Notes under the pieces: generated by a model
The model's input: only the letters and a program-made list of their open reading frames with translations
The model's database searches: none
Told to the model about the DNA's origin: nothing
Program-made: the position numbers and the translations under genes
Part shown: positions 1-64,000 of the stretch, piece by piece
Layout: each line of letters opens with the position of its first letter
How positions within the stretch are numbered: the first letter of the stretch is position 1
Assembly: GCA_003280605.1 (NCBI GenBank)
Contig: QCEM01000002.1
Coordinates: forward strand, 1 to 64,000
Direction of reading: 5' to 3'
DNA length: 64,000 nucleotides
Source of the DNA: SAR116 cluster bacterium AG-355-O21
GTDB lineage: Bacteria; Pseudomonadota; Alphaproteobacteria; Thalassobaculales; Thalassobaculaceae

Positions 1-1011
1 GGTTGCCAGATAGTCCAGGCGCAGTGCGCCGCGCTCGCTGACCGAGGGCGACCGGCGAAAGCCGATCGTCGGTTTTTGATCGGCGATAACCGATAGGGTC
101 CAGCTGCTGTGGCGGTCACCATCAAGGCTGATTTCATAGCTGCCGCTGTTGGCAACAATCGACGTTAATTGATAACTGTCGTCACCGGCGCTTTCAAAAA
201 CCTGTTCTGATTGCCCGGCTTGGTTTTTGATGGTCAGCACCGGCGCTGTGTCGGCACCGCTGACCTTGGCGAAAAAGGCGCTGCCAATGGCAATCTCCTG
301 GTTGGCAGGTTCTGCCGCCGGGAGGTCATCTGTCGTCGCCTTTTGGCGGCTCAGTAAAACCGGGGTTAAGCGTGTATATGCCGGTGGATTAACCCAAACA
401 TCAACAACCGCAGGCGGCTTTTGCGGACCAAAGTCCAGGTTCACCGACACCGCATTAATAATGTGCTGACGGCCGTCCTGGCCGCCGACAATCAAACCAG
501 CCGCCAGCACCAGTAAGGCCAGTCCAACGATGCCAAATTGATCCTTGGCCGCTAACATCGGCCGTGGCGTGCCGGCACGCAGCAGCGCTGTTTGTTGCGC
601 CAAACGGGCCTGATGCGCCTGCCAAAGGGCGACGCTTAAGGGGCCGGCGGTGACCGCATGATCTTCAAGTTGGGTGATCGGCCGATGGGGCAGGCCGCTG
701 GCCTGCTCGACGCGCCGCCGAATGGCCTGTGCCTTTGGCCAGCGCAGGGTAATGATAAAATATCGCAGACTGAAAGCGGCACTGACCGCAAAACCGATCA
801 GCAGTGCCAATTGCCCCCAACCGCCGGTTATCTGACCTAGGCTTTGCGGCAGCGTCAAAAGGGCAATGCCGAGAAAACCGATCAGCACGACGGCAAGCGG
901 CAGCCCTGCGCCCAGCAGTGCTTCGCATTTCAAGACCACGGCGGCACGGCGTTTTGCGGCTTCAGCTGCCGCCGTCTGGCGTGCTACCCCATCAAGGGCC
1001 CGCTTCGTCAT
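1..1011 (-). CDS. DUF4175 / TIGR02302 family membrane protein (partial, C-terminus beyond window)
   Basis: Reading leftwards from an ATG at 1011 gives 337 open codons that run off the left edge, so the C-terminal part is missing. The visible part has two closely spaced hydrophobic segments around residues 32-80, a basic linker, the segment 'QASGLPHRPITQLED' near residue 105, a third membrane span around 160-175 and a proline-rich start of a periplasmic region ('VWVNPPAYTRLTP'). These features match the large alphaproteobacterial family TIGR02302/DUF4175, whose function is unknown. It follows lysA by about 80 bases on the same strand, the usual position for this family. The in-frame stop eight codons after the lysA end limits the start to this ATG; no good ribosome binding site precedes it. 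A short out-of-frame reading frame (992-1060) overlaps the start. Confidence 0.82.
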   Translation of the reverse strand, partial: MTKRALDGVARQTAAAEAAKRRAAVVLKCEALLGAGLPLAVVLIGFLGIALLTLPQSLGQITGGWGQLALLIGFAVSAAFSLRYFIITLRWPKAQAIRRRVEQASGLPHRPITQLEDHAVTAGPLSVALWQAHQARLAQQTALLRAGTPRPMLAAKDQFGIVGLALLVLAAGLIVGGQDGRQHIINAVSVNLDFGPQKPPAVVDVWVNPPAYTRLTPVLLSRQKATTDDLPAAEPANQEIAIGSAFFAKVSGADTAPVLTIKNQAGQSEQVFESAGDDSYQLTSIVANSGSYEISLDGDRHSSWTLSVIADQKPTIGFRRSPSVSERGALRLDYLAT

Positions 1012-1060
1012 CGTTGTCGCCTTCTGGCACCAGCGCGGGACCCAATTCCCGCGCCTTCAT
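992..1060 (-). other. Possible 22-codon leader ORF overlapping the DUF4175 start
   Basis: An ATG at 1060, preceded by AAAGG-like purines, opens a 22-codon frame. It begins MKARELG, is rich in acidic residues at its end, and stops inside the DUF4175 gene. It lies between lysA and DUF4175 and could couple translation of the two, or mean nothing. No family is recognised. Confidence 0.25.
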
Positions 1061-1091
1061 CCTTTGAAAGTCGGTTGCCGGTGCCCAGAGG

Positions 1092-2363
1092 TCAAGGTTT
1101 AGTTTTATCCAGCCAGTCCGGCAGACTGTCGCGGGCCAGCATCTCCGCATAACTCATCCGTGGGCGGATAATATGGAAACGCGCGTAATCAACCAGAACT
1201 TCTGGGATCAATGGCCGTGAGTTATAGGTTGAGGACATCACCGCGCCATAGGCACCGGCACCCATCACGGCCAATAAATCGCCGGCTTTGGCTGGTTGCA
1301 TCAGCCGGCTTTTGGCAAAATAGTCGCCACTTTCACAAATCGGCCCAACCACGTCGATGAGGCGGGCATCGCCGCTGCGCTGGGTCAGCGGGCGAATATC
1401 ATGGAAGGCTTCATACAGGGTGGGCCGGATAAGGTCGTTCATGGCCCCGTCGGTAATCACGAAATCGCGCCCTTCACCCTCTTTGACCAATAAAACCTTG
1501 GTCACGAGAACCCCTGCATTACCGGTTAAAAAGCGGCCTGGTTCAATCGAAAGGCGGCAGTCGAGATCGCTGACCGTCGCTTTGATGATGCGGGCGTAAT
1601 CGCTCAGATCAGGCTCGTTTTCAGCATCGTAAACAATGCCTAAGCCACCACCAAGGTCCAGATGATCAATGCTGAAACCCTGCTGCCGCAGGCTAAGTGT
1701 CATTTCACGCAGGTTGCGATAGGCCAGCTCAAATGGCACAAGATTGGTGATCTGCGAGCCAATATGTACCGACATGCTGCGGGCGCTAATGCCATCCATC
1801 GCTGCCGCAGCTTTGAAAAATTCCGGCGCGGCGGCAATGTCGATGCCAAACTTATTTTCTTTGCGTCCGGTGGTGATTTTGGCATGGGTGCCGGCATCAA
1901 CATCCGGATTAACGCGCAGGCCCACAGGTGCCACGCGCTGCATTTTTGTGGCCACCTGGTTTAAGCTGTTAAGTTCGGCAAAACTCTCGACATTGAACTG
2001 CCCAATGCCGTGCTCAAGGGCAAAAGCAAGTTCTTCCTCAGTCTTTGCAACGCCTGCAAAAACAATTTTTTGGGCAGGGACGCCGGCGGCCAGGGCTTGC
2101 CGCAGTTCGCCACCGGAGACGATGTCGGCACCGGCACCTTCGGCCGCTAAGGTGGCGATGATGGCTGGGTTGGAGTTTGCTTTTACGGCATAGAAAATAT
2201 CCACCTTGAGGGCTGCCAAGGCGGTCGCCAGGGCAGCATAGCGGGACCGCAGCGCGGCTGATGAATAGCAGTAAAAAGGTGTGCCGACTTCGGCTGCAAT
2301 ATCGCCCAGAGCCAGGGCTTCCACATGCATATGGCCGTCACGTTCGGTAAATTCAGAACTCAT
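1092..2363 (-). CDS. lysA: Diaminopimelate decarboxylase
   Basis: Catalyses decarboxylation of meso-diaminopimelate to L-lysine, the last step of lysine synthesis, with pyridoxal phosphate. The protein is an alanine-racemase-fold type III PLP enzyme of 423 residues from the ATG at 2363. The PLP lysine is in 'FYAVKAN' (about residue 61), the HIGSQI strand and the glycine-rich phosphate loop 'DLGGGLGI' are present, and the C-terminal 'CESGDYFAK' supplies the substrate/dimer contacts. An upstream in-frame start at 2453 would add 30 residues that read through the preceding lipoprotein gene; the ATG at 2363 has GGAG eight bases before it and starts at the family's usual N-terminus. It is downstream of argH and the small lipoprotein, with a 28-base gap to the latter. 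Confidence 0.96.
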   Translation of the reverse strand: MSSEFTERDGHMHVEALALGDIAAEVGTPFYCYSSAALRSRYAALATALAALKVDIFYAVKANSNPAIIATLAAEGAGADIVSGGELRQALAAGVPAQKIVFAGVAKTEEELAFALEHGIGQFNVESFAELNSLNQVATKMQRVAPVGLRVNPDVDAGTHAKITTGRKENKFGIDIAAAPEFFKAAAAMDGISARSMSVHIGSQITNLVPFELAYRNLREMTLSLRQQGFSIDHLDLGGGLGIVYDAENEPDLSDYARIIKATVSDLDCRLSIEPGRFLTGNAGVLVTKVLLVKEGEGRDFVITDGAMNDLIRPTLYEAFHDIRPLTQRSGDARLIDVVGPICESGDYFAKSRLMQPAKAGDLLAVMGAGAYGAVMSSTYNSRPLIPEVLVDYARFHIIRPRMSYAEMLARDSLPDWLDKTKP

Positions 2364-2391
2364 TCTATGCTCCGCTGCCGACCATGTCGGG

Positions 2392-2553
2392 TTAGGTGGT
2401 TGGGTAACTGCGAGGGTAGGATGTTGGGATGTCGCTGGGTGGCAGCGGGTCACTACGCTTCCCGCAACTTGTCACCGTAACAGTCAATAATACGCCCAGT
2501 ATAATGGCCCCAAGCAGACCGCCCAAGGGTCGTTGTGACGGCTGTCTGCTCAT
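2392..2553 (-). CDS. Small lipoprotein between argH and lysA (LptM-like)
   Basis: A 53-residue reading frame fills the gap between argH and lysA. It starts with a basic N-terminus (MSRQPSQRP), has one hydrophobic stretch (residues 10-28) and a lipobox 'VTSC' with the cysteine at residue 30, followed by '[11 protein letters not shown]'. That is the form of the short lipoproteins found upstream of lysA in many proteobacteria (LptM/YifL type, linked to maturation of the LPS translocon in E. coli); transfer of that role here is inference. Its ATG overlaps the argH stop in an ATGA, so it is probably translated by coupling from argH. Confidence 0.8.
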
Positions 2554-3980
2554 GCGGCACCATCGAGAAAGCGGCGGCGAGCGGCGGCCACTTGAGCACG
2601 CACATTCTCAGGTGCCGTGCCGCCATAGCTGGTGCGGCTGGCAACCGAGGAATCAACGGTTAGTACGGCGAAAATATCAGCCGTGATGCGGGCTTCCACC
2701 GATTGCATTTCGGCCAGGCTCAGATCGGCAATGTCTTGGCCCTTATCCTCGGCCATTTTCACCAAACTACCGGTCACGTGATGGGCTGCGCGAAACGGCA
2801 TGCCAAGTTCCCGCACCAGCCAATCGGCAAGATCGGTGGCGGTCGGAAAGCCGGCCGCTAAGGACGCACGCATGGCACCGGCGTTCACTGTCAGACCATT
2901 GATCATGCCAATGCTTGCGGCAAGGCAAACAGACAGTGTGTCGGCGGCGTCAAATAAGGGCTCTTTATCTTCTTGCATGTCTTTATTGAAGGCCAGTGGC
3001 AGGCCTTTAATGGTCACCAGCAGCGCGTTCAAGGCACCAACCATGCGGCCGGTTTTACCACGTATCAATTCAGCGGCATCGGCATTCCGCTTTTGTGGCA
3101 TGATCGAGCTGCCGGTGGTAAAGCCATCCGGCAGGCGCACATAATTGAACTGTGCGCTGGTCCAAATGATAAGTTCTTCGGCAAGCCGCGATAAATGGAC
3201 GGCCGTGAGCGCAGCCGTGGACAGAAATTCGATCACGAAATCGCGGTCCGAGACAGCATCTAAAGAGTTTGCCGACGGCCCATCAAAGCCGAGTGCGGCG
3301 GCGGTGGCATGGCGATCAATTGGAAATGACGTGCCGGCCAGGGCAGCGGCCCCAAGCGGCGATTGATTCATCCGTTGGCGGGCATCGGCAAAGCGGCTGC
3401 GATCGCGGCCAAACATCTCCACATAGGCCAACATGTGGTGACCAAAGGTCACGGGTTGGGCGGTTTGAAGATGGGTGAACCCCGGCATCACGGTTGCAGC
3501 ATGGCGATCGGCTTGGCTGATTAAGGCTGCTTGTAAAGCTTGCAGTTGGCCGTCCATGGCGTCGATTGCGGCCCGCACCCACAGCCGAAAATCAGTGGCA
3601 ACCTGGTCATTTCGAGAGCGGCCCGTATGCAAGCGGCCGGCGGCATCGCCAATTTTGTCTTTCAGCCGCGCCTCAACATTCATATGGATGTCTTCCAGGC
3701 TTCGCAAAAAGGTGAATTGACCGGCCGCAATTTCTGCCGCAATTTCTTGCAAGCCTTGGTCAATTGCCTGGCCATCTTCTGCGCTGATGATGTTTTGAGC
3801 AACCAGCATGGCAGCATGTGCGCGGGAGCCGGCAATGTCCTCGGCGAAAAAACGTTGGTCAAAATCGATCGACGGATTAATGGCGTCCATGACTTGATCG
3901 GGTCCACTTTCAAAGCGACCGCCCCATATTTGACTTGCAGGGGCTGAATTGGCCTTTGGTGCGTCGTCATATTCACTCAT
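2550..3980 (-). CDS. argH: Argininosuccinate lyase
   Basis: Splits argininosuccinate into arginine and fumarate, the last step of arginine synthesis. The protein belongs to the fumarase/aspartase superfamily, with 476 residues from the ATG at 3980. The superfamily signature '[16 protein letters not shown]' carries the catalytic serine loop, and '[13 protein letters not shown]' and '[11 protein letters not shown]' give the two other conserved active-site segments. An upstream in-frame start at 4019 adds 13 unlikely residues; the ATG at 3980 has AAGGA about ten bases upstream. The tlpA-like gene starts divergently within a few bases, so both promoters must lie inside the opposite gene or be very compact. 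argG is far away at 33.7 kb. Confidence 0.96.
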
Positions 3981-3992
3981 GTGAGGTATTCC

Positions 3993-4592
3993 TTGGTTAA
4001 CATCGATCAAAAACCACAACGGCTCCCTGGTCGCCGGATCGTGATTGCCGGTGCAGCGTTGGTAGCCGTGGTGGTGGCCATGCTAGCCTTACAACCGGTC
4101 TTGTTCCAATCAGGACCACCAAATATCGGCGCGATGGAGAAATTTACACCGATCTTGCCGCCGCGTCCTGTTCCAGACGTGGCTTTCATAAGCCCCGATG
4201 GCGCGCCAATCAAGCTTGCTGACAAGGGCGGCCGTGTTCTGTTGGTGAATTTCTGGGCAACCTGGTGTGCGCCCTGTATCCGAGAGCTGCCGGCATTGGC
4301 GGCGTTACAGCGTAAGCTGGATCCAAAAACCAGTGAAGTTGTGCTGATTTCCGTCGACCGCCAGGGCACAAAAGACCCGGCGGCTTTTTTACGGCAACTC
4401 GGGCTTAACGATTTGCGCTCTGCTTTGGATCCGACAAATGCTTTGGTGCGGGCCTTTGCGGCCAAGGGCTTGCCGGTCACCTATTTGATTGATGCTGAGG
4501 GCAAAATTCAAGGTCAGGTCGTCGGCGACGCCGAGTGGGACAGCGCCGAAGCAGTTGACCTTGTGCACTACTATTTAGCGCCGGAAAACTAA
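3993..4592 (+). CDS. TlpA-like membrane-anchored thioredoxin
   Basis: A periplasm-facing thiol-disulfide oxidoreductase of the TlpA/ResA/redoxin group, about 200 residues. It has an N-terminal signal anchor (about residues 15-36, '[18 protein letters not shown]') and a thioredoxin fold with the active site 'WCAPC' inside '[19 protein letters not shown]', then the cis-proline segment 'GLPVTYLID'. In alphaproteobacteria such proteins serve cytochrome c or cytochrome oxidase assembly; which client applies here is not visible. Two starts fit: GTG at 3981, touching the argH start codon, or TTG at 3993 with GAGG six bases upstream; I chose TTG. A TlpA gene beside argH/lysA is a common alphaproteobacterial arrangement. 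Confidence 0.88.
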
Positions 4593-4801
4593 TGCAGTGT
4601 TACCGCGCGGTCCGGCTTGGATGCCGGCAGGGCAGCGGCTGAGCGGTGCCATGGGCCACGAACAACACTTGCCGTTTCAGCACGTCTCAATGTTAATGCA
4701 TGTAATAAATTGTCAGCAATTGCTTGCGGATCGCCAGCGATATCCGATACCGCTAATTTCAACAGGCCGAGCGCCCGTTTTTGAACCTTTCTGGTCATCA
4801 T
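4589..4801 (-). CDS. Hypothetical small protein
   Basis: About 70 residues starting MMTRKVQKRALGLLKLAVSDIAG. The frame starts at tandem ATGs (4801/4798) preceded by ACGGAGCAG, a fair ribosome binding site; an ATG at 4813 is also in frame. The N-terminal half is a likely amphipathic helix and the C-terminal half is basic and unstructured in appearance. The stop overlaps the tlpA stop convergently. An AT-rich, promoter-like stretch lies just upstream (4830-4858). No family is recognised; it may be a real small gene or chance. Confidence 0.35.
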   Translation of the reverse strand: MMTRKVQKRALGLLKLAVSDIAGDPQAIADNLLHALTLRRAETASVVRGPWHRSAAALPASKPDRAVTLH

Positions 4802-4829
4802 CTGCTCCGTCATTTTGATGGACAGGATG

Positions 4830-4858
4830 TTTTTATATTAAATTTTATTTAATTACAA
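4830..4858 (-). promoter_or_regulatory. AT-rich promoter-like segment before the small hypothetical gene
   Basis: On the minus strand TTGTAA (4858-4853) and TATAAA (4837-4832) are separated by 15 bases, inside about 45 bases of nearly pure A/T in an otherwise GC-rich region. The spacing is shorter than the standard 17; shifting the second box to TAAAAA gives 17. It lies between the hbd stop and the hypothetical gene at 4589-4801. Confidence 0.35.
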
Positions 4859-4873
4859 TATAATTATATATGG

Positions 4874-5752
4874 TCAGCGCGTCGGCACCGGCACGTCGCC
4901 CGAATAGTCATAAAACCCTCGGCCAGACTTCCGGCCAACCCAGCCGGCTTCAACATATTTGACCAGCAAAGGACAGGGCCGGTACTTGCTATCGGCCAGG
5001 CCGTCGTAAAGCACATGCATGACCGCCAGGCAGGTATCCAAACCAATAAAATCAGCAAGTTCAAGTGGCCCCATGGGGTGATTGGCACCCAGTTTCATGG
5101 CGGTATCAATTGACTGCACCGAGCCGACGCCCTCATACAAGGTGTAGACGGCCTCATTGATCATCGGCAGTAAAATGCGGTTAACGATAAAGGCCGGGAA
5201 ATCTTCTGCGACAGCGACGGTTTTACGAAGCCGGCCGGCCAAGTCATTGAAGGATTCGAATGTGGGCTGGTCGGTGGCGATGCCACGGATGATTTCAACC
5301 AATTTCATGACCGGCACCGGGTTCATGAAATGCAAACCAATGAACCGTTCCGGCCGATCGGTGGTTGCCGCCAACCGTGTGATGGAGATCGACGACGTGT
5401 TGGAAGCGATCAACGCCTGATCATGCAAATGTGGCACCAGGGTTTTGAAAATTTGGCGTTTAATGTCCTCATTTTCAGTTGCCGCTTCGACCACCGCATC
5501 ACTGGACCCAAAGGCGGCATAATCCGTTGTCGTGGTGATCCGCTCGATTGCGGCACTGACCTCGGTTTCGCTGATTCGGCCTCTGGCAACCTGCCGGTCA
5601 AGGTTGCTGCTGATGCTCTCCACGGCTTTATCAAGAACCGTTTGTTCAATATCCAGAAGGGTTACATCAAGCCCGGCGAGGGCACAGACATGGGCAATGC
5701 CGCTGCCCATTTGACCCGCACCAATCACGCCAATTTGTTGTATCATCGCCAC
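4874..5752 (-). CDS. 3-hydroxybutyryl-CoA dehydrogenase
   Basis: Interconverts acetoacetyl-CoA and 3-hydroxybutyryl-CoA with NAD(P)H. It has 292 residues, the normal length of the single-domain Hbd/PaaH type. The N-terminal Rossmann motif 'GAGQMGSGIA' binds the dinucleotide, the catalytic histidine lies in 'LHFMNPVPVMKLVEII', and the C-terminal helical domain has 'GANHPMGPLELADFIGLD' and ends with 'VGRKSGRGFYDY'. It is last in a minus-strand series after etfB and etfA. With the pathway genes further upstream, a role in butyryl/crotonyl-CoA metabolism fits better than general fatty-acid oxidation, but the sequence does not settle the chain length. Confidence 0.93.
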   Translation of the reverse strand: MAMIQQIGVIGAGQMGSGIAHVCALAGLDVTLLDIEQTVLDKAVESISSNLDRQVARGRISETEVSAAIERITTTTDYAAFGSSDAVVEAATENEDIKRQIFKTLVPHLHDQALIASNTSSISITRLAATTDRPERFIGLHFMNPVPVMKLVEIIRGIATDQPTFESFNDLAGRLRKTVAVAEDFPAFIVNRILLPMINEAVYTLYEGVGSVQSIDTAMKLGANHPMGPLELADFIGLDTCLAVMHVLYDGLADSKYRPCPLLVKYVEAGWVGRKSGRGFYDYSGDVPVPTR

Positions 5753-5814
5753 TGCTTCCGTTTTTTAGGTGCCTGCAGGACCCATGAAGTCACGCGCGCT
5801 GCAGGCCACCCAGA

Positions 5815-6753
5815 TTAGCTTTTGTCGAGTTCAGAGCTCAATTCAGGCACCGCATTGAACAGATCGGCAACCAAGCCATAGTCAGCAACTTGGAAGATCG
5901 GCGCTTCCTCGTCCTTGTTGATGGCGACAATGACTTTGGAATCTTTCATGCCGGCGAGATGCTGAATCGCGCCGGAAATACCAACGGCCACGTAAAGATC
6001 CGGCGCAACCACTTTGCCGGTTTGGCCAACCTGATAATCGTTCGGCACAAAGCCGGCATCAACCGCCGCCCGTGATGCACCGACGGCAGCGCCGAGTTTA
6101 TCGGCAACAGCTTCTAAAATCGGGAAGTTATCACCGGACTGCATGCCGCGACCACCTGAAATCACGATCGAGGCGCTGGTCAGCTCGGGCCGCTCCGAGC
6201 TGCTCAGTTCAGCACCGACATAGCTGGATAGACCCTGGTCGCCTTTTGCGCTCACGGCCTCAATCACGGCTGCGCCGCCGTCAGCGGCAACCGCTTCAAA
6301 GCCCGTTGTCCGCACCGTGATGACTTTAATAGCTTCTGCCGATTTGACGGTTGCCATAGCGTTACCGGCATAAATCGGCCGCACAAAGGTATCGCCGTCA
6401 ACAATCGCCGCAATGTCGGAAATTTGCATGACGTCCAACAGTGCTGCAACCCGTGGCATGATGTTTTTGCCATTTGAGGTTGCCGGTGCCAACACATGGC
6501 TGTAACCGCTGGCAAGATCCACAATCAAGGGCGCAACATTTTCTGCCAGGGTACTTTCATACTCAGCGCTATCGGCGCTCAATACTTTCGCCACGCCGCT
6601 GATTTTGCTGGCGGCCTCGGCGGCACTTGCCGAACCATTGCCGGCAACCAGCAGATGCACGTCACCGCCAAGCTCACCGGCGGCGGCAACAGCATTGAGG
6701 GTGGCAGGTTTGATTTCCGCATTATCGTGTTCAGCGATGACTAAAACGCTCAT
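5815..6753 (-). CDS. etfA: Electron transfer flavoprotein alpha subunit
   Basis: FAD-binding subunit of ETF, which takes electrons from acyl-CoA dehydrogenases and passes them to ETF:quinone oxidoreductase. It has 312 residues, full length. The N-terminal domain starts 'SVLVIAEHDNAEIKPATL', and the C-terminal FAD domain shows 'ISGGRGMQSGDNF', 'GQTGKVVAPDLY' and 'GISGAIQHLAGMKDSKVIVAIN', all ETF-alpha hallmarks. One base separates the end of etfB from its start. The methylsuccinyl-CoA dehydrogenase further upstream in the same orientation is a plausible electron donor. Confidence 0.96.
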   Translation of the reverse strand: MSVLVIAEHDNAEIKPATLNAVAAAGELGGDVHLLVAGNGSASAAEAASKISGVAKVLSADSAEYESTLAENVAPLIVDLASGYSHVLAPATSNGKNIMPRVAALLDVMQISDIAAIVDGDTFVRPIYAGNAMATVKSAEAIKVITVRTTGFEAVAADGGAAVIEAVSAKGDQGLSSYVGAELSSSERPELTSASIVISGGRGMQSGDNFPILEAVADKLGAAVGASRAAVDAGFVPNDYQVGQTGKVVAPDLYVAVGISGAIQHLAGMKDSKVIVAINKDEEAPIFQVADYGLVADLFNAVPELSSELDKS

Positions 6754-6754
6754 A

Positions 6755-7504
6755 TCAGATCACCTTTGCTTCATTTCGTAGTTTTTCGACAAGAGCAGCC
6801 ACATCCTCGACCATTTGACCTGCGTCGCGGGTCGCGGGCTCCTCGACTTTAAGGGTTTCCAGGCGCGGTGCCGGATCAACGCCCAGATCGCCCGGGGCGA
6901 CCTGATCAATCGGCTTTTTCTTGGCCTTCATGATGTTTGGCAGTGAGGCGTAGCGCGGCTCATTCAAGCGCAGATCCGAGGTCACCACGGCCGGCATTTT
7001 GAGTTGAACCGTCTGCAGACCGCCGTCAACCTCGCGGGTGACATGGATCGCGTCGCCCTCAACCTCTAATTTTGAGGCAAAAGTACCCTGCGACCAGCCC
7101 AGCAACGCCGATAGCATTTGACCGGTTTGATTGCAGTCATCGTCAATCGCTTGTTTGCCGACGATGACCAGGCCCGGCGCTTCTTTATCGACCAGTGCTT
7201 TCAACATCTTTGCAACCGCCAGAGGCTCTGTATCGCCGTCATGGAGCACATGGATGCCACGATCCGCACCCATCGCCAGGGCGGTTCGAATGGTTTCTTG
7301 GCATTGTTGCGGACCGACCGAGACGGCAACAATCTCATCAACTTTGCCGGCCTCTTTCAGGCGGATTGCCTCTTCAACGGAAATTTCATCAAAGGGGTTC
7401 ATCGACATTTTCACATTGGCCAGCTCAACGCCGCTTTTGTCGGCTTTGACTCGTACCTTAACGTTATAATCGATAACCCGTTTCACGGGCACCAAGACTT
7501 TCAT
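6755..7504 (-). CDS. etfB: Electron transfer flavoprotein beta subunit
   Basis: Partner of EtfA; carries the AMP site and the recognition loop that docks on dehydrogenases. It has 249 residues, full length. The start '[19 protein letters not shown]', '[18 protein letters not shown]', the AMP-binding segment '[16 protein letters not shown]' and the docking region '[21 protein letters not shown]' are all present. The two genes are separated by one base and are surely co-transcribed. About 146 bases lie between etfB and the adenosyltransferase gene upstream. Confidence 0.96.
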
Positions 7505-7650
7505 CAGACTTCCTCGTGGTTAGGGCGCATCGGCGCCAAAGTAACATTCCATTGAGGTGTGTAGGTTAAGCATTCGAAGCCGTCAAGCGACGCTGCGGCG
7601 GCGGCCCTAAAAAACGCTGCCTGACCAACCGCCCTCAAAAAGCTGTGCGG

Positions 7651-8277
7651 TTATTCGGCGTTGTCACGATGTGCCCCTGGAATCCAGAGGACGTCTTCTG
7701 CGCCGTCGGCATTTAAATGCCGCGCCAAGACAAAGAAAAAATCCGACAGTCGATTGATGTAGGCCAGCGCAACGCCGTTAATCGGGGCTTCAGCATTCAA
7801 TGTGGTCATCGCCCGTTCGGCCCGGCGTGCTACCGTCCGGGCCAAATGTGAATAGGCGGCCGCTGCCGAACCACCCGGCAAAATGAAAGATGTCAGCGGT
7901 GCCAGATTGGCATTTAGGCCGTCGATTTCGCGTTCTATCCTGTCGACCTGCGTCTGAATGACGCGCAACAGCGGATATTTTGGATCGGCAATTTCCGGTG
8001 TTGCCAAGTCGGCACCGAGATCAAATAAGTCATTTTGGATACGGCTCAGCATTTCATCAACGGCCGACGGTCCGGGCAGGTTTAGTCGCAGGATACCGAT
8101 CACACTGTTGAGCTCATCGACTTCGCCAAAAGCACTTGGCCGGCCACTGTCTTTACTGACGCGCGCCCCGTCGTTCAGCGAGGTCAGCCCCTTGTCGCCG
8201 CCGCGGGTGTATATTTTATCGAGTTTTACGATCGTTCCGCGCCTTTTACCCTGACTTTTGTAAAGCCATCCACGCAA
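7651..8277 (-). CDS. PduO-type cob(I)alamin adenosyltransferase
   Basis: Transfers the adenosyl group of ATP to cob(I)alamin, giving the coenzyme used by mutases such as ethylmalonyl- and methylmalonyl-CoA mutase. The N-terminal ATP-binding motif 'TRGGDKGLTSLNDGARVSK', the central 'FGEVDELNS', the active-site 'ARTVARRAERAM' and the C-terminal 'YINRLSDFFFVLARHLN' are typical. The usual family start (MVKL...) reads ATC-GTA-AAA here, so no ATG, GTG or TTG lies at the expected place. The nearest accepted codon is TTG at 8277, which adds 16 residues and overlaps the upstream gene by 32 bases. Start therefore uncertain; an ATC start at 8232 is the alternative. Confidence 0.9.
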   Translation of the reverse strand: MRGWLYKSQGKRRGTIVKLDKIYTRGGDKGLTSLNDGARVSKDSGRPSAFGEVDELNSVIGILRLNLPGPSAVDEMLSRIQNDLFDLGADLATPEIADPKYPLLRVIQTQVDRIEREIDGLNANLAPLTSFILPGGSAAAAYSHLARTVARRAERAMTTLNAEAPINGVALAYINRLSDFFFVLARHLNADGAEDVLWIPGAHRDNAE

Positions 8278-8458
8278 TAAAAAAGCCGACTGTTGCCAGT
8301 TGAAAAATGACTCGGTAGCGCATCAACACGTTTGACTGCCGCCGGGCTTTGTCTTGCACCCGGCTCATAATGAACACGCCAGCAACCAGTGAGGCCAACG
8401 TCAAGGCCAGCGAAGTGCCCATGCCGATGATGATTAATATTTCTAACATAACCCTCAT
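8246..8458 (-). CDS. Twin transmembrane (HIG1-like) protein
   Basis: A roughly 70-residue protein with two membrane helices ('LEILIIIGMGTSLALTLASLVAGVFI' split below 20 here: LEILIIIGMGTSLALTLA and the following span; and VIFQLATVGFFIAWMAL) joined by a basic loop 'SRVQDKARRQSNVLMRYR'. The loop sequence and size resemble the hypoxia-induced (HIG1) domain fold, and short proteins of this kind sit directly upstream of the PduO adenosyltransferase and etfBA in many alphaproteobacteria. I chose the ATG at 8458; 8449 is also possible. Its role is unknown; HIG1 proteins elsewhere act with cytochrome oxidase, which is not evidence for the same here. Confidence 0.75.
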   Translation of the reverse strand: MRVMLEILIIIGMGTSLALTLASLVAGVFIMSRVQDKARRQSNVLMRYRVIFQLATVGFFIAWMALQKSG

Positions 8459-8506
8459 ATAGGGCAGCTTTTGTCCAAAGACCAGCCGTGGATGCAAAAA
8501 CCACGC

Positions 8507-10219
8507 TTAGTTGCGCGGTGCCAGCAAGCCACGGGCGATCACCTGCGCTTGAATTTCAGCGGCACCTTCAAAAATATTCAAGATCCGCGCGTCACATAGA
8601 ACCCGGCTAATGGCATATTCCTCGGCATAGCCATTGCCGCCATGGATTTGCAGGGCATTGTCAGCGCTTGCCCAGGCTGCCCGTGCGGCCAGGAGTTTCG
8701 CCATCCCGGCTTCGATGTCGCAGCGGCGATCTAAATCTTTCTCACGGGCCGCGAAATAGGTCAGCTGGCGGGCCATCATGGTTTCCACGGCCATCATCGC
8801 AAGCTTGTTGGCGACCCGCGGGAAATGCACGATCGGTTGCCCAAATTGATGCCTGTCACGGCCATAGCTGAGCGCCAATTCAAGGGCATTCTGCGACACG
8901 CCGACGGCGCGCGCGGCAGTTTGAATGCGCGCCGATTCAAAGGTCGCCATTAACTGCTTGAAGCCTTCGCCCTCACGGCCACCAAGCAAGTTATCGGCCT
9001 TCACCTCAAAGCCGTCAAAGCCAAGTTCGTATTCTTTCATCCCACGATAGCCGAGCACCCCGATTTCACCGCCGGTCATGCCGGTTGCCGGGAACGGCGC
9101 GTCATCGTCGCCGCGCGGCTTTTCGGCCAGGAACATCGATAGCCCCTTGTAGCCCGGGGTGTTTGTGTCGGTGCGGGCCAGCAAGGTCATGACGTCGGCG
9201 CGGGCGGCATGGGTAATCCAGGTTTTATTGCCGGTAATCCGGTAAACATCGCCGTCACGGACAGCGCGTGTTTTCAGGCTGGCCAGATCAGAGCCTGTTC
9301 CCGGTTCGGTAAAGACGGCTGTCGGCAGAATTTCGCCGCTGGCAATCTTTGGCAGCCAGTGAGCTTGTTGGTCTTCGGTTCCGCCCAAACGGATCAATTC
9401 GGCAGCGATTTCGGAGCGGGTGCTGAGCGAGCCGACGCCAATATACGCACGGCTTAATTCCTCGGTGACCACACACATAGCCAGCTTGCCAAGGCCAAGA
9501 CCGCCAAATTCTTCCGGGACCGTTAAGCCAAACACCCCGAGACCGGCCATTTCATCGATCACCGACATCGGAATCAGGTCATCTGCGAGATGCCATTCAT
9601 GCGCAAAGGGTGCCACTTTATCGGCGGCGAAACGGCTGAACTGTTCTTGGATCATGACCAAGGTTTCATCACCGAGCGCCAGCTCACCGAATAATTGCTG
9701 ATCGGCGCCGTCGAGCAAGGCCTCGGCCAAACCTGCGCGGGCGGCCATTGAATTGCCGTCGGAGGCCAAGGTGCCGGCGGCACCTGCCGTCAAATACTGT
9801 TGCGCCGCCGCTTGCAGATCAAGGTCATTAGGACGCACCATTTCACCCTGGCTCATGGGCAGTCCGCCCCGCAGCTGGTTGATGTATTCGGCAAATCCAA
9901 GTTGCAAAATCAAGGCTTCCAGGGTGCCGAGTTTGGCCTCGCCGTGCAGGCGCTCGGCCCAACCGATTAACTGCTCAAGAGCTGCCGCATAGGTTGCGAT
10001 CCAGGCAAAGCCATGGGCTGCGTGCTGCTCTGCCTCCAGTCGATCCGCCAGCGTCTTACCGGCCGGCGCGACACGCAGCATAAGGGCTGTCCGCGCCGCT
10101 TCACGGTAGGCGATAATCTGGTCGGTGGCCGCGCGGCAGGTGCTCAGCAGATTTGGCATAACCGCATCGGTTTGCGCGGCGGTTTTTTGTTTGGCAATCG
10201 GCTCGGCGGTGAGGCTCAT
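8507..10219 (-). CDS. mcd: Methylsuccinyl-CoA dehydrogenase (long acyl-CoA dehydrogenase)
   Basis: 570 residues: an N-terminal helical extension of about 170 residues precedes a full acyl-CoA dehydrogenase (from about residue 185). The core has the conserved 'PEEFGGLGLG', FAD/substrate segments 'TEPGTGSDLASLKTRA' and 'GNKTWITHAA', and the C-terminal 'ADNALQIHGGNGYAEEY' region. That extension is the mark of methylsuccinyl-CoA dehydrogenase of the ethylmalonyl-CoA pathway, which oxidises (2S)-methylsuccinyl-CoA to mesaconyl-CoA and reduces ETF. Its position upstream of etfBA and beside remnants of ccr and ecm supports this over a general fatty-acyl enzyme. The gene itself is intact. No catalytic assignment beyond family is made from sequence. 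Confidence 0.88.
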   Translation of the reverse strand: MSLTAEPIAKQKTAAQTDAVMPNLLSTCRAATDQIIAYREAARTALMLRVAPAGKTLADRLEAEQHAAHGFAWIATYAAALEQLIGWAERLHGEAKLGTLEALILQLGFAEYINQLRGGLPMSQGEMVRPNDLDLQAAAQQYLTAGAAGTLASDGNSMAARAGLAEALLDGADQQLFGELALGDETLVMIQEQFSRFAADKVAPFAHEWHLADDLIPMSVIDEMAGLGVFGLTVPEEFGGLGLGKLAMCVVTEELSRAYIGVGSLSTRSEIAAELIRLGGTEDQQAHWLPKIASGEILPTAVFTEPGTGSDLASLKTRAVRDGDVYRITGNKTWITHAARADVMTLLARTDTNTPGYKGLSMFLAEKPRGDDDAPFPATGMTGGEIGVLGYRGMKEYELGFDGFEVKADNLLGGREGEGFKQLMATFESARIQTAARAVGVSQNALELALSYGRDRHQFGQPIVHFPRVANKLAMMAVETMMARQLTYFAAREKDLDRRCDIEAGMAKLLAARAAWASADNALQIHGGNGYAEEYAISRVLCDARILNIFEGAAEIQAQVIARGLLAPRN

Positions 10220-10293
10220 TTTTAATCCTACTAAATCGTGTACTCTTATGATGTGGTGAAAGTTAGCACCAGGGCAAGAGCGTGTGCACCTGT

Positions 10294-11061
10294 TTAAAAG
10301 GCCGCACCATCTGCCGCCGAATCCGCATCAGCGACCACATCTTCCAAACTCCGGTGGCCGGGGCTGCGCGCCTGCACCAAGACAGCCATATTTCCGGGAT
10401 GGTATTTGTTGTTCATCATTTTGGTATGGGCGGCAGGAATTTCTGGCCAACTTAAAACCTCCGACATGCATGGCTCGACCCGCCGTTCGATGACCAATTG
10501 ATTGGCTTGCGAGGCTTGCAGCAGATTGGCAAAATAGCTGCCTTGAATGCGTTTTTGCCGCATCCAAACAAAATGCGCATCAAAGCTGATGTTATAGCCT
10601 GTGGTGCCGGCACAAAACACCACCATACCGCCGCGCTTAACCACGAAGGTGGAAACTGGGAAGGTCGCCTCCCCGGGATGTTCAAAAACGAAATCCACAT
10701 CATTACCGTTGCCGGTAATGGCCCAGATCGCTTTGCCGAACTGGCGTACCCGCCGCATATAATCGGGGTATTCCGCCGATTCCACGGCCGGCATTTGCTC
10801 CCAGCAGTCGAAATCGCGCCGATTGATTGCCCCCGTCGCCCCGAGATGGGTCACGAAACTGCGCTTTTCCTCATCGGAAATGATCGCAATCGCATGTGCG
10901 CCAGCAGTGGCAATTAACTGGATCGCCATCGATCCAAGACCGCCCGCCGCCCCCCAAACCAGGACGTTGTGCCCGTGCCTGAGAATATGCGGGCGATGGC
11001 CGAACAGCATCCGATAGGCGGTCGCCAGGGGCAGCATATAGCAGCTACCGTATTCTGCTGC
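10294..11061 (-). pseudogene. ccr: Crotonyl-CoA carboxylase/reductase, N-terminal part missing
   Basis: About 255 residues match the C-terminal three fifths of Ccr, the NADPH-dependent enzyme that makes ethylmalonyl-CoA from crotonyl-CoA and CO2. Recognisable Ccr stretches are 'LATAYRMLFGHRPH', the nucleotide-binding 'VLVWGAAGGLGSMAIQL', 'FGKAIWAITGNGNDVDFVFE' with 'HPGEATFPVS' of the CO2/CoA region, and 'PCMSEVLSWPEIPAAH'. The C-terminus is normal. On the N-terminal side, Ccr similarity is lost near 11045-11080, roughly 185 residues short of a full protein of about 430. Sequence belonging to ethylmalonyl-CoA mutase, on the other strand, begins at that point. The open frame extends to a TTG at 11118 but those residues come from the mutase gene read backwards. 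The catalytic N-terminal domain is lost, so it should be inactive. Confidence 0.88.
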
Positions 11062-11063
11062 AA

Positions 11064-12214
11064 ATGCTGGCTGTGGTGATGTCAAAAAATGCCCGCGCAC
11101 GGGTAATTCAATTGCCAACCTGCAATGAGGCCTTAGGCCTGCCCCGGCCCTGGGATCAGCAATGGAGCCTTCGGTTGCAGCAGGTCGTTGCCTATGAGAC
11201 TGATCTTCTCGGCTTTGAGGACATCTTTGACGGCAGTGCGGTGATGGCCGCTGAGGAACAGCGCTTAAACCAGGCGGCAGAGGCTATAATCGCTGATATT
11301 GCGGCGGCGGGCGGCATGTTGGAAGCCTTGCAGCGGGGCGACCTAAAGGCGCAATTGGTGGCCAGTAATGCGGCCCGGCTCGCGGCGATCGAAAACAGCC
11401 GGCAGCCGGTGGTTGGGGTAAATTGTTTTCAGGAAACGGCAGCATCGCCGCTGGCCGCAGGTCAGGGCAGCAATTACCTAAGTGTTGATCCAGCGGTAGA
11501 AAAATCTCAAATTCATGACCTCAAAGCGTGGCGTAAGGGACGAGATGCCGATCAGGTGGCGGCAAGCCTGGCGGCATTACAGGCGGCAGCCCGCGCCGGT
11601 GATAACATCATGCCGCCGTCGATTGCTTGTGCCCATGCCAAAGTCACAACCGGCGAATGGGCCGACGCCTTGCGCCAGGTCTTTGGTGTTTTTCGACCAC
11701 CGACCGGTGTTGACGGCTTGCTTACGGATCGCGCCGATGCCGAATTCACGGCGCTGACGGCAGCGGTTGCCGGGTTACACGCGAAACTTGGCCGGGCACC
11801 GAAACTCTTGATCGGAAAACCCGGCCTTGATGGCCACAGTAACGGTGCCGAGCAGATTGCGGTTCTGGCCAACACCGTTGGTTTTGACGTTGACTATGCA
11901 GGCATCCGCTGGACCGTTGATGATATTTTGCAACGTGTTACCGACGGTTGCCCCGATGCTGTCGGCCTGTCGATTTTGTCAGGCGCACATATGGCCATGG
12001 TCTCGGCGTTTTTGGCGGGACTGAAAGCCGCCCAGCCATCGCCGACCGCCGCCGCGCGGCGCTTGACACCGGTGGTGGTGGTCGGTGGGATTGTGCCGGC
12101 GGCCAATGCCGAGCAGTTAACCCAGGCAGGCGTGCCGCCGTGTATACGCCCAAGGACTTCGCCCTGACGCAGATCTTGCACGATATCGTGCAATACATCA
12201 CCAAGCGTCATTAA
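11064..12214 (+). pseudogene. ecm: Ethylmalonyl-CoA mutase, N-terminal half missing and frameshifted near the end
   Basis: From about 11080 the reading frame matches the middle of Ecm ('ARARVIQLPT', 'LGLPRPWDQQWSLRLQQVV', 'AYETDLLGFEDIFDG'). It continues through the linker to the B12-binding domain with the cobalamin motif DxHxxG in 'KPGLDGHSNGAEQIA' and the later 'SILSG' and 'VVGGIVP' loops. The first 250-300 residues, most of the CoA-binding barrel, are absent. Near 12137 the frame changes: the expected valine-alanine-alanine run has lost one base, so the translated frame ends in an unrelated tail at 12167. The true C-terminus ('VYTPKDFALTQILHDIVQY') continues in another frame to the TAA at 12212-12214. 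It faces ccr head to head with no intergenic space. Confidence 0.88.
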
Positions 12215-12219
12215 GGCGC

Positions 12220-12432
12220 TTGAGCCGCCAATCGGCCCTCATATCTGCCGGAACGGCAGGCTTTCAGCTCCTGCAAGCCCCCCATAAGCGCAGGTTAAGC
12301 GGCTTCATTGACCAGGCGGCGGCGGCATTGATAGACTCGCCTGCAGCTGTCGTCGCCCAATCAGGCAGCGCAATTGATGGCATCGCTGCGGCGGTTGGGT
12401 TAAAGCCGCCAAAGGGGATCTTGGAATGCTGA
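12220..12432 (+). other. Possible 70-codon ORF between ecm remnant and NUDIX gene
   Basis: A TTG-initiated frame with an alanine-rich helical C-terminal half ('FIDQAAAALIDSPAAVVAQ') and ending 'GLKPPKGILEC'. No ribosome binding site stands before it and I recognise no family. It could be a small gene translated between ecm and the NUDIX gene, a remnant of a longer gene, or non-coding; the opposite strand is also open here. Confidence 0.2.
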
Positions 12433-12444
12433 GCGAACTGCGTG

Positions 12445-13326
12445 ATGTCTAGCACAAACCGTCGTGAATTTGGTTATATGGGGCATATTCGGCTGTGTAA
12501 CCGCCATGATATGACGCAATTTCGGCCATGGTGGATTGGTGACGCCTTGGTTGGTTATCTGCGCCCGCGTTTTGCCGGCCGACTGCTGGAATTCGGTAAT
12601 GTTTTCAGCCAAGGTCCGGGCGGCGGGGTGCGTGTGCATCCAGCCCTGGCCAGCTTTTCAGATCGTACCGAAGCTGTGGCGGCGGTGTTAGACATTCTGT
12701 GGGCCGGCGGTGAAGCAGGCCGGCAGCGGGAGGAATATTATGGCGTCGTGACCACAATCGGTGCGCCGCCGTTGATGGCCATTGATCGCGGCGCGGTGAC
12801 GCATTTTGGGGTGATCAGCGGTGGCTTTCATTTGAACGGCATTGTCCGTGGCCATGACCGGGATCACATGTGGGTGGCGCGGCGTGCGAAGACCAAGTCA
12901 ACCTACCCCGACATGCTTGATAATATGGTTGCAGGCGGTCACCCGATCGGGCTGACGGCTCAGGAAAATTTACGCAAAGAATGTTTTGAAGAAGCTGGAA
13001 TCCCTACGTCACTGGCCGATCAGGCGGTTGCGGTCGGGATCAGCAGCTACACGATGGAAGTTGACGAAGGTCTGCGACGACACGCTTTTTTCATTTATGA
13101 TTTAGATGTGCCGTCAGAGTTTCGCCCACAGCCTGTGGATGGCGAAGTTGCTGAATTTAACTTGATGGCCGTTGATCAGGTGGCGGCGATTGTACGCCAG
13201 GGACAGGCTTTTAAATTTAACTGCAATCTGGTGTTGATCGATTACTTCGTGCGCACTGGCATGATCACCCCCGATGACGCCGACTATTTTCGGATCGTCA
13301 CAGGCCTGCACCCGGCTTTACCGTAG
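12445..13326 (+). CDS. NUDIX hydrolase with N-terminal DUF4743 domain
   Basis: 293 residues. The N-terminal part ('MGHIRLCNRHDMTQFRPWWI' region) matches DUF4743, and the C-terminal part is a NUDIX domain. The Nudix box is recognisable as 'GGHPIGLTAQENLRKECFEEAG', here split for length: GGHPIG then ENLRKECFEEAG, with the metal-binding E-x-x-E. DUF4743-NUDIX proteins are related to plant/yeast TPP-pyrophosphokinase-linked hydrolases that remove oxidised or damaged thiamine diphosphates; substrate here is inferred only by family. Possible starts are GTG 12442, ATG 12445 and ATG 12478; the last begins nearer to the family's N-terminus, and none has a strong ribosome binding site. Confidence 0.85.
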   Translation: MSSTNRREFGYMGHIRLCNRHDMTQFRPWWIGDALVGYLRPRFAGRLLEFGNVFSQGPGGGVRVHPALASFSDRTEAVAAVLDILWAGGEAGRQREEYYGVVTTIGAPPLMAIDRGAVTHFGVISGGFHLNGIVRGHDRDHMWVARRAKTKSTYPDMLDNMVAGGHPIGLTAQENLRKECFEEAGIPTSLADQAVAVGISSYTMEVDEGLRRHAFFIYDLDVPSEFRPQPVDGEVAEFNLMAVDQVAAIVRQGQAFKFNCNLVLIDYFVRTGMITPDDADYFRIVTGLHPALP

Positions 13327-13340
13327 ACGTTGACAGGTGA

Positions 13341-14030
13341 TTAATCGACCCAGCCAATACGATCGGAAGCCAGCAATTCGGCGATGTGATCGGGCACCTT
13401 GAGACCGGCTTTAACGGCAGCCTCCAGCTTGACTTCGGCCGCTCGAACGCGCTGCAAACGCGCCAGTGTGGCCGCTGCCTGTGCGTGCGGCACAATAACC
13501 ACACCGTCACGATCGCCAACCACAATATCGCCGCTGTCAATCCGCACACCGCCGCAGGTAATCGGCAACCCAATGCTGCCGGGTCCAACCGACGCCGGTG
13601 AATTGGGGGTAACGCCGGCATGGAAAATCGGCAAGCCGACCGCCTCAATACCGCTTTGATCGCGGATGGTCGCATCGGTAACCAAAGCTGCCGCCCCGGC
13701 ATTTTTGAGCATGCCCAGCAGTAAATCGCCGGTGACGGCGGCCTGTAAATGACCGTCGGTCGTGCAGACCACAATATCGCCGGGTTGGACCTGTGCACAT
13801 GCTGCCAGCAAAGCCAGATTATCGGCGGGATAACAAAATGCCGTCAGCGCCGGGCCGCAAATCGACGCCCTGGCCGGATTATGCGGTTTGACGGCTCGAT
13901 CAAGGGCGCCACGGCCATCCATGGCATCTACCAGATGCACTGTCATGGCATCCTGAAAGCCGCTGAGCAGGTCCGCATCGACACGTGTTAGGGAACGCCG
14001 AATCGTTAAAATTGGAGGGCCTTCAATCAT
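13341..14030 (-). CDS. RraA-like / HMG-CHA aldolase family protein
   Basis: 229 residues of the RraA fold (also annotated as dimethylmenaquinone methyltransferase-like). Motifs are 'GPALTAFCYPADNLALL', 'LLLGMLKNAGAAALVTDATI', the metal/substrate R-D pair in 'TIRDQSGI', and 'DIVVGDRDGVVIVPH'. Members include the RNase E inhibitor RraA and class II pyruvate aldolases for 4-hydroxy-4-methyl-2-oxoglutarate. The C-terminal extension after the fold (residues 190-229) is common in the aldolase-like members, so an aldolase or oxaloacetate decarboxylase activity is more likely than RNase E control. It converges with the NUDIX gene and diverges from olsB. Confidence 0.82.
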   Translation of the reverse strand: MIEGPPILTIRRSLTRVDADLLSGFQDAMTVHLVDAMDGRGALDRAVKPHNPARASICGPALTAFCYPADNLALLAACAQVQPGDIVVCTTDGHLQAAVTGDLLLGMLKNAGAAALVTDATIRDQSGIEAVGLPIFHAGVTPNSPASVGPGSIGLPITCGGVRIDSGDIVVGDRDGVVIVPHAQAAATLARLQRVRAAEVKLEAAVKAGLKVPDHIAELLASDRIGWVD

Positions 14031-14275
14031 GAATTTACCTTTTCAGCCTCGCCGGCGGTGATTGTCAGAATGGGCCGTGAATACGCCAAACTATACCAAG
14101 TCTTAAGCAAAGCGAGCGTATTTTTCGCATCTAACCGGTGATTTTTGTGGCGTGCATATCAATAACGGCAAAGTAGTCATCAAAAAGATACCGGACTGTC
14201 GCATTTCAGTCATAAATATGATATCTATTGAGGCGGTGAAAGGGTGTGTGAAATACAGAAAAAACAAAGGTTAAT

Positions 14276-14296
14276 ATGAAAAAACTTGCTTTATAA
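14276..14296 (+). other. Six-codon mini-ORF (MKKLAL) in the olsB leader
   Basis: An ATG at 14276 has AAAGG seven bases upstream and opens MKKLAL followed by TAA, ending 21 bases before the olsB ATG. The start is typical of a lysine-rich signal peptide or leader. It may control olsB translation, or be chance in this AT-rich 287-base gap, which otherwise holds only promoter-like AT-rich sequence between rraA-like and olsB. Confidence 0.3.
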
Positions 14297-14317
14297 CAAC
14301 CACTTTAGGGCGAGCAT

Positions 14318-15100
14318 ATGAATCGAGCTGACGCAGAACGTTTAATTGTCAAAATAGCAGACAATAATAATGAGATTGATGCGGCGCAGGCACTTCGATA
14401 TGAGGTTTTTTATTGTGAGCAAGCAGCGACCGCAACGGCTGAGCAAGCGCGGCGCAAACGCGATTTCGATCATTACGATGGCGTTGCTGACCACTTGATT
14501 GTGATTGATCCGGCGATTGTTGACAAAAGCGCACAGGTTGTGGGAACCTATCGACTGCTGCGGCATGGCCAAGCGAAAACCAGTGACGGGATTTATTCCG
14601 CCGGCGAATATGACATTTCCCGGCTTTTAAATCGTGGGTCAAAGCTGCTTGAACTCGGCCGTTCCTGCGTTGCCAAATCACATCGTAATCGACAAACCAT
14701 TAACCTGTTATGGCAGGCCATCGCAGAATACATTGACCGCCATAACATCGACATTCTGTTTGGGTGTGCGAGCTTTCCCGGCACGCAGCTGGAAAATTTG
14801 CGTTTACCGTTGTCTTATCTGTATCATTTCCATCTGGCGCCGAGCGAAATCAGGCCGCGGGCGCTAGACGGTCGTTTTGTGGAGATGAATCAAATCCCTA
14901 AACATCATATTTCCGAACGTGAAGCCCGCTTTGCTATACCGCCGTTAATCAAGGGCTATATCCGCCTTGGTGCGCAGATCGGCAATGGTGCCGTGATTGA
15001 TCATGATTTTGCAACGGTTGACGTTTGTATCGTGTTAAGCCGGGCGCAAATTAACGCCCGTTATGGCCGTCACTACCAGATGTCGCGCGGCGCAGTTTAA
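14318..15100 (+). CDS. olsB: L-ornithine N(alpha)-acyltransferase
   Basis: First enzyme of ornithine-lipid synthesis: transfers a 3-hydroxyacyl group from acyl carrier protein to the alpha amino group of ornithine, giving lyso-ornithine lipid. The 260-residue protein has the OlsB/acyl-homoserine-lactone-synthase-like GNAT fold: 'ALRYEVFYCEQ' near residue 30, 'DFDHYDGVADHLIV', the arginine-containing 'VVGTYRLLRHGQA' strand, 'LELGRSCVAKSHRNR' and 'LFGCASFPGT'. It is followed 15 bases later by an acyltransferase suited to the second step, which strengthens the call. The ATG at 14318 has AGGGCGAG just upstream. Confidence 0.9.
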   Translation: MNRADAERLIVKIADNNNEIDAAQALRYEVFYCEQAATATAEQARRKRDFDHYDGVADHLIVIDPAIVDKSAQVVGTYRLLRHGQAKTSDGIYSAGEYDISRLLNRGSKLLELGRSCVAKSHRNRQTINLLWQAIAEYIDRHNIDILFGCASFPGTQLENLRLPLSYLYHFHLAPSEIRPRALDGRFVEMNQIPKHHISEREARFAIPPLIKGYIRLGAQIGNGAVIDHDFATVDVCIVLSRAQINARYGRHYQMSRGAV

Positions 15101-15115
15101 GCACAGGGGCAGCAT

Positions 15116-15991
15116 TTGGCATTTGTGGCGGCGGTTATTGCGGCAGCTAAGTTAGCCGGGTTTGGAACTGCAATTGTGCTGCTGGCTCCATTGCACATGG
15201 TATTGCGTCGGCTATTGGGGCGGCGCCATCTGATACCACGGCTGTTCCACCGGATCTTGTTGCAGCTGTTTCAGATCACCGTCAGATGCGATGGTGCTGC
15301 CCCGCACGCAGGCGCGATCATCGTCAGCAACCATCTTTCATACCTCGATATTCCGGTCATCGGTGCGCATGTGAATCACAGCGTTTTCGTGGCTAAAAAG
15401 GATGTCGCCGGCTGGCCGCTATTTGGCTGGTTGGCGCGCCTACAAGATACGATTTTCGTTGATCGCCGGCCATCTTCGGCACAGCGCACCCTGGCAATGC
15501 TGCAAGCCGACTGGCCGAAATCTGCGAATGTGATTATTTTTCCCGAGGGCACATCGACCAACGGGGTCTCTGTAATGCCCTTTAAATCCAGCCTTTTTGC
15601 ATTGTTTGCCGGGCATGCAGAGCAATTTGTTCAGCCCCTGACTCTGCGCCTGGAAAACGCTAACGGGCTGCCGATTGAGGCTTGTTCTGAGGCGGCGCCG
15701 GCAGCGCTCGCGCAGCAGCAATCCGCCGGCCGTGATTATTATGCATGGCATGGCGATATGGAATTGCCGCCGCATTTATGGGCTTTTGCCAAAGGCCGTG
15801 GGGCAACCATTCGGTTGATTTTTCATGAACCGATTGCGGCCGGCGACTATCCGGACCGCAAAGCCTTCGCGCAGCTGTGTTTTCAGCATGTTCGTGGCGG
15901 TCTTGGCGGGCCAGTTTCCTATGGGGGTGGCACCGTCACGCCGGCCGCCGCAGCGGTTGCCGGCGGCGGCGATTTTTGGCACCTCGCTTAA
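15116..15991 (+). CDS. olsA: 1-acyl-glycerol-3-phosphate acyltransferase-like protein, likely OlsA
   Basis: Lysophospholipid/lyso-ornithine lipid acyltransferase of the PlsC family, 291 residues. An N-terminal membrane segment is followed by the catalytic HX4D motif in 'VSNHLSYLDIP', the second block 'FVDRR' and the acceptor-binding 'IIFPEGTS'. Next to olsB it most likely adds the second acyl chain of ornithine lipids; general phospholipid acylation is the alternative. The start is TTG at 15116 or GTG at 15125; no ATG is available at the N-terminus. The stop is close to the convergent GFA-like gene. Confidence 0.85.
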   Translation: MAFVAAVIAAAKLAGFGTAIVLLAPLHMVLRRLLGRRHLIPRLFHRILLQLFQITVRCDGAAPHAGAIIVSNHLSYLDIPVIGAHVNHSVFVAKKDVAGWPLFGWLARLQDTIFVDRRPSSAQRTLAMLQADWPKSANVIIFPEGTSTNGVSVMPFKSSLFALFAGHAEQFVQPLTLRLENANGLPIEACSEAAPAALAQQQSAGRDYYAWHGDMELPPHLWAFAKGRGATIRLIFHEPIAAGDYPDRKAFAQLCFQHVRGGLGGPVSYGGGTVTPAAAAVAGGGDFWHLA

Positions 15992-16611
15992 GGCTGTTCA
16001 CCCGGTGCCAGGTCCAAAACACGTGCCGCCGGCAGGGCGGCGATTAATTCCCGGATTGTCTGTCCTTGGGGCGGCGTTTTGGGCGGCGCAAAAACCTCGA
16101 AAACCGGATCGATCGCCACAAAACGGGCCCGCTCTTGGGGATATCTAAAGGTGTGAAATACCGGTAAAAGCTCGGATGGAATCGGCGCCAGATGATGCGG
16201 GTAGTCAATCAGATTAATGGCCGCTATGGGCGTGACATCGGTATCAAAGTCAGCTTTGCAATGGTCAGGTTGAAACATGAAAACATGGTCCGAATATGAG
16301 ACTTTATGGTCGATACCAATGCATGAATAACAGGATTTGCATAAAATGCGTGTCGATTTGGCATCGGCACGCAATTGGCAGGCAAACATGTTTTCGACGC
16401 CGTGAAAGGCGGCAAAATCAGAACGGAAGTAGACGGAGTAGATAATATCCTTGGGCGTTGCGGCACCGTGTTTTGCAGCCCAATGCACGGCTTGCCGGCA
16501 GTCCTCGCAGGCGCATAGCAGCGACATTTTCGGTTGGACATCATTCAACTCCAAAGCGCAAGCGCCACAATTACACGAAACTTTTCCTGACTCTGCCATC
16601 TCAATCATCAT
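15988..16611 (-). CDS. GFA/CENP-V-like zinc-binding protein
   Basis: 207 residues with an N-terminal Mss4-like zinc fold. The cysteines are arranged as CxC ('VSCNCGACALEL'), CxxC ('LLCACEDCRQAV') and CxxC ('ILCKSCYSCIG'), as in the glutathione-dependent formaldehyde-activating (GFA)/CENP-V family. The C-terminal 70 residues are a less conserved extension ending in a proline-rich tail. Family members bind zinc; enzymatic activity is rarely shown and is not assumed. It converges with olsA, overlapping its stop by four bases. Confidence 0.75.
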   Translation of the reverse strand: MMIEMAESGKVSCNCGACALELNDVQPKMSLLCACEDCRQAVHWAAKHGAATPKDIIYSVYFRSDFAAFHGVENMFACQLRADAKSTRILCKSCYSCIGIDHKVSYSDHVFMFQPDHCKADFDTDVTPIAAINLIDYPHHLAPIPSELLPVFHTFRYPQERARFVAIDPVFEVFAPPKTPPQGQTIRELIAALPAARVLDLAPGEQP

Positions 16612-16720
16612 CCAATATAATTATCATCAAACCGACCGCCGGCATCCTACGGGCAACAATCACGCACGTAAATATGCGGCCTTTAGGCTGCCGTTAGGCG
16701 GGTAATAACGGCTGCTGAGA

Positions 16721-18289
16721 TCATGGTAATCGATCGACCATAGCGTCGCGCACAGCTGTTACCACCGGGTCCCATTGCAAAGGGGTTTTTTGTCGGAAGA
16801 GCCGGGTTTTCGGATACCAGCTGGCCTGCTCGCCGTCATCAAACCAGAACCAGCTTTGCCCTGGGCCGCGCGGCAACATGACCCAAGTCTCGATGCCCAT
16901 TGCCCCGGCCAGATGGACCGTCGTGTTTGGAATGCTGATCACCAGGTCAATGGTTGCCAGTCGTTTTAAAAATTCATCCAAATGCTGAATTTGGTCGGCA
17001 TCGGGATTCTGCTCGATGTGGATTCCCAGGGCTTTGGCTGTGCTTGCAATTTCCTGCTCATGATCGCCATATTGAAGATTAACCCAGTCGATCCCCGGCA
17101 AGGACAACAGCGGTGACAGGGTTGTCAAATGGATTGACTTATAGTCTCCAATCGTTGGGTTGATGCTGTGGAAAGATAGACCCACGCGCGGTCTTTTTCG
17201 CTCAGGTGGCATGATCGGCGTCGATTTAAGCAAGGCTTGCGGTGGCGGCAGCTGGGTGGCGTCATCCAGCAAGAACCGGCCAATAAATTCTAAGCGATAA
17301 CCGGCGCTGGCGGTTTTGGCAGCCTGCCGTAAACGTTGCTGGTCGGTTTTGGCGATAAATTCCACCGCCGGTAGGGCGGCCGCAAGATAGGGCACGATCC
17401 GGCGGTCCACGGCGACCGTTAGACTACCGACATGTTTGCGCAATGCGGGCAGCAAGTTTGCAAATAATACTTCGTCACCAATCTGGTCGTCGCTCCACAA
17501 TAATAGCTGGCCATTTGGTATCGGCACGCCGGTCCACAACGGTAGATCATGGCCGATGGCGTCGGGCCGGGTGTTGTGATGCCGCCATTCAGCCTCAAAA
17601 AATTCCCAGCCGCGTTTGAAATCTCGCTGCAATAAATAATTTCGTCCAAGCGTGGTGCAGGCCGGCAGGTAGGATGGTGCCATAATCACCGCCCGTTGGA
17701 GGGTGGTTGTTGACGTGATCAAATCGCCCAGGGATTTTTGCGCAATGCCTAAGAACGTCTGACTGTGGTAGGCGCTAGGGGTTAGAATTAAGGCGCGGCG
17801 ATAGCATTTTTTGGCGGCGCTGATATCGCCACCGTTGCGCCCCAACTCACCGGCTACTTCCCAACTATTTGACCTTGACGGTGCCGATTTAAGGGCGCGG
17901 CCAAGCCACTTCCGGCGGTCGGTCGGCGCACCTGTTGCCGCGAAGGCCAGCATGGCTGAACTCAAGGACGGGGCAATGATCACAGCTTGTTGGAAGCAGG
18001 TTTTTGCGCTTGGTCGATGTGCGTGCGATGGCCGTTGTTGCAGCAATTGGCCGAAATTTCTAAAAACTTCGGCTTGCAACCTGCTGCGCTCATGGCCGTC
18101 AAGGGTCAGCAATGCCCGCTCGGCAAATGCGAATGCCTTATCGGCGGCAGTCGGCAGTCGGGCGCTGGCTTGCGAAAGGCCGAACCAAGCCACAGCCTGC
18201 CGGGGACTGGTTAATACGGCCTGCCGAAACAGGCCATAGGAAACCGCAAACTGACCCGCACTTAAGCGATCTAAGGCGTCTTTGATCAT
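16721..18289 (-). CDS. TPR protein with C-terminal glycosyltransferase (GT9/GT41-like) domain
   Basis: 522 residues. Residues 1-220 are helical repeats of tetratricopeptide type, for example around 'CYRRALILTPSAYHSQTFLG' and the following 'TLQRAVIMAPSYLPACTTLG'. Residues 225-520 resemble the family of TPR-linked glycosyltransferases related to heptosyltransferases: 'RGWEFFEAEWR', 'LLLWSDDQIGDEVLFANLLP', then a second domain with 'RVGLSFHSINP' and the nucleotide-sugar site 'DLVISIPNTTVHLAGAMGIETW', closing with a tryptophan-rich 'WFWFDDGEQASWYP'. Donor and acceptor are unknown; protein or flagellin glycosylation is one possibility. It stands alone with a 255-base gap upstream. Confidence 0.78.
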   Translation of the reverse strand: MIKDALDRLSAGQFAVSYGLFRQAVLTSPRQAVAWFGLSQASARLPTAADKAFAFAERALLTLDGHERSRLQAEVFRNFGQLLQQRPSHAHRPSAKTCFQQAVIIAPSLSSAMLAFAATGAPTDRRKWLGRALKSAPSRSNSWEVAGELGRNGGDISAAKKCYRRALILTPSAYHSQTFLGIAQKSLGDLITSTTTLQRAVIMAPSYLPACTTLGRNYLLQRDFKRGWEFFEAEWRHHNTRPDAIGHDLPLWTGVPIPNGQLLLWSDDQIGDEVLFANLLPALRKHVGSLTVAVDRRIVPYLAAALPAVEFIAKTDQQRLRQAAKTASAGYRLEFIGRFLLDDATQLPPPQALLKSTPIMPPERKRPRVGLSFHSINPTIGDYKSIHLTTLSPLLSLPGIDWVNLQYGDHEQEIASTAKALGIHIEQNPDADQIQHLDEFLKRLATIDLVISIPNTTVHLAGAMGIETWVMLPRGPGQSWFWFDDGEQASWYPKTRLFRQKTPLQWDPVVTAVRDAMVDRLP

Positions 18290-18454
18290 CCGTCCACTTT
18301 GTCGGTTCCGGCCGCCTGTTGATCGGCGAACCTGTGCAAGGCTCGGTTGTCGGGTGACGAGCGGCAGGGCCGACAGCGTGCCGACCGATTTTTTACTGAT
18401 CGCTTTGGCCTAATATACAAAGAATAACATAAAATTTATAGTCGGATCAAACGG

Positions 18455-18467
18455 GCGGTAGGCTCGC
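18455..18467. repeat. 13-base direct repeat, left copy
   Basis: GCGGTAGGCTCGC lies here, about 78 bases before the alpha/beta hydrolase start; an identical copy is at 19386-19398, directly after that gene's stop. Confidence 0.5.
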
Positions 18468-18545
18468 AACCGCAGCCATGGCGTTTGCATCGCAGCAATA
18501 TTTTCGGCAGGTTTGACCGTAACGAAACGCAACCGGGGGCGGGAT

Positions 18546-19385
18546 ATGGTAACGGCGACATCAGAATATATTAATTGCGCGGGATTTGAGCTGCATTACG
18601 TGACCTGGGGCCGCCCGGATAAGCCGCCGGTAATCCTATGGCATGGCTTAGCACGCACCTGTCAGGACTTTGCGCCTTTGGCGGCAGCATTGGCAGATGA
18701 TTATTGGTTGATTGCGCCGGACACAATCGGCCGTGGTCTCAGTGAGTGGAGCCGCACCCCAGACGCAGACTATAACTTTGCCCGCTATGGCGAGATCGCC
18801 GCCGGTCTGATGGATCATCTTGGGGTGCGGTCGGCATCCTGGGTCGGCACCTCGATGGGCGCGTCACTGGGTATCTTTGCTGCCGGTGGCCTGCTTGCCG
18901 ACCGCATTAACAGGTTGGTCTTGAACGATATCGGTCCCGAATTACCGGCTGCGGCGGCGGAACGGATTGCGACCTATGTTGGTGCCCCGCCGGTTTTCCA
19001 ACGGGCCACTGAATTAGAAGCCTATCTGCGTGAGATTTACACGCCCTTTGGTTTTATCCCCGAGCTGCAATGGCGGCGGATGATGGAAAGCTCGTTTCGG
19101 CGTTTGCCCGACGGCCAAGTCACGGCCCATTACGACCCGGCAATTGTGCGGCAGCTGCAAGCAACCTCAGGCGATTTCACCCGCTGGGTGGAATATGATC
19201 AGATTTCATGCCCGATCTTGATCTTGCGCGGCGCTACCTCAGACCTGCTGAGCACGCAAATGGCTGCCGAGATGTGCCGCCGGCAACCGGCAGCGCAGCT
19301 CATCGAAATCGCCGATTGTGGCCATGCCCCGGCCCTCACCGTGGCCAGCCAGATTGATCCGATTGCAGACTTCCTGGCGGCCTAA
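18546..19385 (+). CDS. Alpha/beta hydrolase
   Basis: 279 residues of a classical alpha/beta hydrolase. The oxyanion 'WHGLARTC' follows the first strands, the nucleophile elbow is 'VGTSMGASLG' with the catalytic serine, an acid lies after strand 6 ('RGATSDLLS') and the catalytic histidine is in 'IADCGHAPAL'. The closest named relatives by eye are ester- or enol-lactone-hydrolases; the substrate is not predictable. The ATG at 18546 follows GGGGGCGGGAT; a start at 18513 is less likely. It is a single gene flanked by identical 13-base repeats and followed by tRNA-Thr. Confidence 0.86.
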   Translation: MVTATSEYINCAGFELHYVTWGRPDKPPVILWHGLARTCQDFAPLAAALADDYWLIAPDTIGRGLSEWSRTPDADYNFARYGEIAAGLMDHLGVRSASWVGTSMGASLGIFAAGGLLADRINRLVLNDIGPELPAAAAERIATYVGAPPVFQRATELEAYLREIYTPFGFIPELQWRRMMESSFRRLPDGQVTAHYDPAIVRQLQATSGDFTRWVEYDQISCPILILRGATSDLLSTQMAAEMCRRQPAAQLIEIADCGHAPALTVASQIDPIADFLAA

Positions 19386-19398
19386 GCGGTAGGCTCGC
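19386..19398. repeat. 13-base direct repeat, right copy
   Basis: Identical to 18455-18467 (GCGGTAGGCTCGC). It begins immediately after the stop of the alpha/beta hydrolase gene and 60 bases before tRNA-Thr. Confidence 0.5.
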
Positions 19399-19457
19399 CA
19401 AGGGGTCGGCGGGGTTTTCCGGCAGGTTTTTGATTGTTGTGTGGGATCAAAAAGAAG

Positions 19458-19533
19458 TGGTGCCGCAGAGAGGACTTGAACCCCCGACCCCATCATTACG
19501 AATGACGTGCTCTACCACCTGAGCTACTGCGGC
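19458..19533 (-). tRNA. tRNA-Thr (anticodon CGT)
   Basis: A complete 76-base cloverleaf with encoded CCA on the minus strand. The acceptor arms GCCGCAG and CTGCGGC pair perfectly, the D arm is GCTC...GAGC, the anticodon stem CGTCA/TGATG encloses loop TTCGTAA with anticodon CGT (reads ACG), and the T loop is TTCAAGT. The T stem contains G-T pairs. Confidence 0.95.
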
Positions 19534-19628
19534 CCCATATGCGCGTTTTAGGCTTTTCGATGCGCTGGTGCAAGGGGCAATCGTTGCGGGATTTCAGGGT
19601 CTGGTAATCTCACCGCAACCGATCGCCG

Positions 19629-21023
19629 TTAACTGCCGGGTTTGCTATCGGATGTTACCGCCAGCTGAGTGGGCGGGGTTTCTTCCGCAGTCACCACGGT
19701 GCCGTCGTCTGCCGGCGGCGCTGTTAACCGCGCAACCTTGGGCGGTGCTTTCCAGGTAATTTCGTTAAAGCTGCCGCAATTTCCGCAGATCGCCTGCCAG
19801 GTTGGCTGCACCGCGCCGCACCCAAGACAATGCCACGCCGGGTCAGCAGGGGCTTGTTGTGCGGCCCGAAGCCAACGCCGCGCGGCTGCCGCGTCGCCAT
19901 GTTCAGCTTCCTCAAGATCCGCTTGCAGGCGGCAGGCGCGGACGCTGCATTGGGCGCTATCGATGGCTTCCAACTGGGTCCGGGCGGCACCCCATAGATC
20001 GGCCGCTAAGGCAGCTTCGGCAATGGCAAGGCGGCTTTCGATAGCCTCCGGGGCACGGGCCACCAGCTTTTGCACACGTTGCACATGGACCAGCGGCGTC
20101 TCGCTCGCCATCAGTTGACGATAGGCGGCGGCCAGGTCGGGATGCGGCATCCGTGGCCACAGTGCTTCAATCACACCAGCGGCTTTCTTGGTTTTGTTTG
20201 TTGCCGCCAAAAGTGTTGCTTGCAGGCAGGCCGCAGGCACGAAATCAGGCACGGCTTCAAGGGCATTGGCCGTCAGTGTTAAGGCTTCCGGGATATTGCC
20301 GTCACGCTGGGCTTGGCGGGCGCGCTCCAGCAGCAGGGCGCTGCGGTGCCGGCGGCCGATTGGCTCGGCGATAATGCGCCGGCGGACGCCATCATAAAGT
20401 GCTTGTTGGGCCGGCCACCAATTTCCGGCGCGGGCTTCTTGTTCAAACACGGTTTGGATGGCCAAGGCGGAATCAGGGCGCAAGTTGCGTGCCTCGGTGG
20501 CCAGGGCGAGCGCTACCTGCGGGTCATTTTGATCAAGTGCCAAGCGCAACAGACCGGTCAGCCCAAGATAGCTGGTCTCGGCATCGTTACGCAGGGCCTC
20601 AAAATATTTTTCTGCCGCATCTTCATCGCCGTTTAACGCGGCTGCTTGGGCCGATAAAAGCCGCGTTAAGCGCGGGTCAGACAACAGTTTATCGGCTTTT
20701 TTCGCAAGCACGCCGGCCTGTTCAGCATCGCCGGCGGCAACTGCCGCTAAGCCAAGGGAAAGGGCTTGAAAACCTGCTTCCCGGCGACGCAGGCTGCGGC
20801 GGCTCAAAAAAGCCCCCGGCGCGCGCAGGAAGCCGGACCATATTTGCAGCAGCATTAAAATCACGGCAAAGCCGACGATGATGGCAGCGGCTAAGACACC
20901 GACACTGGTTTCGATGTGATAGTTGAACCACACGACCGCGACTTTGCCGGGATGGTCGGCAAACCAAACGGCGGCGGCCACCAGCACAGCGATCTGAACG
21001 GCATAAAATAAAACCCGCGCCAT
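19629..21023 (-). CDS. hemY: HemY-like inner-membrane TPR protein with C-terminal zinc-ribbon motif
   Basis: 464 residues. Two N-terminal membrane helices (about residues 5-20 and 40-62) are followed by the HemY_N domain ('FLRAPGAFLSRRSLRRREAGF') and a long set of TPR-like helices (residues 90-380). The C-terminus carries paired cysteines 'WHCLGCGAVQPTW' and 'ICGNCGSFNEITW', a rubredoxin/zinc-ribbon-like pair. HemY here is the TPR protein encoded with haem genes, distinct from protoporphyrinogen oxidase of the same name; its precise role in haem synthesis is unknown. It is preceded directly by the mitofilin-like gene and hemD/hemC in the same orientation, so the four are likely one transcription unit. 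Confidence 0.9.
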   Translation of the reverse strand: MARVLFYAVQIAVLVAAAVWFADHPGKVAVVWFNYHIETSVGVLAAAIIVGFAVILMLLQIWSGFLRAPGAFLSRRSLRRREAGFQALSLGLAAVAAGDAEQAGVLAKKADKLLSDPRLTRLLSAQAAALNGDEDAAEKYFEALRNDAETSYLGLTGLLRLALDQNDPQVALALATEARNLRPDSALAIQTVFEQEARAGNWWPAQQALYDGVRRRIIAEPIGRRHRSALLLERARQAQRDGNIPEALTLTANALEAVPDFVPAACLQATLLAATNKTKKAAGVIEALWPRMPHPDLAAAYRQLMASETPLVHVQRVQKLVARAPEAIESRLAIAEAALAADLWGAARTQLEAIDSAQCSVRACRLQADLEEAEHGDAAAARRWLRAAQQAPADPAWHCLGCGAVQPTWQAICGNCGSFNEITWKAPPKVARLTAPPADDGTVVTAEETPPTQLAVTSDSKPGS

Positions 21024-21027
21024 CGCC

Positions 21028-22365
21028 TTAGTTACCTGTCTGTTTGGCCGGCTGCAGCGCCGTCACCGCGTTTGCCTGCAAGTTGCGGACAATGGTATCT
21101 AGGGTGAGCCTGGTACGGGCAGCGGTCAGCCATGGCTCGGCGGCGGCGGCGGCGGCGTCAGGCAAGTCTGCTAAGGCCGCAATCGCGGCACCCAGTTCAC
21201 CGGCACCGAGAGCTGCTTCAGCGCGGGCAATTTTGGCATCGATATCGTCGCCTTCACCGTCAATTCGGCGGACTTCAACAACTTCCGCCAGGCGGTTCAA
21301 AATCTGTCCGGTAAAGCCGCGGTCCTCGCCAACTTGCGCGGCCCGAATCAGCGTCGGCAGCAAGCGGCTGAATTGAGTTTTCAAAGCGGCCACGGTGATC
21401 ACGCCGGTGGCCGCCTGGGCGCTCAGAAAGGCGCGGTCTTGGGGATCAAGATCAGCGGGTGCAATGGCGGCCAATTCGGCTTCAAAATTACCGTTCCTAG
21501 CGCTCGCTTGGGCCAATAAATTAGCAGCTAACAAACGGCTGCCGCTGGCATGATCAACCGTGCTTTGGGCGGTGAACTGGGTGTTCATCTCGGCGGCTAG
21601 GGTGGCCAAACGGGCGGTCATGGTATCGGCCTGTTCTTGCATCTGTAAGCGCAGGCTGCGGTTCTCCTCCGTCAGCGCCGAAACTTGCGCCGTCAGATCG
21701 CTGGACGGTGCCGCTTCTAGTTTGTCTAAGCGTTTGTTGGTATCGCTCAAAATAGTTTGCAAACGGCTGAGCTCTGCGGCGTCCGCCGCCGGCCCGGCCG
21801 ATGCGCTCACGGCTGCCTGCGTGCGGGCGACGGCGCGCGTCTGGAGCGCCTGTATTTGTGCGCTTAGCCGGTTGTCTAAATCTTTTAAATCCTGGCCAAG
21901 CGCCTGCACGGTCTTGGCAATCTGCGGCACTTGTTGTGCAACCTCCGGCGGAGTCGATCTTGCCTGGCGCGCCTGTAAGTCTGCAATCTCGGCGGCTAAG
22001 TCCGCAACACGCTTTGCCAAAATTGTCACGGGGTCGGGCGGCATGGTCCTGCCCGGCACCTCAGGTGCGGGCGTCGGGACCGCATTGGGGCGCAAAAAGT
22101 TTGGTGTGGCGACACCCAATTGGTTCAGATATGGCGTTGCTGTCGGGGCCCAAAGATCACGGCTCACGATCAATCCAATCGCCGCCGCGATGAGCAGCAC
22201 GACAAGCACAATTACCGCTGTTAGCAAGCGCCGAGCTTTTGAGGGCAGGGCCGATGCTTGTGGCTGTTTGCGATCGCCGGCATCACCGTCAACGGCATTC
22301 TCGGACACTGTTTCGCTGATCGCAGTGACCGGCTTTTTTGAGCTCTCTTTTGGCGTTTCAGGCAT
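21028..22365 (-). CDS. Mitofilin/Mic60-like membrane protein
   Basis: 445 residues from the ATG at 22365. A polar, acidic N-terminus is followed by one membrane span (about residues 45-68, 'LLTAVIVLVVLLIAAAIGL'), a proline-rich linker, and a long coiled coil with heptad-like leucines (about 100-260, e.g. 'TILSDTNKRLDKLEAAPSS'). The C-terminal helical mitofilin-type domain follows ('LIRAAQVGEDRGFTGQILNR'). The architecture and location between hemY and hemD match alphaproteobacterial Mic60, the bacterial relative of the mitochondrial crista-junction protein, which shapes intracytoplasmic membranes. The alternative start at 22467 adds residues read from the hemD gene end and is unlikely. Confidence 0.87.
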   Translation of the reverse strand: MPETPKESSKKPVTAISETVSENAVDGDAGDRKQPQASALPSKARRLLTAVIVLVVLLIAAAIGLIVSRDLWAPTATPYLNQLGVATPNFLRPNAVPTPAPEVPGRTMPPDPVTILAKRVADLAAEIADLQARQARSTPPEVAQQVPQIAKTVQALGQDLKDLDNRLSAQIQALQTRAVARTQAAVSASAGPAADAAELSRLQTILSDTNKRLDKLEAAPSSDLTAQVSALTEENRSLRLQMQEQADTMTARLATLAAEMNTQFTAQSTVDHASGSRLLAANLLAQASARNGNFEAELAAIAPADLDPQDRAFLSAQAATGVITVAALKTQFSRLLPTLIRAAQVGEDRGFTGQILNRLAEVVEVRRIDGEGDDIDAKIARAEAALGAGELGAAIAALADLPDAAAAAAEPWLTAARTRLTLDTIVRNLQANAVTALQPAKQTGN

Positions 22366-22382
22366 TCGCGCTACCTTCGTCC

Positions 22383-23141
22383 TCAGGCGCCGGCACCATA
22401 GGTGCCAATGATTAAATCCAACATTACGGAACTGTGGGGCTGAGCTGCCACATGGCTCTGCCGCCAAAGCAGTTCTCGATTTGCGATCTCTGCTATCTGA
22501 GGACTTAAGCAGAAGCTGTCAATACACGCAATCTTGCAACCAAGATGATGGTGCTTTATCAGCCTGCAAAATACCCGTGCGGTTTCTGCAGATGCGAGCG
22601 CCACAGCCCTGATTTCAGCTGCCTCCAGGGCCGCAATAGTGGGTGCTTGCAGGTGTTCGACAGCCTGTGTTCGATAGCAATTGATGCGGTCCACCGTAAA
22701 GCCGTCAGCGGATAGCTCCGCCGCCAGATCAAGCGCGACCGTGGTCGCTGCAAGATACAGCAACGGGCCTTGGCTTGGGCTGTAATCGCGGCGCACCAAA
22801 GCGGCCAGATCAGCTGCATTGCCGTTGGCGCTGATCACCTGGCTAAAACCATGCCGGCGAGCAATTGCCGCGGTTGTATCGCCGACCGTGAGAATCGGTA
22901 AATCCCGCCTGAGGGCAAGTTGGCTCAGGCCGGGGACGGCGTTACCGCTGGTGATCAGGGCGGCGCTCCAATCGCTGCTTTGCCGGGCCGCCGGCAGCAT
23001 CGCTTCCGGCGGCAATGCATGTGCCGTCAACAGCGGTTCATTCCAGCAGTTGATGCCGGCACTATTGAGGGCTGCCAGCCAAGGCCCTGCTGCCGCCTGG
23101 CTACGGGTCAGCAGCACAGTCGCTGGCTTAAAGGGTGACAT
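22383..23141 (-). CDS. hemD: Uroporphyrinogen-III synthase
   Basis: Closes hydroxymethylbilane to uroporphyrinogen III with inversion of ring D. It has 252 residues from the ATG at 23141; the family has low sequence conservation, so position counts for much of the call. Typical elements are 'VLLTRSQAAAGPWLAAL' at the start, 'ALITSGNAVPGLSQLA', 'VGDTTAAIARRHGF' and 'ALASAETARVFCRLI'. The ATG overlaps the hemC end by 14 bases, which suggests coupled translation. The product feeds both haem and the cobalamin genes (cobA) at the right end of the window. Confidence 0.9.
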   Translation of the reverse strand: MSPFKPATVLLTRSQAAAGPWLAALNSAGINCWNEPLLTAHALPPEAMLPAARQSSDWSAALITSGNAVPGLSQLALRRDLPILTVGDTTAAIARRHGFSQVISANGNAADLAALVRRDYSPSQGPLLYLAATTVALDLAAELSADGFTVDRINCYRTQAVEHLQAPTIAALEAAEIRAVALASAETARVFCRLIKHHHLGCKIACIDSFCLSPQIAEIANRELLWRQSHVAAQPHSSVMLDLIIGTYGAGA

Positions 23142-24081
23142 TTTGCCCTGCCTGCGCCAGCAATTCGGCACCCACACGCGTACCGATGGCAACAGCGTTA
23201 TCGGCGCTGCCGCTGGCACTGGCGGCAACGACCTCCCGGCCGTCATCACTGGCCAGCTTGGCGGTCAAGTGCAGAACGCCGTCGCGGATTTGTGCCAATC
23301 CGGAAACCGGGGTCCCGCAGCTGCCGTCAACTTTCGCCAACATCGCCCGCTCCGCTGTTACGCATAAACGGCTGTCGCGGTCATCTATGGCGGCCAGCCA
23401 TGTGGCGATAGCGGCACCGGGCCGGCAATCAGCGCTCCGTGCCTGAATACCGATCGCCCCCTGGCCAACAGCCGGCGGCATATCGTCAATGTCCAGGGCG
23501 CCAACGAGCAAATCATCCATTTTCAGGCGTTTTAGGCCGGCGACGGCCAGCAAGGTGGCGTCCGCAAGACCATCATTAAGCTTGCGCAGACGGCTCTCGA
23601 CATTGCCGCGAAACGTAATGATCTTCAGGTCCGGGCGCTGCGCCAACAGGAAGGCACGCCGGCGCACGGACGTGGTTCCGACAACCGCACCCGGCGGCAG
23701 ATCAGATAGTTTTCGTGCCTCGGTTGCAATCAATGCATCACGCGGGTCGGTACGGGGCAGAATGGCCGCAATCTCCGTGCCTTCGGCCAGTACCGTTTCC
23801 ACATCCTTCATTGAATGCACCCCAATATCGACCGTATTGGCATGAATTGCTTCTTCAATTTCTTTAATAAACAGGCCTTTACCGCCAATCTCGGCCAGTG
23901 GCCGGTCTTGGATGCGGTCACCTGTTGAGGTGATGATCACAATTTCAATCGCCGTTGGTGCCGCCAGCACCGGAAAGGCGGCCCGCAAGGCGTCGGCCAC
24001 CATGTTGGCTTGTAAGCGCGCCAGGGGCGAGCCGCGGGTGCCAATCCGCAAAGGCAATGTCTGTTCATGCTTCTCATTCAT
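23128..24081 (-). CDS. hemC: Porphobilinogen deaminase (hydroxymethylbilane synthase)
   Basis: Polymerises four porphobilinogens into hydroxymethylbilane. It has 317 residues from the ATG at 24081, the normal length. The N-terminal 'RIGTRGSPLARLQANMV', the catalytic aspartate region 'GVHSMKDVETVL', 'GTTSVRRRAFLL' and the cysteine that carries the dipyrromethane cofactor in 'KVDGSCGTPVSG' are all visible. An in-frame start at 24165 would extend it into tsaD and is rejected. It diverges from tsaD with 54 bases between the chosen starts. Confidence 0.96.
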   Translation of the reverse strand: MNEKHEQTLPLRIGTRGSPLARLQANMVADALRAAFPVLAAPTAIEIVIITSTGDRIQDRPLAEIGGKGLFIKEIEEAIHANTVDIGVHSMKDVETVLAEGTEIAAILPRTDPRDALIATEARKLSDLPPGAVVGTTSVRRRAFLLAQRPDLKIITFRGNVESRLRKLNDGLADATLLAVAGLKRLKMDDLLVGALDIDDMPPAVGQGAIGIQARSADCRPGAAIATWLAAIDDRDSRLCVTAERAMLAKVDGSCGTPVSGLAQIRDGVLHLTAKLASDDGREVVAASASGSADNAVAIGTRVGAELLAQAGQNVTL

Positions 24082-24135
24082 GACGCAATTGTGTAGACCG
24101 AGGTGACAAACAAGAAAAGCCGGAAGTGGAATTAA

Positions 24136-25206
24136 ATGGCCGAACCGCCGAAAACCACCCGCCAAAACCTCATGGTGTTAGGGATTGAGACAAGCTGCGA
24201 TGAGACGGCTGCCGCCATTGTTGACGGCCGCGGGCAGATTCATGCAAATGTGGTTTTATCGCAGATTGATGACCACCGGCCCTATGGGGGTGTGGTTCCC
24301 GAAGTTGCCGCCCGTGCCCACCTTGAGCATCTGGATGGCTTGATCAAATCAGCGCTGACGCAGGCAGCGGTCGGCTTTGATGATTTAGATGGTATCGCCG
24401 CCACCGCCGGTCCGGGCCTGATCGGCGGGGTGTTGGTTGGTGCTGTCACTGGTAAAGCGATTGCCTTGGCCCGTAATTTACCGTTCATCGCGGTCAACCA
24501 TTTGGAAGGTCATGCGCTGACGGCGCGGCTGACCAATGACGTCGATTTTCCCTATCTGTTGCTTTTGGTCTCCGGCGGCCATTGCCAACTACTGGCGGTG
24601 ACGGCGGTGGGCCAGTACCAGCAGCTTGGCAGCACCATTGATGACGCTGTCGGTGAGGCTTTTGACAAAGTCGCCAAAATGCTTGACCTGGGATATCCGG
24701 GCGGTCCGGCATTAGAGCGGACCGCTCTAACAGGGGATCCAACAGCTGTTGACTTGCCCCGGCCCATGCGCGGCCGTCCAGGCTGTGATTTTTCATTCTC
24801 AGGGTTAAAAACCGCAGTGCGTCAGCGCCTGCCGGCAACGGATCCAGGGGGCAATTGGCGTGCCGATATGGCCGCGAGTTTTCAAGCGGCGGTCGCCGAT
24901 TGTCTTGCCGACCGAACCGCCCGGGCGATCAAAATTTTCAGCGCCAACCATGGCAGCGGTCATCGCTTGGTTGTTGCCGGCGGTGTTGCCGCCAACCACT
25001 TCCTGCGCCAGCGATTGCAATCGGTGGCCGAGGCCGGCGGGATGACGTGGGTCGCACCGCCGCCTGCCTTGTGTACGGACAATGCTGCCATGATTGCTTG
25101 GGTGGGTTTGGAACGGCTGGCGGTTGGTGATACCGATAGCCTTGATTTTGCGCCGCGCCCGCGCTGGCCGTTAGATGCTGCTTCAGACCGCAAGGCGGCA
25201 GGTTGA
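24136..25206 (+). CDS. tsaD: tRNA N6-threonylcarbamoyladenosine synthase subunit TsaD
   Basis: With TsaB, TsaC and TsaE makes t6A at position 37 of ANN-decoding tRNAs. It has 356 residues. The ATPase-like fold shows '[17 protein letters not shown]', the metal-binding '[10 protein letters not shown]' (HxxxH), '[13 protein letters not shown]', '[11 protein letters not shown]', '[12 protein letters not shown]' and '[10 protein letters not shown]' near the C-terminus. The ATG at 24136 or a start twelve residues later are both possible. The stop overlaps the gpsA ATG (TGATG), so the pair is likely an operon. Confidence 0.96.
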
Positions 25207-26210
25207 TGGCGGCACAAAATAATAAAATGGCGGTTATTGGCGGTGGCTCATGGGGCACCGCCTTGGCCGAATTAGCGGCCCGCGCAGGTCACGCCGTTCG
25301 CCTTTATGCCCGCGATCCGACGATTGTTGCGCAGATTAACGATGACCGCGAGAATCCGGCCTATCTGCCGCAAACCCGCCTACACGATCAGCTCACGGCA
25401 ACCGCCGAGATGGCCGCCCTTGGTGATGCCGAAGTGGTCTTGCTGGTGGTGCCGGCGCAGCAGCTCCGGTCGGTGGCGCGTGATTTACAAGCAGCGGTTC
25501 CGGTGCCGGTCCCTGTTGTGATCTGCGCCAAAGGCATTGAGCATGGCAGCGGGCTGTTGATGAGCGAGGTCGCCGCTCAGGAACTGCCGAACTGGCCGCT
25601 GGCGGTCTTGTCGGGGCCATCATTTGCCGCCGAAGCGGTGCGCGGCCAGCCGACCGCCGTCACCCTTGCGGCCAATGACATCGCCCTCGCACAAAACCTG
25701 TCCGCAGCGCTTGCCTCGGCATATTTTCGTCCCTATAGCAGCGATGACATCGTCGGCGTTGAGGTCTGTGGGGCACTCAAAAATGTCATCGCAATTGCTG
25801 CCGGAATTGCTGGTGGATTGGGGTTTGGGGCGAACACCAAAGCCGCGTTGATCACCCGCGGACTGGCTGAGATCGGGCGGCTTACCCGCGCCCTTGGCGG
25901 CCGCCCGGAAACCACCATCGGTCTCGCCGGTCTTGGCGATTTGATGCTTACCTGTGGCAGTCGGCAATCGCGTAATACCGATTTAGGTTACCGCATCGGC
26001 AGCGGCGAAGCCGTGCCGCAGGCTTTGGCATCCGGTCCGTTGGCCGAAGGTGTTTATTCTGCTGCTGCGGTGTTGGTGCGGGCCGCAAATGCCGATGTTG
26101 AAATGCCGATCGCGGCGGCGGTTGACGCGGTGATCAACAAAAATGCCGATTTGACCGCAACGGTCGATGGGTTGTTGGCGCGGCCGCTGCGTGGTGAGCA
26201 TGATCGTTGA
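25206..26210 (+). CDS. gpsA: Glycerol-3-phosphate dehydrogenase [NAD(P)+]
   Basis: Reduces dihydroxyacetone phosphate to sn-glycerol 3-phosphate for phospholipid synthesis. It has 334 residues, with the N-terminal Rossmann motif 'AVIGGGSWGTALAELAA', 'SGPSFAAEAVRGQPTAV', catalytic lysine in 'CGALKNVIAIAAGI', and 'GLAGLGDLMLTC' followed by 'SRNTDLGYRIG'. The ATG at 25206 overlaps the tsaD stop; the TTG three bases earlier is less likely. Confidence 0.96.
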   Translation: MAAQNNKMAVIGGGSWGTALAELAARAGHAVRLYARDPTIVAQINDDRENPAYLPQTRLHDQLTATAEMAALGDAEVVLLVVPAQQLRSVARDLQAAVPVPVPVVICAKGIEHGSGLLMSEVAAQELPNWPLAVLSGPSFAAEAVRGQPTAVTLAANDIALAQNLSAALASAYFRPYSSDDIVGVEVCGALKNVIAIAAGIAGGLGFGANTKAALITRGLAEIGRLTRALGGRPETTIGLAGLGDLMLTCGSRQSRNTDLGYRIGSGEAVPQALASGPLAEGVYSAAAVLVRAANADVEMPIAAAVDAVINKNADLTATVDGLLARPLRGEHDR

Positions 26211-26287
26211 TTGCCGTCGGCGGCCCCATTGGCTAGATTTAAGCCCTCATGTCGTCATTGTGACGTCAGCTGTTGAAAGGTGAAATG

Positions 26288-26710
26288 ATGGCTTATTGGT
26301 TATTCAAATCGGAGCCGGGCACGTGGTCGTGGGATGATCAGGTCGCAGCAGGCGAAAGCGGTGCCGAATGGGATGGGGTACGGAATTATCAAGCGGCCAA
26401 TAACATGAAGGCGATGGTGGTTGGTGACCGCGGCTTTTTTTATCACTCGGTGAATGAAAAACAGGTTGTCGGCGTGGTTGAGGTCAGCCGGGAATATTAC
26501 CCTGATCCGACCGATCCTTCGGGGCGCTTTGGGATGGTCGATGTGCGTGCCATTAAAGCTGTCGGCACGCCGGTGACACTGGCCGCGATTAAAGCCGAGC
26601 CGGCACTTGCCGATTTAGCTTTGGTGCGCCAGTCACGCTTGTCGGTGGTGCCTGTCGGTGACCACGAATGGCAAATCATCTGCACCATGGCGGGCATTGA
26701 TCCGGCATAA
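26288..26710 (+). CDS. EVE-domain protein
   Basis: 140 residues forming a single EVE domain (PUA-like fold, Thy28/YpsA family). The typical elements are 'YWLFKSEPGTWSWDDQV', 'EWDGVRNYQAANNMKAM', 'GDRGFFYHS' and 'VGVVEVSREYYPDPT'. EVE domains bind modified bases in nucleic acids; the ligand here is not known. AAGG lies seven bases before the ATG at 26288, favoured over ATG 26285 and TTG 26273. It follows gpsA by 77 bases on the same strand, a pairing common in alphaproteobacteria. Confidence 0.9.
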   Translation: MAYWLFKSEPGTWSWDDQVAAGESGAEWDGVRNYQAANNMKAMVVGDRGFFYHSVNEKQVVGVVEVSREYYPDPTDPSGRFGMVDVRAIKAVGTPVTLAAIKAEPALADLALVRQSRLSVVPVGDHEWQIICTMAGIDPA

Positions 26711-26738
26711 GCTGTGACGGCGGCCGCCAGATCGGTGC

Positions 26739-28703
26739 TTAGTGATTTAATTCTTCAAGTGCCGTGAAATGAGCGAGCGCCCCTGGGTTGGCCAGCGCCT
26801 CGGTATTCTTCACTTGTCGTCCGTGAACCAAATCACGCACCGCCAGTTCAACAATCTTGCCGCTTTTGGTGCGGGGAATTTCAGCAACTTGCAAAATCTT
26901 GGCAGGCACATGGCGGGGCGTTGCGCCGCTGCGAATTTGGCTTTTTATGGCGCTGATCAGGGTGTCATCGAGGACCCGGCCGGGCCGCAGGGTGACAAAT
27001 AAAACCACCCGCACATCACCTTGCCATTGCTGGCCGATCACCAGACCCTCGGTGACATCGTCGATTTTTTCGACCTGGCGGTAAATCTCGGCGGTACCGA
27101 TGCGGACACCGCCAGGGTTGAGAACCGCATCCGAGCGCCCATAGACAATCATCCCGCCATGCTCGGTCAGCTCAACATAATCACCATGGCACCAGACATT
27201 AGCGAACTTATCAAAATAGGCAGCATGGTATTTGCTGCCGTCCGCGTCATTCCAAAACTTGATCGGCATTGACGGGAAGGCCGCCGTGCAGACCAACTCA
27301 CCTTTGGCGGCGATCAGCGGTTTGCCGGCGTCATCCCAAACCTCGACCTGCATGCCAAGGCCGCGCTTTTGGATTTCGCCGCGCCAAACCGGGCCAATCG
27401 GATTACCAATCACAAAACACGATACAATGTCCGTGCCGCCGGCAATCGATGATAAACAAATATCGGTTTTGATGTTTTGGTACACATAATCGAAGCCTTC
27501 GGGCACCAATGGTGACCCTGTTGACGCCATGGTTCGCACACTGGCCAGTGAATGGCTGTCTTTCGGCTTGAGGCGGGCCTTATTGCAAGCGTCGATATAT
27601 TTGGCCGAGGTGCCGAACAGGGTCATTTCTTCGGCATCGGCAAAATCAAATAAAATATTTCCGTCAGGATAGAAAGGCGAGCCGTCATACAGCAGCAAAG
27701 TGGCCTCCACAGCCATGCCCGATACCAGCCAGTTCCACATCATCCAGCCACAGGTTGTGAAGTAGAAGACGCGGTCATTGGCCTTCACGTCGCTTTGCAG
27801 GCTATGTTCTTTGAGATGCTGTAATAAGATGCCGCCGATTCCATGGACAATGCATTTTGGCACCCCGGTGGTCCCTGACGAGTACATGATATACAGCGGT
27901 TCATTGAACCCCATCGGCTGAAAGTGGATCGTTGTTGCGGCAAAGGCGGCGGTGAAGTCGTCCAGATGTTGTGCCAACGGTAATTCATCAATCGCCGGCT
28001 GCGGCCGGATATGTGACACCACCACTACGCGCACCAGCGACGGAAGCGCTGCGGCCACTGCAGCGACCTTATCGAGCACATCAATGGCTTTGCCGTTATA
28101 GTGATAACCTTCCACGGCGATAAGTATTTTCGGCTCAATCTGGCCAAATCGGTCGAGCACGCCTTGGACCCCAAAATCCGGTGAGCAGCTGGACCAAACC
28201 GCCCCAAGTGACGCTGTCGCCAACATTGCGATGACCGTTTCGGGCATGTTTGGCATGAATGCCGCAACGCGGTCACCTGGCCCAACGCCGGCGGCGGCCA
28301 TCGCTTGCGCCAGTCGGGAAACCTGCGCGTAGACCTCAGCATGGCTCAGCCGGCGTTTGATTTTGTCCTCGCTCCAAAACACCATTGAGTCCGCCTCGTC
28401 GGTACGGCGTAACAGGTTTTCGGCAAAATTAATTTTAGCGTTCGGGAAAAACCGTGCGCCAGGCATCTTATCGCCATCCTGCAAATAGGGCGCGGCGCCC
28501 TTGTCACCGATCACGCCGGTGAAGTCCCACAATGTCTCCCAAAAGTCGGCACGCGCCGTGATTGACCACTCATAGAGTGCATCGTAGCTGGCCAGTGACA
28601 CCCCATGCCGGCGGTTAACCAGGTCCATAAAGTGGCTGATGTTAGCGTCGGCAATGCGGGCTTCGCTGGGGTGCCACAGGGGGCTTTCGGCGAGGGTCGT
28701 CAT
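26739..28703 (-). CDS. aacS: Acetoacetyl-CoA synthetase
   Basis: Activates acetoacetate with ATP and CoA, feeding ketone bodies or polyhydroxybutyrate breakdown products into central metabolism. It has 654 residues, the usual length. The ANL-superfamily P-loop is '[18 protein letters not shown]', the N-terminal domain has '[18 protein letters not shown]', the hinge region '[20 protein letters not shown]' is intact, and the C-terminal catalytic lysine is in '[15 protein letters not shown]'. The N-terminal signature distinguishes it from acetyl-CoA synthetase. It converges with the EVE gene, 28 bases apart. Confidence 0.93.
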
Positions 28704-28902
28704 TAACGTGGTCTCCGTCTCAATCAGGTGGTAGGTCGCAAAGGTGGTGTCGGGGCATCAAAAAATACTGTCTGTTTCATTACAATAAGCACAGCTGGCC
28801 GACAATCGTCTCAGCGACGGCGGTGCGATTATTGCCGCCGGGATCACTGCTGGCGTCTGTTTGAGCCAGTATATTTCGTGGCCGCAGACAGGGCGCTGAC
28901 CT

Positions 28903-29487
28903 CTAGTCGTGGTCGGCCGTCGGCGGATCGTCGAAGGCGTCCATCCACGCCCCACTGAGGCCATAGGAAGCTTCCCGACTGTAGACCGGGCCATCGGGGT
29001 GCAGGCGGCTGCTGTACAGGTGAAATTCGGTCGCCACAATCGGCTCGGATCGAAACAGATTGTGGCTTGCCAGGTAACCGGCCAGGGCGTCGGGGTTGAG
29101 GGCGCGGGCACGGGCCAGGGTGACATGTGGCCGAAAAGCCTGTTTGTCTAATTTCAAACCAAGCCGCCGGAGGTCCCGATTGATGCGTTGGTAAAGGGCG
29201 TGCAAGCCAGGGTCCGCTTCCACACCTAACCAGATTGCTTTCGGGCGATTAGCTTTCTGCCAATGGCCCATGCCGACCAGTGAAAAACTAAATGCCGGCG
29301 CCTCGATCTCGGCCAAAATGGTCTCGATATCATTGCGTTCGGGGCCGCTAACCTCGCCGATGAAACGCAGGGTTAGATGCAGGTTTTCCGGGTCAACCCA
29401 ACGCGCCCCTTGCAGGCCGTGGCAGATCGATTGCAGTCGATCGGTCAGCGATGACGGCAATCCAAGGGCGACGAATAAACGATGCAT
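28903..29487 (-). CDS. thpR: RNA 2',3'-cyclic phosphodiesterase (ThpR/LigT)
   Basis: 194 residues of the 2H phosphoesterase fold. The two catalytic HxT motifs are visible in 'LHLTLRFIGEV' (about residue 42) and 'RPHVTLARAR' (about residue 124). The family hydrolyses 2',3'-cyclic phosphates at RNA ends and can ligate tRNA halves in vitro. The ATG at 29487 gives the standard N-terminus MHRLFVAL; the upstream start at 29517 is less likely. It is 33 bases downstream of the SGNH esterase gene. The 200 bases between its stop and aacS show nothing recognisable. Confidence 0.9.
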   Translation of the reverse strand: MHRLFVALGLPSSLTDRLQSICHGLQGARWVDPENLHLTLRFIGEVSGPERNDIETILAEIEAPAFSFSLVGMGHWQKANRPKAIWLGVEADPGLHALYQRINRDLRRLGLKLDKQAFRPHVTLARARALNPDALAGYLASHNLFRSEPIVATEFHLYSSRLHPDGPVYSREASYGLSGAWMDAFDDPPTADHD

Positions 29488-29520
29488 GGCGGCGCTCCGT
29501 AAAGGCAAAACCCGCAAAGG

Positions 29521-30225
29521 TTATTTTTCAAGGCTGGCCAATAAACGCTCGACGGCTGGCAGAATACGCTCGACGACAATACCAACGCCGGTTGCATTTG
29601 GATGAATGCCATCGCTTTGGTTCAAGGATTGTTGGGCGGCAACCCCGTCCAGGAAAAACGGGTATAAATCGACTCCATGGTGGCGGGCGACGATGTCAAA
29701 GATTTTGTTAAATTCATCCCCAAAGCCGCGCCCCATATTCGGCGGCGCTTGCATCCCTGCCAGCAGAGTCGGCACCCCCGCCTGTTTCAAGGTGGCCACG
29801 ATCGCCATTAAATTGTCGAGCGTTTCCGCCGGATCAATGCCGCGCAGGCCATCATTGGCCCCCAGTTCAACAATGATGGCATCAGGTTGCTCATTAAGGC
29901 TCCAGGCCAGACGCGCCCTGCCGCCGGCCGTGGTGTCGCCGGAGACACCGGCATTGATAACCGTCACCGCATGACCGCGGTCGTGCAGGGCGCGCTGCAA
30001 TTGAACTGGGAAGGCGTCTTTGGCCGCCAGCCCGTAGCCGGCGGTTAAGCTGTCGCCAAAAACCATTAGTTTGATCGCCTGCTGATCCTTTCCGGCGCTC
30101 ATGGCGGCTATGGATTGCAGGCAGATCACGGCCAGCATTAACAGCAAAAGCCGGCAAATTTGCGCCGTTGCTTGGATTCGCTGCTTGATCGTGGTGCGGC
30201 TCAAACCATATGTCTGACTACTCAT
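29521..30225 (-). CDS. SGNH arylesterase / TesA-like lysophospholipase
   Basis: 234 residues with a hydrophobic N-terminal segment (about residues 22-42), probably a signal peptide or anchor, then the SGNH hydrolase blocks: GDSLT with the nucleophilic serine in 'MVFGDSLTAGYGL', glycine in 'NAGVSGDTTAGG', asparagine in 'VELGANDGLRG' and the D-x-x-H pair in 'SDGIHPNATG'. This is the TesA/arylesterase group located in the periplasm. The gene lies divergently from an ABC ATPase gene of the YbbA type; the tesA-ybbAP divergence is a widespread conserved arrangement, which supports the assignment. Confidence 0.92.
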   Translation of the reverse strand: MSSQTYGLSRTTIKQRIQATAQICRLLLLMLAVICLQSIAAMSAGKDQQAIKLMVFGDSLTAGYGLAAKDAFPVQLQRALHDRGHAVTVINAGVSGDTTAGGRARLAWSLNEQPDAIIVELGANDGLRGIDPAETLDNLMAIVATLKQAGVPTLLAGMQAPPNMGRGFGDEFNKIFDIVARHHGVDLYPFFLDGVAAQQSLNQSDGIHPNATGVGIVVERILPAVERLLASLEK

Positions 30226-30267
30226 TTGTGACCTGCTAACGGGTGCAACAACTATACAGGATGTGAG

Positions 30268-31002
30268 ATGTCTATGCAGACAACTGCTTTCAATAGCAAA
30301 AATACATCACCTGTTTTATTGAACCTGAGCGATCTGCATTTGTCACTGGCCAGTGCCGCCGGGCAGGTTGACATTTTACGTGGCATTGATTTGCAGTTTG
30401 GCTTCGGCGAAACCGTCAGCATCGTTGGGCCGTCCGGTGCCGGAAAGTCGACGTTGATGATGGTTACTGCCGGTCTGGAACAACCAAGCCGTGGTCGGGT
30501 TGAGGTCGCTGGCCACAATCTGACCGCCATGGATGAGGATCAACTGGCGCTGTTTCGGCGCGACAACATTGGTATTGTCTTCCAAGCATTCCGGCTTGTA
30601 CCAACGATGACAGCCATTGAGAATGTTGCGATCCCGTTAGAGTTGGCAGGCCATCCAGAACCTTTCGATGGGGCCCATGCCGCCCTTGAAAAAGTCGGTT
30701 TGAGCCATCGTGTTACCCATTACCCCGATCAACTCTCCGGCGGTGAACAACAGCGGGTGGCGGTGGCCCGTGCTTTTGTTGCCGACCCAAAGCTGCTGCT
30801 GGCGGATGAGCCGACAGGCAATCTCGATGGTGAAACCGGCGAAATGGTGTTCAACTTGTTGTTCGACATGCAGGCTGATTATGGAACAACTTTATGCTTG
30901 ATCACCCATGACTTGTCTTTGGCGGCGCGGTGCCGGCGAACGGTGCACCTGGCCGATGGCCGGATAACTGCTGATGAAACCGTTCCGGCAGTGGCGCCAT
31001 GA
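30268..31002 (+). CDS. ybbA: ABC transporter ATP-binding protein, YbbA/LolD type
   Basis: 244 residues. Walker A '[12 protein letters not shown]', Q loop in '[15 protein letters not shown]', signature '[14 protein letters not shown]', Walker B '[12 protein letters not shown]' and the H loop '[10 protein letters not shown]' are all present. It belongs to the MacB/LolD/YbbA class that works with FtsX-like permeases to handle envelope lipids or lipoproteins by mechanotransmission; the substrate is unknown. The stop overlaps the permease ATG (ATGA). Confidence 0.93.
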
Positions 31003-33578
31003 GCGCCGATACCCTACCAACACAGTCGCAATCGGTTGTCCGTGGCTCTGGTTTGGGCCTTGTCTTGCGCTTGGCACGGCGCGAGTTACGTGGTGGCTTA
31101 AGCAGCTTTTGGGTATTCTTATCGTCGCTTGCGCTTGGGGTCGCGGCGATTGCGGCAGTCGGTACGGTTTCCAGTGCCATCCTTGCCGGCCTTGATCGTG
31201 ATGCCCGGTCTTTATTGGGCGGCGATGTGGATCTTCGCAGCATTCATCGTCCTGTCAGTGCAGAGGTGAAGGCGTATGTTCGCCAAACCGGTTCCGCGAC
31301 CGAGATCATCGGCATGCGGGCAATGGCCGAAAAAAATGGCCTGACAGACGGTCGCCGGGTGCTGGTGGAAATGAAGGCCGTTGGTGATGGTTATCCGTTG
31401 GTCGGTCAGGTTGAGCTGTTGCCGGCGATGGATTTGACAACCGCGCTGGCGGTGCGCAATGGCCTCCCGGGCACCGTGATTGACCGTTCCTTGGCAGCGC
31501 GTCTTGAGATTGAAATTGGCGATCAAATGCGGGTTGGTGATGGTTATTTCGAACTGCGCGCGCTGATCGAAAAAGAACCGGATCGGGCCGTTTCGGCCTT
31601 TGCCACCTTCGGGCCGCGATTGATGATCGCGATGGATGCTTTGGCGGCCACCGGTTTGGTCCGCGAGGGCAGCTTGATCCGCTACCATGATCGGGTGCGG
31701 TTGCCCAATGATGTTGATGTATCCTCCTGGATCAGCGATCTGAAAGCGCGCTTCCCCGATGCGGGCTTCCAAATCCGCAGCCGCGACCGTGCCGCGCCGG
31801 GGTTTTCATCTTTTGTTGATCGCTTGGGGCTGTATTTGTCCTTGGTTGGTTTGACGGCTCTGTTGGTTGGCGGTGTGGGGATTGCGAATGCGGTCAAAAG
31901 CTTCTTGGAACGCCGTACGGCGACGATTGCGACGCTGAAATGCCTTGGTGCGCCGGCGAATGTCATTTTCGGCGTATATTTCGTACAGGTGTTGTTTTTG
32001 GCGACGATCGGTACCGCTCTTGGGTTGTTGCTTGGCGGTTTTGCGCCCTGGGTCGTGGTAACCTTTGCAAGTAGCTTATTTCCCTTCACGGTGCCGGTGG
32101 TGATCGACCCGCTGGCGATGCTCTTGGCAGCATCTTTTGGGTTTTTAACGGCCGCTGTTTTCGCGCTTTGGCCAATTGGTAAAGCGGTACAAATTAAGGC
32201 TGGGCATTTGTTTCGTGCTTTGATCCAGCCGCCGCCCGGCTTGCCGCAGAAAGCTGTCGTTATTGCGGTCATCATCGGCGCAGCGGCATTAACGGCGCTG
32301 ACTGTTTTGAGCAGCGCCGACCAAAAAATTGCGCTTGGATTTGTGGCCGGCGTGCTGGTCACATTCTTCATTTTTCGCCTTGCCGCCTGGTTGATTAGCT
32401 TTGCCTTGAAACAAGTGGGGCGGGTGCGCTGGCCGGGACTGCGACTGGCGATTGCGAATATTACCCGGCCCGGTGCGCCGACCGGCAATTTGGTTCTATC
32501 CTTGGGCCTGGGGGTGGCGGTCTTGATTGCCGTCGCCGTGGTAGATGCAAATCTCCGTCGGCAAGTGACGGACCGCATGCCTGCCGCCGCACCAGGATAT
32601 TACTTCATTGATATTCAACCGCAGCAAATTGACGACTTCGTAACCCTTGTCAAAGATGCCCCCGGCGATACGCTGATCCAGCGCACACCGATGGTTCGTG
32701 GTCGGGTGACGGCCATTGCCGGCCAACCGGTTGACGATGTGGCGGTTAACCCAGATGTTGCCTGGACCTTACGTGGCGATCGCGGCCTGACCTATATGGC
32801 CGAGAAACCGGTGGCGGCAGAAGTTGTTGCCGGTAACTGGTGGCCGGCAGATTATCAGGGTCCGCCGCTGGTATCGATTGATGCCAACGTGGCCCGCGGC
32901 TACGGCGTCGGCATTGGCGATAAACTGGGCTTCAATATTTTGGGCCGTGAAGTGACCGCCGAAATTGTCAGCATGCGAAACATCGATTGGACCACCTTGT
33001 CGATGAATTTTGTGTTTGTTTTTTCACCGGGATTACTGGAGGCGGCACCGCATAGCATCATCGCCAGCGTTAAAACGGAATCGCCCAAAATTGATGACAT
33101 GGTTCAAAAATCAGTCAGCCGCAAATTTCGGAATATTTCGGCGATCCGGGTTAAAGACGCACTCGACGCTGCGACAAAAATCTTGTCATCAGTTGATTTC
33201 GCCGTCCGCCTGACAGCCATGGTGACACTTGCTGCCGGGATTTTAGTGCTTGCGGGGGCCATTGGTGCCGAGCATCGCCGGCGTATCCAAGACGGAGTCA
33301 TTTTAAAGGTTCTTGGCGCGACTCGCTGGCGTGTGATCACGGCGCATCTGTTTGAATATGGCCTATTGGGCCTGATCACGGCGTCGATTTCGGCGGCCAT
33401 CGGGACAACCGCTGCCTGGGTCTTGTTGGCCAAAGTCATGGGCGCCGACTTCATGTTTTCAGCATCGGCGGTTTTTGGCACGGCGGCAGCTTGTCTGCTG
33501 GTTACCATCGGCTTCGGGATGGTTGGAACGTGGCGGGCCCTTGGCCTAAAAGTGGCGCCAATGCTGCGAAATGAGTGA
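30999..33578 (+). CDS. ybbP: FtsX-like ABC permease, YbbP type
   Basis: 859 residues with a duplicated FtsX/MacB architecture. The first membrane helix ('SSFWVFLSSLALGVAAIAAV') is followed by a periplasmic domain to about residue 265, then three helices ('LYLSLVGLTALLVGGVGIAN' onward), a central membrane block (about 410-480), a second periplasmic domain and the final three helices ('LTAMVTLAAGILVLAGAIGA' onward). The cytoplasmic coupling segments 'RRTATIATLKCLGAP' and 'RRIQDGVILKVLGAT' are the paired contacts to the ATPase. It is encoded with ybbA; the substrate is unknown. Confidence 0.92.
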   Translation: MSADTLPTQSQSVVRGSGLGLVLRLARRELRGGLSSFWVFLSSLALGVAAIAAVGTVSSAILAGLDRDARSLLGGDVDLRSIHRPVSAEVKAYVRQTGSATEIIGMRAMAEKNGLTDGRRVLVEMKAVGDGYPLVGQVELLPAMDLTTALAVRNGLPGTVIDRSLAARLEIEIGDQMRVGDGYFELRALIEKEPDRAVSAFATFGPRLMIAMDALAATGLVREGSLIRYHDRVRLPNDVDVSSWISDLKARFPDAGFQIRSRDRAAPGFSSFVDRLGLYLSLVGLTALLVGGVGIANAVKSFLERRTATIATLKCLGAPANVIFGVYFVQVLFLATIGTALGLLLGGFAPWVVVTFASSLFPFTVPVVIDPLAMLLAASFGFLTAAVFALWPIGKAVQIKAGHLFRALIQPPPGLPQKAVVIAVIIGAAALTALTVLSSADQKIALGFVAGVLVTFFIFRLAAWLISFALKQVGRVRWPGLRLAIANITRPGAPTGNLVLSLGLGVAVLIAVAVVDANLRRQVTDRMPAAAPGYYFIDIQPQQIDDFVTLVKDAPGDTLIQRTPMVRGRVTAIAGQPVDDVAVNPDVAWTLRGDRGLTYMAEKPVAAEVVAGNWWPADYQGPPLVSIDANVARGYGVGIGDKLGFNILGREVTAEIVSMRNIDWTTLSMNFVFVFSPGLLEAAPHSIIASVKTESPKIDDMVQKSVSRKFRNISAIRVKDALDAATKILSSVDFAVRLTAMVTLAAGILVLAGAIGAEHRRRIQDGVILKVLGATRWRVITAHLFEYGLLGLITASISAAIGTTAAWVLLAKVMGADFMFSASAVFGTAAACLLVTIGFGMVGTWRALGLKVAPMLRNE

Positions 33579-33639
33579 TGATTTTGTGCTTTATCACGAA
33601 TTGCTGATAGAAAAGTTTTAACTTTCGGCGTCTGGCCTC

Positions 33640-33645
33640 TATATT
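33640..33645 (+). promoter_or_regulatory. Possible -10 box of argG
   Basis: TATATT lies 38 bases before the argG ATG; the hexamer 17 bases upstream is TTAACT, a weak -35. The rest of the 104-base ybbP-argG gap shows no hairpin. Confidence 0.35.
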
Positions 33646-33682
33646 CCGCGGCGTTCATTCTGCTGATAAGAAAGCATCCGCC

Positions 33683-34894
33683 ATGGCCGATACCATAAAT
33701 AAAGTTGTTCTCGCCTATTCCGGCGGTCTCGACACCTCGATTATCTTGAAATGGCTGCAAGAGACCTACGACTGCGAAGTGGTCACCTTTACCGCAGACC
33801 TGGGTCAGGGTGAGGAGCTTGAGCCGGCCCGCGCCAAAGCGGAAATGTTCGGGGTCAAAGAAATTTTCATCGAAGACCTGCGCGAGGAATTTGTCCGTGA
33901 CTTCGTAATGCCGATGTTTCGTGCCAATGCTCTTTATGAAGGTTGTTATTTGCTTGGCACCTCAATCGCCCGGCCCCTGATTTCCAAGCGCTTAATTGAG
34001 ATCGCCGAACAAACCGGCGCCGATGCCGTGTCCCATGGGGCGACCGGTAAAGGCAATGATCAGGTGCGCTTTGAGCTGGCCTGCTACGCGCTGCAACCGA
34101 ATATTAAGATCATCGCCCCCTGGCGCGAATGGGATTTGGCCTCGCGGACACATTTGATTGAGTATGCCGAGAAAAACCAAATCCCGATCCCCCACGATAA
34201 ACGCGGCGAAGCACCGTTTTCCGTGGATGCAAATCTGCTGCATTCCTCAAGTGAAGGTAAGGTCTTGGAAGATCCGTCGGTGCCTGCCGAAGAATATGTT
34301 TTCCAGCGGACCTTATCGCCGGAAGATGCACCTGACCGGGCAACCATAATCGATATCGGCTTTGCGCACGGTGATCCGGTCAGTATCGACGGTGAAATGT
34401 TGTCACCGGCAGCGTTTTTAACGCGCCTGAATACCCTTGGCCGTGACAATGGTATTGGTCGTTTGGACCTGGTTGAAAACCGCTTTGTCGGCATGAAAAA
34501 TCGTGGCGTGTATGAGACCCCGGGCGGCACCATTTGGCATGTTGCCCATCGGGCGATGGAAAGTTTGACCCTGGATCGTGGCATGGCCCATCTGAAGGAT
34601 GAAATGATGCCGCGCTATGCCGAATTGATCTACAACGGTTTCTGGTACTCACCGGAACGGGAAATGATGCAGGCAGCCATCGATGTCAGCCAGCGCAATG
34701 TTTCCGGCAATGTGCGCCTGAAACTTTATAAAGGAAATGTCATCGTCATCGGCCGTGATGCGGAACGCAGTTTGTATTCAGAAGACTTCGTGACCTTTGA
34801 GGAAGGCAATGCCGACTATGATCACACGGATGCCGCCGGCTTTATCAAGTTGAATGCGCTGCGCTTGCGGATCAACAAAATGCTCCAGGGATAG
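33683..34894 (+). CDS. argG: Argininosuccinate synthase
   Basis: Joins citrulline and aspartate with ATP to argininosuccinate; argH at the left end of the window completes arginine synthesis. It has 403 residues, full length. The PP-loop '[16 protein letters not shown]' binds ATP, followed by '[20 protein letters not shown]', '[15 protein letters not shown]', '[15 protein letters not shown]' and '[17 protein letters not shown]'. It is a single gene with its own leader. Confidence 0.97.
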
Positions 34895-34997
34895 ACCTTA
34901 GCTTAACATTCCGGCCGAAGAATAAACGTCAGCTGTTCAATTGCGTGCAGCCGGCAGTAAGGTGACGCTCGCATGTATCAGTATGTTGGTTTCGAAT

Positions 34998-35906
34998 ATG
35001 TTTGAACTTTGGGTGCCCATCACCCTTGCTGCGGCCTTTCTGCAAAATCTGCGCTCGGCCCTGCAAAAACATCTAAAGGGTCGGCTGTCGACGGCCGGTG
35101 CAACCATGACACGGTTCATCTATGCCGTGCCGTTCGCGCTGTTATACGTGCTGGTTTTGAATACCCAGTTTGATATGCCCTGGCCGCAAACAAGCGCGAT
35201 CTTCCTCTTTTATATGGCCGTTGGCGGGATTGCGCAAATTGCGGCGACAGCCTTGCTGGTGTACTTATTTTCGTTCCGTAATTTTGCCGTCGGTACCACC
35301 TATTCAAAAACGGAAACGGTACAAACGGCTATTTTCGGGGCCGTGGTTTTGGGCGACCCTGTCAGTGCCGGGGCGGTTGCTGCCATTCTCGTGTCTTTGG
35401 CTGGGGTGGTGGCGCTGTCGGTCGCCAAAGAAGCGGCCACATGGCGCAGCTTGTTGACCTCATGGACCTCGCGTACAGCCTTGATCGGGCTCGCCTCGGG
35501 GGCGTGTTTTGGGATTTCGGCGATTGCCTACCGGGCGGCATCGCTATCGCTTGGCGGCAAGGGCTTTTTGATGCAAGCAGGTTTCACCCTGGCTTGTGTG
35601 ACTGTTTTTCAAACCCTGATCATGGCGGTCTATGTGGTGATTCGCGAGCCGGGCGAGCTTTTGCGGGTGATCAAAGCATGGCGGGTGGCGGTCATTGTCG
35701 GCTTGGCCGGGATGAGCGCATCGGCCTGCTGGTTCACCGCAATGACCATTCAAAACGCAGCCTATGTGCGCACCCTTGGGCAAATTGAACTGGTGTTCAC
35801 CTTTTTGGTCTCGGTATTGTTATTCCGCGAAAAGCCTACCTGGGTTGAAGTTTTGGGCATTGTTTTGGTGATGGCCGGAATCTTACTGTTGTTGCAAACA
35901 CGCTAA
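34998..35906 (+). CDS. DMT-superfamily (EamA) transporter
   Basis: 302 residues with about ten hydrophobic helices and the two EamA repeats (about residues 10-130 and 150-300), the second ending 'EVLGIVLVMAGILLLLQTR'. Conserved features include 'FRNFAVGTTYSKTETVQTAIFG' split as RNFAVGTTYSKTETV, and the helix-loop glutamates 'LGQIELVFTFLVS'. Members export amino acids or other metabolites; no substrate can be assigned. Start chosen at ATG 34998 (MFELWVPITLAAAF); 34983 and TTG 34941 are possible upstream starts that add polar residues. Confidence 0.85.
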   Translation: MFELWVPITLAAAFLQNLRSALQKHLKGRLSTAGATMTRFIYAVPFALLYVLVLNTQFDMPWPQTSAIFLFYMAVGGIAQIAATALLVYLFSFRNFAVGTTYSKTETVQTAIFGAVVLGDPVSAGAVAAILVSLAGVVALSVAKEAATWRSLLTSWTSRTALIGLASGACFGISAIAYRAASLSLGGKGFLMQAGFTLACVTVFQTLIMAVYVVIREPGELLRVIKAWRVAVIVGLAGMSASACWFTAMTIQNAAYVRTLGQIELVFTFLVSVLLFREKPTWVEVLGIVLVMAGILLLLQTR

Positions 35907-35939
35907 CGGTCTTTCGCAGGCCAGTGATAGGAAATGTAA

Positions 35940-36311
35940 ATGATCACCGATGAACAAGACAGTATCGGCGCACCGGACGATGATGCCGAGCCGGCGGTCG
36001 CCGTTGTTAGCCGAACGCGCGCCGAACGGGCGATCTTAAGCCTGCTTGATGCTGCCGATGATGGTGATAACAAGCCGATGAGCCTGAACCTTATCGCCCA
36101 GACGGCCGGCGGCGATCCGCGCCAAGCATCAGCCTGGCGGAAGACCTTGACCGCCTGCCGGCAGGCGTTGTTGAAATTGGAAGGCGAAGGCTTGGTGGTG
36201 GCCTTACGCAAAGGTAAGGTGGTGCCGCTGCGAAAAGCCAAAGGTTTGGTTCGCTATGCACGGCCAAGCGCCGACCTGTCTGTTGCCGACAGCGAGAGCG
36301 ACGCCGGCTAA
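35940..36311 (+). CDS. DUF3253-like small protein (winged-helix type)
   Basis: 123 residues. After an acidic N-terminus, residues 26-108 ('ERAILSLLDAADDG', 'ASAWRKTLTACRQALLKLEGE', 'LVVALRKGKVVPLRKAKGLVRY') follow the pattern of DUF3253: helix, helix-turn-helix-like block, then an RKG-containing wing and a final arginine-rich strand. This suggests a small winged-helix protein, possibly nucleic-acid binding; function unknown. It follows the DMT transporter by 33 bases on the same strand and converges with folD. The family match is by eye only. Confidence 0.6.
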   Translation: MITDEQDSIGAPDDDAEPAVAVVSRTRAERAILSLLDAADDGDNKPMSLNLIAQTAGGDPRQASAWRKTLTACRQALLKLEGEGLVVALRKGKVVPLRKAKGLVRYARPSADLSVADSESDAG

Positions 36312-36341
36312 GCTGCCGATCGGCAGGCCTGAGTGGTGCGC

Positions 36342-37238
36342 TTAAAGAGCTGCCGCCGGCACCGGCAGGTCGCGCCGCCGGCAGGCGGCGGTGACCGTGT
36401 TGCGCAGCAAGCAGGCGATGGTCATCGGGCCAACCCCGCCCGGAACAGGGGTAATGGCGGCAGCGATGGGGGCGGCTTCGGCAAACGCCACATCCCCAAC
36501 CAGCCTGCTTTTGCCGGTGCCGCGATCAGCGGCATCGATCCGGTTGATACCGACATCAATTACCGTTGCGCCGGGCTTAATCCAATCGCCGCGAATCATT
36601 TCCGGACGGCCCACGGCAGCAATCAAGATATCGGCCTGTCGGCATTCGGCAGCCAGGTCGCGGGTCCGTGAATGGGCGATGGTCGTGGTGCAATTTTCCG
36701 CTAATAACAGTTGCGCCATTGGCTTGCCGACAATGTTAGATCGGCCGACGATGACTGCCCGCAGACCGCTCAGCTCGCCAACGAAATGCCTGAGCAGCAA
36801 CAGACAGCCAAGCGGTGTGCACGGCACCAACGCATCGCCGCCGGTGGCCAAGCGGCCGGCGTTGACCACATGAAAGCCATCAACATCTTTGGCCGGGTCA
36901 ATGGCATCCAGAACAGCTTGAGCGTTAATCTGTGCCGGCAGCGGCAATTGCACTAAAATTCCGTCAACGGCGTCATCGGCATTCAATTCGGCAACCAAAT
37001 CAAGCAGTGTTTGCTGGCTGCTGTCGGCGGGCAGGCGATGCTCAAAAGAGTTCATCCCCGCCTCCAGGGTTTGGCGATGCTTATTGCGCACATATACTTG
37101 GCTGGCGGGGTCTTCACCGACCAGAACGACGGCCAGTCCGGGGGTGACGCCGGGGCCGGCAATCAGCGCCGCCACTTGGCTACCGACAGCGGCTCTTAAG
37201 TCGGCGGCAAAAGCTTTGCCATCGATAAGTGTTGTCAT
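36342..37238 (-). CDS. folD: Methylenetetrahydrofolate dehydrogenase / methenyltetrahydrofolate cyclohydrolase
   Basis: Bifunctional one-carbon enzyme, 298 residues. The catalytic tyrosine and lysine are in '[17 protein letters not shown]', the substrate loop is '[17 protein letters not shown]', and the NADP site shows '[18 protein letters not shown]' and '[11 protein letters not shown]'. The ATG at 37238 begins [18 protein letters not shown], the family start; the frame is open to 37280. The yggT gene lies upstream on the same strand, 234 bases away. Confidence 0.96.
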
Positions 37239-37472
37239 TGTTGGGCGTTTCCTGTTGCTGGGGTTCGTGTCCTGTCGCAAGCTTTGATCCGCACAATCAG
37301 CTCGCCCGGATGAGCGTGTCTTGTCAAGTATTTGTAACGCTTGGGCATTTTCTCGCCGGTTGCACCTGCCCAGGGGAACCGCCAGCGGCGCCCGCCTGAA
37401 GGCCGGATAAACGCCCTGCCCGTCGCGCCTCCGGCGGCCCCGCCGACGTTTGGCAACAACGTTGCGGCGGCG
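37239..37472 (-). other. yggT-folD gap, possible decayed DUF167 (YggU) gene
   Basis: In many alphaproteobacteria a DUF167 gene lies between yggT and folD. Here 234 bases remain. One minus-strand frame (37235-37459) is open for 74 codons and contains '[18 protein letters not shown]', faintly like the DUF167 C-terminal strand and its SRxK turn, but the N-terminal half does not fit and no good start codon is seen. It may be a decayed remnant or chance. Confidence 0.2.
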
Positions 37473-37763
37473 CTAGTAAGGCGAGCCGGTAAACTGCTCG
37501 TTGATGAAATTGCGGATGAAATGCAGGGCCAAGATCAAGATGATTGGCGAGATATCTAAGCCGCCAAGATCAGGCAAGAAATTGCGAATCCGCCGCAGCA
37601 CCGGGTCGGTAATGCGATGGCTGAAATCCATAATCACATAGACGGCACGGTTGCTCGGGTTGACGACTTTAAAGTGGACCAGCCAGGTCATGATAATAAA
37701 AATCAACAACACCCAGGTGTAGAGCTGGATAACAGTGTCGAAGAGAATCAACAGAGATTGCAT
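37473..37763 (-). CDS. YggT family membrane protein
   Basis: 96 residues with two hydrophobic helices (about residues 4-28 and 68-85) and the conserved central 'VVNPSNRAVYVIMDFSHRITDPVLRRIR' region (shortened: NPSNRAVYVIMDFS, then TDPVLRRIRNFLP). The YggT repeat family is linked to osmotic tolerance and to membrane division or photosystem organisation in different bacteria; no specific role can be given. It precedes folD on the same strand. Confidence 0.92.
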   Translation of the reverse strand: MQSLLILFDTVIQLYTWVLLIFIIMTWLVHFKVVNPSNRAVYVIMDFSHRITDPVLRRIRNFLPDLGGLDISPIILILALHFIRNFINEQFTGSPY

Positions 37764-37900
37764 AACGGCTCACCGGTTATTGTTTTGGACCTCACGATTT
37801 GGGCCGTCCGGGGCTGCTTGTCAACATTTTGCACGGCATTTCACGCGGATTTATGTGCTGACAGCACCGGACCGTTATTCATTACGGTGTGAAATCAGGC

Positions 37901-37928
37901 TTGCGTGGCGGCAGGGAAATCCTTATCT
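37901..37928 (+). promoter_or_regulatory. Promoter-like boxes upstream of tRNA-Ala
   Basis: TTGCGT (37901-37906) and TTATCT (37923-37928) stand 16 bases apart, 52 bases before the tRNA. Each box matches the sigma-70 consensus only partly. Confidence 0.35.
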
Positions 37929-37980
37929 TCCCGGAGATCACTTCCTGCGGCGGGCTGGTTCCGTGCAGGGCCGATGATGT

Positions 37981-38056
37981 GGGGCCGTAGCTCAGCTGGG
38001 AGAGCGCCGTGTTCGCAATGCGGAGGTCAGGAGTTCGATCCTCCTCGGCTCCACCA
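37981..38056 (+). tRNA. tRNA-Ala (anticodon CGC)
   Basis: A complete 76-base cloverleaf with encoded CCA. The acceptor GGGGCCG pairs with CGGCTCC (one G-T), the D arm is GCTC...GAGC, the anticodon stem CCGTG/TGCGG holds loop TTCGCAA with anticodon CGC (reads GCG), and the T arm is GGAGTTCGATCCTCC. Transcribed rightwards, followed by 12-base repeats and a hairpin. Confidence 0.95.
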
Positions 38057-38083
38057 ATCGGCCAGATGTTTTCAAGCCACCAT

Positions 38084-38119
38084 CTCAGCCATCATATCAG
38101 CCGTCACCTCAGCCATCAT
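38084..38119 (+). repeat. Three tandem 12-base units after tRNA-Ala
   Basis: CTCAGCCATCAT, ATCAGCCGTCAC and CTCAGCCATCAT follow each other directly; the first and third are identical. The third forms one arm and the loop of the hairpin at 38107-38125. Confidence 0.7.
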
Positions 38120-38125
38120 CTGAGG
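38107..38125 (+). terminator. Hairpin downstream of tRNA-Ala, possible terminator
   Basis: CCTCAG and CTGAGG form a perfect six-pair stem around CCATCAT, followed by CTTTG. The T run is too short for a strong intrinsic terminator, so this may be a weak terminator or processing site of the tRNA transcript. Confidence 0.4.
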
Positions 38126-38215
38126 CTTTGAAATTAGTCTGAATGACATAATTGAAAGACATGCGCTCGGCCCTGCGGCTATGCTGTCAAAAGCATGTCG
38201 AGAGGGGAGAGCAGG

Positions 38216-39070
38216 ATGCAACAGCGATTAACCAAGGCAACCATCAGTCCGGCCGAGTGGGAAATGCAATTTAACCCACGCGCGGCAACACCGGATTTTG
38301 AGGCCCATGGTGCCGCCCTGGCGCCGTATAATGCGGCTGCCTTTGCGGAGCTCAACTGTCACCGAGATGTGCGGTTTGGGGAGCATCCTTTGCGCAGCCT
38401 GGATATTTTCCCTGCCGCCACGGCCAATGCGCCGGTGCATGTGTTTATCCACGGCGGCTATTGGCGCGGCCAGGACAAGGCGAACTTCGCGTTTACCGCC
38501 GGTGCTTTGGTGCCGTTGGGAATCACCACCGTGGTGATAAATTATGAACTTTGCCCGGACACCGATTTGGACGGGGTGACCGCCTCTGCCCTTGACGGCT
38601 TTGAGTGGATTGCCGCGAATATCGCCGATTACGGCGGCGATGCCGGTAATATCTCGATCTCTGGGCATTCCGCCGGTGCTCATCTGGCCGCTGAAATCAT
38701 GGCCCATGGGTACAGCACGAAACACAGCCTCACGGGGGCGGTGATGATCAGCGGCGTGTTTGACCCGGCCCCGGCCGCCGCCACCACCGTCAATGAGGTA
38801 TTGGACTTGAGTGCGGCAACCATCGAGCGCCGCAATGTGCTGTTACGGCCGGTCCTGATGCAGCCGGAAACGACGCTTGTCGCCGGCGGTGCCGAGCCGG
38901 AATTATGGGTTGATCAATCAGTTGATTATTACCATCATTTGCGCCGCCAAGGCATGCACCCAAGCTTGCATGTGTTGCCGGAGTTGAACCATTTTAATGT
39001 GCTGGGCCTGTATCTTGATGCCGATGGTCCGGTGATCAGGGCGATCCGCACCGCCGCGGCCGCCGGCTGA
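38216..39070 (+). CDS. Alpha/beta hydrolase, arylformamidase-like
   Basis: 284 residues. The oxyanion motif HGGYW is in 'VFIHGGYWRGQDKANF', the nucleophile elbow is 'SISGHSAGAHLAAEIM' and the catalytic histidine is in 'PELNHFNVLGLY'. The HGGYWRxxDK pattern is found in the esterase/kynurenine formamidase (AFMID) group, so an arylformamidase or small-ester hydrolase is likely, without proof of the substrate. The ATG at 38216 has a strong GAGAGGGGAG ribosome binding site; the ATG at 38195 lies before it and is rejected. A beta-lactamase-like hydrolase gene follows after 27 bases. Confidence 0.85.
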   Translation: MQQRLTKATISPAEWEMQFNPRAATPDFEAHGAALAPYNAAAFAELNCHRDVRFGEHPLRSLDIFPAATANAPVHVFIHGGYWRGQDKANFAFTAGALVPLGITTVVINYELCPDTDLDGVTASALDGFEWIAANIADYGGDAGNISISGHSAGAHLAAEIMAHGYSTKHSLTGAVMISGVFDPAPAAATTVNEVLDLSAATIERRNVLLRPVLMQPETTLVAGGAEPELWVDQSVDYYHHLRRQGMHPSLHVLPELNHFNVLGLYLDADGPVIRAIRTAAAAG

Positions 39071-39097
39071 GCACGTTTTATAAAGGAAACATCTGCC

Positions 39098-40297
39098 ATG
39101 ACCGCCTTGATGACTGGCGCACCTGTTGCTGCTGAAAACCAAGTGACTCTTGCCAATTGGCGGCAAGCACCTTTCAATAAATGGGGTTTTCACCATGTGA
39201 ACGAAATTGTTCCAACCGCTGAAATCCGCCATGACCCGGCTGCGGTGACGGCATTGCCGGTGGCGGCGACGCCGCTCGGCGATGTGGCCGTGAGCGCCGG
39301 TGATGGTGGGATGCTGGATTTCTCAGGCTTTTTGGATGCCACCGATACCGATGGCTTGGTGGTGCTGAAAGATGGCGCCGTCATCGCCGAGCATTACGCC
39401 AATGGTATGACGGCCGCCAGCCCGCATATCTTTATGTCGGTGTCTAAATCAGTGCTGGGCCTGATCGCTGGAATCCTGGCCGATCAAGGGGTGCTTGACC
39501 TGGCCGCGCCGGTCGAACGGGTGATACCGGAGGTTGCGGCCACGGCGTTTGCCGGTGCCAGCCTGCAGCAGCTGTTAGACATGCGGGTTGGCATTGATTT
39601 TGATGAGGATTACTTAACCACCGAAGGGCCGATCATCGCCTACCGCAAGGCCACCAATTGGAACCCGCTGGCAGCCGGCGAACAGGCCAGTGATCTGCGC
39701 CATTTCTTAACCAGTTTGACCGCCAAAGATGGCCGGCATGGCGGCAATTTCCACTATGTGTCGCCGAACACCGACCTGCTGGGCTGGGTGATTGAGCGGG
39801 CCAGCGGTGCGCGTTATGCCGATCTTCTCTCGGAGTTGTTGTGGCAGCCGATGGGGGCCGCCCGCAGTGCGCAGATCACGGTCGATCGGCTAGGTGCGCC
39901 AAGGGTGGCAGGCGGCGTCTGCACCAGCACCCGTGACCTCGCCCTGCTGGGCCAATTGCTGGCCCAAGACGGTGCCATCGGCAGCCGGCAAATCATCCCG
40001 CCGGCCTGGATCGCTGATATCACCTATGCCGGCGCGGTTGACGCCTGGGCGGCGGGCAGTTTTGCGAGCATGTTCAAAGGTCGCGAAATGCATTACCGCA
40101 GCAAATGGTATGTGGAGCGGCCCGGTGCTATTGGCGGCAGCTTGCTGTTCGGTATCGGGGTGCATGGCCAAAACCTGTTCGTAGATGTGGACCGTCATCT
40201 GGTGATTGCAAAATTTTCCTCGCAAGCACTGCCGCTGGATCCGGATTTGATCCCGTTGACCAGCCGCTGGGTTGATGCGGTGCGCTTGGCGGTTTAG
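39098..40297 (+). CDS. Class C beta-lactamase-family serine hydrolase
   Basis: 399 residues. The SxxK nucleophile motif is 'FMSVSKSVLGLIAG' (about residue 113), the second element is 'HYVSPNTDLLGWVIERASG', where the family's Y-x-N is replaced by Y-V-S-P-N, and the C-terminal strand has 'IGVHGQNLFVDV'. The motif set resembles esterase EstB and 6-aminohexanoate-dimer hydrolase rather than a true beta-lactamase. There is no clear signal peptide. It follows the arylformamidase-like gene on the same strand, probably as one unit, and converges with an MFS exporter. Confidence 0.87.
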   Translation: MTALMTGAPVAAENQVTLANWRQAPFNKWGFHHVNEIVPTAEIRHDPAAVTALPVAATPLGDVAVSAGDGGMLDFSGFLDATDTDGLVVLKDGAVIAEHYANGMTAASPHIFMSVSKSVLGLIAGILADQGVLDLAAPVERVIPEVAATAFAGASLQQLLDMRVGIDFDEDYLTTEGPIIAYRKATNWNPLAAGEQASDLRHFLTSLTAKDGRHGGNFHYVSPNTDLLGWVIERASGARYADLLSELLWQPMGAARSAQITVDRLGAPRVAGGVCTSTRDLALLGQLLAQDGAIGSRQIIPPAWIADITYAGAVDAWAAGSFASMFKGREMHYRSKWYVERPGAIGGSLLFGIGVHGQNLFVDVDRHLVIAKFSSQALPLDPDLIPLTSRWVDAVRLAV

Positions 40298-40339
40298 GGC
40301 CGGTGGGCCGGTGGGCAGGCTGCGCCGGCGGTGGTGCGT

Positions 40340-41827
40340 TTAGCGGCGGAGCCTGAAAAACAGGACCAGCGGCGCGAACATAATCGGCACGATGGTCAGC
40401 AGGTGAAAGGCGTTGATATAGCCGATCATGGCTGCTTGCCGGCGAATCTCATTTTGCGCATGGCTTTGAAAGCCGATGTCGTCAATGGCCCCGAATTGAT
40501 CGCGCCAGGGCACCATTAACGGGTCTTCAAAGATCGTCACCATGGCCCCCAAAACACCTTCGGCACCGGCGCTGGCACGGACGAAGACCAGCAAACAAAT
40601 GGCGATAAAAAAGCTGCTGCCAATCATCCGCAACAGGCTAAAAATAGCATTTCCTTGTGTCAATAAGCGGCCTTCCAGGGTGGAAAACGCCAGCACTGCC
40701 ATTGGTGTATAGGCCAGGCCAAAGCCAAAGCCGTGGATCAAATTGCACCAGAAAACATCGCTGCTGGTCATGTTGATATCGAGCTGGCCCATCCAGGCGG
40801 CGGCCGCCGCTTGGATCAGCAAGCCTGCCGCTAAGGTGCCACGGGCGCTAAGCCGGGTCATTTGTGTGACCACCAAGAAACTGAGAAAATTGCCGACCCC
40901 GCGCATCGCCAACAGCGAGCCGACCACCGCTTCGGGATAGTTGCGGAGGTCTTGCAGTAGGGCCGGAAACAAGACCAGCGGGGTATATTGCAACATGCCC
41001 ATGACCAGGGCCACCGTGACACCGAGGACGAAATTACGATCCCGAAAGCAGCGTGGGTCAAACAAAGGAGCTTTGGCCAGCGCTGAATGCACCAGGAAAA
41101 GATAGAAAAACCCCACCACCAAGGCCGCTTCGATGATGATCTCTAAGGATTGGAACCAGTCTTGGCGCTGCCCGCGATCAAGCATCAATTGTAGCGCCCC
41201 GATGGCCACGGCGATGAAGATAAAGCCTGTGAAATCAAACCGCCGGGCCGTACCCTTTTCTTCATCATCAAGAGCGATAATGGTCGGGATCAGTGCTAGC
41301 AGTCCAAGCGGCAAAATCGCAAAGAACGACCACCGCCAATCAAGGAATTCGGCAATCATACCGCCAAAGGTTGGTCCCATGATCGGCCCCATGACGCCGC
41401 CGACGCCCCACATCATAATCGCCAGCGGGTGATATCGGCGCTCAAACTTCGCCAGGATGATGGTTTGGCCCATGGGGAAAATCGGCGCTCCCAAGGCCCC
41501 CTGCAGAACGCGCAGAAACAGCAAGCTGTTCAGGTTATCGACCATCCCACAGGCAGCAGAGGCCAGGCTAAAACCCAGCACCGATATGACCATCAAACGC
41601 CGCCAGCCGAGCTTTGCCGCCAGCCAACCTGTCAGCGGTGTGGCCACCGCCGTCGCCACCAAGTTCAGCGTCAGCACCCAAGCCATCTGGTCTTGGGTCG
41701 CCGCCAAAGCACCTTTCATTTGCGGCAAGATCACGGTCACGCTGGTGATGGTGACGCCGAACACAATGGTGCACATCTGAACGGTCAGCAGGCAAAGCCA
41801 TTGTTTTGAGGTGATGTCGCGCAGCAT
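40340..41827 (-). CDS. MFS drug/metabolite exporter, DHA2 (EmrB/QacA) family
   Basis: 495 residues with about 14 predicted membrane helices. The N-terminal 'VTVILPQMKGALAATQDQMA', the motif A loop 'GWLAAKLGWRRLMVISVLGF' and motif C-like 'GPIMGPTFGGMIAEFLDWRW' are typical of the 14-helix DHA2 group of proton-driven exporters. EmrB works with a membrane-fusion partner EmrA, but no emrA is next to it, so it may act alone or with a remote partner. Start codon at 41827. Confidence 0.9.
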   Translation of the reverse strand: MLRDITSKQWLCLLTVQMCTIVFGVTITSVTVILPQMKGALAATQDQMAWVLTLNLVATAVATPLTGWLAAKLGWRRLMVISVLGFSLASAACGMVDNLNSLLFLRVLQGALGAPIFPMGQTIILAKFERRYHPLAIMMWGVGGVMGPIMGPTFGGMIAEFLDWRWSFFAILPLGLLALIPTIIALDDEEKGTARRFDFTGFIFIAVAIGALQLMLDRGQRQDWFQSLEIIIEAALVVGFFYLFLVHSALAKAPLFDPRCFRDRNFVLGVTVALVMGMLQYTPLVLFPALLQDLRNYPEAVVGSLLAMRGVGNFLSFLVVTQMTRLSARGTLAAGLLIQAAAAAWMGQLDINMTSSDVFWCNLIHGFGFGLAYTPMAVLAFSTLEGRLLTQGNAIFSLLRMIGSSFFIAICLLVFVRASAGAEGVLGAMVTIFEDPLMVPWRDQFGAIDDIGFQSHAQNEIRRQAAMIGYINAFHLLTIVPIMFAPLVLFFRLRR

Positions 41828-41911
41828 GTGACCGGCAATGAGGAGAGGACCGGCGAGTATGGGCTGATTTGCGTTTTAGTACAAACATTCTACCACTGCG
41901 TGATCAGCCGG

Positions 41912-43117
41912 CTACAGCCGGAAGCGATTGCGCAGGCCAATGCCGATCAGGAATAGCAGAATGAAGCTGAAAAACTGATGGCCCAGGAACCAAAGCTCTG
42001 AATACGGCAGCAGATGACCCAAGTCGCCCGCCGGTTGATGTTCCGTAGCGCTAACGCGGCCTGCCGGCAGAAACGGAATGCTGCTAGTGAGGACCATCAG
42101 CAGCGCATCCGGCCAGAGCGGGATTTTAAAACAATTGACCAGGACGGCTGTCGAGCCGCTGATCAAACCGCCCAGCCAGCCCACCGGCCAGGCGATGGAG
42201 CGGCCATAGTCACAGGCCCCGGCATAGATGACGTCCAACACGCTGGCGAGATAGGACCAGACGGTTTGCCAAGGCGTGTTGCCCCTAGCCCACCGCATGC
42301 AGCGGCGTTCACCGGCAAAAAACCGCAAGGCGGCCTCATGATGGCGGTTGCGCTCCGCCATTTCTTTCAGGCGGCGATATTTCGGCGCGTCGCCAGCTTC
42401 TCTGGAAGCAGCATTGATTGTTAGCGCATCTAGGTCCAAATGGGCGGTAACGATGGTACCACGCAGGTCAGGGACGCAGGTCAGTTCTGCGGCAAGTGTG
42501 ACCCCTGTTTTAAACACACAGCCGTTGAACGACAGGAACTGAATGTTGCCGGTTTCTTTGCGGTTTTGGAAACTAAACCGGCCGCCAAAGTCTATGTGCT
42601 CAAACGTGATGGCACCTTTCTGTTTAGGCTTATCCTTGCCGTTGCCAAAACTGCATTCCTTAATGGCAAAATGTCCCGTGCCGCATGTCGCATGCGAAAA
42701 GTCGATTTTGCCTTTGCCGAATGACACACCAGAAAAACTAACGTCACCACCGCCAAATTTTACGTGAGAGAAGTCGACACCTTTGCTGCCAAAGGTCGAA
42801 TTGCTAAAATTAATGTCGCCTTTGCCGAATGACGCGTTGAAAAAAAAGATGCCGTCGTCGCCAAATTCTGCGTTTTCGAAATTCACACCGCCGTCGCCAA
42901 ATAAGGCGCGTTCAAAGGTGACACCGCCGTTGCCTGTTGGAAAGTGGAACCCGGCGAAAAAAACATCGCCATAAATGCTGAAATCGATACGGGAAAAATC
43001 CACCTTGGCATCTGGGTTTTCGGCGATCCATTTGTTCCAGGCATCTTTGCCGTCAAGCCAAAGATTGACGGCGGCCTGGCCCTTTAAAACGACGGTCTCG
43101 TCTTCTGGCGTCTCCAT
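41912..43117 (-). CDS. Membrane protein with 12-residue pentapeptide-like beta-solenoid repeats
   Basis: 401 residues. Residues 66-161 are eight consecutive 12-residue units of pattern [V/I]xFxxAxFGxGx, e.g. 'VTFERALFGDGG', 'VNFENAEFGDDG', 'INFSNSTFGSKG', flanked by irregular units at 39-65 and 168-200. This is a right-handed beta-solenoid pattern related to pentapeptide repeats (Pentapeptide_3 type), but with a strict period of 12 rather than 5. A charged helix follows ('YRRLKEMAERNRHHEAALRF', about 247-267), then two or more membrane segments (about 305-350 and 378-395), so the solenoid is probably anchored at the membrane. Similar helix-plus-membrane tails occur in other pentapeptide-repeat proteins; function unknown. 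It is divergent from the Hsp70-like gene. Confidence 0.82.
   Translation of the reverse strand: METPEDETVVLKGQAAVNLWLDGKDAWNKWIAENPDAKVDFSRIDFSIYGDVFFAGFHFPTGNGGVTFERALFGDGGVNFENAEFGDDGIFFFNASFGKGDINFSNSTFGSKGVDFSHVKFGGGDVSFSGVSFGKGKIDFSHATCGTGHFAIKECSFGNGKDKPKQKGAITFEHIDFGGRFSFQNRKETGNIQFLSFNGCVFKTGVTLAAELTCVPDLRGTIVTAHLDLDALTINAASREAGDAPKYRRLKEMAERNRHHEAALRFFAGERRCMRWARGNTPWQTVWSYLASVLDVIYAGACDYGRSIAWPVGWLGGLISGSTAVLVNCFKIPLWPDALLMVLTSSIPFLPAGRVSATEHQPAGDLGHLLPYSELWFLGHQFFSFILLFLIGIGLRNRFRL
42635..42922 (-). repeat. 36-base coding repeat array (eight units)
   Basis: Encodes residues 66-161 of the solenoid protein as eight 12-codon units. The units keep the F, A/S, FG and G positions but vary elsewhere, so they are old duplications rather than a recent tandem expansion. 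Confidence 0.8.
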
Positions 43118-43286
43118 CGTGCATTCCTCATCTTCGGAATAACAACTTATAATTGTTTATTTTTTTATCAAAATACAAGTTTATGATGGCGGCTCGCAAG
43201 GACCCCATGGCGCGGGCAATGATCAGGGCCTTTAGGCCGCCAACTCTTTGCTTGGAAAAGCCGTCTGTTACCAGTAGATTAGCGCC

Positions 43287-44615
43287 ATGGTTGCGCAGAC
43301 GACAGATTGGCTGGGGGTGGATTTTGGCACCTCCAATTCCGCCGCAGCCTTTTTGCATCAAGGTCAGGTCCGACAGGTCACCTGGGCAGGCGCGGACGGC
43401 AGCGCCGCCGGCACCCTGCCGACCGCTGTTTTCTTTGATTATCAAAGCCGCAGCATGCAGGTTGGCTGGCCGGCCCATGCGGCCCTGCAGGACGGCGAGG
43501 AAGGCCGCTATATGCGCTCGCTGAAGCGTGTTTTGGGCACAAGTTTGATGGCCGAAAACCGCATCATCGGCGGCAAGCAGCGCAACTTTTTTGACATTAT
43601 TCCAGAATTTCTGGCGGTCTTGAAAGCCCGTGCGGAAAGCCAATCCGGGCAGGTGTTTCGCCATGTGGTCGCCGGCCGACCGGTGTTTTTCCACAGTCAT
43701 GATCCGGCCCGCCACCAACGGGCATTGGCTGATTTGCGGGAATGCTACCGGCTGGCAGGCTTTGATAAAATCATCTTTGTCGCCGAGCCGGAGGCGGCAG
43801 CCGTTACCAACCGCCAACATCTGCGTGATAACGCCCTTGGCATGGTGGTTGATATTGGCGGCGGCACCTCTGATTTCACGCTTTTCCATGTGCCACCGGC
43901 AGACCCGGGCGGGGCGGGCCGGGCCGGCAGAAACAGCCCGGCGGGGGTTGAGATTATCGCCTCCCACGGGGCGCGGATTGGCGGCACCGACTTTGATAGC
44001 ACGATAAATTTTCATGCGTTCATGCCGAAATTTGGCAAGGGCCAGCAGCTGACTCGGCTGTTCAGCACTGAGACGTTGACGGCCCCCAACACGGTCTTCT
44101 GGGATTTGGCCACCTGGGAGAAAATTCCTTTTCTGTATAATGCGCAGACCGCCCGGGTGGTGGCGGAATATCGTCAAATGGCGGTCAATAAGCCACCGTT
44201 TGAGCGCTTGCAGCAGGTGCTTGAGCGGCAGTTGGGCCATGATCTGGCACTGTAGGCAGAGCATGCGAAGATCACCATGAACGCCAGCACCGCACCGCAG
44301 ATCGCGGTTGATTTCGCCGCCTTGCAGGCGGGTTTTCAGCTGCCCCTGGCGCGGCCTGAGTTTGAGCGCCTGATGCAGCCTTTCCAGGCCGAGATTGAAG
44401 CCGCCATGACGGCAACTTTAAAGCTCGCCGGCCAGACCCCGGACGCGGTCAGCGATGTGGTGTTTGTGGGCGGCTCCAGCTTGATGGATTTTATTACCGC
44501 CGCCAGTCACCGGTTGCTGCCGGCGGCAACGGTCCACCGGCAATCGATCTTCACCTCGGTGGTGGATGGCTTGGCGCTGATGTCGGCAAGTGAGCCGGCG
44601 CTGGCCGCCGATTAG
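43287..44615 (+). pseudogene. Hsp70-like (YegD family) chaperone split by an in-frame amber codon
   Basis: Residues 1-322 (43287-44252) carry an actin-like ATPase: phosphate-1 'GVDFGTSNSAAAFL', 'EPEAAAVTN' and phosphate-2 'VVDIGGGTSDFTLF', then 'GGTDFDSTI'. A TAG at 44253-44255 follows 'LGHDLAL'. The same frame continues without another stop as 'AEHAKITM' and on to 'VVFVGGSSLMDFI', the adenosine site of the same protein, ending at 44615. So one gene of about 442 codons is interrupted by one stop. A single C-to-T change of CAG would explain it; readthrough, a sequencing error or a decayed gene are all possible. As translated, the first part lacks the adenosine site and should not work. Confidence 0.85.
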
Positions 44616-44623
44616 CGGCCGGC

Positions 44624-45652
44624 TTACTGCGCTGCCAGGGTCAGATTGCCATCAAGGGCAAATTCATCGGCCAGCAGTTGATAGCTTTTATGGCGGGCCG
44701 CCTCGTCATGGGCCCAGGTCACAATGGCCAGTTCATCAACCCCGGTTTCGGCGGCCAGGGCGCGAATCCGCGCGGCCACATCGCCGGCCTTGCCGACCAG
44801 GGCGCGGTCCCTGTGCATTTCCATATGTGCTTGCTCACGGGCGCTATAGTCTTGGGCCAAGGCAGTGTCCGGATGTTCCAATGGGGTGAACACGCCTTGA
44901 TCACGGAACAGCCGCCAGCGGGCGCGGCTGGCGTAATGATAAGCTGCTTCCTCGGCGCTATCGGCGACCAGCGCCCAAATGCAAATGCCGGCATTTGGTT
45001 TCGGGTGGCGCAGGCTTGGCTTGTAATGGCTGCGGTAGATATCAAGCGCCTGTTGGCCGCCCTGGCCATCGGTGAAAAACCACGCAAAACTATATGGCAG
45101 GCCGAAATGCGCCGCGACTTGGGCGCCATAGGTGGAACTGCCGAGGATCCAAAGTTCCGGTGCGGTATCTCCCTGCGGCATCGCTTGGATGCTGCCATAG
45201 GGGTGATTTTCGGCCAAGGGTTCACCATGCACCCAGGCATCCAGATCGGCCACATCATTGGGGAATTCCGCCGGTCGTTGATTGGCCTGTGGGTTCAAGG
45301 CAAAGGCGGTGCGACCATCCGACCCAGGGGCGCGGCCAAGGCCAAGATCAATCCGGCCCGGGGCCAAAGCGTCAAGCACGCGGAATTGTTCGGCGACTTT
45401 TAAAGGCGCGTAATGGGGCAGCATAACGCCGGCGCTGCCGACCCTTATGCGCTGGGTATTGCTGGCGATGGCAGCGATGAGGATTTCCGGGGCGGTGCCG
45501 ACAATCGTAGGGTTTGCGTGGTGTTCAGAGACCCAAAAGCGGTGATATCCCATCGCATCGGCAGCCTTGGCCAGATCTAACGTGGCGCGGATCGCGGCCC
45601 CTTGCGTGCGACCGGCCGCAGCGATGGATTGATCAAGAATGGAAATCCGCAT
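44624..45652 (-). CDS. LLM-class flavin-dependent oxidoreductase (MsnO8-like)
   Basis: 342 residues of the bacterial-luciferase-like fold. Signature elements are 'ISILDQSIAAAGRTQGAA' at the start, 'HRFWVSEHHANPTIVGTAPE', 'IRVGSAGVMLPHYAPLKVAE' and 'GRIDLGLGRAPGSDGRT'. The family uses FMNH2 or F420 with oxygen or hydride acceptors; this subgroup is annotated MsnO8 and has no fixed substrate. GGAGGAA stands before the ATG. It is divergent from a second luciferase-like gene across 159 bases. Confidence 0.9.
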   Translation of the reverse strand: MRISILDQSIAAAGRTQGAAIRATLDLAKAADAMGYHRFWVSEHHANPTIVGTAPEILIAAIASNTQRIRVGSAGVMLPHYAPLKVAEQFRVLDALAPGRIDLGLGRAPGSDGRTAFALNPQANQRPAEFPNDVADLDAWVHGEPLAENHPYGSIQAMPQGDTAPELWILGSSTYGAQVAAHFGLPYSFAWFFTDGQGGQQALDIYRSHYKPSLRHPKPNAGICIWALVADSAEEAAYHYASRARWRLFRDQGVFTPLEHPDTALAQDYSAREQAHMEMHRDRALVGKAGDVAARIRALAAETGVDELAIVTWAHDEAARHKSYQLLADEFALDGNLTLAAQ

Positions 45653-45811
45653 CGGTTCCTCCGTCTAAATAGACCCTCACAGTAACCTTGAAATGAACTG
45701 CCGGTCTATGCCTGAAACTGCCGCAGCGGTGCGCAATTTCTACTTCTGTTCGTTGCCGCCTTCGATTAGCGTATCGGTAGCTCATAAAAATCAAACCGAC
45801 AGGGCAGGGCA

Positions 45812-46972
45812 ATGACAGCAGATCGATTTTTGCGGACCGGCGTGTTTCTGGCACCGTTTCATCAGATGAACGAAAATCCAACCATGGCGCTTGAGCGCGA
45901 TATGGACCTGTTGGTTCATCTCGACAAGCTGAATTACCATGAAGCTTGGGTTGGTGAGCATCACTCCGGCGGCTTTGAAATTATCTCTAGCCCGGAAATG
46001 TTCATCGCTGCCGCCGCCGAACGGACCAAGCATATTCGCCTTGGCACCGGCGTTGTCTCATTGCCGTATCATAACCCGTTCATGCTCTCTAGCCGGATGA
46101 TGCAGCTTGACCATATGACCCGCGGCCGGGCGATGTTTGGAGTTGGCCCGGGGGCGCTGGTTCACGATGCTGCTAAAATCGGTCTGAAAGCCGAAGATCA
46201 ACGGCCCCGCATGAACGAAGCCTTAGATGCCGTGGTGACTCTCATGGATGGTGGTGTGGTCACGCAGAAAACCGATTGGTTTGATCTTAACGGCGCGCAA
46301 TTACAGTTGCAGCCCTATGGCGCGGCACCGATGGAAATGGCCGTTGCGTGCGCCCGCTCGCCTGTCGGTGCGGTGGCGGCAGGGCGTCACGGTATCGGCA
46401 TGTTGTCGATTGGCGGGACGTCCGATGACGCCTTAAAAGCACATGCCGCGAATTGGGGCATTTATACCGATCATGCAAATGCGGCCGGGAAAGTCGCTGA
46501 CCGAGGAAAATGGCGTATCGTGACCTTCGCTCATGTGGCCGAAACCCGCGAGCAAGCACGCCGTGATGTGGCCTTCGGCCTGCAGCATTTCGCTGACTAC
46601 TTCCGTGAAGTCGCAACTTTCCCAATCATCCCGGCCGATGTTTCCGACCCGCTTGATTATCTGATCAAGGAAGGCATTGCTTGCATCGGTACGCCGGATG
46701 ATTGCATCGCCCATTTTGAGCGCTTGTGGCAGGGCTCAGAAGGCGGTTTCGGGGCTGCCCTGCTGCTGGCTCATAACTGGGCCGATTGGGATGCCACCCG
46801 CAAAAGCTATGAGCTGATGGCCCGCTATGTGCACCCGCATTTCCAAGGCCATGCGAACCATCTGCGCCAGCACAGCTATAATGTGGCCGCCGGTAACCGC
46901 GATACCCATGTGGCCGCGGCTTCGGCCGCCGTCAGCGGTGAAATTGATAAGTTTCATAAAAAAGCTGGCTAA
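45812..46972 (+). CDS. LLM-class flavin-dependent monooxygenase (limonene monooxygenase-like)
   Basis: 386 residues with the luciferase-like barrel. 'RTGVFLAPFHQMNENPTMAL' at the start, 'HEAWVGEHHSGGFEIISSPE', 'IRLGTGVVSLPYHNPFMLSS' and 'GRAMFGVGPGALVHDA' are typical of the limonene 1,2-monooxygenase/alkanal monooxygenase-like group. Such enzymes need a separate flavin reductase, and none is adjacent. An SDR gene converges on its end, and a second SDR follows that one. It starts at the ATG after CAGGGCAGG. Confidence 0.9.
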   Translation: MTADRFLRTGVFLAPFHQMNENPTMALERDMDLLVHLDKLNYHEAWVGEHHSGGFEIISSPEMFIAAAAERTKHIRLGTGVVSLPYHNPFMLSSRMMQLDHMTRGRAMFGVGPGALVHDAAKIGLKAEDQRPRMNEALDAVVTLMDGGVVTQKTDWFDLNGAQLQLQPYGAAPMEMAVACARSPVGAVAAGRHGIGMLSIGGTSDDALKAHAANWGIYTDHANAAGKVADRGKWRIVTFAHVAETREQARRDVAFGLQHFADYFREVATFPIIPADVSDPLDYLIKEGIACIGTPDDCIAHFERLWQGSEGGFGAALLLAHNWADWDATRKSYELMARYVHPHFQGHANHLRQHSYNVAAGNRDTHVAAASAAVSGEIDKFHKKAG

Positions 46973-46992
46973 GCTGCCGCCGACCCAGGCGC

Positions 46993-47766
46993 TTAGCTGT
47001 CCGGGCGGTCGATCCAGTTATACAAGGCCAGGCCGCCGTCAACGGCCAGCACAGTGCCTGTGACATAGGCGCTGTGCCGGTTTGACAGCAGGCTTACAAT
47101 CGGTGCCGCCAAGTCTTCCGGGGTGCCGGTGCGGCCCATGGTGATGCGTTTTTCCAACGTTGTCACATCGGCCTTAAAGCCACCGCCTGGAATGGCTCCG
47201 GGGGCAACGCCATTGACCCGGATACCGTCCGGCCCGAGGGCTCGCGCCAATTCTTTGACGACCATCACTTGCCCTGCTTTTGAGGCGCTATAATGCGGCA
47301 GGTTACGTGGTGCTTCGGCATGCAGTGAGGTGACAAAAATCATCCGCCCGGCGATTTTTTCGGTACGCATCGCCTGGGCCAGCCCGCGGGCGAGGAAAAA
47401 TCCGGAGCGTAGATTGGTATTGACCATTGCATCCCATTCATCTTCGGTAACCGCCAGGACAGTTTGGCTTTCCGGGCGCGGCGGTGAGGCGGCATGGACG
47501 AAAACCGTGATCGTACCGTAAATGCCCTGAGCGGCGGCCAATAGGTCTTTCCAGCCATCACGGCCGGCCAGGTCGGCGTTGAGGAAATGCGCCGTGCCAC
47601 CGGCGGCGGTAATCTCGTCGATCATGGCTTTGGCAATATCACCGCCAATACCGGTGAAAACAGTTTTCGCCCCTGCTTTACCAAGCGCCAAGGCGGTCGC
47701 CCGACCAATCCCTGAGGTTGCGCCGGTAACCAAGGCAATATCATGGGTAAATTCGCTTGCGGTCAT
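46993..47766 (-). CDS. Short-chain dehydrogenase/reductase
   Basis: 257 residues of the classical SDR family. The cofactor motif is 'ALVTGATSGIGRATALALG', the catalytic tyrosine and lysine are in 'PHYSASKAGQVMVV', and the C-terminal 'SAYVTGTVLAVDGGLALYN' is standard. The lack of a basic residue after the glycine motif gives no clear NAD or NADP preference. The ATG at 47766 is preferred over 47787. It lies downstream of a second SDR on the same strand, 39 bases apart. Confidence 0.9.
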   Translation of the reverse strand: MTASEFTHDIALVTGATSGIGRATALALGKAGAKTVFTGIGGDIAKAMIDEITAAGGTAHFLNADLAGRDGWKDLLAAAQGIYGTITVFVHAASPPRPESQTVLAVTEDEWDAMVNTNLRSGFFLARGLAQAMRTEKIAGRMIFVTSLHAEAPRNLPHYSASKAGQVMVVKELARALGPDGIRVNGVAPGAIPGGGFKADVTTLEKRITMGRTGTPEDLAAPIVSLLSNRHSAYVTGTVLAVDGGLALYNWIDRPDS

Positions 47767-47805
47767 CGCCCTGCTCCTGAGGTTCAAAAAATAAAAATAG
47801 CGGCG

Positions 47806-48561
47806 TTAAGAGGGGGCCAGTAATTGGCCGCCGTCGACCGAAATAATTTGCCCGGTGATCCAGCTTGCCGGCGATGCACCAAGGAAAACCGCCAGGCTCG
47901 CAACTTCTTCCGGTTTGCCCATGCGGCCAAAGGGGATGCGGGCAAGTGTGCTGTCATAGCGTTGGCGATTGTTTTTGAAGGCGTCGTCCCACACCCCGCC
48001 TGGAAACTCAATCGAGCCGGGCGCGATACAGTTGACGCGAATTTTATCATCGGCCAGGGCGATGGCATGACTTTGGGTAAGCTGGATGACAGCCGCTTTA
48101 ACGGCGCCGTAGGCAATGTTGCCGCTGGCCCCAATGCCGGAGATGGATGCGGTATTGATGATCGCCGGCGCGGGGCTTTTTTGCAAATACGGCACCGCCG
48201 CCCAGGTCCCGCGGACCACGCCCATCAGATCAACGTCAATGCCGAGCTTCCATCCTGTTTCATCATTTGTGCGGCCAAAGCCGGACGGATTATTGACCAG
48301 TACATCAATGCCGCCAAGATGTGCTGCAGCGGCGTCAACAAAGGCTTTTAAGGCATCCGGATCGGCAACGTCACAGGCCTGGGTGAAAACATCTACGCCA
48401 TGGCCGCGCAAGGTTTCAGCCGCAGCATCAAGACCTGCTTGGCCGCGGGCGCAGAGCGCGAGATTTGCCCCCTCACGGGCAAAGCCTTCAGAGATTGCCA
48501 AGCCGATGCCGCGACTGCCGCCGGTGATCACAACGGAACGCCCGGTTAATCCTAAATCCAT
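47806..48561 (-). CDS. Short-chain dehydrogenase/reductase
   Basis: 251 residues of a classical SDR. 'VVITGGSRGIGLAISEGFA' binds the cofactor (the arginine after the glycines suggests NADP), 'VLVNNPSGFG' replaces the usual NNAG, the catalytic residues are in 'SGNIAYGAVKAAVIQL', and 'ASWITGQIISVDGGQLL' ends the fold. The NNPSG variant occurs in some 3-oxoacyl-ACP-reductase-like SDRs. Substrate unknown. It is likely co-transcribed with the following SDR and possibly with the carbonic anhydrase gene downstream of SelO. Confidence 0.9.
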   Translation of the reverse strand: MDLGLTGRSVVITGGSRGIGLAISEGFAREGANLALCARGQAGLDAAAETLRGHGVDVFTQACDVADPDALKAFVDAAAAHLGGIDVLVNNPSGFGRTNDETGWKLGIDVDLMGVVRGTWAAVPYLQKSPAPAIINTASISGIGASGNIAYGAVKAAVIQLTQSHAIALADDKIRVNCIAPGSIEFPGGVWDDAFKNNRQRYDSTLARIPFGRMGKPEEVASLAVFLGASPASWITGQIISVDGGQLLAPS

Positions 48562-48585
48562 CGCTGTTTACTCCTGCTAAGAGGG

Positions 48586-49224
48586 TTAGGTGAGTGGCGT
48601 GAAATCACCACTGTCCGGGTCCATTACCAATAATTTGCCGTCAGCAATATCAAAATACGCACCACGCAGCCGCAAGGTGCCGGCCGTGACACGATCTTGG
48701 ATGAAGGGAAAGGTTTTCAGGTTTTCGATTGAGACCTGAATAGAGTGACGCTCAAGGGCTTTTTGGCGGGCATCAATCGGTGCGTCAGCAAGCTGGTGCA
48801 CTGCCGCGTGATACGCCGGCCGCAGCAGCGATACCCAACGATCAATGAAATTTTGCCCCGTCGATTGTTTGTCCTCGCCCTCAAGAAAGGCGCGAACCCC
48901 GCCGCAGCGACAATGGCCCATCACAACGATCGTTTCCACATTCAGGCCCGTGACAGCAAACTCAAGAGCGGCCCCGGTACCATGGTGATCCGCATCAGGC
49001 AGATATGGCGGCACCAGATTGGCGACATTGCGGACAACAAATAACTGCCCCGGCCCGGCGTTGAAAATGGTTGCTGGATCAACCCGGCTATCGCTGCAGG
49101 CGATGACCATGGTGTGCGGCGCTTGGCCATTCTCGGCAAGATCACGATAGCGCGCGGCATCGCGGGGGTCGTACGCTGCGCGAAAGCGCCGGTAACCGGC
49201 GACAAAGTCTTCGACATCATCCAT
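48586..49224 (-). CDS. can: Beta-class carbonic anhydrase
   Basis: Interconverts CO2 and bicarbonate. It has 212 residues, with the zinc ligands and dyad in 'IACSDSRVDPATIF' (Cys, Asp-Arg) and 'VVMGHCRCGGVRAF' (His, Cys), and the conserved 'HGTGAALEFAVTGL' between them. The sequence is of the plant-like/Can type. It lies 24 bases upstream of the SDR gene on the same strand; 58 bases separate it from SelO. Confidence 0.94.
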   Translation of the reverse strand: MDDVEDFVAGYRRFRAAYDPRDAARYRDLAENGQAPHTMVIACSDSRVDPATIFNAGPGQLFVVRNVANLVPPYLPDADHHGTGAALEFAVTGLNVETIVVMGHCRCGGVRAFLEGEDKQSTGQNFIDRWVSLLRPAYHAAVHQLADAPIDARQKALERHSIQVSIENLKTFPFIQDRVTAGTLRLRGAYFDIADGKLLVMDPDSGDFTPLT

Positions 49225-49282
49225 TTTCTAGGGCGCTCCATGCCGTCATGGTAGGGTGGTTTAGGTACCGCGATAGGGTGGT

Positions 49283-50788
49283 TTAGGTTCCGCAAAAGGT
49301 TTGCGTGACAACTTGCTCGGCGGTTGGCGGCTCGGCAAAGCGCTCTCGTCCGGGTTGCGCCTCAAAGGGCCGTGACAGCACCTCACATAATTCATCAAAC
49401 GGGCCGAAATCATCATTTTCGGCGGCTGCAATCGCCTCCTCGACAAGATGATTGCGGGGGATATAAAGCGCATTAACAGCCATCATATTAGCCTGCCTTT
49501 GGGAGTCCGAACTGGCCTCTGCGGCAAGTCTTTGTCGCCAGGCCGGGAGCCATTCCGCAACCGTCTCAGGTTCATTGAAAAGGGCCAGAAAGGCAGCGTC
49601 TTTGGCAACATCCGAGGTGATATCAAGGCTGCCGAGATGGCGATGCGCAAGGCTGAAATCAACGTGGTTATCGGCCAGCGCCTGTAACCAGTCACGGATC
49701 AGATTCATGTCACCTTCAGCATCTTCTTTGCCACCGGCGGGGGCATTCGTCAGGCCAAGTTTTGCGCCCATTTCGCGGCGGTAAGCAGCCTCAAAACGTT
49801 GCGGGAAGGTATCCAGAATATCTTTGATCGCGGCCACCGCGACATCTTCCGAGGGATCAAGCAAGGGCAGTAAGGATTGCGCCAAGCAGGCCAGGTTCCA
49901 TTGGCCGATTCCAGGTTGGTTGATATAGGCATAACGGCCGTCTCGGTCGATCGAGCTGAAAACCGTCTCTGGATGAAACACGTCCATGAAGGCACACGGA
50001 CCATAGTCAATCGTTTCCCCGGCAATCGACATATTGTCGGTGTTCATCACCCCGTGAATGAAGCCGATGGCCATCCACCGGGCGATCAAATGTGCTTGGC
50101 GGTTTAAAATCGTTTCAAACATGGCCAGATAGGGTTGCGCGGCGGCGGCGGCTTCGGGGTAATGGCGGGCGATGACATGGTCGGCAAGCTGGCCGAGGCC
50201 GGCAATATCTTGACGTGCGGCAAAAAACTGAAAGGTGCCAACGCGGATATGGCTGGTGGCAACCCGGGTGAGAATCGCACCTGGTAATACACGTTCCCGA
50301 AAAACCGCCTCACCGGTGCTGACGGCCGCCAATGCGCGGGTGGTCGGCACCGCCATCGCGGCCATTGCTTCGCTGACAATATACTCCCGCAGCACCGGGC
50401 CAATTGCGGCCCGGCCATCGCCCATGCGGGAATACGGGGTCGGCCCTGCGCCCTTTAGCTGGATGTCGCGGCGCTGGCCGTGACGGTCAATGACCTCGCC
50501 CAAAAGCACGGCCCGACCGTCGCCTAATTGTGGTACCCAGTTGCCAAACTGATGACCGGCATAGGCCATCGATAGCGGACTGGCTCCCTGTGGTAGATGG
50601 TTGCCGGCGAACACATTGACGCCATCGGCTGTTTTCAGCGCCGCACTATCAAGCTCAAGCTCGCTGGCCAAAAGCGTGTTGAGGCGCAACAGCCGCGGCG
50701 CGGCAACAGGGGTTGGTTCCTGGTGCGCAAAAAAGCGTTCGGGCAGGCGCGCATAACTATTGTCGAAGGCAAATAGACCCTGATCCAC
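49283..50788 (-). CDS. selO: Protein adenylyltransferase SelO (YdiU/UPF0061)
   Basis: 501 residues of the SelO pseudokinase family, which AMPylates Ser, Thr and Tyr residues of redox proteins. Typical blocks are 'AYAGHQFGNWVPQLGDGRA', 'DIQLKGAGPTPYSRMGDGRA', 'EAMAAMAVPTTRALA', the nucleotide/metal site 'GFIHGVMNTDNMSIAGETID' and 'YGPCAFMDVF'. The C-terminus ends 'TFCGT', with the conserved cysteine that is selenocysteine in animal homologues. Full length, single gene. It starts at 50788, 94 bases from cobB. Confidence 0.94.
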   Translation of the reverse strand: MDQGLFAFDNSYARLPERFFAHQEPTPVAAPRLLRLNTLLASELELDSAALKTADGVNVFAGNHLPQGASPLSMAYAGHQFGNWVPQLGDGRAVLLGEVIDRHGQRRDIQLKGAGPTPYSRMGDGRAAIGPVLREYIVSEAMAAMAVPTTRALAAVSTGEAVFRERVLPGAILTRVATSHIRVGTFQFFAARQDIAGLGQLADHVIARHYPEAAAAAQPYLAMFETILNRQAHLIARWMAIGFIHGVMNTDNMSIAGETIDYGPCAFMDVFHPETVFSSIDRDGRYAYINQPGIGQWNLACLAQSLLPLLDPSEDVAVAAIKDILDTFPQRFEAAYRREMGAKLGLTNAPAGGKEDAEGDMNLIRDWLQALADNHVDFSLAHRHLGSLDITSDVAKDAAFLALFNEPETVAEWLPAWRQRLAAEASSDSQRQANMMAVNALYIPRNHLVEEAIAAAENDDFGPFDELCEVLSRPFEAQPGRERFAEPPTAEQVVTQTFCGT

Positions 50789-50883
50789 AACTCACTCCCA
50801 TATAGCGACCGAATTTAGAAATAGGTTGCTGGGTTTGACTTGGCAATCATCTGCTGGTTGCGCAGTGCTGAAAAATAGTTTGC

Positions 50884-52194
50884 TTAATGGCTCGCTGCAA
50901 TCACATGGAAATAGCCACCGCTGACGTTTCCGCGGCGGCCGCCTGCCGGGCCGATGACATTACCAAGACCGTCGCGTAACGTGACCAATGGCACATCGGT
51001 GCCTGCCTGCAGCAACCGCGAATAGTGAAATTCATGGCCGCGTACCTCTGTGCCGGCGGTGCCAAGGGGACAGTCGGCAAGCAGCTGCGCCTGTCGATAG
51101 CCAAGGTTCATCTTACGTTTTGCAAAACTGGTTTCATGGCTCAAAAGCCCGAGCATTTGATGACGCTGTCCGCTGCTGTCTTCAAGCCCTTGGCCCAAGA
51201 CCATGAAGCCACCGCATTCACCATGAACCGGCTTGTGGGCGGCGAATTGTTGGGTGGCGGTGCGAAAATGTTCGGCAGCGGCAAGCGCGCCGCCGTGCAA
51301 TTCAGGGTAACCGCCAGGGAGCCAACAAACATCACAGGTGCTGTTCGGGCCTTCATTCGCCAGCGGCGAGAACGGATATATTTCCGCCCCTGCGGCCTGC
51401 CATTGATACAATAGATGCGGGTAAAGAAAGGTAAACGCGTGATCGCGGGCCAAAGCAATGCGTTGCCCGGGCGGTGGCAGTGCAAGCGTGGCGGCGGCGG
51501 GTAAGATGGGCTGTGCGGCAGCGGCCACGGCGTCCAGGTCGACGGACTGTTCGATAATATCCGCAAGCTTTTCGATGAAGCTTTCCAAAGCTGTATGTTC
51601 TGCCGCTTGAACCAGGCCCAAATGACGTTCCGGCAGCGCCATTTCCGGGTTTCGCCGGATTGACCCTAGCACTTGAATACCGTGGGCAGTGATCGCGTCG
51701 GCGGCTTGGGCATGATGGCGGTCGCTGGCGACTTGGTTGAGAATCACGCCGGCGATTGCAACCCCTGGATCGAAGCTGGCAAAACCATGGGCGATAGCAG
51801 CAGCTGTTTTCGATTGCCCAGAGATGTCCAATACAATAATGGCCGGCAGACCAAAGCGCCGGGCAAGATCGGCAGCCGCCCCGCTGCGTCCGCTGCCGCC
51901 ATCGATGCCGTCGAATAACCCCATGGCGCTTTCAATCAACAGCAAGTCTTGGCCGCTTGCGGCATGGGCCAATAATCCGGCCAGTAAATCAGGGGCCATC
52001 GCCCAACTGTCGAGGTTGACACCGCGCTGACCGCTGGCGGCGGAATGAAACCCTGGGTCGATGTAGTCAGGTCCGGATTTGGCTCCATTAATGGCTAGGC
52101 CGCGGCGTTTAAAAGCCCGCAACAGGCCAATTGTGACGCTGGTTTTACCGGCACCGGAGCGGGCTGCCCCGATAATCAAGCCGCGGCCGTTCAT
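50884..52194 (-). CDS. cobB: Hydrogenobyrinic acid a,c-diamide synthase
   Basis: Amidates the a and c side chains of hydrogenobyrinic acid (aerobic CobB; the anaerobic equivalent is CbiA). It has 436 residues. The N-terminal dethiobiotin-synthetase-like ATPase has the P-loop 'GAARSGAGKTSVTIGLL', then 'NGAKSGPDYIDPGFH', 'GLFDGIDGGSGRSG', and the class I glutaminase-like C-terminus with the catalytic cysteine in 'PVHGECGGFMVLGQGL'. The ATG overlaps the cobA stop (ATGA). It is the last gene of the minus-strand cobA-cobB pair. Confidence 0.93.
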   Translation of the reverse strand: MNGRGLIIGAARSGAGKTSVTIGLLRAFKRRGLAINGAKSGPDYIDPGFHSAASGQRGVNLDSWAMAPDLLAGLLAHAASGQDLLLIESAMGLFDGIDGGSGRSGAAADLARRFGLPAIIVLDISGQSKTAAAIAHGFASFDPGVAIAGVILNQVASDRHHAQAADAITAHGIQVLGSIRRNPEMALPERHLGLVQAAEHTALESFIEKLADIIEQSVDLDAVAAAAQPILPAAATLALPPPGQRIALARDHAFTFLYPHLLYQWQAAGAEIYPFSPLANEGPNSTCDVCWLPGGYPELHGGALAAAEHFRTATQQFAAHKPVHGECGGFMVLGQGLEDSSGQRHQMLGLLSHETSFAKRKMNLGYRQAQLLADCPLGTAGTEVRGHEFHYSRLLQAGTDVPLVTLRDGLGNVIGPAGGRRGNVSGGYFHVIAASH

Positions 52195-53006
52195 GGCTCT
52201 GATCCGGAGTCGGACAAGGGCGGCAGGTCAGCTGTTAATTGCGCCCGCATGGGCACGATTTCGCCAACAAAAATCAATGATGGGGCACGCAAATCGGCAG
52301 CCGATACGGCTGCTGCAAGGCTGCCAAGGGTTGCCTCTAAAACCGTTTCATCGGCGCAGGTGGCCGACATCACAGCCGCCGCCGGGGTTGTCGCCGGCAA
52401 GCCGCCGCGCATCAATGCGGCGGTGATCAGCGGTAAATTACGTAACCCCATGTAAATGATGATCGGCTGCCCGGTGCGGCCTAAGGCTTGCCAATCAATA
52501 TCGTCATCGCTATCGGCACCGTGACCGGTTGCAAGAATGACGGCTTTGTTAATGCCGCGCATGGTGGTTGGGATGACGGCACTGGCGGCAGCCCCGGAAG
52601 CTGCCGTCACACCCGGTAAGATTCGAAAACCAATGCCGGCTTGTGTCAGCGCCAAAGCTTCATCACCGCCGCGCCCAAAAATGAACGGATCGCCGCCTTT
52701 CAATCTTAAAACCCGATGCCCGGCCCCTGCCAAATCGATCAGTCGCTGGTTGATTTGCCTTTGGTTGATGGATTTTTGGCCACCGCGCTTACCCACAAAC
52801 TGCAGGTCTGCATGCTGGGCAAACGCCAGCACACTGTCATCAACCAAGGCATCGTAAACAATCACATCGGCCTCTTGGATTGCAGAAAGCACCCCCAGGG
52901 TCAGACATTCAGCGCTTCCGGGCCCGGCACCGGCAAGCCAGACATGTCCTGGTTTGAAGGCAGGTCTGGTCTCGGCCAGTGATTTGAGTGTGGTTGTTAA
53001 ATCCAT
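52191..53006 (-). CDS. cobA: Uroporphyrinogen-III C-methyltransferase
   Basis: Methylates uroporphyrinogen III at C2 and C7 to precorrin-2, the entry to the corrin branch. It has 271 residues, one domain, with no siroheme ferrochelatase fusion. 'VWLAGAGPGSAECLTLG' at the N-terminus, 'VLRLKGGDPFIFGRGGDEA', 'GVTAASGAAASAVIP' and 'PIIIYMGLRN' are the SUMT signatures. It is transcribed divergently from cbiD with 53 bases between the start codons, so the two probably share a regulatory region. Confidence 0.95.
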   Translation of the reverse strand: MDLTTTLKSLAETRPAFKPGHVWLAGAGPGSAECLTLGVLSAIQEADVIVYDALVDDSVLAFAQHADLQFVGKRGGQKSINQRQINQRLIDLAGAGHRVLRLKGGDPFIFGRGGDEALALTQAGIGFRILPGVTAASGAAASAVIPTTMRGINKAVILATGHGADSDDDIDWQALGRTGQPIIIYMGLRNLPLITAALMRGGLPATTPAAAVMSATCADETVLEATLGSLAAAVSAADLRAPSLIFVGEIVPMRAQLTADLPPLSDSGSEP

Positions 53007-53059
53007 GACGCTAGGCTTTGCAGATGACGGTTGGCTGCGCTTGTCCTATAGATTTCGTT

Positions 53060-54172
53060 ATGAATGGCAAAGGTGAAAATTTGCGCCGGGGTTGGACCAC
53101 CGGTGCCTGTGCGACAGCTGCCGCTAAGGCAGCGGTGCAGGCGTTGCTTGGCGGCGGCTTTCCGGACCCGGTCGAGATTACCTTGCCGAAGGGCCAAACC
53201 GTGGCTTTTGCCCTGGCCGATCATTGCTTGAAACCTGGGGCGGCAATGGCGGCCGTGGTCAAGGATGCCGGCGATGATCCTGACGTTACCCATGGTGCGC
53301 TGATTGTGGTCACGGCGCGGCCCGCAGCCACGGGCGCAGGGATCCTCTTTCGCGCCGGTGAGGGGGTTGGCACGGTTACCTTGCCAGGATTGCCGGTACC
53401 GCCAGGGGAGGCGGCCATTAATCCGATGCCACGACAAATGATTGCCGCCGCCATCGCCGAGGTTGCGGGCCCAGAGGCCGATTTCGAGATCGAGATTGCG
53501 GTGCCTGGCGGCGCTGCCTTGGCGGAACGCACGTTGAATGGCCGTCTGGGGATTATCAATGGCCTGTCGATCCTTGGCACAACCGGCATTGTGATACCGT
53601 TTTCCTGTGCGGCTTGGATTGATTCGATCCATCGCGGCATTGATGTGGCCCGTGCCACCGGCCAGGATCATATCGCCGGCTCGACCGGCTCGACGTCGGA
53701 GCGGGTGGTTGAGGCGCACCATGGCCTGGATCCCAAACAATTGATCGAAATGGGTGATTTCATTGGTGGCATGTTGAAATATTTGCGCACCCATCCGGTC
53801 CCGCGGGTCACCATCGCAGGCGGTGTTGCGAAGATGAGCAAGCTGGCGCAAGGGATGCTTGACGTGCATTCCAAACGTGGCCGGGCGGACCAGCAGGCAC
53901 TTGCCGACATTGCCACGTCGGTTGGCGGTGATGCCGCACTTGCGGCCAAGATCACGGCCTCGAACACGGTTGCTGAAGCCTTTGGCCATGCGGCGGCGGC
54001 GGGCATCCAGCTTGGCGATGCGGTTGCCGCGCGCGCCTGGCAGGTCGCGGCACCGGTTCTGCAGGACACTGGCAGCGCCCTTGAAATTTTGGTCATTGAT
54101 CGCGATGGCAAGATTCGCGGCGTCGCACCGTTTCGGGCGGTTCATGGCGCCCGCCCCCGAAACCGCCGTTGA
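53060..54172 (+). CDS. cbiD: Cobalt-precorrin-5B C1-methyltransferase (CbiD)
   Basis: 370 residues from the ATG at 53060. Family blocks are '[18 protein letters not shown]' at the N-terminus, '[20 protein letters not shown]', '[18 protein letters not shown]', '[17 protein letters not shown]' and '[10 protein letters not shown]'. In the anaerobic pathway CbiD methylates C1 of cobalt-precorrin-5B; here it stands in an aerobic-type cluster with no cobF in the window, so it probably does the C1 step instead of CobF. It is on the opposite strand from its neighbours: divergent from cobA, and its end overlaps the cobM end by 31 bases. An upstream in-frame start at 53018 is less likely. Confidence 0.93.
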
Positions 54173-54915
54173 TAATCAGAATCATAAAGCGCACTTTCGC
54201 GGCTGAGCGCCTCCTCGCTTGCCAGACCAATTGAGGGCCCAACAAGCACAATTGCCGTGCGGGTGATCTCAGTCGACGCCGCTTCAGCCTCAATCGTCGA
54301 TAGCCGCCCGCGCAGGATCACTTGATCAGGCCAACTGGCGCGCGCAACTACCGCAACCGGACAATCTGGACCGTAAAAAGGGCTCAGCCGTTGGACGATT
54401 TCGGCAAGCCTGTGGACAGCCAGATGGATCGCCAAAGTGGCCCCGGAAATTGCGAAATTTTCCAGACTTTCCTCTGCCGGCATCGGCGACGCCCGGCCTG
54501 ACAAGCGGGTCAAAACGAGGCTTTGGGCAACGGCAGGCAAGGTCAATTCCTGACCCAATGCGGCGGCGGCGGCGGCAATTGCCGGCACACCAGGCGTCAG
54601 GGTATAGGCGATGCCATGGGTTTTGAGGCGCTGAATTTGCTCGGCAACCGCGCTCCACATGGCCAGGTCTCCTGAATGCAGGCGGGCAATATCTTTACCG
54701 GCCTGTTCAGCGGCGATGAATTCGGCCTCGATATCGTCCAAGGACAGCGGCGCAGTGTTGACCAGCCGAGTACCATCCGGGCAATGCGCCAAAACCTCAG
54801 GTGGCACAATGGATCCGGCGTAAAGACAAATTGCTGATTGGGCCAACAGGTCGCGGCCACGCAAGGTGATTAAATCGGCGGCGCCGGGGCCGGCCCCAAT
54901 GAAATGCACGGTCAT
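54142..54915 (-). CDS. cobM: Precorrin-4 C11-methyltransferase
   Basis: Methylates C11 of precorrin-4 to precorrin-5. It has 257 residues of the class III SAM-dependent tetrapyrrole methylase fold: '[18 protein letters not shown]', '[17 protein letters not shown]', '[19 protein letters not shown]', '[20 protein letters not shown]' and '[15 protein letters not shown]'. The ATG overlaps the cobE stop (ATGA). The 3' end is antisense to the cbiD end. Confidence 0.94.
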
Positions 54916-55295
54916 GGCTGCCTCCCGTCATGGGCTAAAGCGCAGCTGACGGCGCCCAAACTGCGTTTCGGCCCAAGCAAGCTGGCGGCATCGCCGACGG
55001 CCGCCAAGGCCGCAGCCTCCGCGACCGATGGCAAACCATGGGCGGCAAGAACCCGCGGCGACGGGCTAAGGCAGCGCTTGGCGGCGTGATCAAGTGCCGC
55101 CGGGGCCGGGAATGTCAGCGGCAATGCCAATGCCTGCGCTGCTTGGCGCAGCGGTGGGCTATCCTTGGCAGCGACCGTGGCAAGCGCCTGCAGGTCTGTT
55201 GCCGACAGCTGGTGGAACCTTAAACAAGCCTTTATGGCAGCGACAATAGCAGCACAATCTGCCTGTTGACTGAAGCCGACGCCAAGGCAGATCAT
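54912..55295 (-). CDS. cobE: CobE, cobalamin synthesis protein similar to the CbiG C-terminal domain
   Basis: 127 residues from the ATG at 55295. '[20 protein letters not shown]', '[20 protein letters not shown]' and a C-terminal '[16 protein letters not shown]' fit the CobE/CbiG_C family. CobE is needed for aerobic cobalamin synthesis in Pseudomonas, with an unresolved role; CbiG opens the ring-A lactone in the anaerobic route. Only the C-terminal-type domain is present here. The ATG overlaps the cobL stop (ATGA) and its stop overlaps the cobM ATG, so translation is probably coupled. Longer frames to 55340 exist. Confidence 0.87.
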
Positions 55296-56551
55296 GGCTT
55301 GCTCCAGGACCATTGGGTGACCGGCATCGCGGCCCGCCAACCGGTTAGCTTGCCGACGGCTTGTGCTTCTGCCAAGGCCAGCCGTAACAACCTGCCGCCA
55401 TGGTTTTTATGGGCGGTGATCAGCTGATTCTCGGTTTCCAAGGTGACCGCATTGACGACCAAACGACCGCCTGCCCGCAGGGCTTTGATGGCGCCGTCGA
55501 TGACAGCCATATTGCTGCCGCCGCCGCCAATGAAGACAGCATCAGGTGGCGGCAAATTTGCATAGGCGGCGGGCGCGGCAGCGGTCATGACGGTCAGGTC
55601 CGGGACCCCTAAGCGCCGGGCGTTCCGGGAAATGCGTGCGGCCCGTTCAGCATGTCGTTCAACGCTGACCGCGTGCATTGATGGGTCTTGCAGCAGCCAC
55701 TCAATGGCAATTGAACCGGCGCCGCCACCGATATCCCACAGCAGTTGACCTGGCAAAGGCTGCAGCGCCGATAGGGTCAGGGCGCGGATGTCGCGCTTGG
55801 TGATCTGGCCATCGTGATCAAACCAGTCATCGGCAATACCGGGGGCCAGCGGCAGGAAATCAGCGGTCGCGTCGGCGGCGATCTCAACGGCGAGTAAATT
55901 GAGCGGATGAATGTCGCGCGGCTGAAAGCTTGCGGCATGACTGCGATGGATTTTTTCGCCGCTGCCGCCAAGGGCTTCAAGCACAGTTAACGTTGTGCCA
56001 CCAAGACCGTGATCGCACAGATAAGCGGCCATCGCCGCAGGCCCCTGGCTGTCAGAGGTCAGCACCAAAAGTTTTCTGCCGGGTTGCAAATAGCGCCTGA
56101 CATGGGCGACATCGCGGCCATGTAACGACAGGGTCGTGACCTCGGCCAATGGCCAAGCCAATCTGCTGGCGGCCAGACTAAACGCCGACGGCATCGGCAG
56201 AACCTGCATTTCGTCGGCGGCAAAAACCCGGCTCAGTGTTGCGCCGACGCCGTGCAGCATCGGATCACCGGAGGCAAGTACACAAACTGCTTCGCCGCGG
56301 ACCGCACGGACAGCCGCCAAAGTGCTGTCAAACGGTGTTGGCCACGGTTGTGCTTGGGCGGTGATCAGCGGCGCTGCCAGGGCCAGGTGACGGCTCCCGC
56401 CAAAGACCAGATCAGCACCTGAAATAGCTGCTTTGGCCTGCTCGCTTAAGCCGTCGATACCATCTTCGCCAATGCCAACAACAGTCAGCCATTTTGCGGC
56501 CGGCATTTTTGCGGTTGGCGTGACCGTGGGTTTATTCGTAAAAACAGTCAT
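55292..56551 (-). CDS. cobL: Precorrin-6Y C5,15-methyltransferase (decarboxylating), CbiE-CbiT fusion
   Basis: Methylates C5 and C15 and removes the acetate of ring C. The 419 residues are the two-domain aerobic form: an N-terminal CbiE-like methylase (about 18-215; 'WLTVVGIGEDGIDGLSEQAK', 'VLASGDPMLHGVGATL') and a C-terminal CbiT-like domain (about 225-410; 'LWDIGGGAGSIAIEWLL', 'AVSVERHAERAARISRNA', 'VFIGGGGSN'). An ATG at 56551 overlaps the divergent cobK start; MPAAKWLTVV at 56506 is a shorter alternative nearer the family's start, and no clear ribosome binding site decides. Confidence 0.94.
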   Translation of the reverse strand: MTVFTNKPTVTPTAKMPAAKWLTVVGIGEDGIDGLSEQAKAAISGADLVFGGSRHLALAAPLITAQAQPWPTPFDSTLAAVRAVRGEAVCVLASGDPMLHGVGATLSRVFAADEMQVLPMPSAFSLAASRLAWPLAEVTTLSLHGRDVAHVRRYLQPGRKLLVLTSDSQGPAAMAAYLCDHGLGGTTLTVLEALGGSGEKIHRSHAASFQPRDIHPLNLLAVEIAADATADFLPLAPGIADDWFDHDGQITKRDIRALTLSALQPLPGQLLWDIGGGAGSIAIEWLLQDPSMHAVSVERHAERAARISRNARRLGVPDLTVMTAAAPAAYANLPPPDAVFIGGGGSNMAVIDGAIKALRAGGRLVVNAVTLETENQLITAHKNHGGRLLRLALAEAQAVGKLTGWRAAMPVTQWSWSKP

Positions 56552-57344
56552 GAGCCATCATATCCTGATTTTGGGCGGTACCACAGAGGCCCGCTTGCTG
56601 GCCGGTAAACTGGCGAACAACCCGGCCTTGACCGTCACCTTGTCGCTTGCCGGTCGAACCCGGCGGCCACTGCCGCAGCCCGCGCCGACCCGCAGCGGTG
56701 GCTTTGGTGGCGTGCCTGGACTGATCCGCTACCTTCACGATCATCAAATCGACCTGTTGATTGATGCGACGCATCCCTTCGCCCAGCAAATGTCGGAACA
56801 TGCAGCGGCGGCGGCGCAGGCCGCAGGCTTGCCGCATCTGGCGATCCGCCGGCCACCATGGCAGCCTGCCGCTGATGACGACTGGCGGATGGTCGATGAC
56901 TTGGCTGCGGCACTGCGCCAGATTGGACCCAGCCCGCAGCGGATTTTTGTCGCCTTTGGTCGTCAGGAATTGACGCCGCTGTTGGTCGCGCCGCAGCATC
57001 ACTATCTGGTCCGCAGTGTTGACCCGGTGAAGCCGCCGCTGGCACTGCCGAAGATCGATTATCTGCTTGGTCGGGGGCCGTTTAAGGTTGCCGCCGAGGC
57101 GGCATTGCTGCGGGATCACGGCGTGCAGCTGATAATTGCCAAAAATAGTGGCGGCGCAGCCACCAGTGCCAAATTGCATGCCGCCCGCGCCCTTGGTTTG
57201 CCATGTTATCTGATCAGACGGCCGCCCCTGCCGGCGGTTGATCAAGTGCCGACGGTGGCGGCCGCACAGCGGTCGATTGCTCACTGGCTGTCCTCCGGTG
57301 ACCTGCCGTCAGATGCCAACTTGGCAGCGCTGCGGGGGGAATAG
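56550..57344 (+). CDS. cobK: Precorrin-6A reductase
   Basis: NADPH-dependent reduction of precorrin-6A. It has 264 residues from the ATG at 56550. 'HHILILGGTTEARLLAGKLA' at the N-terminus, 'LIDATHPFAQQMSEHAAAAA', 'VFVAFGRQELTPLL'-type strand (read as 'IFVAFGRQELTPLLVAP') and 'VQLIIAKNSGGAATSAKLHA' match CobK/CbiJ. It is the only plus-strand gene between cobL and cobJ. Its start codon overlaps the first possible cobL start, and its 3' end overlaps the cobJ end by 64 bases. Confidence 0.93.
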   Translation: MSHHILILGGTTEARLLAGKLANNPALTVTLSLAGRTRRPLPQPAPTRSGGFGGVPGLIRYLHDHQIDLLIDATHPFAQQMSEHAAAAAQAAGLPHLAIRRPPWQPAADDDWRMVDDLAAALRQIGPSPQRIFVAFGRQELTPLLVAPQHHYLVRSVDPVKPPLALPKIDYLLGRGPFKVAAEAALLRDHGVQLIIAKNSGGAATSAKLHAARALGLPCYLIRRPPLPAVDQVPTVAAAQRSIAHWLSSGDLPSDANLAALRGE

Positions 57345-58072
57345 ACCAACGGCGATTGCCCCGGTCGGTCAATCTTCCGTGTCTCGGCCGAGCCGATAAT
57401 CACACAGGTTGCCATATCTGCGCTGATAGTTTCGGCGGCGGCCAATGTGGTGACCGTGATCTGCTCATCAGGGCGGCCGGCGGCGCGCCCGAATATGACC
57501 AGTGTTTGTGCCGGCAGATGCGTTGCCAAAAGCCGAAAAGCGGCAGACAATTGCCATGGCCTGGCGCGGCTGACGGGATTATACAGCGCGATCACCAAAC
57601 CAGCGCCGGCGGCGGCCCGCAGGCGGCGCTCGATCAGCGCCCAAGGCTTTAAATTATCGGACAGTGAAAGGGCGCAGAAGTCATGTCCCAAAGGGGCGCC
57701 AATGCGGGCCGCAACAGCCAGCATCGCGGTCACGCCCGGGACAAACACCAGGTCTAACGCCCGCCATTCCGGGGGGCCATTTTCAAGCGCCTCGCAGACC
57801 GCCGCCGCCATCGCAAAGACTCCCGGGTCACCGCCGGAGATCATGGCCACATGTTGGCCGCTTGCGGCCAGTTTTAGCGCGTCTTCAGCACGCGAAAGTT
57901 CGACCCGATTGTCGGATGCATGGCGGGTTTGATGGGCGCTTTCCGGTACCCGCGCCAGATAGCTTTGATAGCCAAATAAAGCCCCGGCAGCGGCAATTTC
58001 TTGGCTCGCCTCAGCGGTCCATTGGTTTGGGTTCCCTGGACCAATGCCGATCACCGCAAGCCGGCCGGTCAT
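57281..58072 (-). CDS. cobJ: Precorrin-3B C17-methyltransferase
   Basis: Ring contraction and C17 methylation of precorrin-3B to precorrin-4. It has 263 residues: 'LAVIGIGPGNPNQWTAEASQ', 'LFGYQSYLARV', 'MISGGDPGVFAMAAAVCEAL', 'GVTAMLAVAARIGAPLGHDF', 'VIALYNPVSRARPWQL'. The ATG overlaps the cobI stop (ATGA). Confidence 0.95.
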   Translation of the reverse strand: MTGRLAVIGIGPGNPNQWTAEASQEIAAAGALFGYQSYLARVPESAHQTRHASDNRVELSRAEDALKLAASGQHVAMISGGDPGVFAMAAAVCEALENGPPEWRALDLVFVPGVTAMLAVAARIGAPLGHDFCALSLSDNLKPWALIERRLRAAAGAGLVIALYNPVSRARPWQLSAAFRLLATHLPAQTLVIFGRAAGRPDEQITVTTLAAAETISADMATCVIIGSAETRKIDRPGQSPLVYSPRSAAKLASDGRSPEDSQ

Positions 58073-58806
58073 GATCGTGCCTGCCAGCCGGCGACCAGGA
58101 TGAGGGCAAAATAGGGTGCGTGGTCGTCAGCTTTGTCGGCGACCGCCTGAAAGTGACCGTCAGCCATTGTGCCACGTTCCACATAGGTGGCCTGATCAAG
58201 CTTGCCGCTGGCAAGCAGCGCCCGCCGGACTTTCGGCAAATGTCGACCAAGCTTCATAATGACGGCGGCATCGCTGGCGGCTAGGCGGTCGATCAATTCT
58301 GCTTCCGGCAAAGTGGCAGGCAAGACGGTGACAATGTCATCACCCTGGCAAATCGGCACCCCTGCTAACGACCAACAACCTGACATGGCGGTGACACCGG
58401 CGATCACCTCGCAGGCAAAGCGGTCGGCCAAGCGATGATGCAGATGCATGTACGAGCCAAAGAACAAAGGGTCGCCTTCGCTGAGTACGGCAACCGAGTG
58501 TCCGGCCTGCAAATAGCTGGCGATTCGCGCCGCCGAATCATCAAAAAACCCACTGATGGCGGCGCGGTATGCAGGGCTATGACGATCTAATTCGGTGGTC
58601 ACGGGATACAGCAAAGGCAGCTCGGTAACATCCTCGGCGAAAAGCTCGGCGGCAATCTGGTGGGCATGGCTGTGGTTGCCGCGTTTGGCGAAATAAGCGA
58701 TCACATCTGCCGCCGCGATGATACGGGCCGCTTTACGGGTGAGTAATTCAGGATCACCTGGGCCGGTGCCAACGCCATAAAGAACCCCCTCCTGTCTGTC
58801 GCTCAT
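58069..58806 (-). CDS. cobI: Precorrin-2 C20-methyltransferase
   Basis: Methylates C20 of precorrin-2. It has 245 residues: 'LYGVGTGPGDPELLTRKAAR', 'YFAKRGNHSHAH', 'AVLSEGDPLFFGSYMHLHHR', 'GVTAMSGCWSLAGVPICQGD' and 'VIMKLGRHLPKVRRAL' are the CobI/CbiL blocks. It begins two bases after the cobH stop. Confidence 0.95.
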   Translation of the reverse strand: MSDRQEGVLYGVGTGPGDPELLTRKAARIIAAADVIAYFAKRGNHSHAHQIAAELFAEDVTELPLLYPVTTELDRHSPAYRAAISGFFDDSAARIASYLQAGHSVAVLSEGDPLFFGSYMHLHHRLADRFACEVIAGVTAMSGCWSLAGVPICQGDDIVTVLPATLPEAELIDRLAASDAAVIMKLGRHLPKVRRALLASGKLDQATYVERGTMADGHFQAVADKADDHAPYFALILVAGWQARS

Positions 58807-58808
58807 GA

Positions 58809-59444
58809 CTAAATTCCTTGTTTGGCAAGGGCATTAATGGCTGCTGCGGTGATCGCACTGCCGCCCATTCGGCCGCGAACAATCGCCCATGGGATATCCC
58901 CTGCCGCCCCGGCAGCTAGGGCATCTTTTGATTCCGCAGCGCCGACAAAACCAACCGGCATGCCAATTATTGCGGCCGGTCGGGGGGCGCCATCGGCGAG
59001 CATATCAAGCAGATGAAACAGTGCCGTCGGTGCATTGCCAATGGCGACCACGGCACCGTCAAGATGTGGTCGCCATAGCTCCAGCGCGGCAGCCGAACGG
59101 GTGGTGCCGAGCGTGGCTGCCAAGTCGGGCGTGCGCTCATCGCGCAGGGTACAGATCACTGCGTTATCGGCAGGCAGCCGGGCACGGGTAACGCCGCGGG
59201 CAACCATTTCTGCATCACAGATAATCGGCGCTCCGGCCGCCAACGCGCTGCGGGCCGCACCGACAAAGCCGGTGCTGAAGTTAAAAAATTGTGCCGCCGA
59301 AACCACGCCGCAGGCGTGGATCATGCGCACCGCCACATCGGCTTCGGCGTCGCTGAATGCCGACAGGTCAGCTTCAGCCCGAATGATGGCAAAGGATTGC
59401 GCATAAATGGCGCTTCCGTCACGCTCATATTGATAGCCGCTCAC
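58809..59444 (-). CDS. cobH: Precorrin-8X methylmutase
   Basis: Moves the methyl group from C11 to C12, giving hydrogenobyrinic acid. It has 211 residues from GTG at 59444. 'QSFAIIRAEADLSAFSDAE', the catalytic histidine in 'AVRMIHACGVVSAAQF', 'GAPIICDAEMVARGVTRARL' and 'AIIGMPVGFVGAAESKDAL' match CobH/CbiC. The GTG overlaps the cobG stop (GTGA) and has GGAG six bases before it; the TTG at 59465 is less likely. Confidence 0.94.
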   Translation of the reverse strand: MSGYQYERDGSAIYAQSFAIIRAEADLSAFSDAEADVAVRMIHACGVVSAAQFFNFSTGFVGAARSALAAGAPIICDAEMVARGVTRARLPADNAVICTLRDERTPDLAATLGTTRSAAALELWRPHLDGAVVAIGNAPTALFHLLDMLADGAPRPAAIIGMPVGFVGAAESKDALAAGAAGDIPWAIVRGRMGGSAITAAAINALAKQGI

Positions 59445-60676
59445 ATGATTCTCCGATCGCTGCAAGCGTTTCTCAACGCTGTCTCTAACAGGCTATTCAA
59501 GCTGTCTGGTAAAGCTTTTGCCGTGCCACCGGTAATTGTGACGCCTGCCGCATGACCCAGAATCTCGGCATCAAATTGTGCTGGTCTAGCACAGGCTTTG
59601 GCGCAGCCGCTGACATGAATGCGGGCGCTTTGATTTAAGCTGTCGGCGATGGTTTGGGCGACCGCTTGGGTATCCATATGGGCTTGTGCGCACCCTGGTG
59701 CGCCAACACAGATTTGCAATTGTTGGCGGCGATCATCATCGCCGACAATGAAACCGAAGCGGCCGGCCATCTCAATCAGCCGCTCGACCTGGTCTGCTGC
59801 AAGCGGTTCGATAACCAATTTTTTACCGGCGGCGGGGTGCATCCTGAGGTCACCGAAAACCGCCAATTGGGTGCTCAGCTGGCGTAAGCTTTTGCTATCC
59901 AACGCCCCAAAGGCAGGCTGCAGGACGACCGCCCAAGCCGCATCTGGCAAGGCCAGGGGGCCAAGCGATGTTGGCGTCATGGGCGGCATTGTCGACGTTT
60001 TCACAGGCACCAGGCCAGCGGTTGCCAAGGCCCTGAAATCGTCGGTATCTAAATCGCGGCCGCGTGCGTGCGGGCCGCGTGCCGCAATGCATGTCAACAG
60101 TTTGAGCGCAACCGGCAGCGCCGCTTCATCGCTGACCTGACCGATGATTTTGCCGCGCCGGCGATTACCGCCAACGCTGACCTGCCAACCGCCGGCATTT
60201 TTGCATAAACGCAGATCCGCGATCAGGTCAGCCAGCGTAAATGGGCTGTCGCCCTCAATCACGATACTGGTTTTTGCAGCCAATCGGTGGCCCAGATCGG
60301 CGCTGACAATGGCGCTGTGTAAATGTTCAGCAAGGGTGGTGATTGCCGACCGGCCTGAGTGATCGGTGTTGCTGAGGGGTGGGCAATCAATTGCCGGTCC
60401 CGCAGCTATTTTGATATCGGCGGCAGTGATCGCCGTCGCCAATGGTAGTACGCTGTTTGCCTGCAGGCCGCGAATTTGGATATTGCCGCGGCTGCTGATT
60501 TCAAGACGGCCATTGCCATGGGCCTGTGCAGCTGACGCCAAGGCCAGCCATTGGCCGCCAGATAGCCCACTCGGCAGCGGCTTTAGGCGCACCAAAAGGC
60601 CATCCCCTGTGGCCATCGGTGCAGCTAAGCTGGGGCAGGCATTGCGGATCATGTCTGGGCGTGCGGCGGCGCTCAT
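59441..60676 (-). CDS. cobG: Precorrin-3B synthase (oxygen-dependent, CobG)
   Basis: Oxygen-dependent hydroxylation and lactone formation on precorrin-3A, the mark of the aerobic route. It has 411 residues of the nitrite/sulfite-reductase-like fold: N-terminal ferredoxin-like half ('GDGLLVRLKPLPSGLSGGQW', 'RLEISSRGNIQIRGLQ'), second half, and the Fe-S/haem-ligand cysteines in 'ICVGAPGCAQAHMDT' and 'HVSGCAKACARP'. All four conserved cysteine positions appear present. The ATG overlaps the cobN stop (ATGA). Confidence 0.93.
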   Translation of the reverse strand: MSAAARPDMIRNACPSLAAPMATGDGLLVRLKPLPSGLSGGQWLALASAAQAHGNGRLEISSRGNIQIRGLQANSVLPLATAITAADIKIAAGPAIDCPPLSNTDHSGRSAITTLAEHLHSAIVSADLGHRLAAKTSIVIEGDSPFTLADLIADLRLCKNAGGWQVSVGGNRRRGKIIGQVSDEAALPVALKLLTCIAARGPHARGRDLDTDDFRALATAGLVPVKTSTMPPMTPTSLGPLALPDAAWAVVLQPAFGALDSKSLRQLSTQLAVFGDLRMHPAAGKKLVIEPLAADQVERLIEMAGRFGFIVGDDDRRQQLQICVGAPGCAQAHMDTQAVAQTIADSLNQSARIHVSGCAKACARPAQFDAEILGHAAGVTITGGTAKALPDSLNSLLETALRNACSDRRIM

Positions 60677-63600
60677 CGGCGGTCCACCAAGGCTTGGGCA
60701 TGGGCCCCGAAATAAGCTAATTCAGCGTCAATACTGTTGCGTAACGGATGCCAAAGGCCGCGTCGACGGGCGTCGCTTAAACGTTTGGCAATGCTGCGGG
60801 CGGCTTCCGGGTTCTCGGCCAAAATGAAGTCCCGTACGGTCGGCGCAGCAACATAGGCGTCATGTAGGGCGCCGATCAAATGATCGGGGACCGCAGGGGT
60901 GGTCTCAGCAAAGGCCACTAAGCGATCAACGGTTTCGGCAAAATCACCGGCACCGCGCGGACCGTGGCGCATTTGTCCGGCGATGTAGCGCGGGTTAATC
61001 GCCCGTCCCTTAACCACCCGTCGCAAACTCTCAATCAGGGCGCGGGCTTTCGGGCGCTTGGGATCACTGGTATCCAGGGTGACCAAATCGGCATTGTTTC
61101 CAAGCCGCGCCGCCGCCGCCGCAAAACCGCCGATGAAGGCCACATCGGCTGTCCCTTCAAGCAAATCGCGGCTGCCGTCGTCGCTGGTATGGACCAACAA
61201 GTCAGCGGCGGCAACGCGCGCCGAAAAAGCTCCTGGCACGGCGATGCCGCTGCCGTCCGTGTCATCGTCAAAAGCATGCGAGCTGGCGGCAAGATAGGCA
61301 TCACCAAGTTCGCTCTGGTCTTGCCATTGCCCTGATTGCAGCAATTCTTCGGTGCCGCTGCCAAAACTTCCCGGACTGGAGCCGAAAATTCGTCGTGGCA
61401 CGCCGCCCTCTCGGTCGGCATCGGCGGCCAAAGGGTTTTCATGGCCTTCATGATGGCGTCCTGCAACTGCCGCCGTCGCGGCCGATAACAGGCTGATCTG
61501 AGCTGCAAACATATCTCGGAAAAGCCCGGATATGCGCCATGTCACATCAATCCGCGGGCGGCCAATAAGCGCCGGTGGCAGCACTTCGATGCCACTCACC
61601 CGGCCACTATCGTTCTGCCATTGCGGCCGGCAGCCCATCAACCATAAGCCTTGGGCAATTTCTTCACCGGCGCTGCGCAGGCTGGCGCTGCCCCATAAAT
61701 CAATCACCAAAGAGCGCGGCCATTGGCCATGTTCTTGTAGGTAAAACCGCAAAACTTCGTCAGCTGCTTGCTGGCCCAGATCCGCAGCTGTCGGGGTCGG
61801 CAAGGCGCGCGGGTCAATGGTGAACAGATTACGGCCTGTGGGCAGAACATCTAAGCGCCCGCCCAAGGGTGACCCGGCCGGCCCTGGAGCGACAAATTTG
61901 CCGTCAAGCGCGGTCAGCAGCCCAGCCTTTTCATGATCGGCGCTGGCCATCCGCGCGGCATTGTCATCATTGGCGCTGTGCCGGCCAAAAATGTGTTGCC
62001 CATCTTTGAAGGCGAAATCCTTTAAATCGCAAAGCCAAGCGTCGATCTGTTTGAGGGCTGTATCTGCATCGGCACCGGCGGCAACACCGGCGACGCGGTC
62101 CAGGCCTGTTTCGGCGGCTTTGACTTGAATCAATTTGGCGAGCCGCTGGCGGCGGCGGCTATCCAGCCCATCAGCCTGGACAAATTCATCGACCAAACGG
62201 TCCAATTCAGCTTCTGCCTGATTAAGACCGGCCGTCAGCATCGGCGGCGGCAAGTGACCGATGGTTTGGGCGGCAATCCGGCGTTTTGCTTGTGCCGCCT
62301 CACCAGGATTATTGACGATGAACGGGTAAATCACCGGTACGGCACCAAGCACGCGCTCCGGAAAACAGTTGGCTGACAATGCCACGGCTTTACCGGGTAA
62401 CCACTCAAAGGTGCCATGGGCACCGACATGGATCACCGCATGACAGGCCAAATCTTGCTGCAACCAATGTCCGAAGGCCAACAGTTCATGGCGCGGTGGC
62501 AGGCTTGGGTCATGGTAGTCGGCGCGGCGATCGTCGGCACGCCCACGATCAGGTGCCAAGGCGACGGTCACTTTGCCGAAACGATGGTGGCGAAAGTCTA
62601 TGGCGGCCTCATCGGCGCGGCCCCAGGCATTGATGACGCTGCTGCGCACGCTGGCTGGCAGGGTTTTAAACGCTTGCGACCAGGCGCCGGCAGGCAGTGC
62701 CGGTTTCGGATGGTGCAACAGATCCAGCAGCGCCCGCGGGCTGTCGGGACAATCGCTGACGGTGTAACCGGCACCGGCAAGGTCGGCCAGGATGGCCAGC
62801 ACCGACTGCGGAACATCAAGGCCAACAGCGTAACCTGTTCGGCCATCGGCACCGGGATAATCGGGAATAATGAGCAAAATATTACGCTCTTTCGGCGGTG
62901 TGCTTTGCAGCTTTAAAATAGCTTGTAGGCGGGCGACCACCTGGCCAATTCGGCCATGGTCAGGGCAATTTCGGGGCGGCGCAAATTGTAACGGACCGGC
63001 GTCAACGCCCGATAATGCCGGTCCGTCCTCACCAAGATCACCGTCGACGCCCTTGAAAGACAGAACACCGGCGGCAATACGGCCATCCAGTTCCGGTAAA
63101 ACCACATGCATGGCCAAATCAGCGACCCCCAAACCACGATCGCTATCCCGCCATGCCGTCGCCGGTGTGGTGGCGATCATGGCTTGCAGAACAGGCTTAC
63201 CGATTTCGCTGAAAACCGGTGCTGCGGCAGTATCTAAGCTGGCGGCGAACGCTGTTGTGGTTATGATGGCGGCGACATTAAAATGCGCTGCTGTGGCCGC
63301 AACAAAAGCCATCGCAGTGCTGTCTTTTAAGGTTGGCACAAAGATTGGTAAGCCGAAAATGCCTGCTTCTGCCAACGCTATGAGCAGGGCATCAATCGGC
63401 GCCTGATCATTGGCCAACAGGATCGAACGGTAAAAGATAATCGGTACCACAGGCGTATCGAGGCCGATTTTAGCTGCCATCTCGGCACGGTCGATGATGC
63501 CGTCAGCGGTGTGGTAGAGGCCCATTTTGGGGACGCTAAGAGCCGCCTTGGGAACAGTTTCGCTGCCTGCCAGCGCTGCCAGACGACCCAGCATGATGGC

Positions 63601-64000
63601 GATGTTATCGGGGCCACCTTCGCGGAAACAGGCTAAAATGGCCTCTTGTTCGGCGTCGCCGACAGTCGATAGGCGTGCTAAATCAGGATCGGCTTGTCGA
63701 CATTCACCGGGCAAAAGGATCAGCTTGATGTCGTTCTCATGCGCCAGCTTGGATAACTGCTCGCAGCCATACCGCCACCATTCATAACCACCCAGTAACC
63801 GCACCAGGATGACGCTGGCGTGGCGACCTGTGGTATCGGCCCAAAGGTCGACCGACATTGGATGGCGCAGCTCGCGAAGGGCCACCAAGCGCATGCTTGG
63901 TAGCTGATCACCGCCACTGTGATGGGCTGCGGCAATGGTGTTCAGGTCACTATCGGAGAACGATAGAACCGCAACCTTGGCCGGCGATTGGGCCAGGTCG
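60673..64000 (-). CDS. cobN: Cobaltochelatase subunit CobN (partial, N-terminus beyond window)
   Basis: Large subunit of the ATP-dependent CobNST cobalt chelatase, acting on hydrogenobyrinic acid a,c-diamide. About 1109 residues are visible and the frame is open to the right edge, with the extreme N-terminus missing; the ATG at 63894 is internal. Visible blocks include 'HPMSVDLWADTTGRHASVIL', 'VRLLGGYEWWRYG', 'IIPDYPGADGRTGYAVGLD', 'VHVGAHGTFEWLPGKAVAL'-type segment (read as 'VIHVGAHGTFEWLPGKAVAL'), 'RNLFTIDPRALPTP' and 'IDVTWRISGLFRDMF'. cobS and cobT are not in the window. It heads the cobN-G-H-I-J unit. A cobalamin riboswitch, if any, would lie outside. Confidence 0.95.
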   Translation of the reverse strand, partial: DLAQSPAKVAVLSFSDSDLNTIAAAHHSGGDQLPSMRLVALRELRHPMSVDLWADTTGRHASVILVRLLGGYEWWRYGCEQLSKLAHENDIKLILLPGECRQADPDLARLSTVGDAEQEAILACFREGGPDNIAIMLGRLAALAGSETVPKAALSVPKMGLYHTADGIIDRAEMAAKIGLDTPVVPIIFYRSILLANDQAPIDALLIALAEAGIFGLPIFVPTLKDSTAMAFVAATAAHFNVAAIITTTAFAASLDTAAAPVFSEIGKPVLQAMIATTPATAWRDSDRGLGVADLAMHVVLPELDGRIAAGVLSFKGVDGDLGEDGPALSGVDAGPLQFAPPRNCPDHGRIGQVVARLQAILKLQSTPPKERNILLIIPDYPGADGRTGYAVGLDVPQSVLAILADLAGAGYTVSDCPDSPRALLDLLHHPKPALPAGAWSQAFKTLPASVRSSVINAWGRADEAAIDFRHHRFGKVTVALAPDRGRADDRRADYHDPSLPPRHELLAFGHWLQQDLACHAVIHVGAHGTFEWLPGKAVALSANCFPERVLGAVPVIYPFIVNNPGEAAQAKRRIAAQTIGHLPPPMLTAGLNQAEAELDRLVDEFVQADGLDSRRRQRLAKLIQVKAAETGLDRVAGVAAGADADTALKQIDAWLCDLKDFAFKDGQHIFGRHSANDDNAARMASADHEKAGLLTALDGKFVAPGPAGSPLGGRLDVLPTGRNLFTIDPRALPTPTAADLGQQAADEVLRFYLQEHGQWPRSLVIDLWGSASLRSAGEEIAQGLWLMGCRPQWQNDSGRVSGIEVLPPALIGRPRIDVTWRISGLFRDMFAAQISLLSAATAAVAGRHHEGHENPLAADADREGGVPRRIFGSSPGSFGSGTEELLQSGQWQDQSELGDAYLAASSHAFDDDTDGSGIAVPGAFSARVAAADLLVHTSDDGSRDLLEGTADVAFIGGFAAAAARLGNNADLVTLDTSDPKRPKARALIESLRRVVKGRAINPRYIAGQMRHGPRGAGDFAETVDRLVAFAETTPAVPDHLIGALHDAYVAAPTVRDFILAENPEAARSIAKRLSDARRRGLWHPLRNSIDAELAYFGAHAQALVDRR

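Follow-up and report, generated by a model that had tools for sequence, protein, structure and literature searches.

Two genes of the ethylmalonyl-CoA pathway, ccr and ecm, stand head to head in the genome of SAR116 cluster bacterium AG-355-O21, and each lacks its beginning. Did a real deletion remove the 5′ halves of both genes at once, or did the assembly join pieces that do not belong together? The original prediction proposed one deletion across a divergent gene pair, with an assembly join as the alternative. The window, that is, the whole stretch of DNA analysed, is the first 64 kb (64,000 nucleotides) of contig C2 in a fragmented draft assembly of 2.58 Mb in 119 contigs, 84.4% complete, and it contains these features:

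4874 to 8277, minus strand: 3-hydroxyacyl-CoA dehydrogenase, etfA, etfB and a pduO-type adenosyltransferase, a conserved part of the same cluster
8507 to 10219, minus strand: mcd, methylsuccinyl-CoA dehydrogenase, an intact neighbour (6es9, E 4.1e-220 over residues 24-566)
10294 to 11043, minus strand: ccr remnant, the C-terminal 249 codons of crotonyl-CoA carboxylase/reductase, with an open frame and a normal C-terminus
11043 to 11046, no strand: probable deletion junction, with the last Ccr base at 11043 and the first Ecm base at 11046
11046 to 12214, plus strand: ecm remnant, C-terminal ethylmalonyl-CoA mutase, comprising the end of the barrel domain and the B12-binding domain with DGHSNG
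12442 to 13326, plus strand: DUF4743-Nudix protein, the right-hand flank, which in the sister species G001 is next to mcd and faces it

On the minus strand, the frame at 10294-11118 corresponds to Ccr from residue 182 of the Methylobacterium enzyme (4gi2) onward, with residues 182-428 matched at an E-value of 1.3e-114, and the TIGR01751 model aligns with the remnant over positions 155-395 of 398 at 327.2 bits, which does not reach its curated cut-off of 378.55. In an alignment with 34 Ccr homologues, the first conserved residue is the Cys of EESA/CYTLTLATAYRML at 11043 (the slash marks the breakpoint), and the loss comes to about 185 N-terminal residues, as had been predicted. The TTG at 11118 and the N-terminal 24-25 codons of the frame contain no Ccr sequence; everything that precedes the Cys in this alignment is ecm read in antisense. 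The N-terminal domain, which forms part of the CO2 pocket, is missing, and we take the Asn, Phe and Glu positions of that pocket to lie N-terminal of the breakpoint. Asn, Phe and Glu are the residue types described for the CO2 pocket of Ccr (PMC10176493).

On the plus strand, the first recognisable residue in an alignment with 34 homologues is the Tyr of PENNV/YRILLEML at 11046. It corresponds to residue 287 in a 671-residue reference, so that about 286 N-terminal residues are lost, within the 250-300 originally estimated, and the substrate-binding barrel domain is incomplete. Homology to Ecm thus begins upstream of the ATG at 11064 that opens the frame matching ethylmalonyl-CoA mutase. Against methylmalonyl-CoA mutases the fragment aligns from residue 362-379, and its identity is about 50-54% to the best Ecms compared with about 30% to the methylmalonyl-CoA mutase (MCM) of the same genome; by these alignments, it is nearer to Ecm than to methylmalonyl-CoA mutase. 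A second lesion, overlooked in the original prediction, lies near 12134-12140, where ecm is frameshifted, and the normal C-terminus of Ecm, YTPKDFALTQILHDIVQYITKRH, sits in a different frame ending at 12214.

Only two bases (11044-11045) separate the conserved blocks of Ccr and Ecm and belong to neither, which bears out the claim that both genes end at one breakpoint with no intergenic DNA between them. At 11064-11118, the start codons of the two remnant frames fall within, or antisense to, one another, and automatic annotation of this interval would probably give two overlapping divergent genes. If the fragments were labelled ‘Ccr’ and ‘Ecm’, the ethylmalonyl-CoA pathway would be attributed to the genome in error.

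Most of the alphaproteobacterial loci found to contain both genes have ccr and ecm side by side in divergent orientation, as in the pair RSP_0960 and RSP_0961 of Rhodobacter sphaeroides (PMC6747724), which are the same two genes as here. The divergent order holds in the relatives examined, and the mcd-pduO-etf surroundings are common to several outgroups and to this genome, in which the pair has lost its 5′ halves together with the DNA between the genes. Intact divergent genes in Thalassospira, Sneathiella, Kiloniella, Magnetovibrio and others have about 1.55-1.7 kb between the points that match the two breakpoints, and this is the amount missing at the junction relative to those relatives. 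The order etfAB-pduO-mcd-ccr is the same in the outgroups G051, G036 and G038; an intact divergent ecm follows beyond ccr in G051 and, a few kilobases further off, in G038, while the G036 contig stops inside ccr. The intact ccr/ecm cluster is, as read from these gene orders, the ancestral state.

Because the matching breakpoints lie so close together in relatives with intact divergent genes, one deletion explains the junction, as the original prediction supposed, and a single event could hit two genes of the same pathway because divergent ccr and ecm start next to each other. We consider it very probable that the junction was made by a single real deletion of about 1.6 kb, as one step in the stage-by-stage dismantling of this pathway. 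Lost in this event would be ~185 codons at the start of ccr, ~286 at the start of ecm and the promoter region between them, and the two surviving 3′ parts would have been left head to head, with no more than two ambiguous bases at the join. The genes would now both be unitary pseudogenes with no start, no promoter and no complete active sites, ecm being frameshifted as well. Constraint on both genes probably weakened first, and the deletion and frameshift would then have followed, as part of a dismantling across the family, in the course of which this segment has disappeared entirely from the sister species. The mechanism itself is ordinary gene decay and well resolved: one deletion, two pseudogenes and a lineage discarding the pathway. 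As in other unitary pseudogenes that arose from one internal deletion while a pathway was being lost, native order and orientation are kept, the junction is near-blunt, additional lesions are present and the genes are missing from sister lineages; unlike the usual case, two divergent genes of one pathway are inactivated together.

The principal alternative is an assembly error, either about 1.6 kb skipped or two strains joined, in an organism whose own genes are intact. A draft this fragmented and incomplete leaves room for such an error, as does the intact ancestral cluster; nevertheless, we judge it improbable. A genome-wide search with a joined query of the N-terminal parts of Ccr and Ecm did not find the lost 5′ halves anywhere in the assembly, matching just MCM subunits, weak candidates at E of at least 0.003 and the junction itself, and no second copy of either gene was found in the 84%-complete assembly, the outcome that the prediction required for its metabolic conclusion. 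The independent frameshift in ecm also argues against a mere misjoin. Contamination of the contig was rejected, since gene order and protein identities of 49-86% agree with G001, the only other genome of the genus compared.

G001, a sister species in the same genus, has the order etfA-etfB-pduO-mcd-Nudix-rraA as here, and the two genomes share gene order across eleven genes, the neighbouring genes compared being unbroken in this genome. In G001 mcd and the Nudix gene face each other directly; the syntenic region contains no trace of ccr or ecm, and the 263 bp between mcd and Nudix hold no convincing relic of either. Ccr was found in none of the 35 other family genomes (all 36 were searched, and this genome is the only carrier), and Ecm in none of the 34 others searched, in which any matches above threshold were methylmalonyl-CoA mutase-like, at about 36-39% identity. 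Since the family has lost ccr and ecm, an assembly error would have had to land by chance on the very two genes that the lineage lost anyway. The locus seems to show a central carbon pathway midway through its loss: outgroups keep it and the sister has erased it.

The 1.7 kb mcd-Nudix interval of other family members was considered as a ccr/ecm relic and rejected, as two different ORFs lie there. In L127, L128, L129, L131 and L141, the position of ccr/ecm, with pduO/mcd on one side and the Nudix gene on the other, is taken by two conserved ORFs; by eye, one ends in a J-domain-like RWRRLAMIYHPDSAFGDH and the other resembles a small ACT-like protein, and neither had a Pfam match in L128, where this was checked.

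The remnants also evolve fast, which counts against an assembly error as well. Measured to the same seven outgroups, the distance of ccr is 1.38 times and that of ecm 1.41 times the outgroup mean, compared with 0.84-1.04 times for etfA, etfB, pduO and mcd, so that the acceleration is confined to ccr and ecm among the six genes compared. In trees of 35 sequences each, both remnants have the longest terminal branch (0.279 for ccr; 0.888 for ecm, where the next is 0.482), although these branches also take in the g1 stem, which lengthens them, as no other member of that genus carries the genes. Of the columns that do not vary among the other 34 sequences, this genome departs from 6 of 94 in Ccr and 7 of 96 in Ecm, more often than any of the 34 homologues does, with G051 coming near. 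The deletion and the frameshift in ecm aside, neither remnant frame contains a stop. About seven would be expected had the excess divergence of ecm built up neutrally, so neutral decay alone is unlikely to account for the ecm acceleration; most of the acceleration would have preceded final inactivation, and the loss would be recent relative to it. Taken together, these comparisons make a real and fairly recent deletion, in a pathway whose dismantling was already under way, much likelier than an assembly artefact.

Could the truncated frames still be expressed and used, for instance with the Ecm remnant as a B12-binding protein? Frames open over 249 codons in ccr and about 363 in ecm, and the retained DGHSNG motif, speak for such use; we regard it as very unlikely, given that the native starts and promoter region are lost, that ecm is frameshifted near its end, that conserved positions are altered so often and that the sister discarded both genes. 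Acquisition by transfer of an already broken fragment, which the absence of the genes from every other family genome might suggest, is scarcely credible when the remnants sit exactly at the outgroups' ccr/ecm site beside mcd and pduO-etfBA, have similar GC by codon position, and belong to a genus, g1, that a five-gene tree places as sister to the other sampled family members, so that vertical inheritance and a separate loss in the remainder of the family suffice.

With a real deletion as the preferred reading, the predicted loss of the carboxylating and mutase steps holds and extends to mesaconyl-CoA hydratase (Mch, PF19315), whose full-length form is absent from this genome and the family (partial matches of about 150 residues, or none), while all searched non-family genomes with Ccr have near whole-length PF19315 matches. 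Mcd and methylmalonyl-CoA mutase are retained. A search for isocitrate lyase found none in this genome (84% complete) or in G001 (69% complete), which is suggestive of true absence; the enzyme is present in the larger-genome family genera g2, g3, g5, g6 and g12 and was not found in most smaller ones. Neither common route of acetyl-CoA assimilation is visible in this genome, and part of family f1 appears to lack both. Paracoccus denitrificans without ccr or icl shows growth defects on a shift to acetate (PMC6747724), which makes growth of this organism on acetate as sole carbon source doubtful.

The Mcd encoded here is intact, with an ordinary rate of evolution and with 6es9 as its closest PDB entry, and G001 and nine other family genomes without Ccr retain Mcd too. 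It is thus an orphan methylsuccinyl-CoA dehydrogenase in a family without Ccr, Ecm or full-length Mch (8507-10219 in the window; L126-L135), which raises the question of its present substrate. Tentatively, Mcd may outlive the ethylmalonyl-CoA pathway, perhaps with another acyl-CoA oxidation, in a genus g1 that may rely on neither that pathway nor the glyoxylate shunt. In G053, a genome of the same class (100% complete, 1.7 Mb) where neither Ccr nor a true Ecm was found at the thresholds used, a strong Mcd match is accompanied by a near full-length MC_hydratase match.
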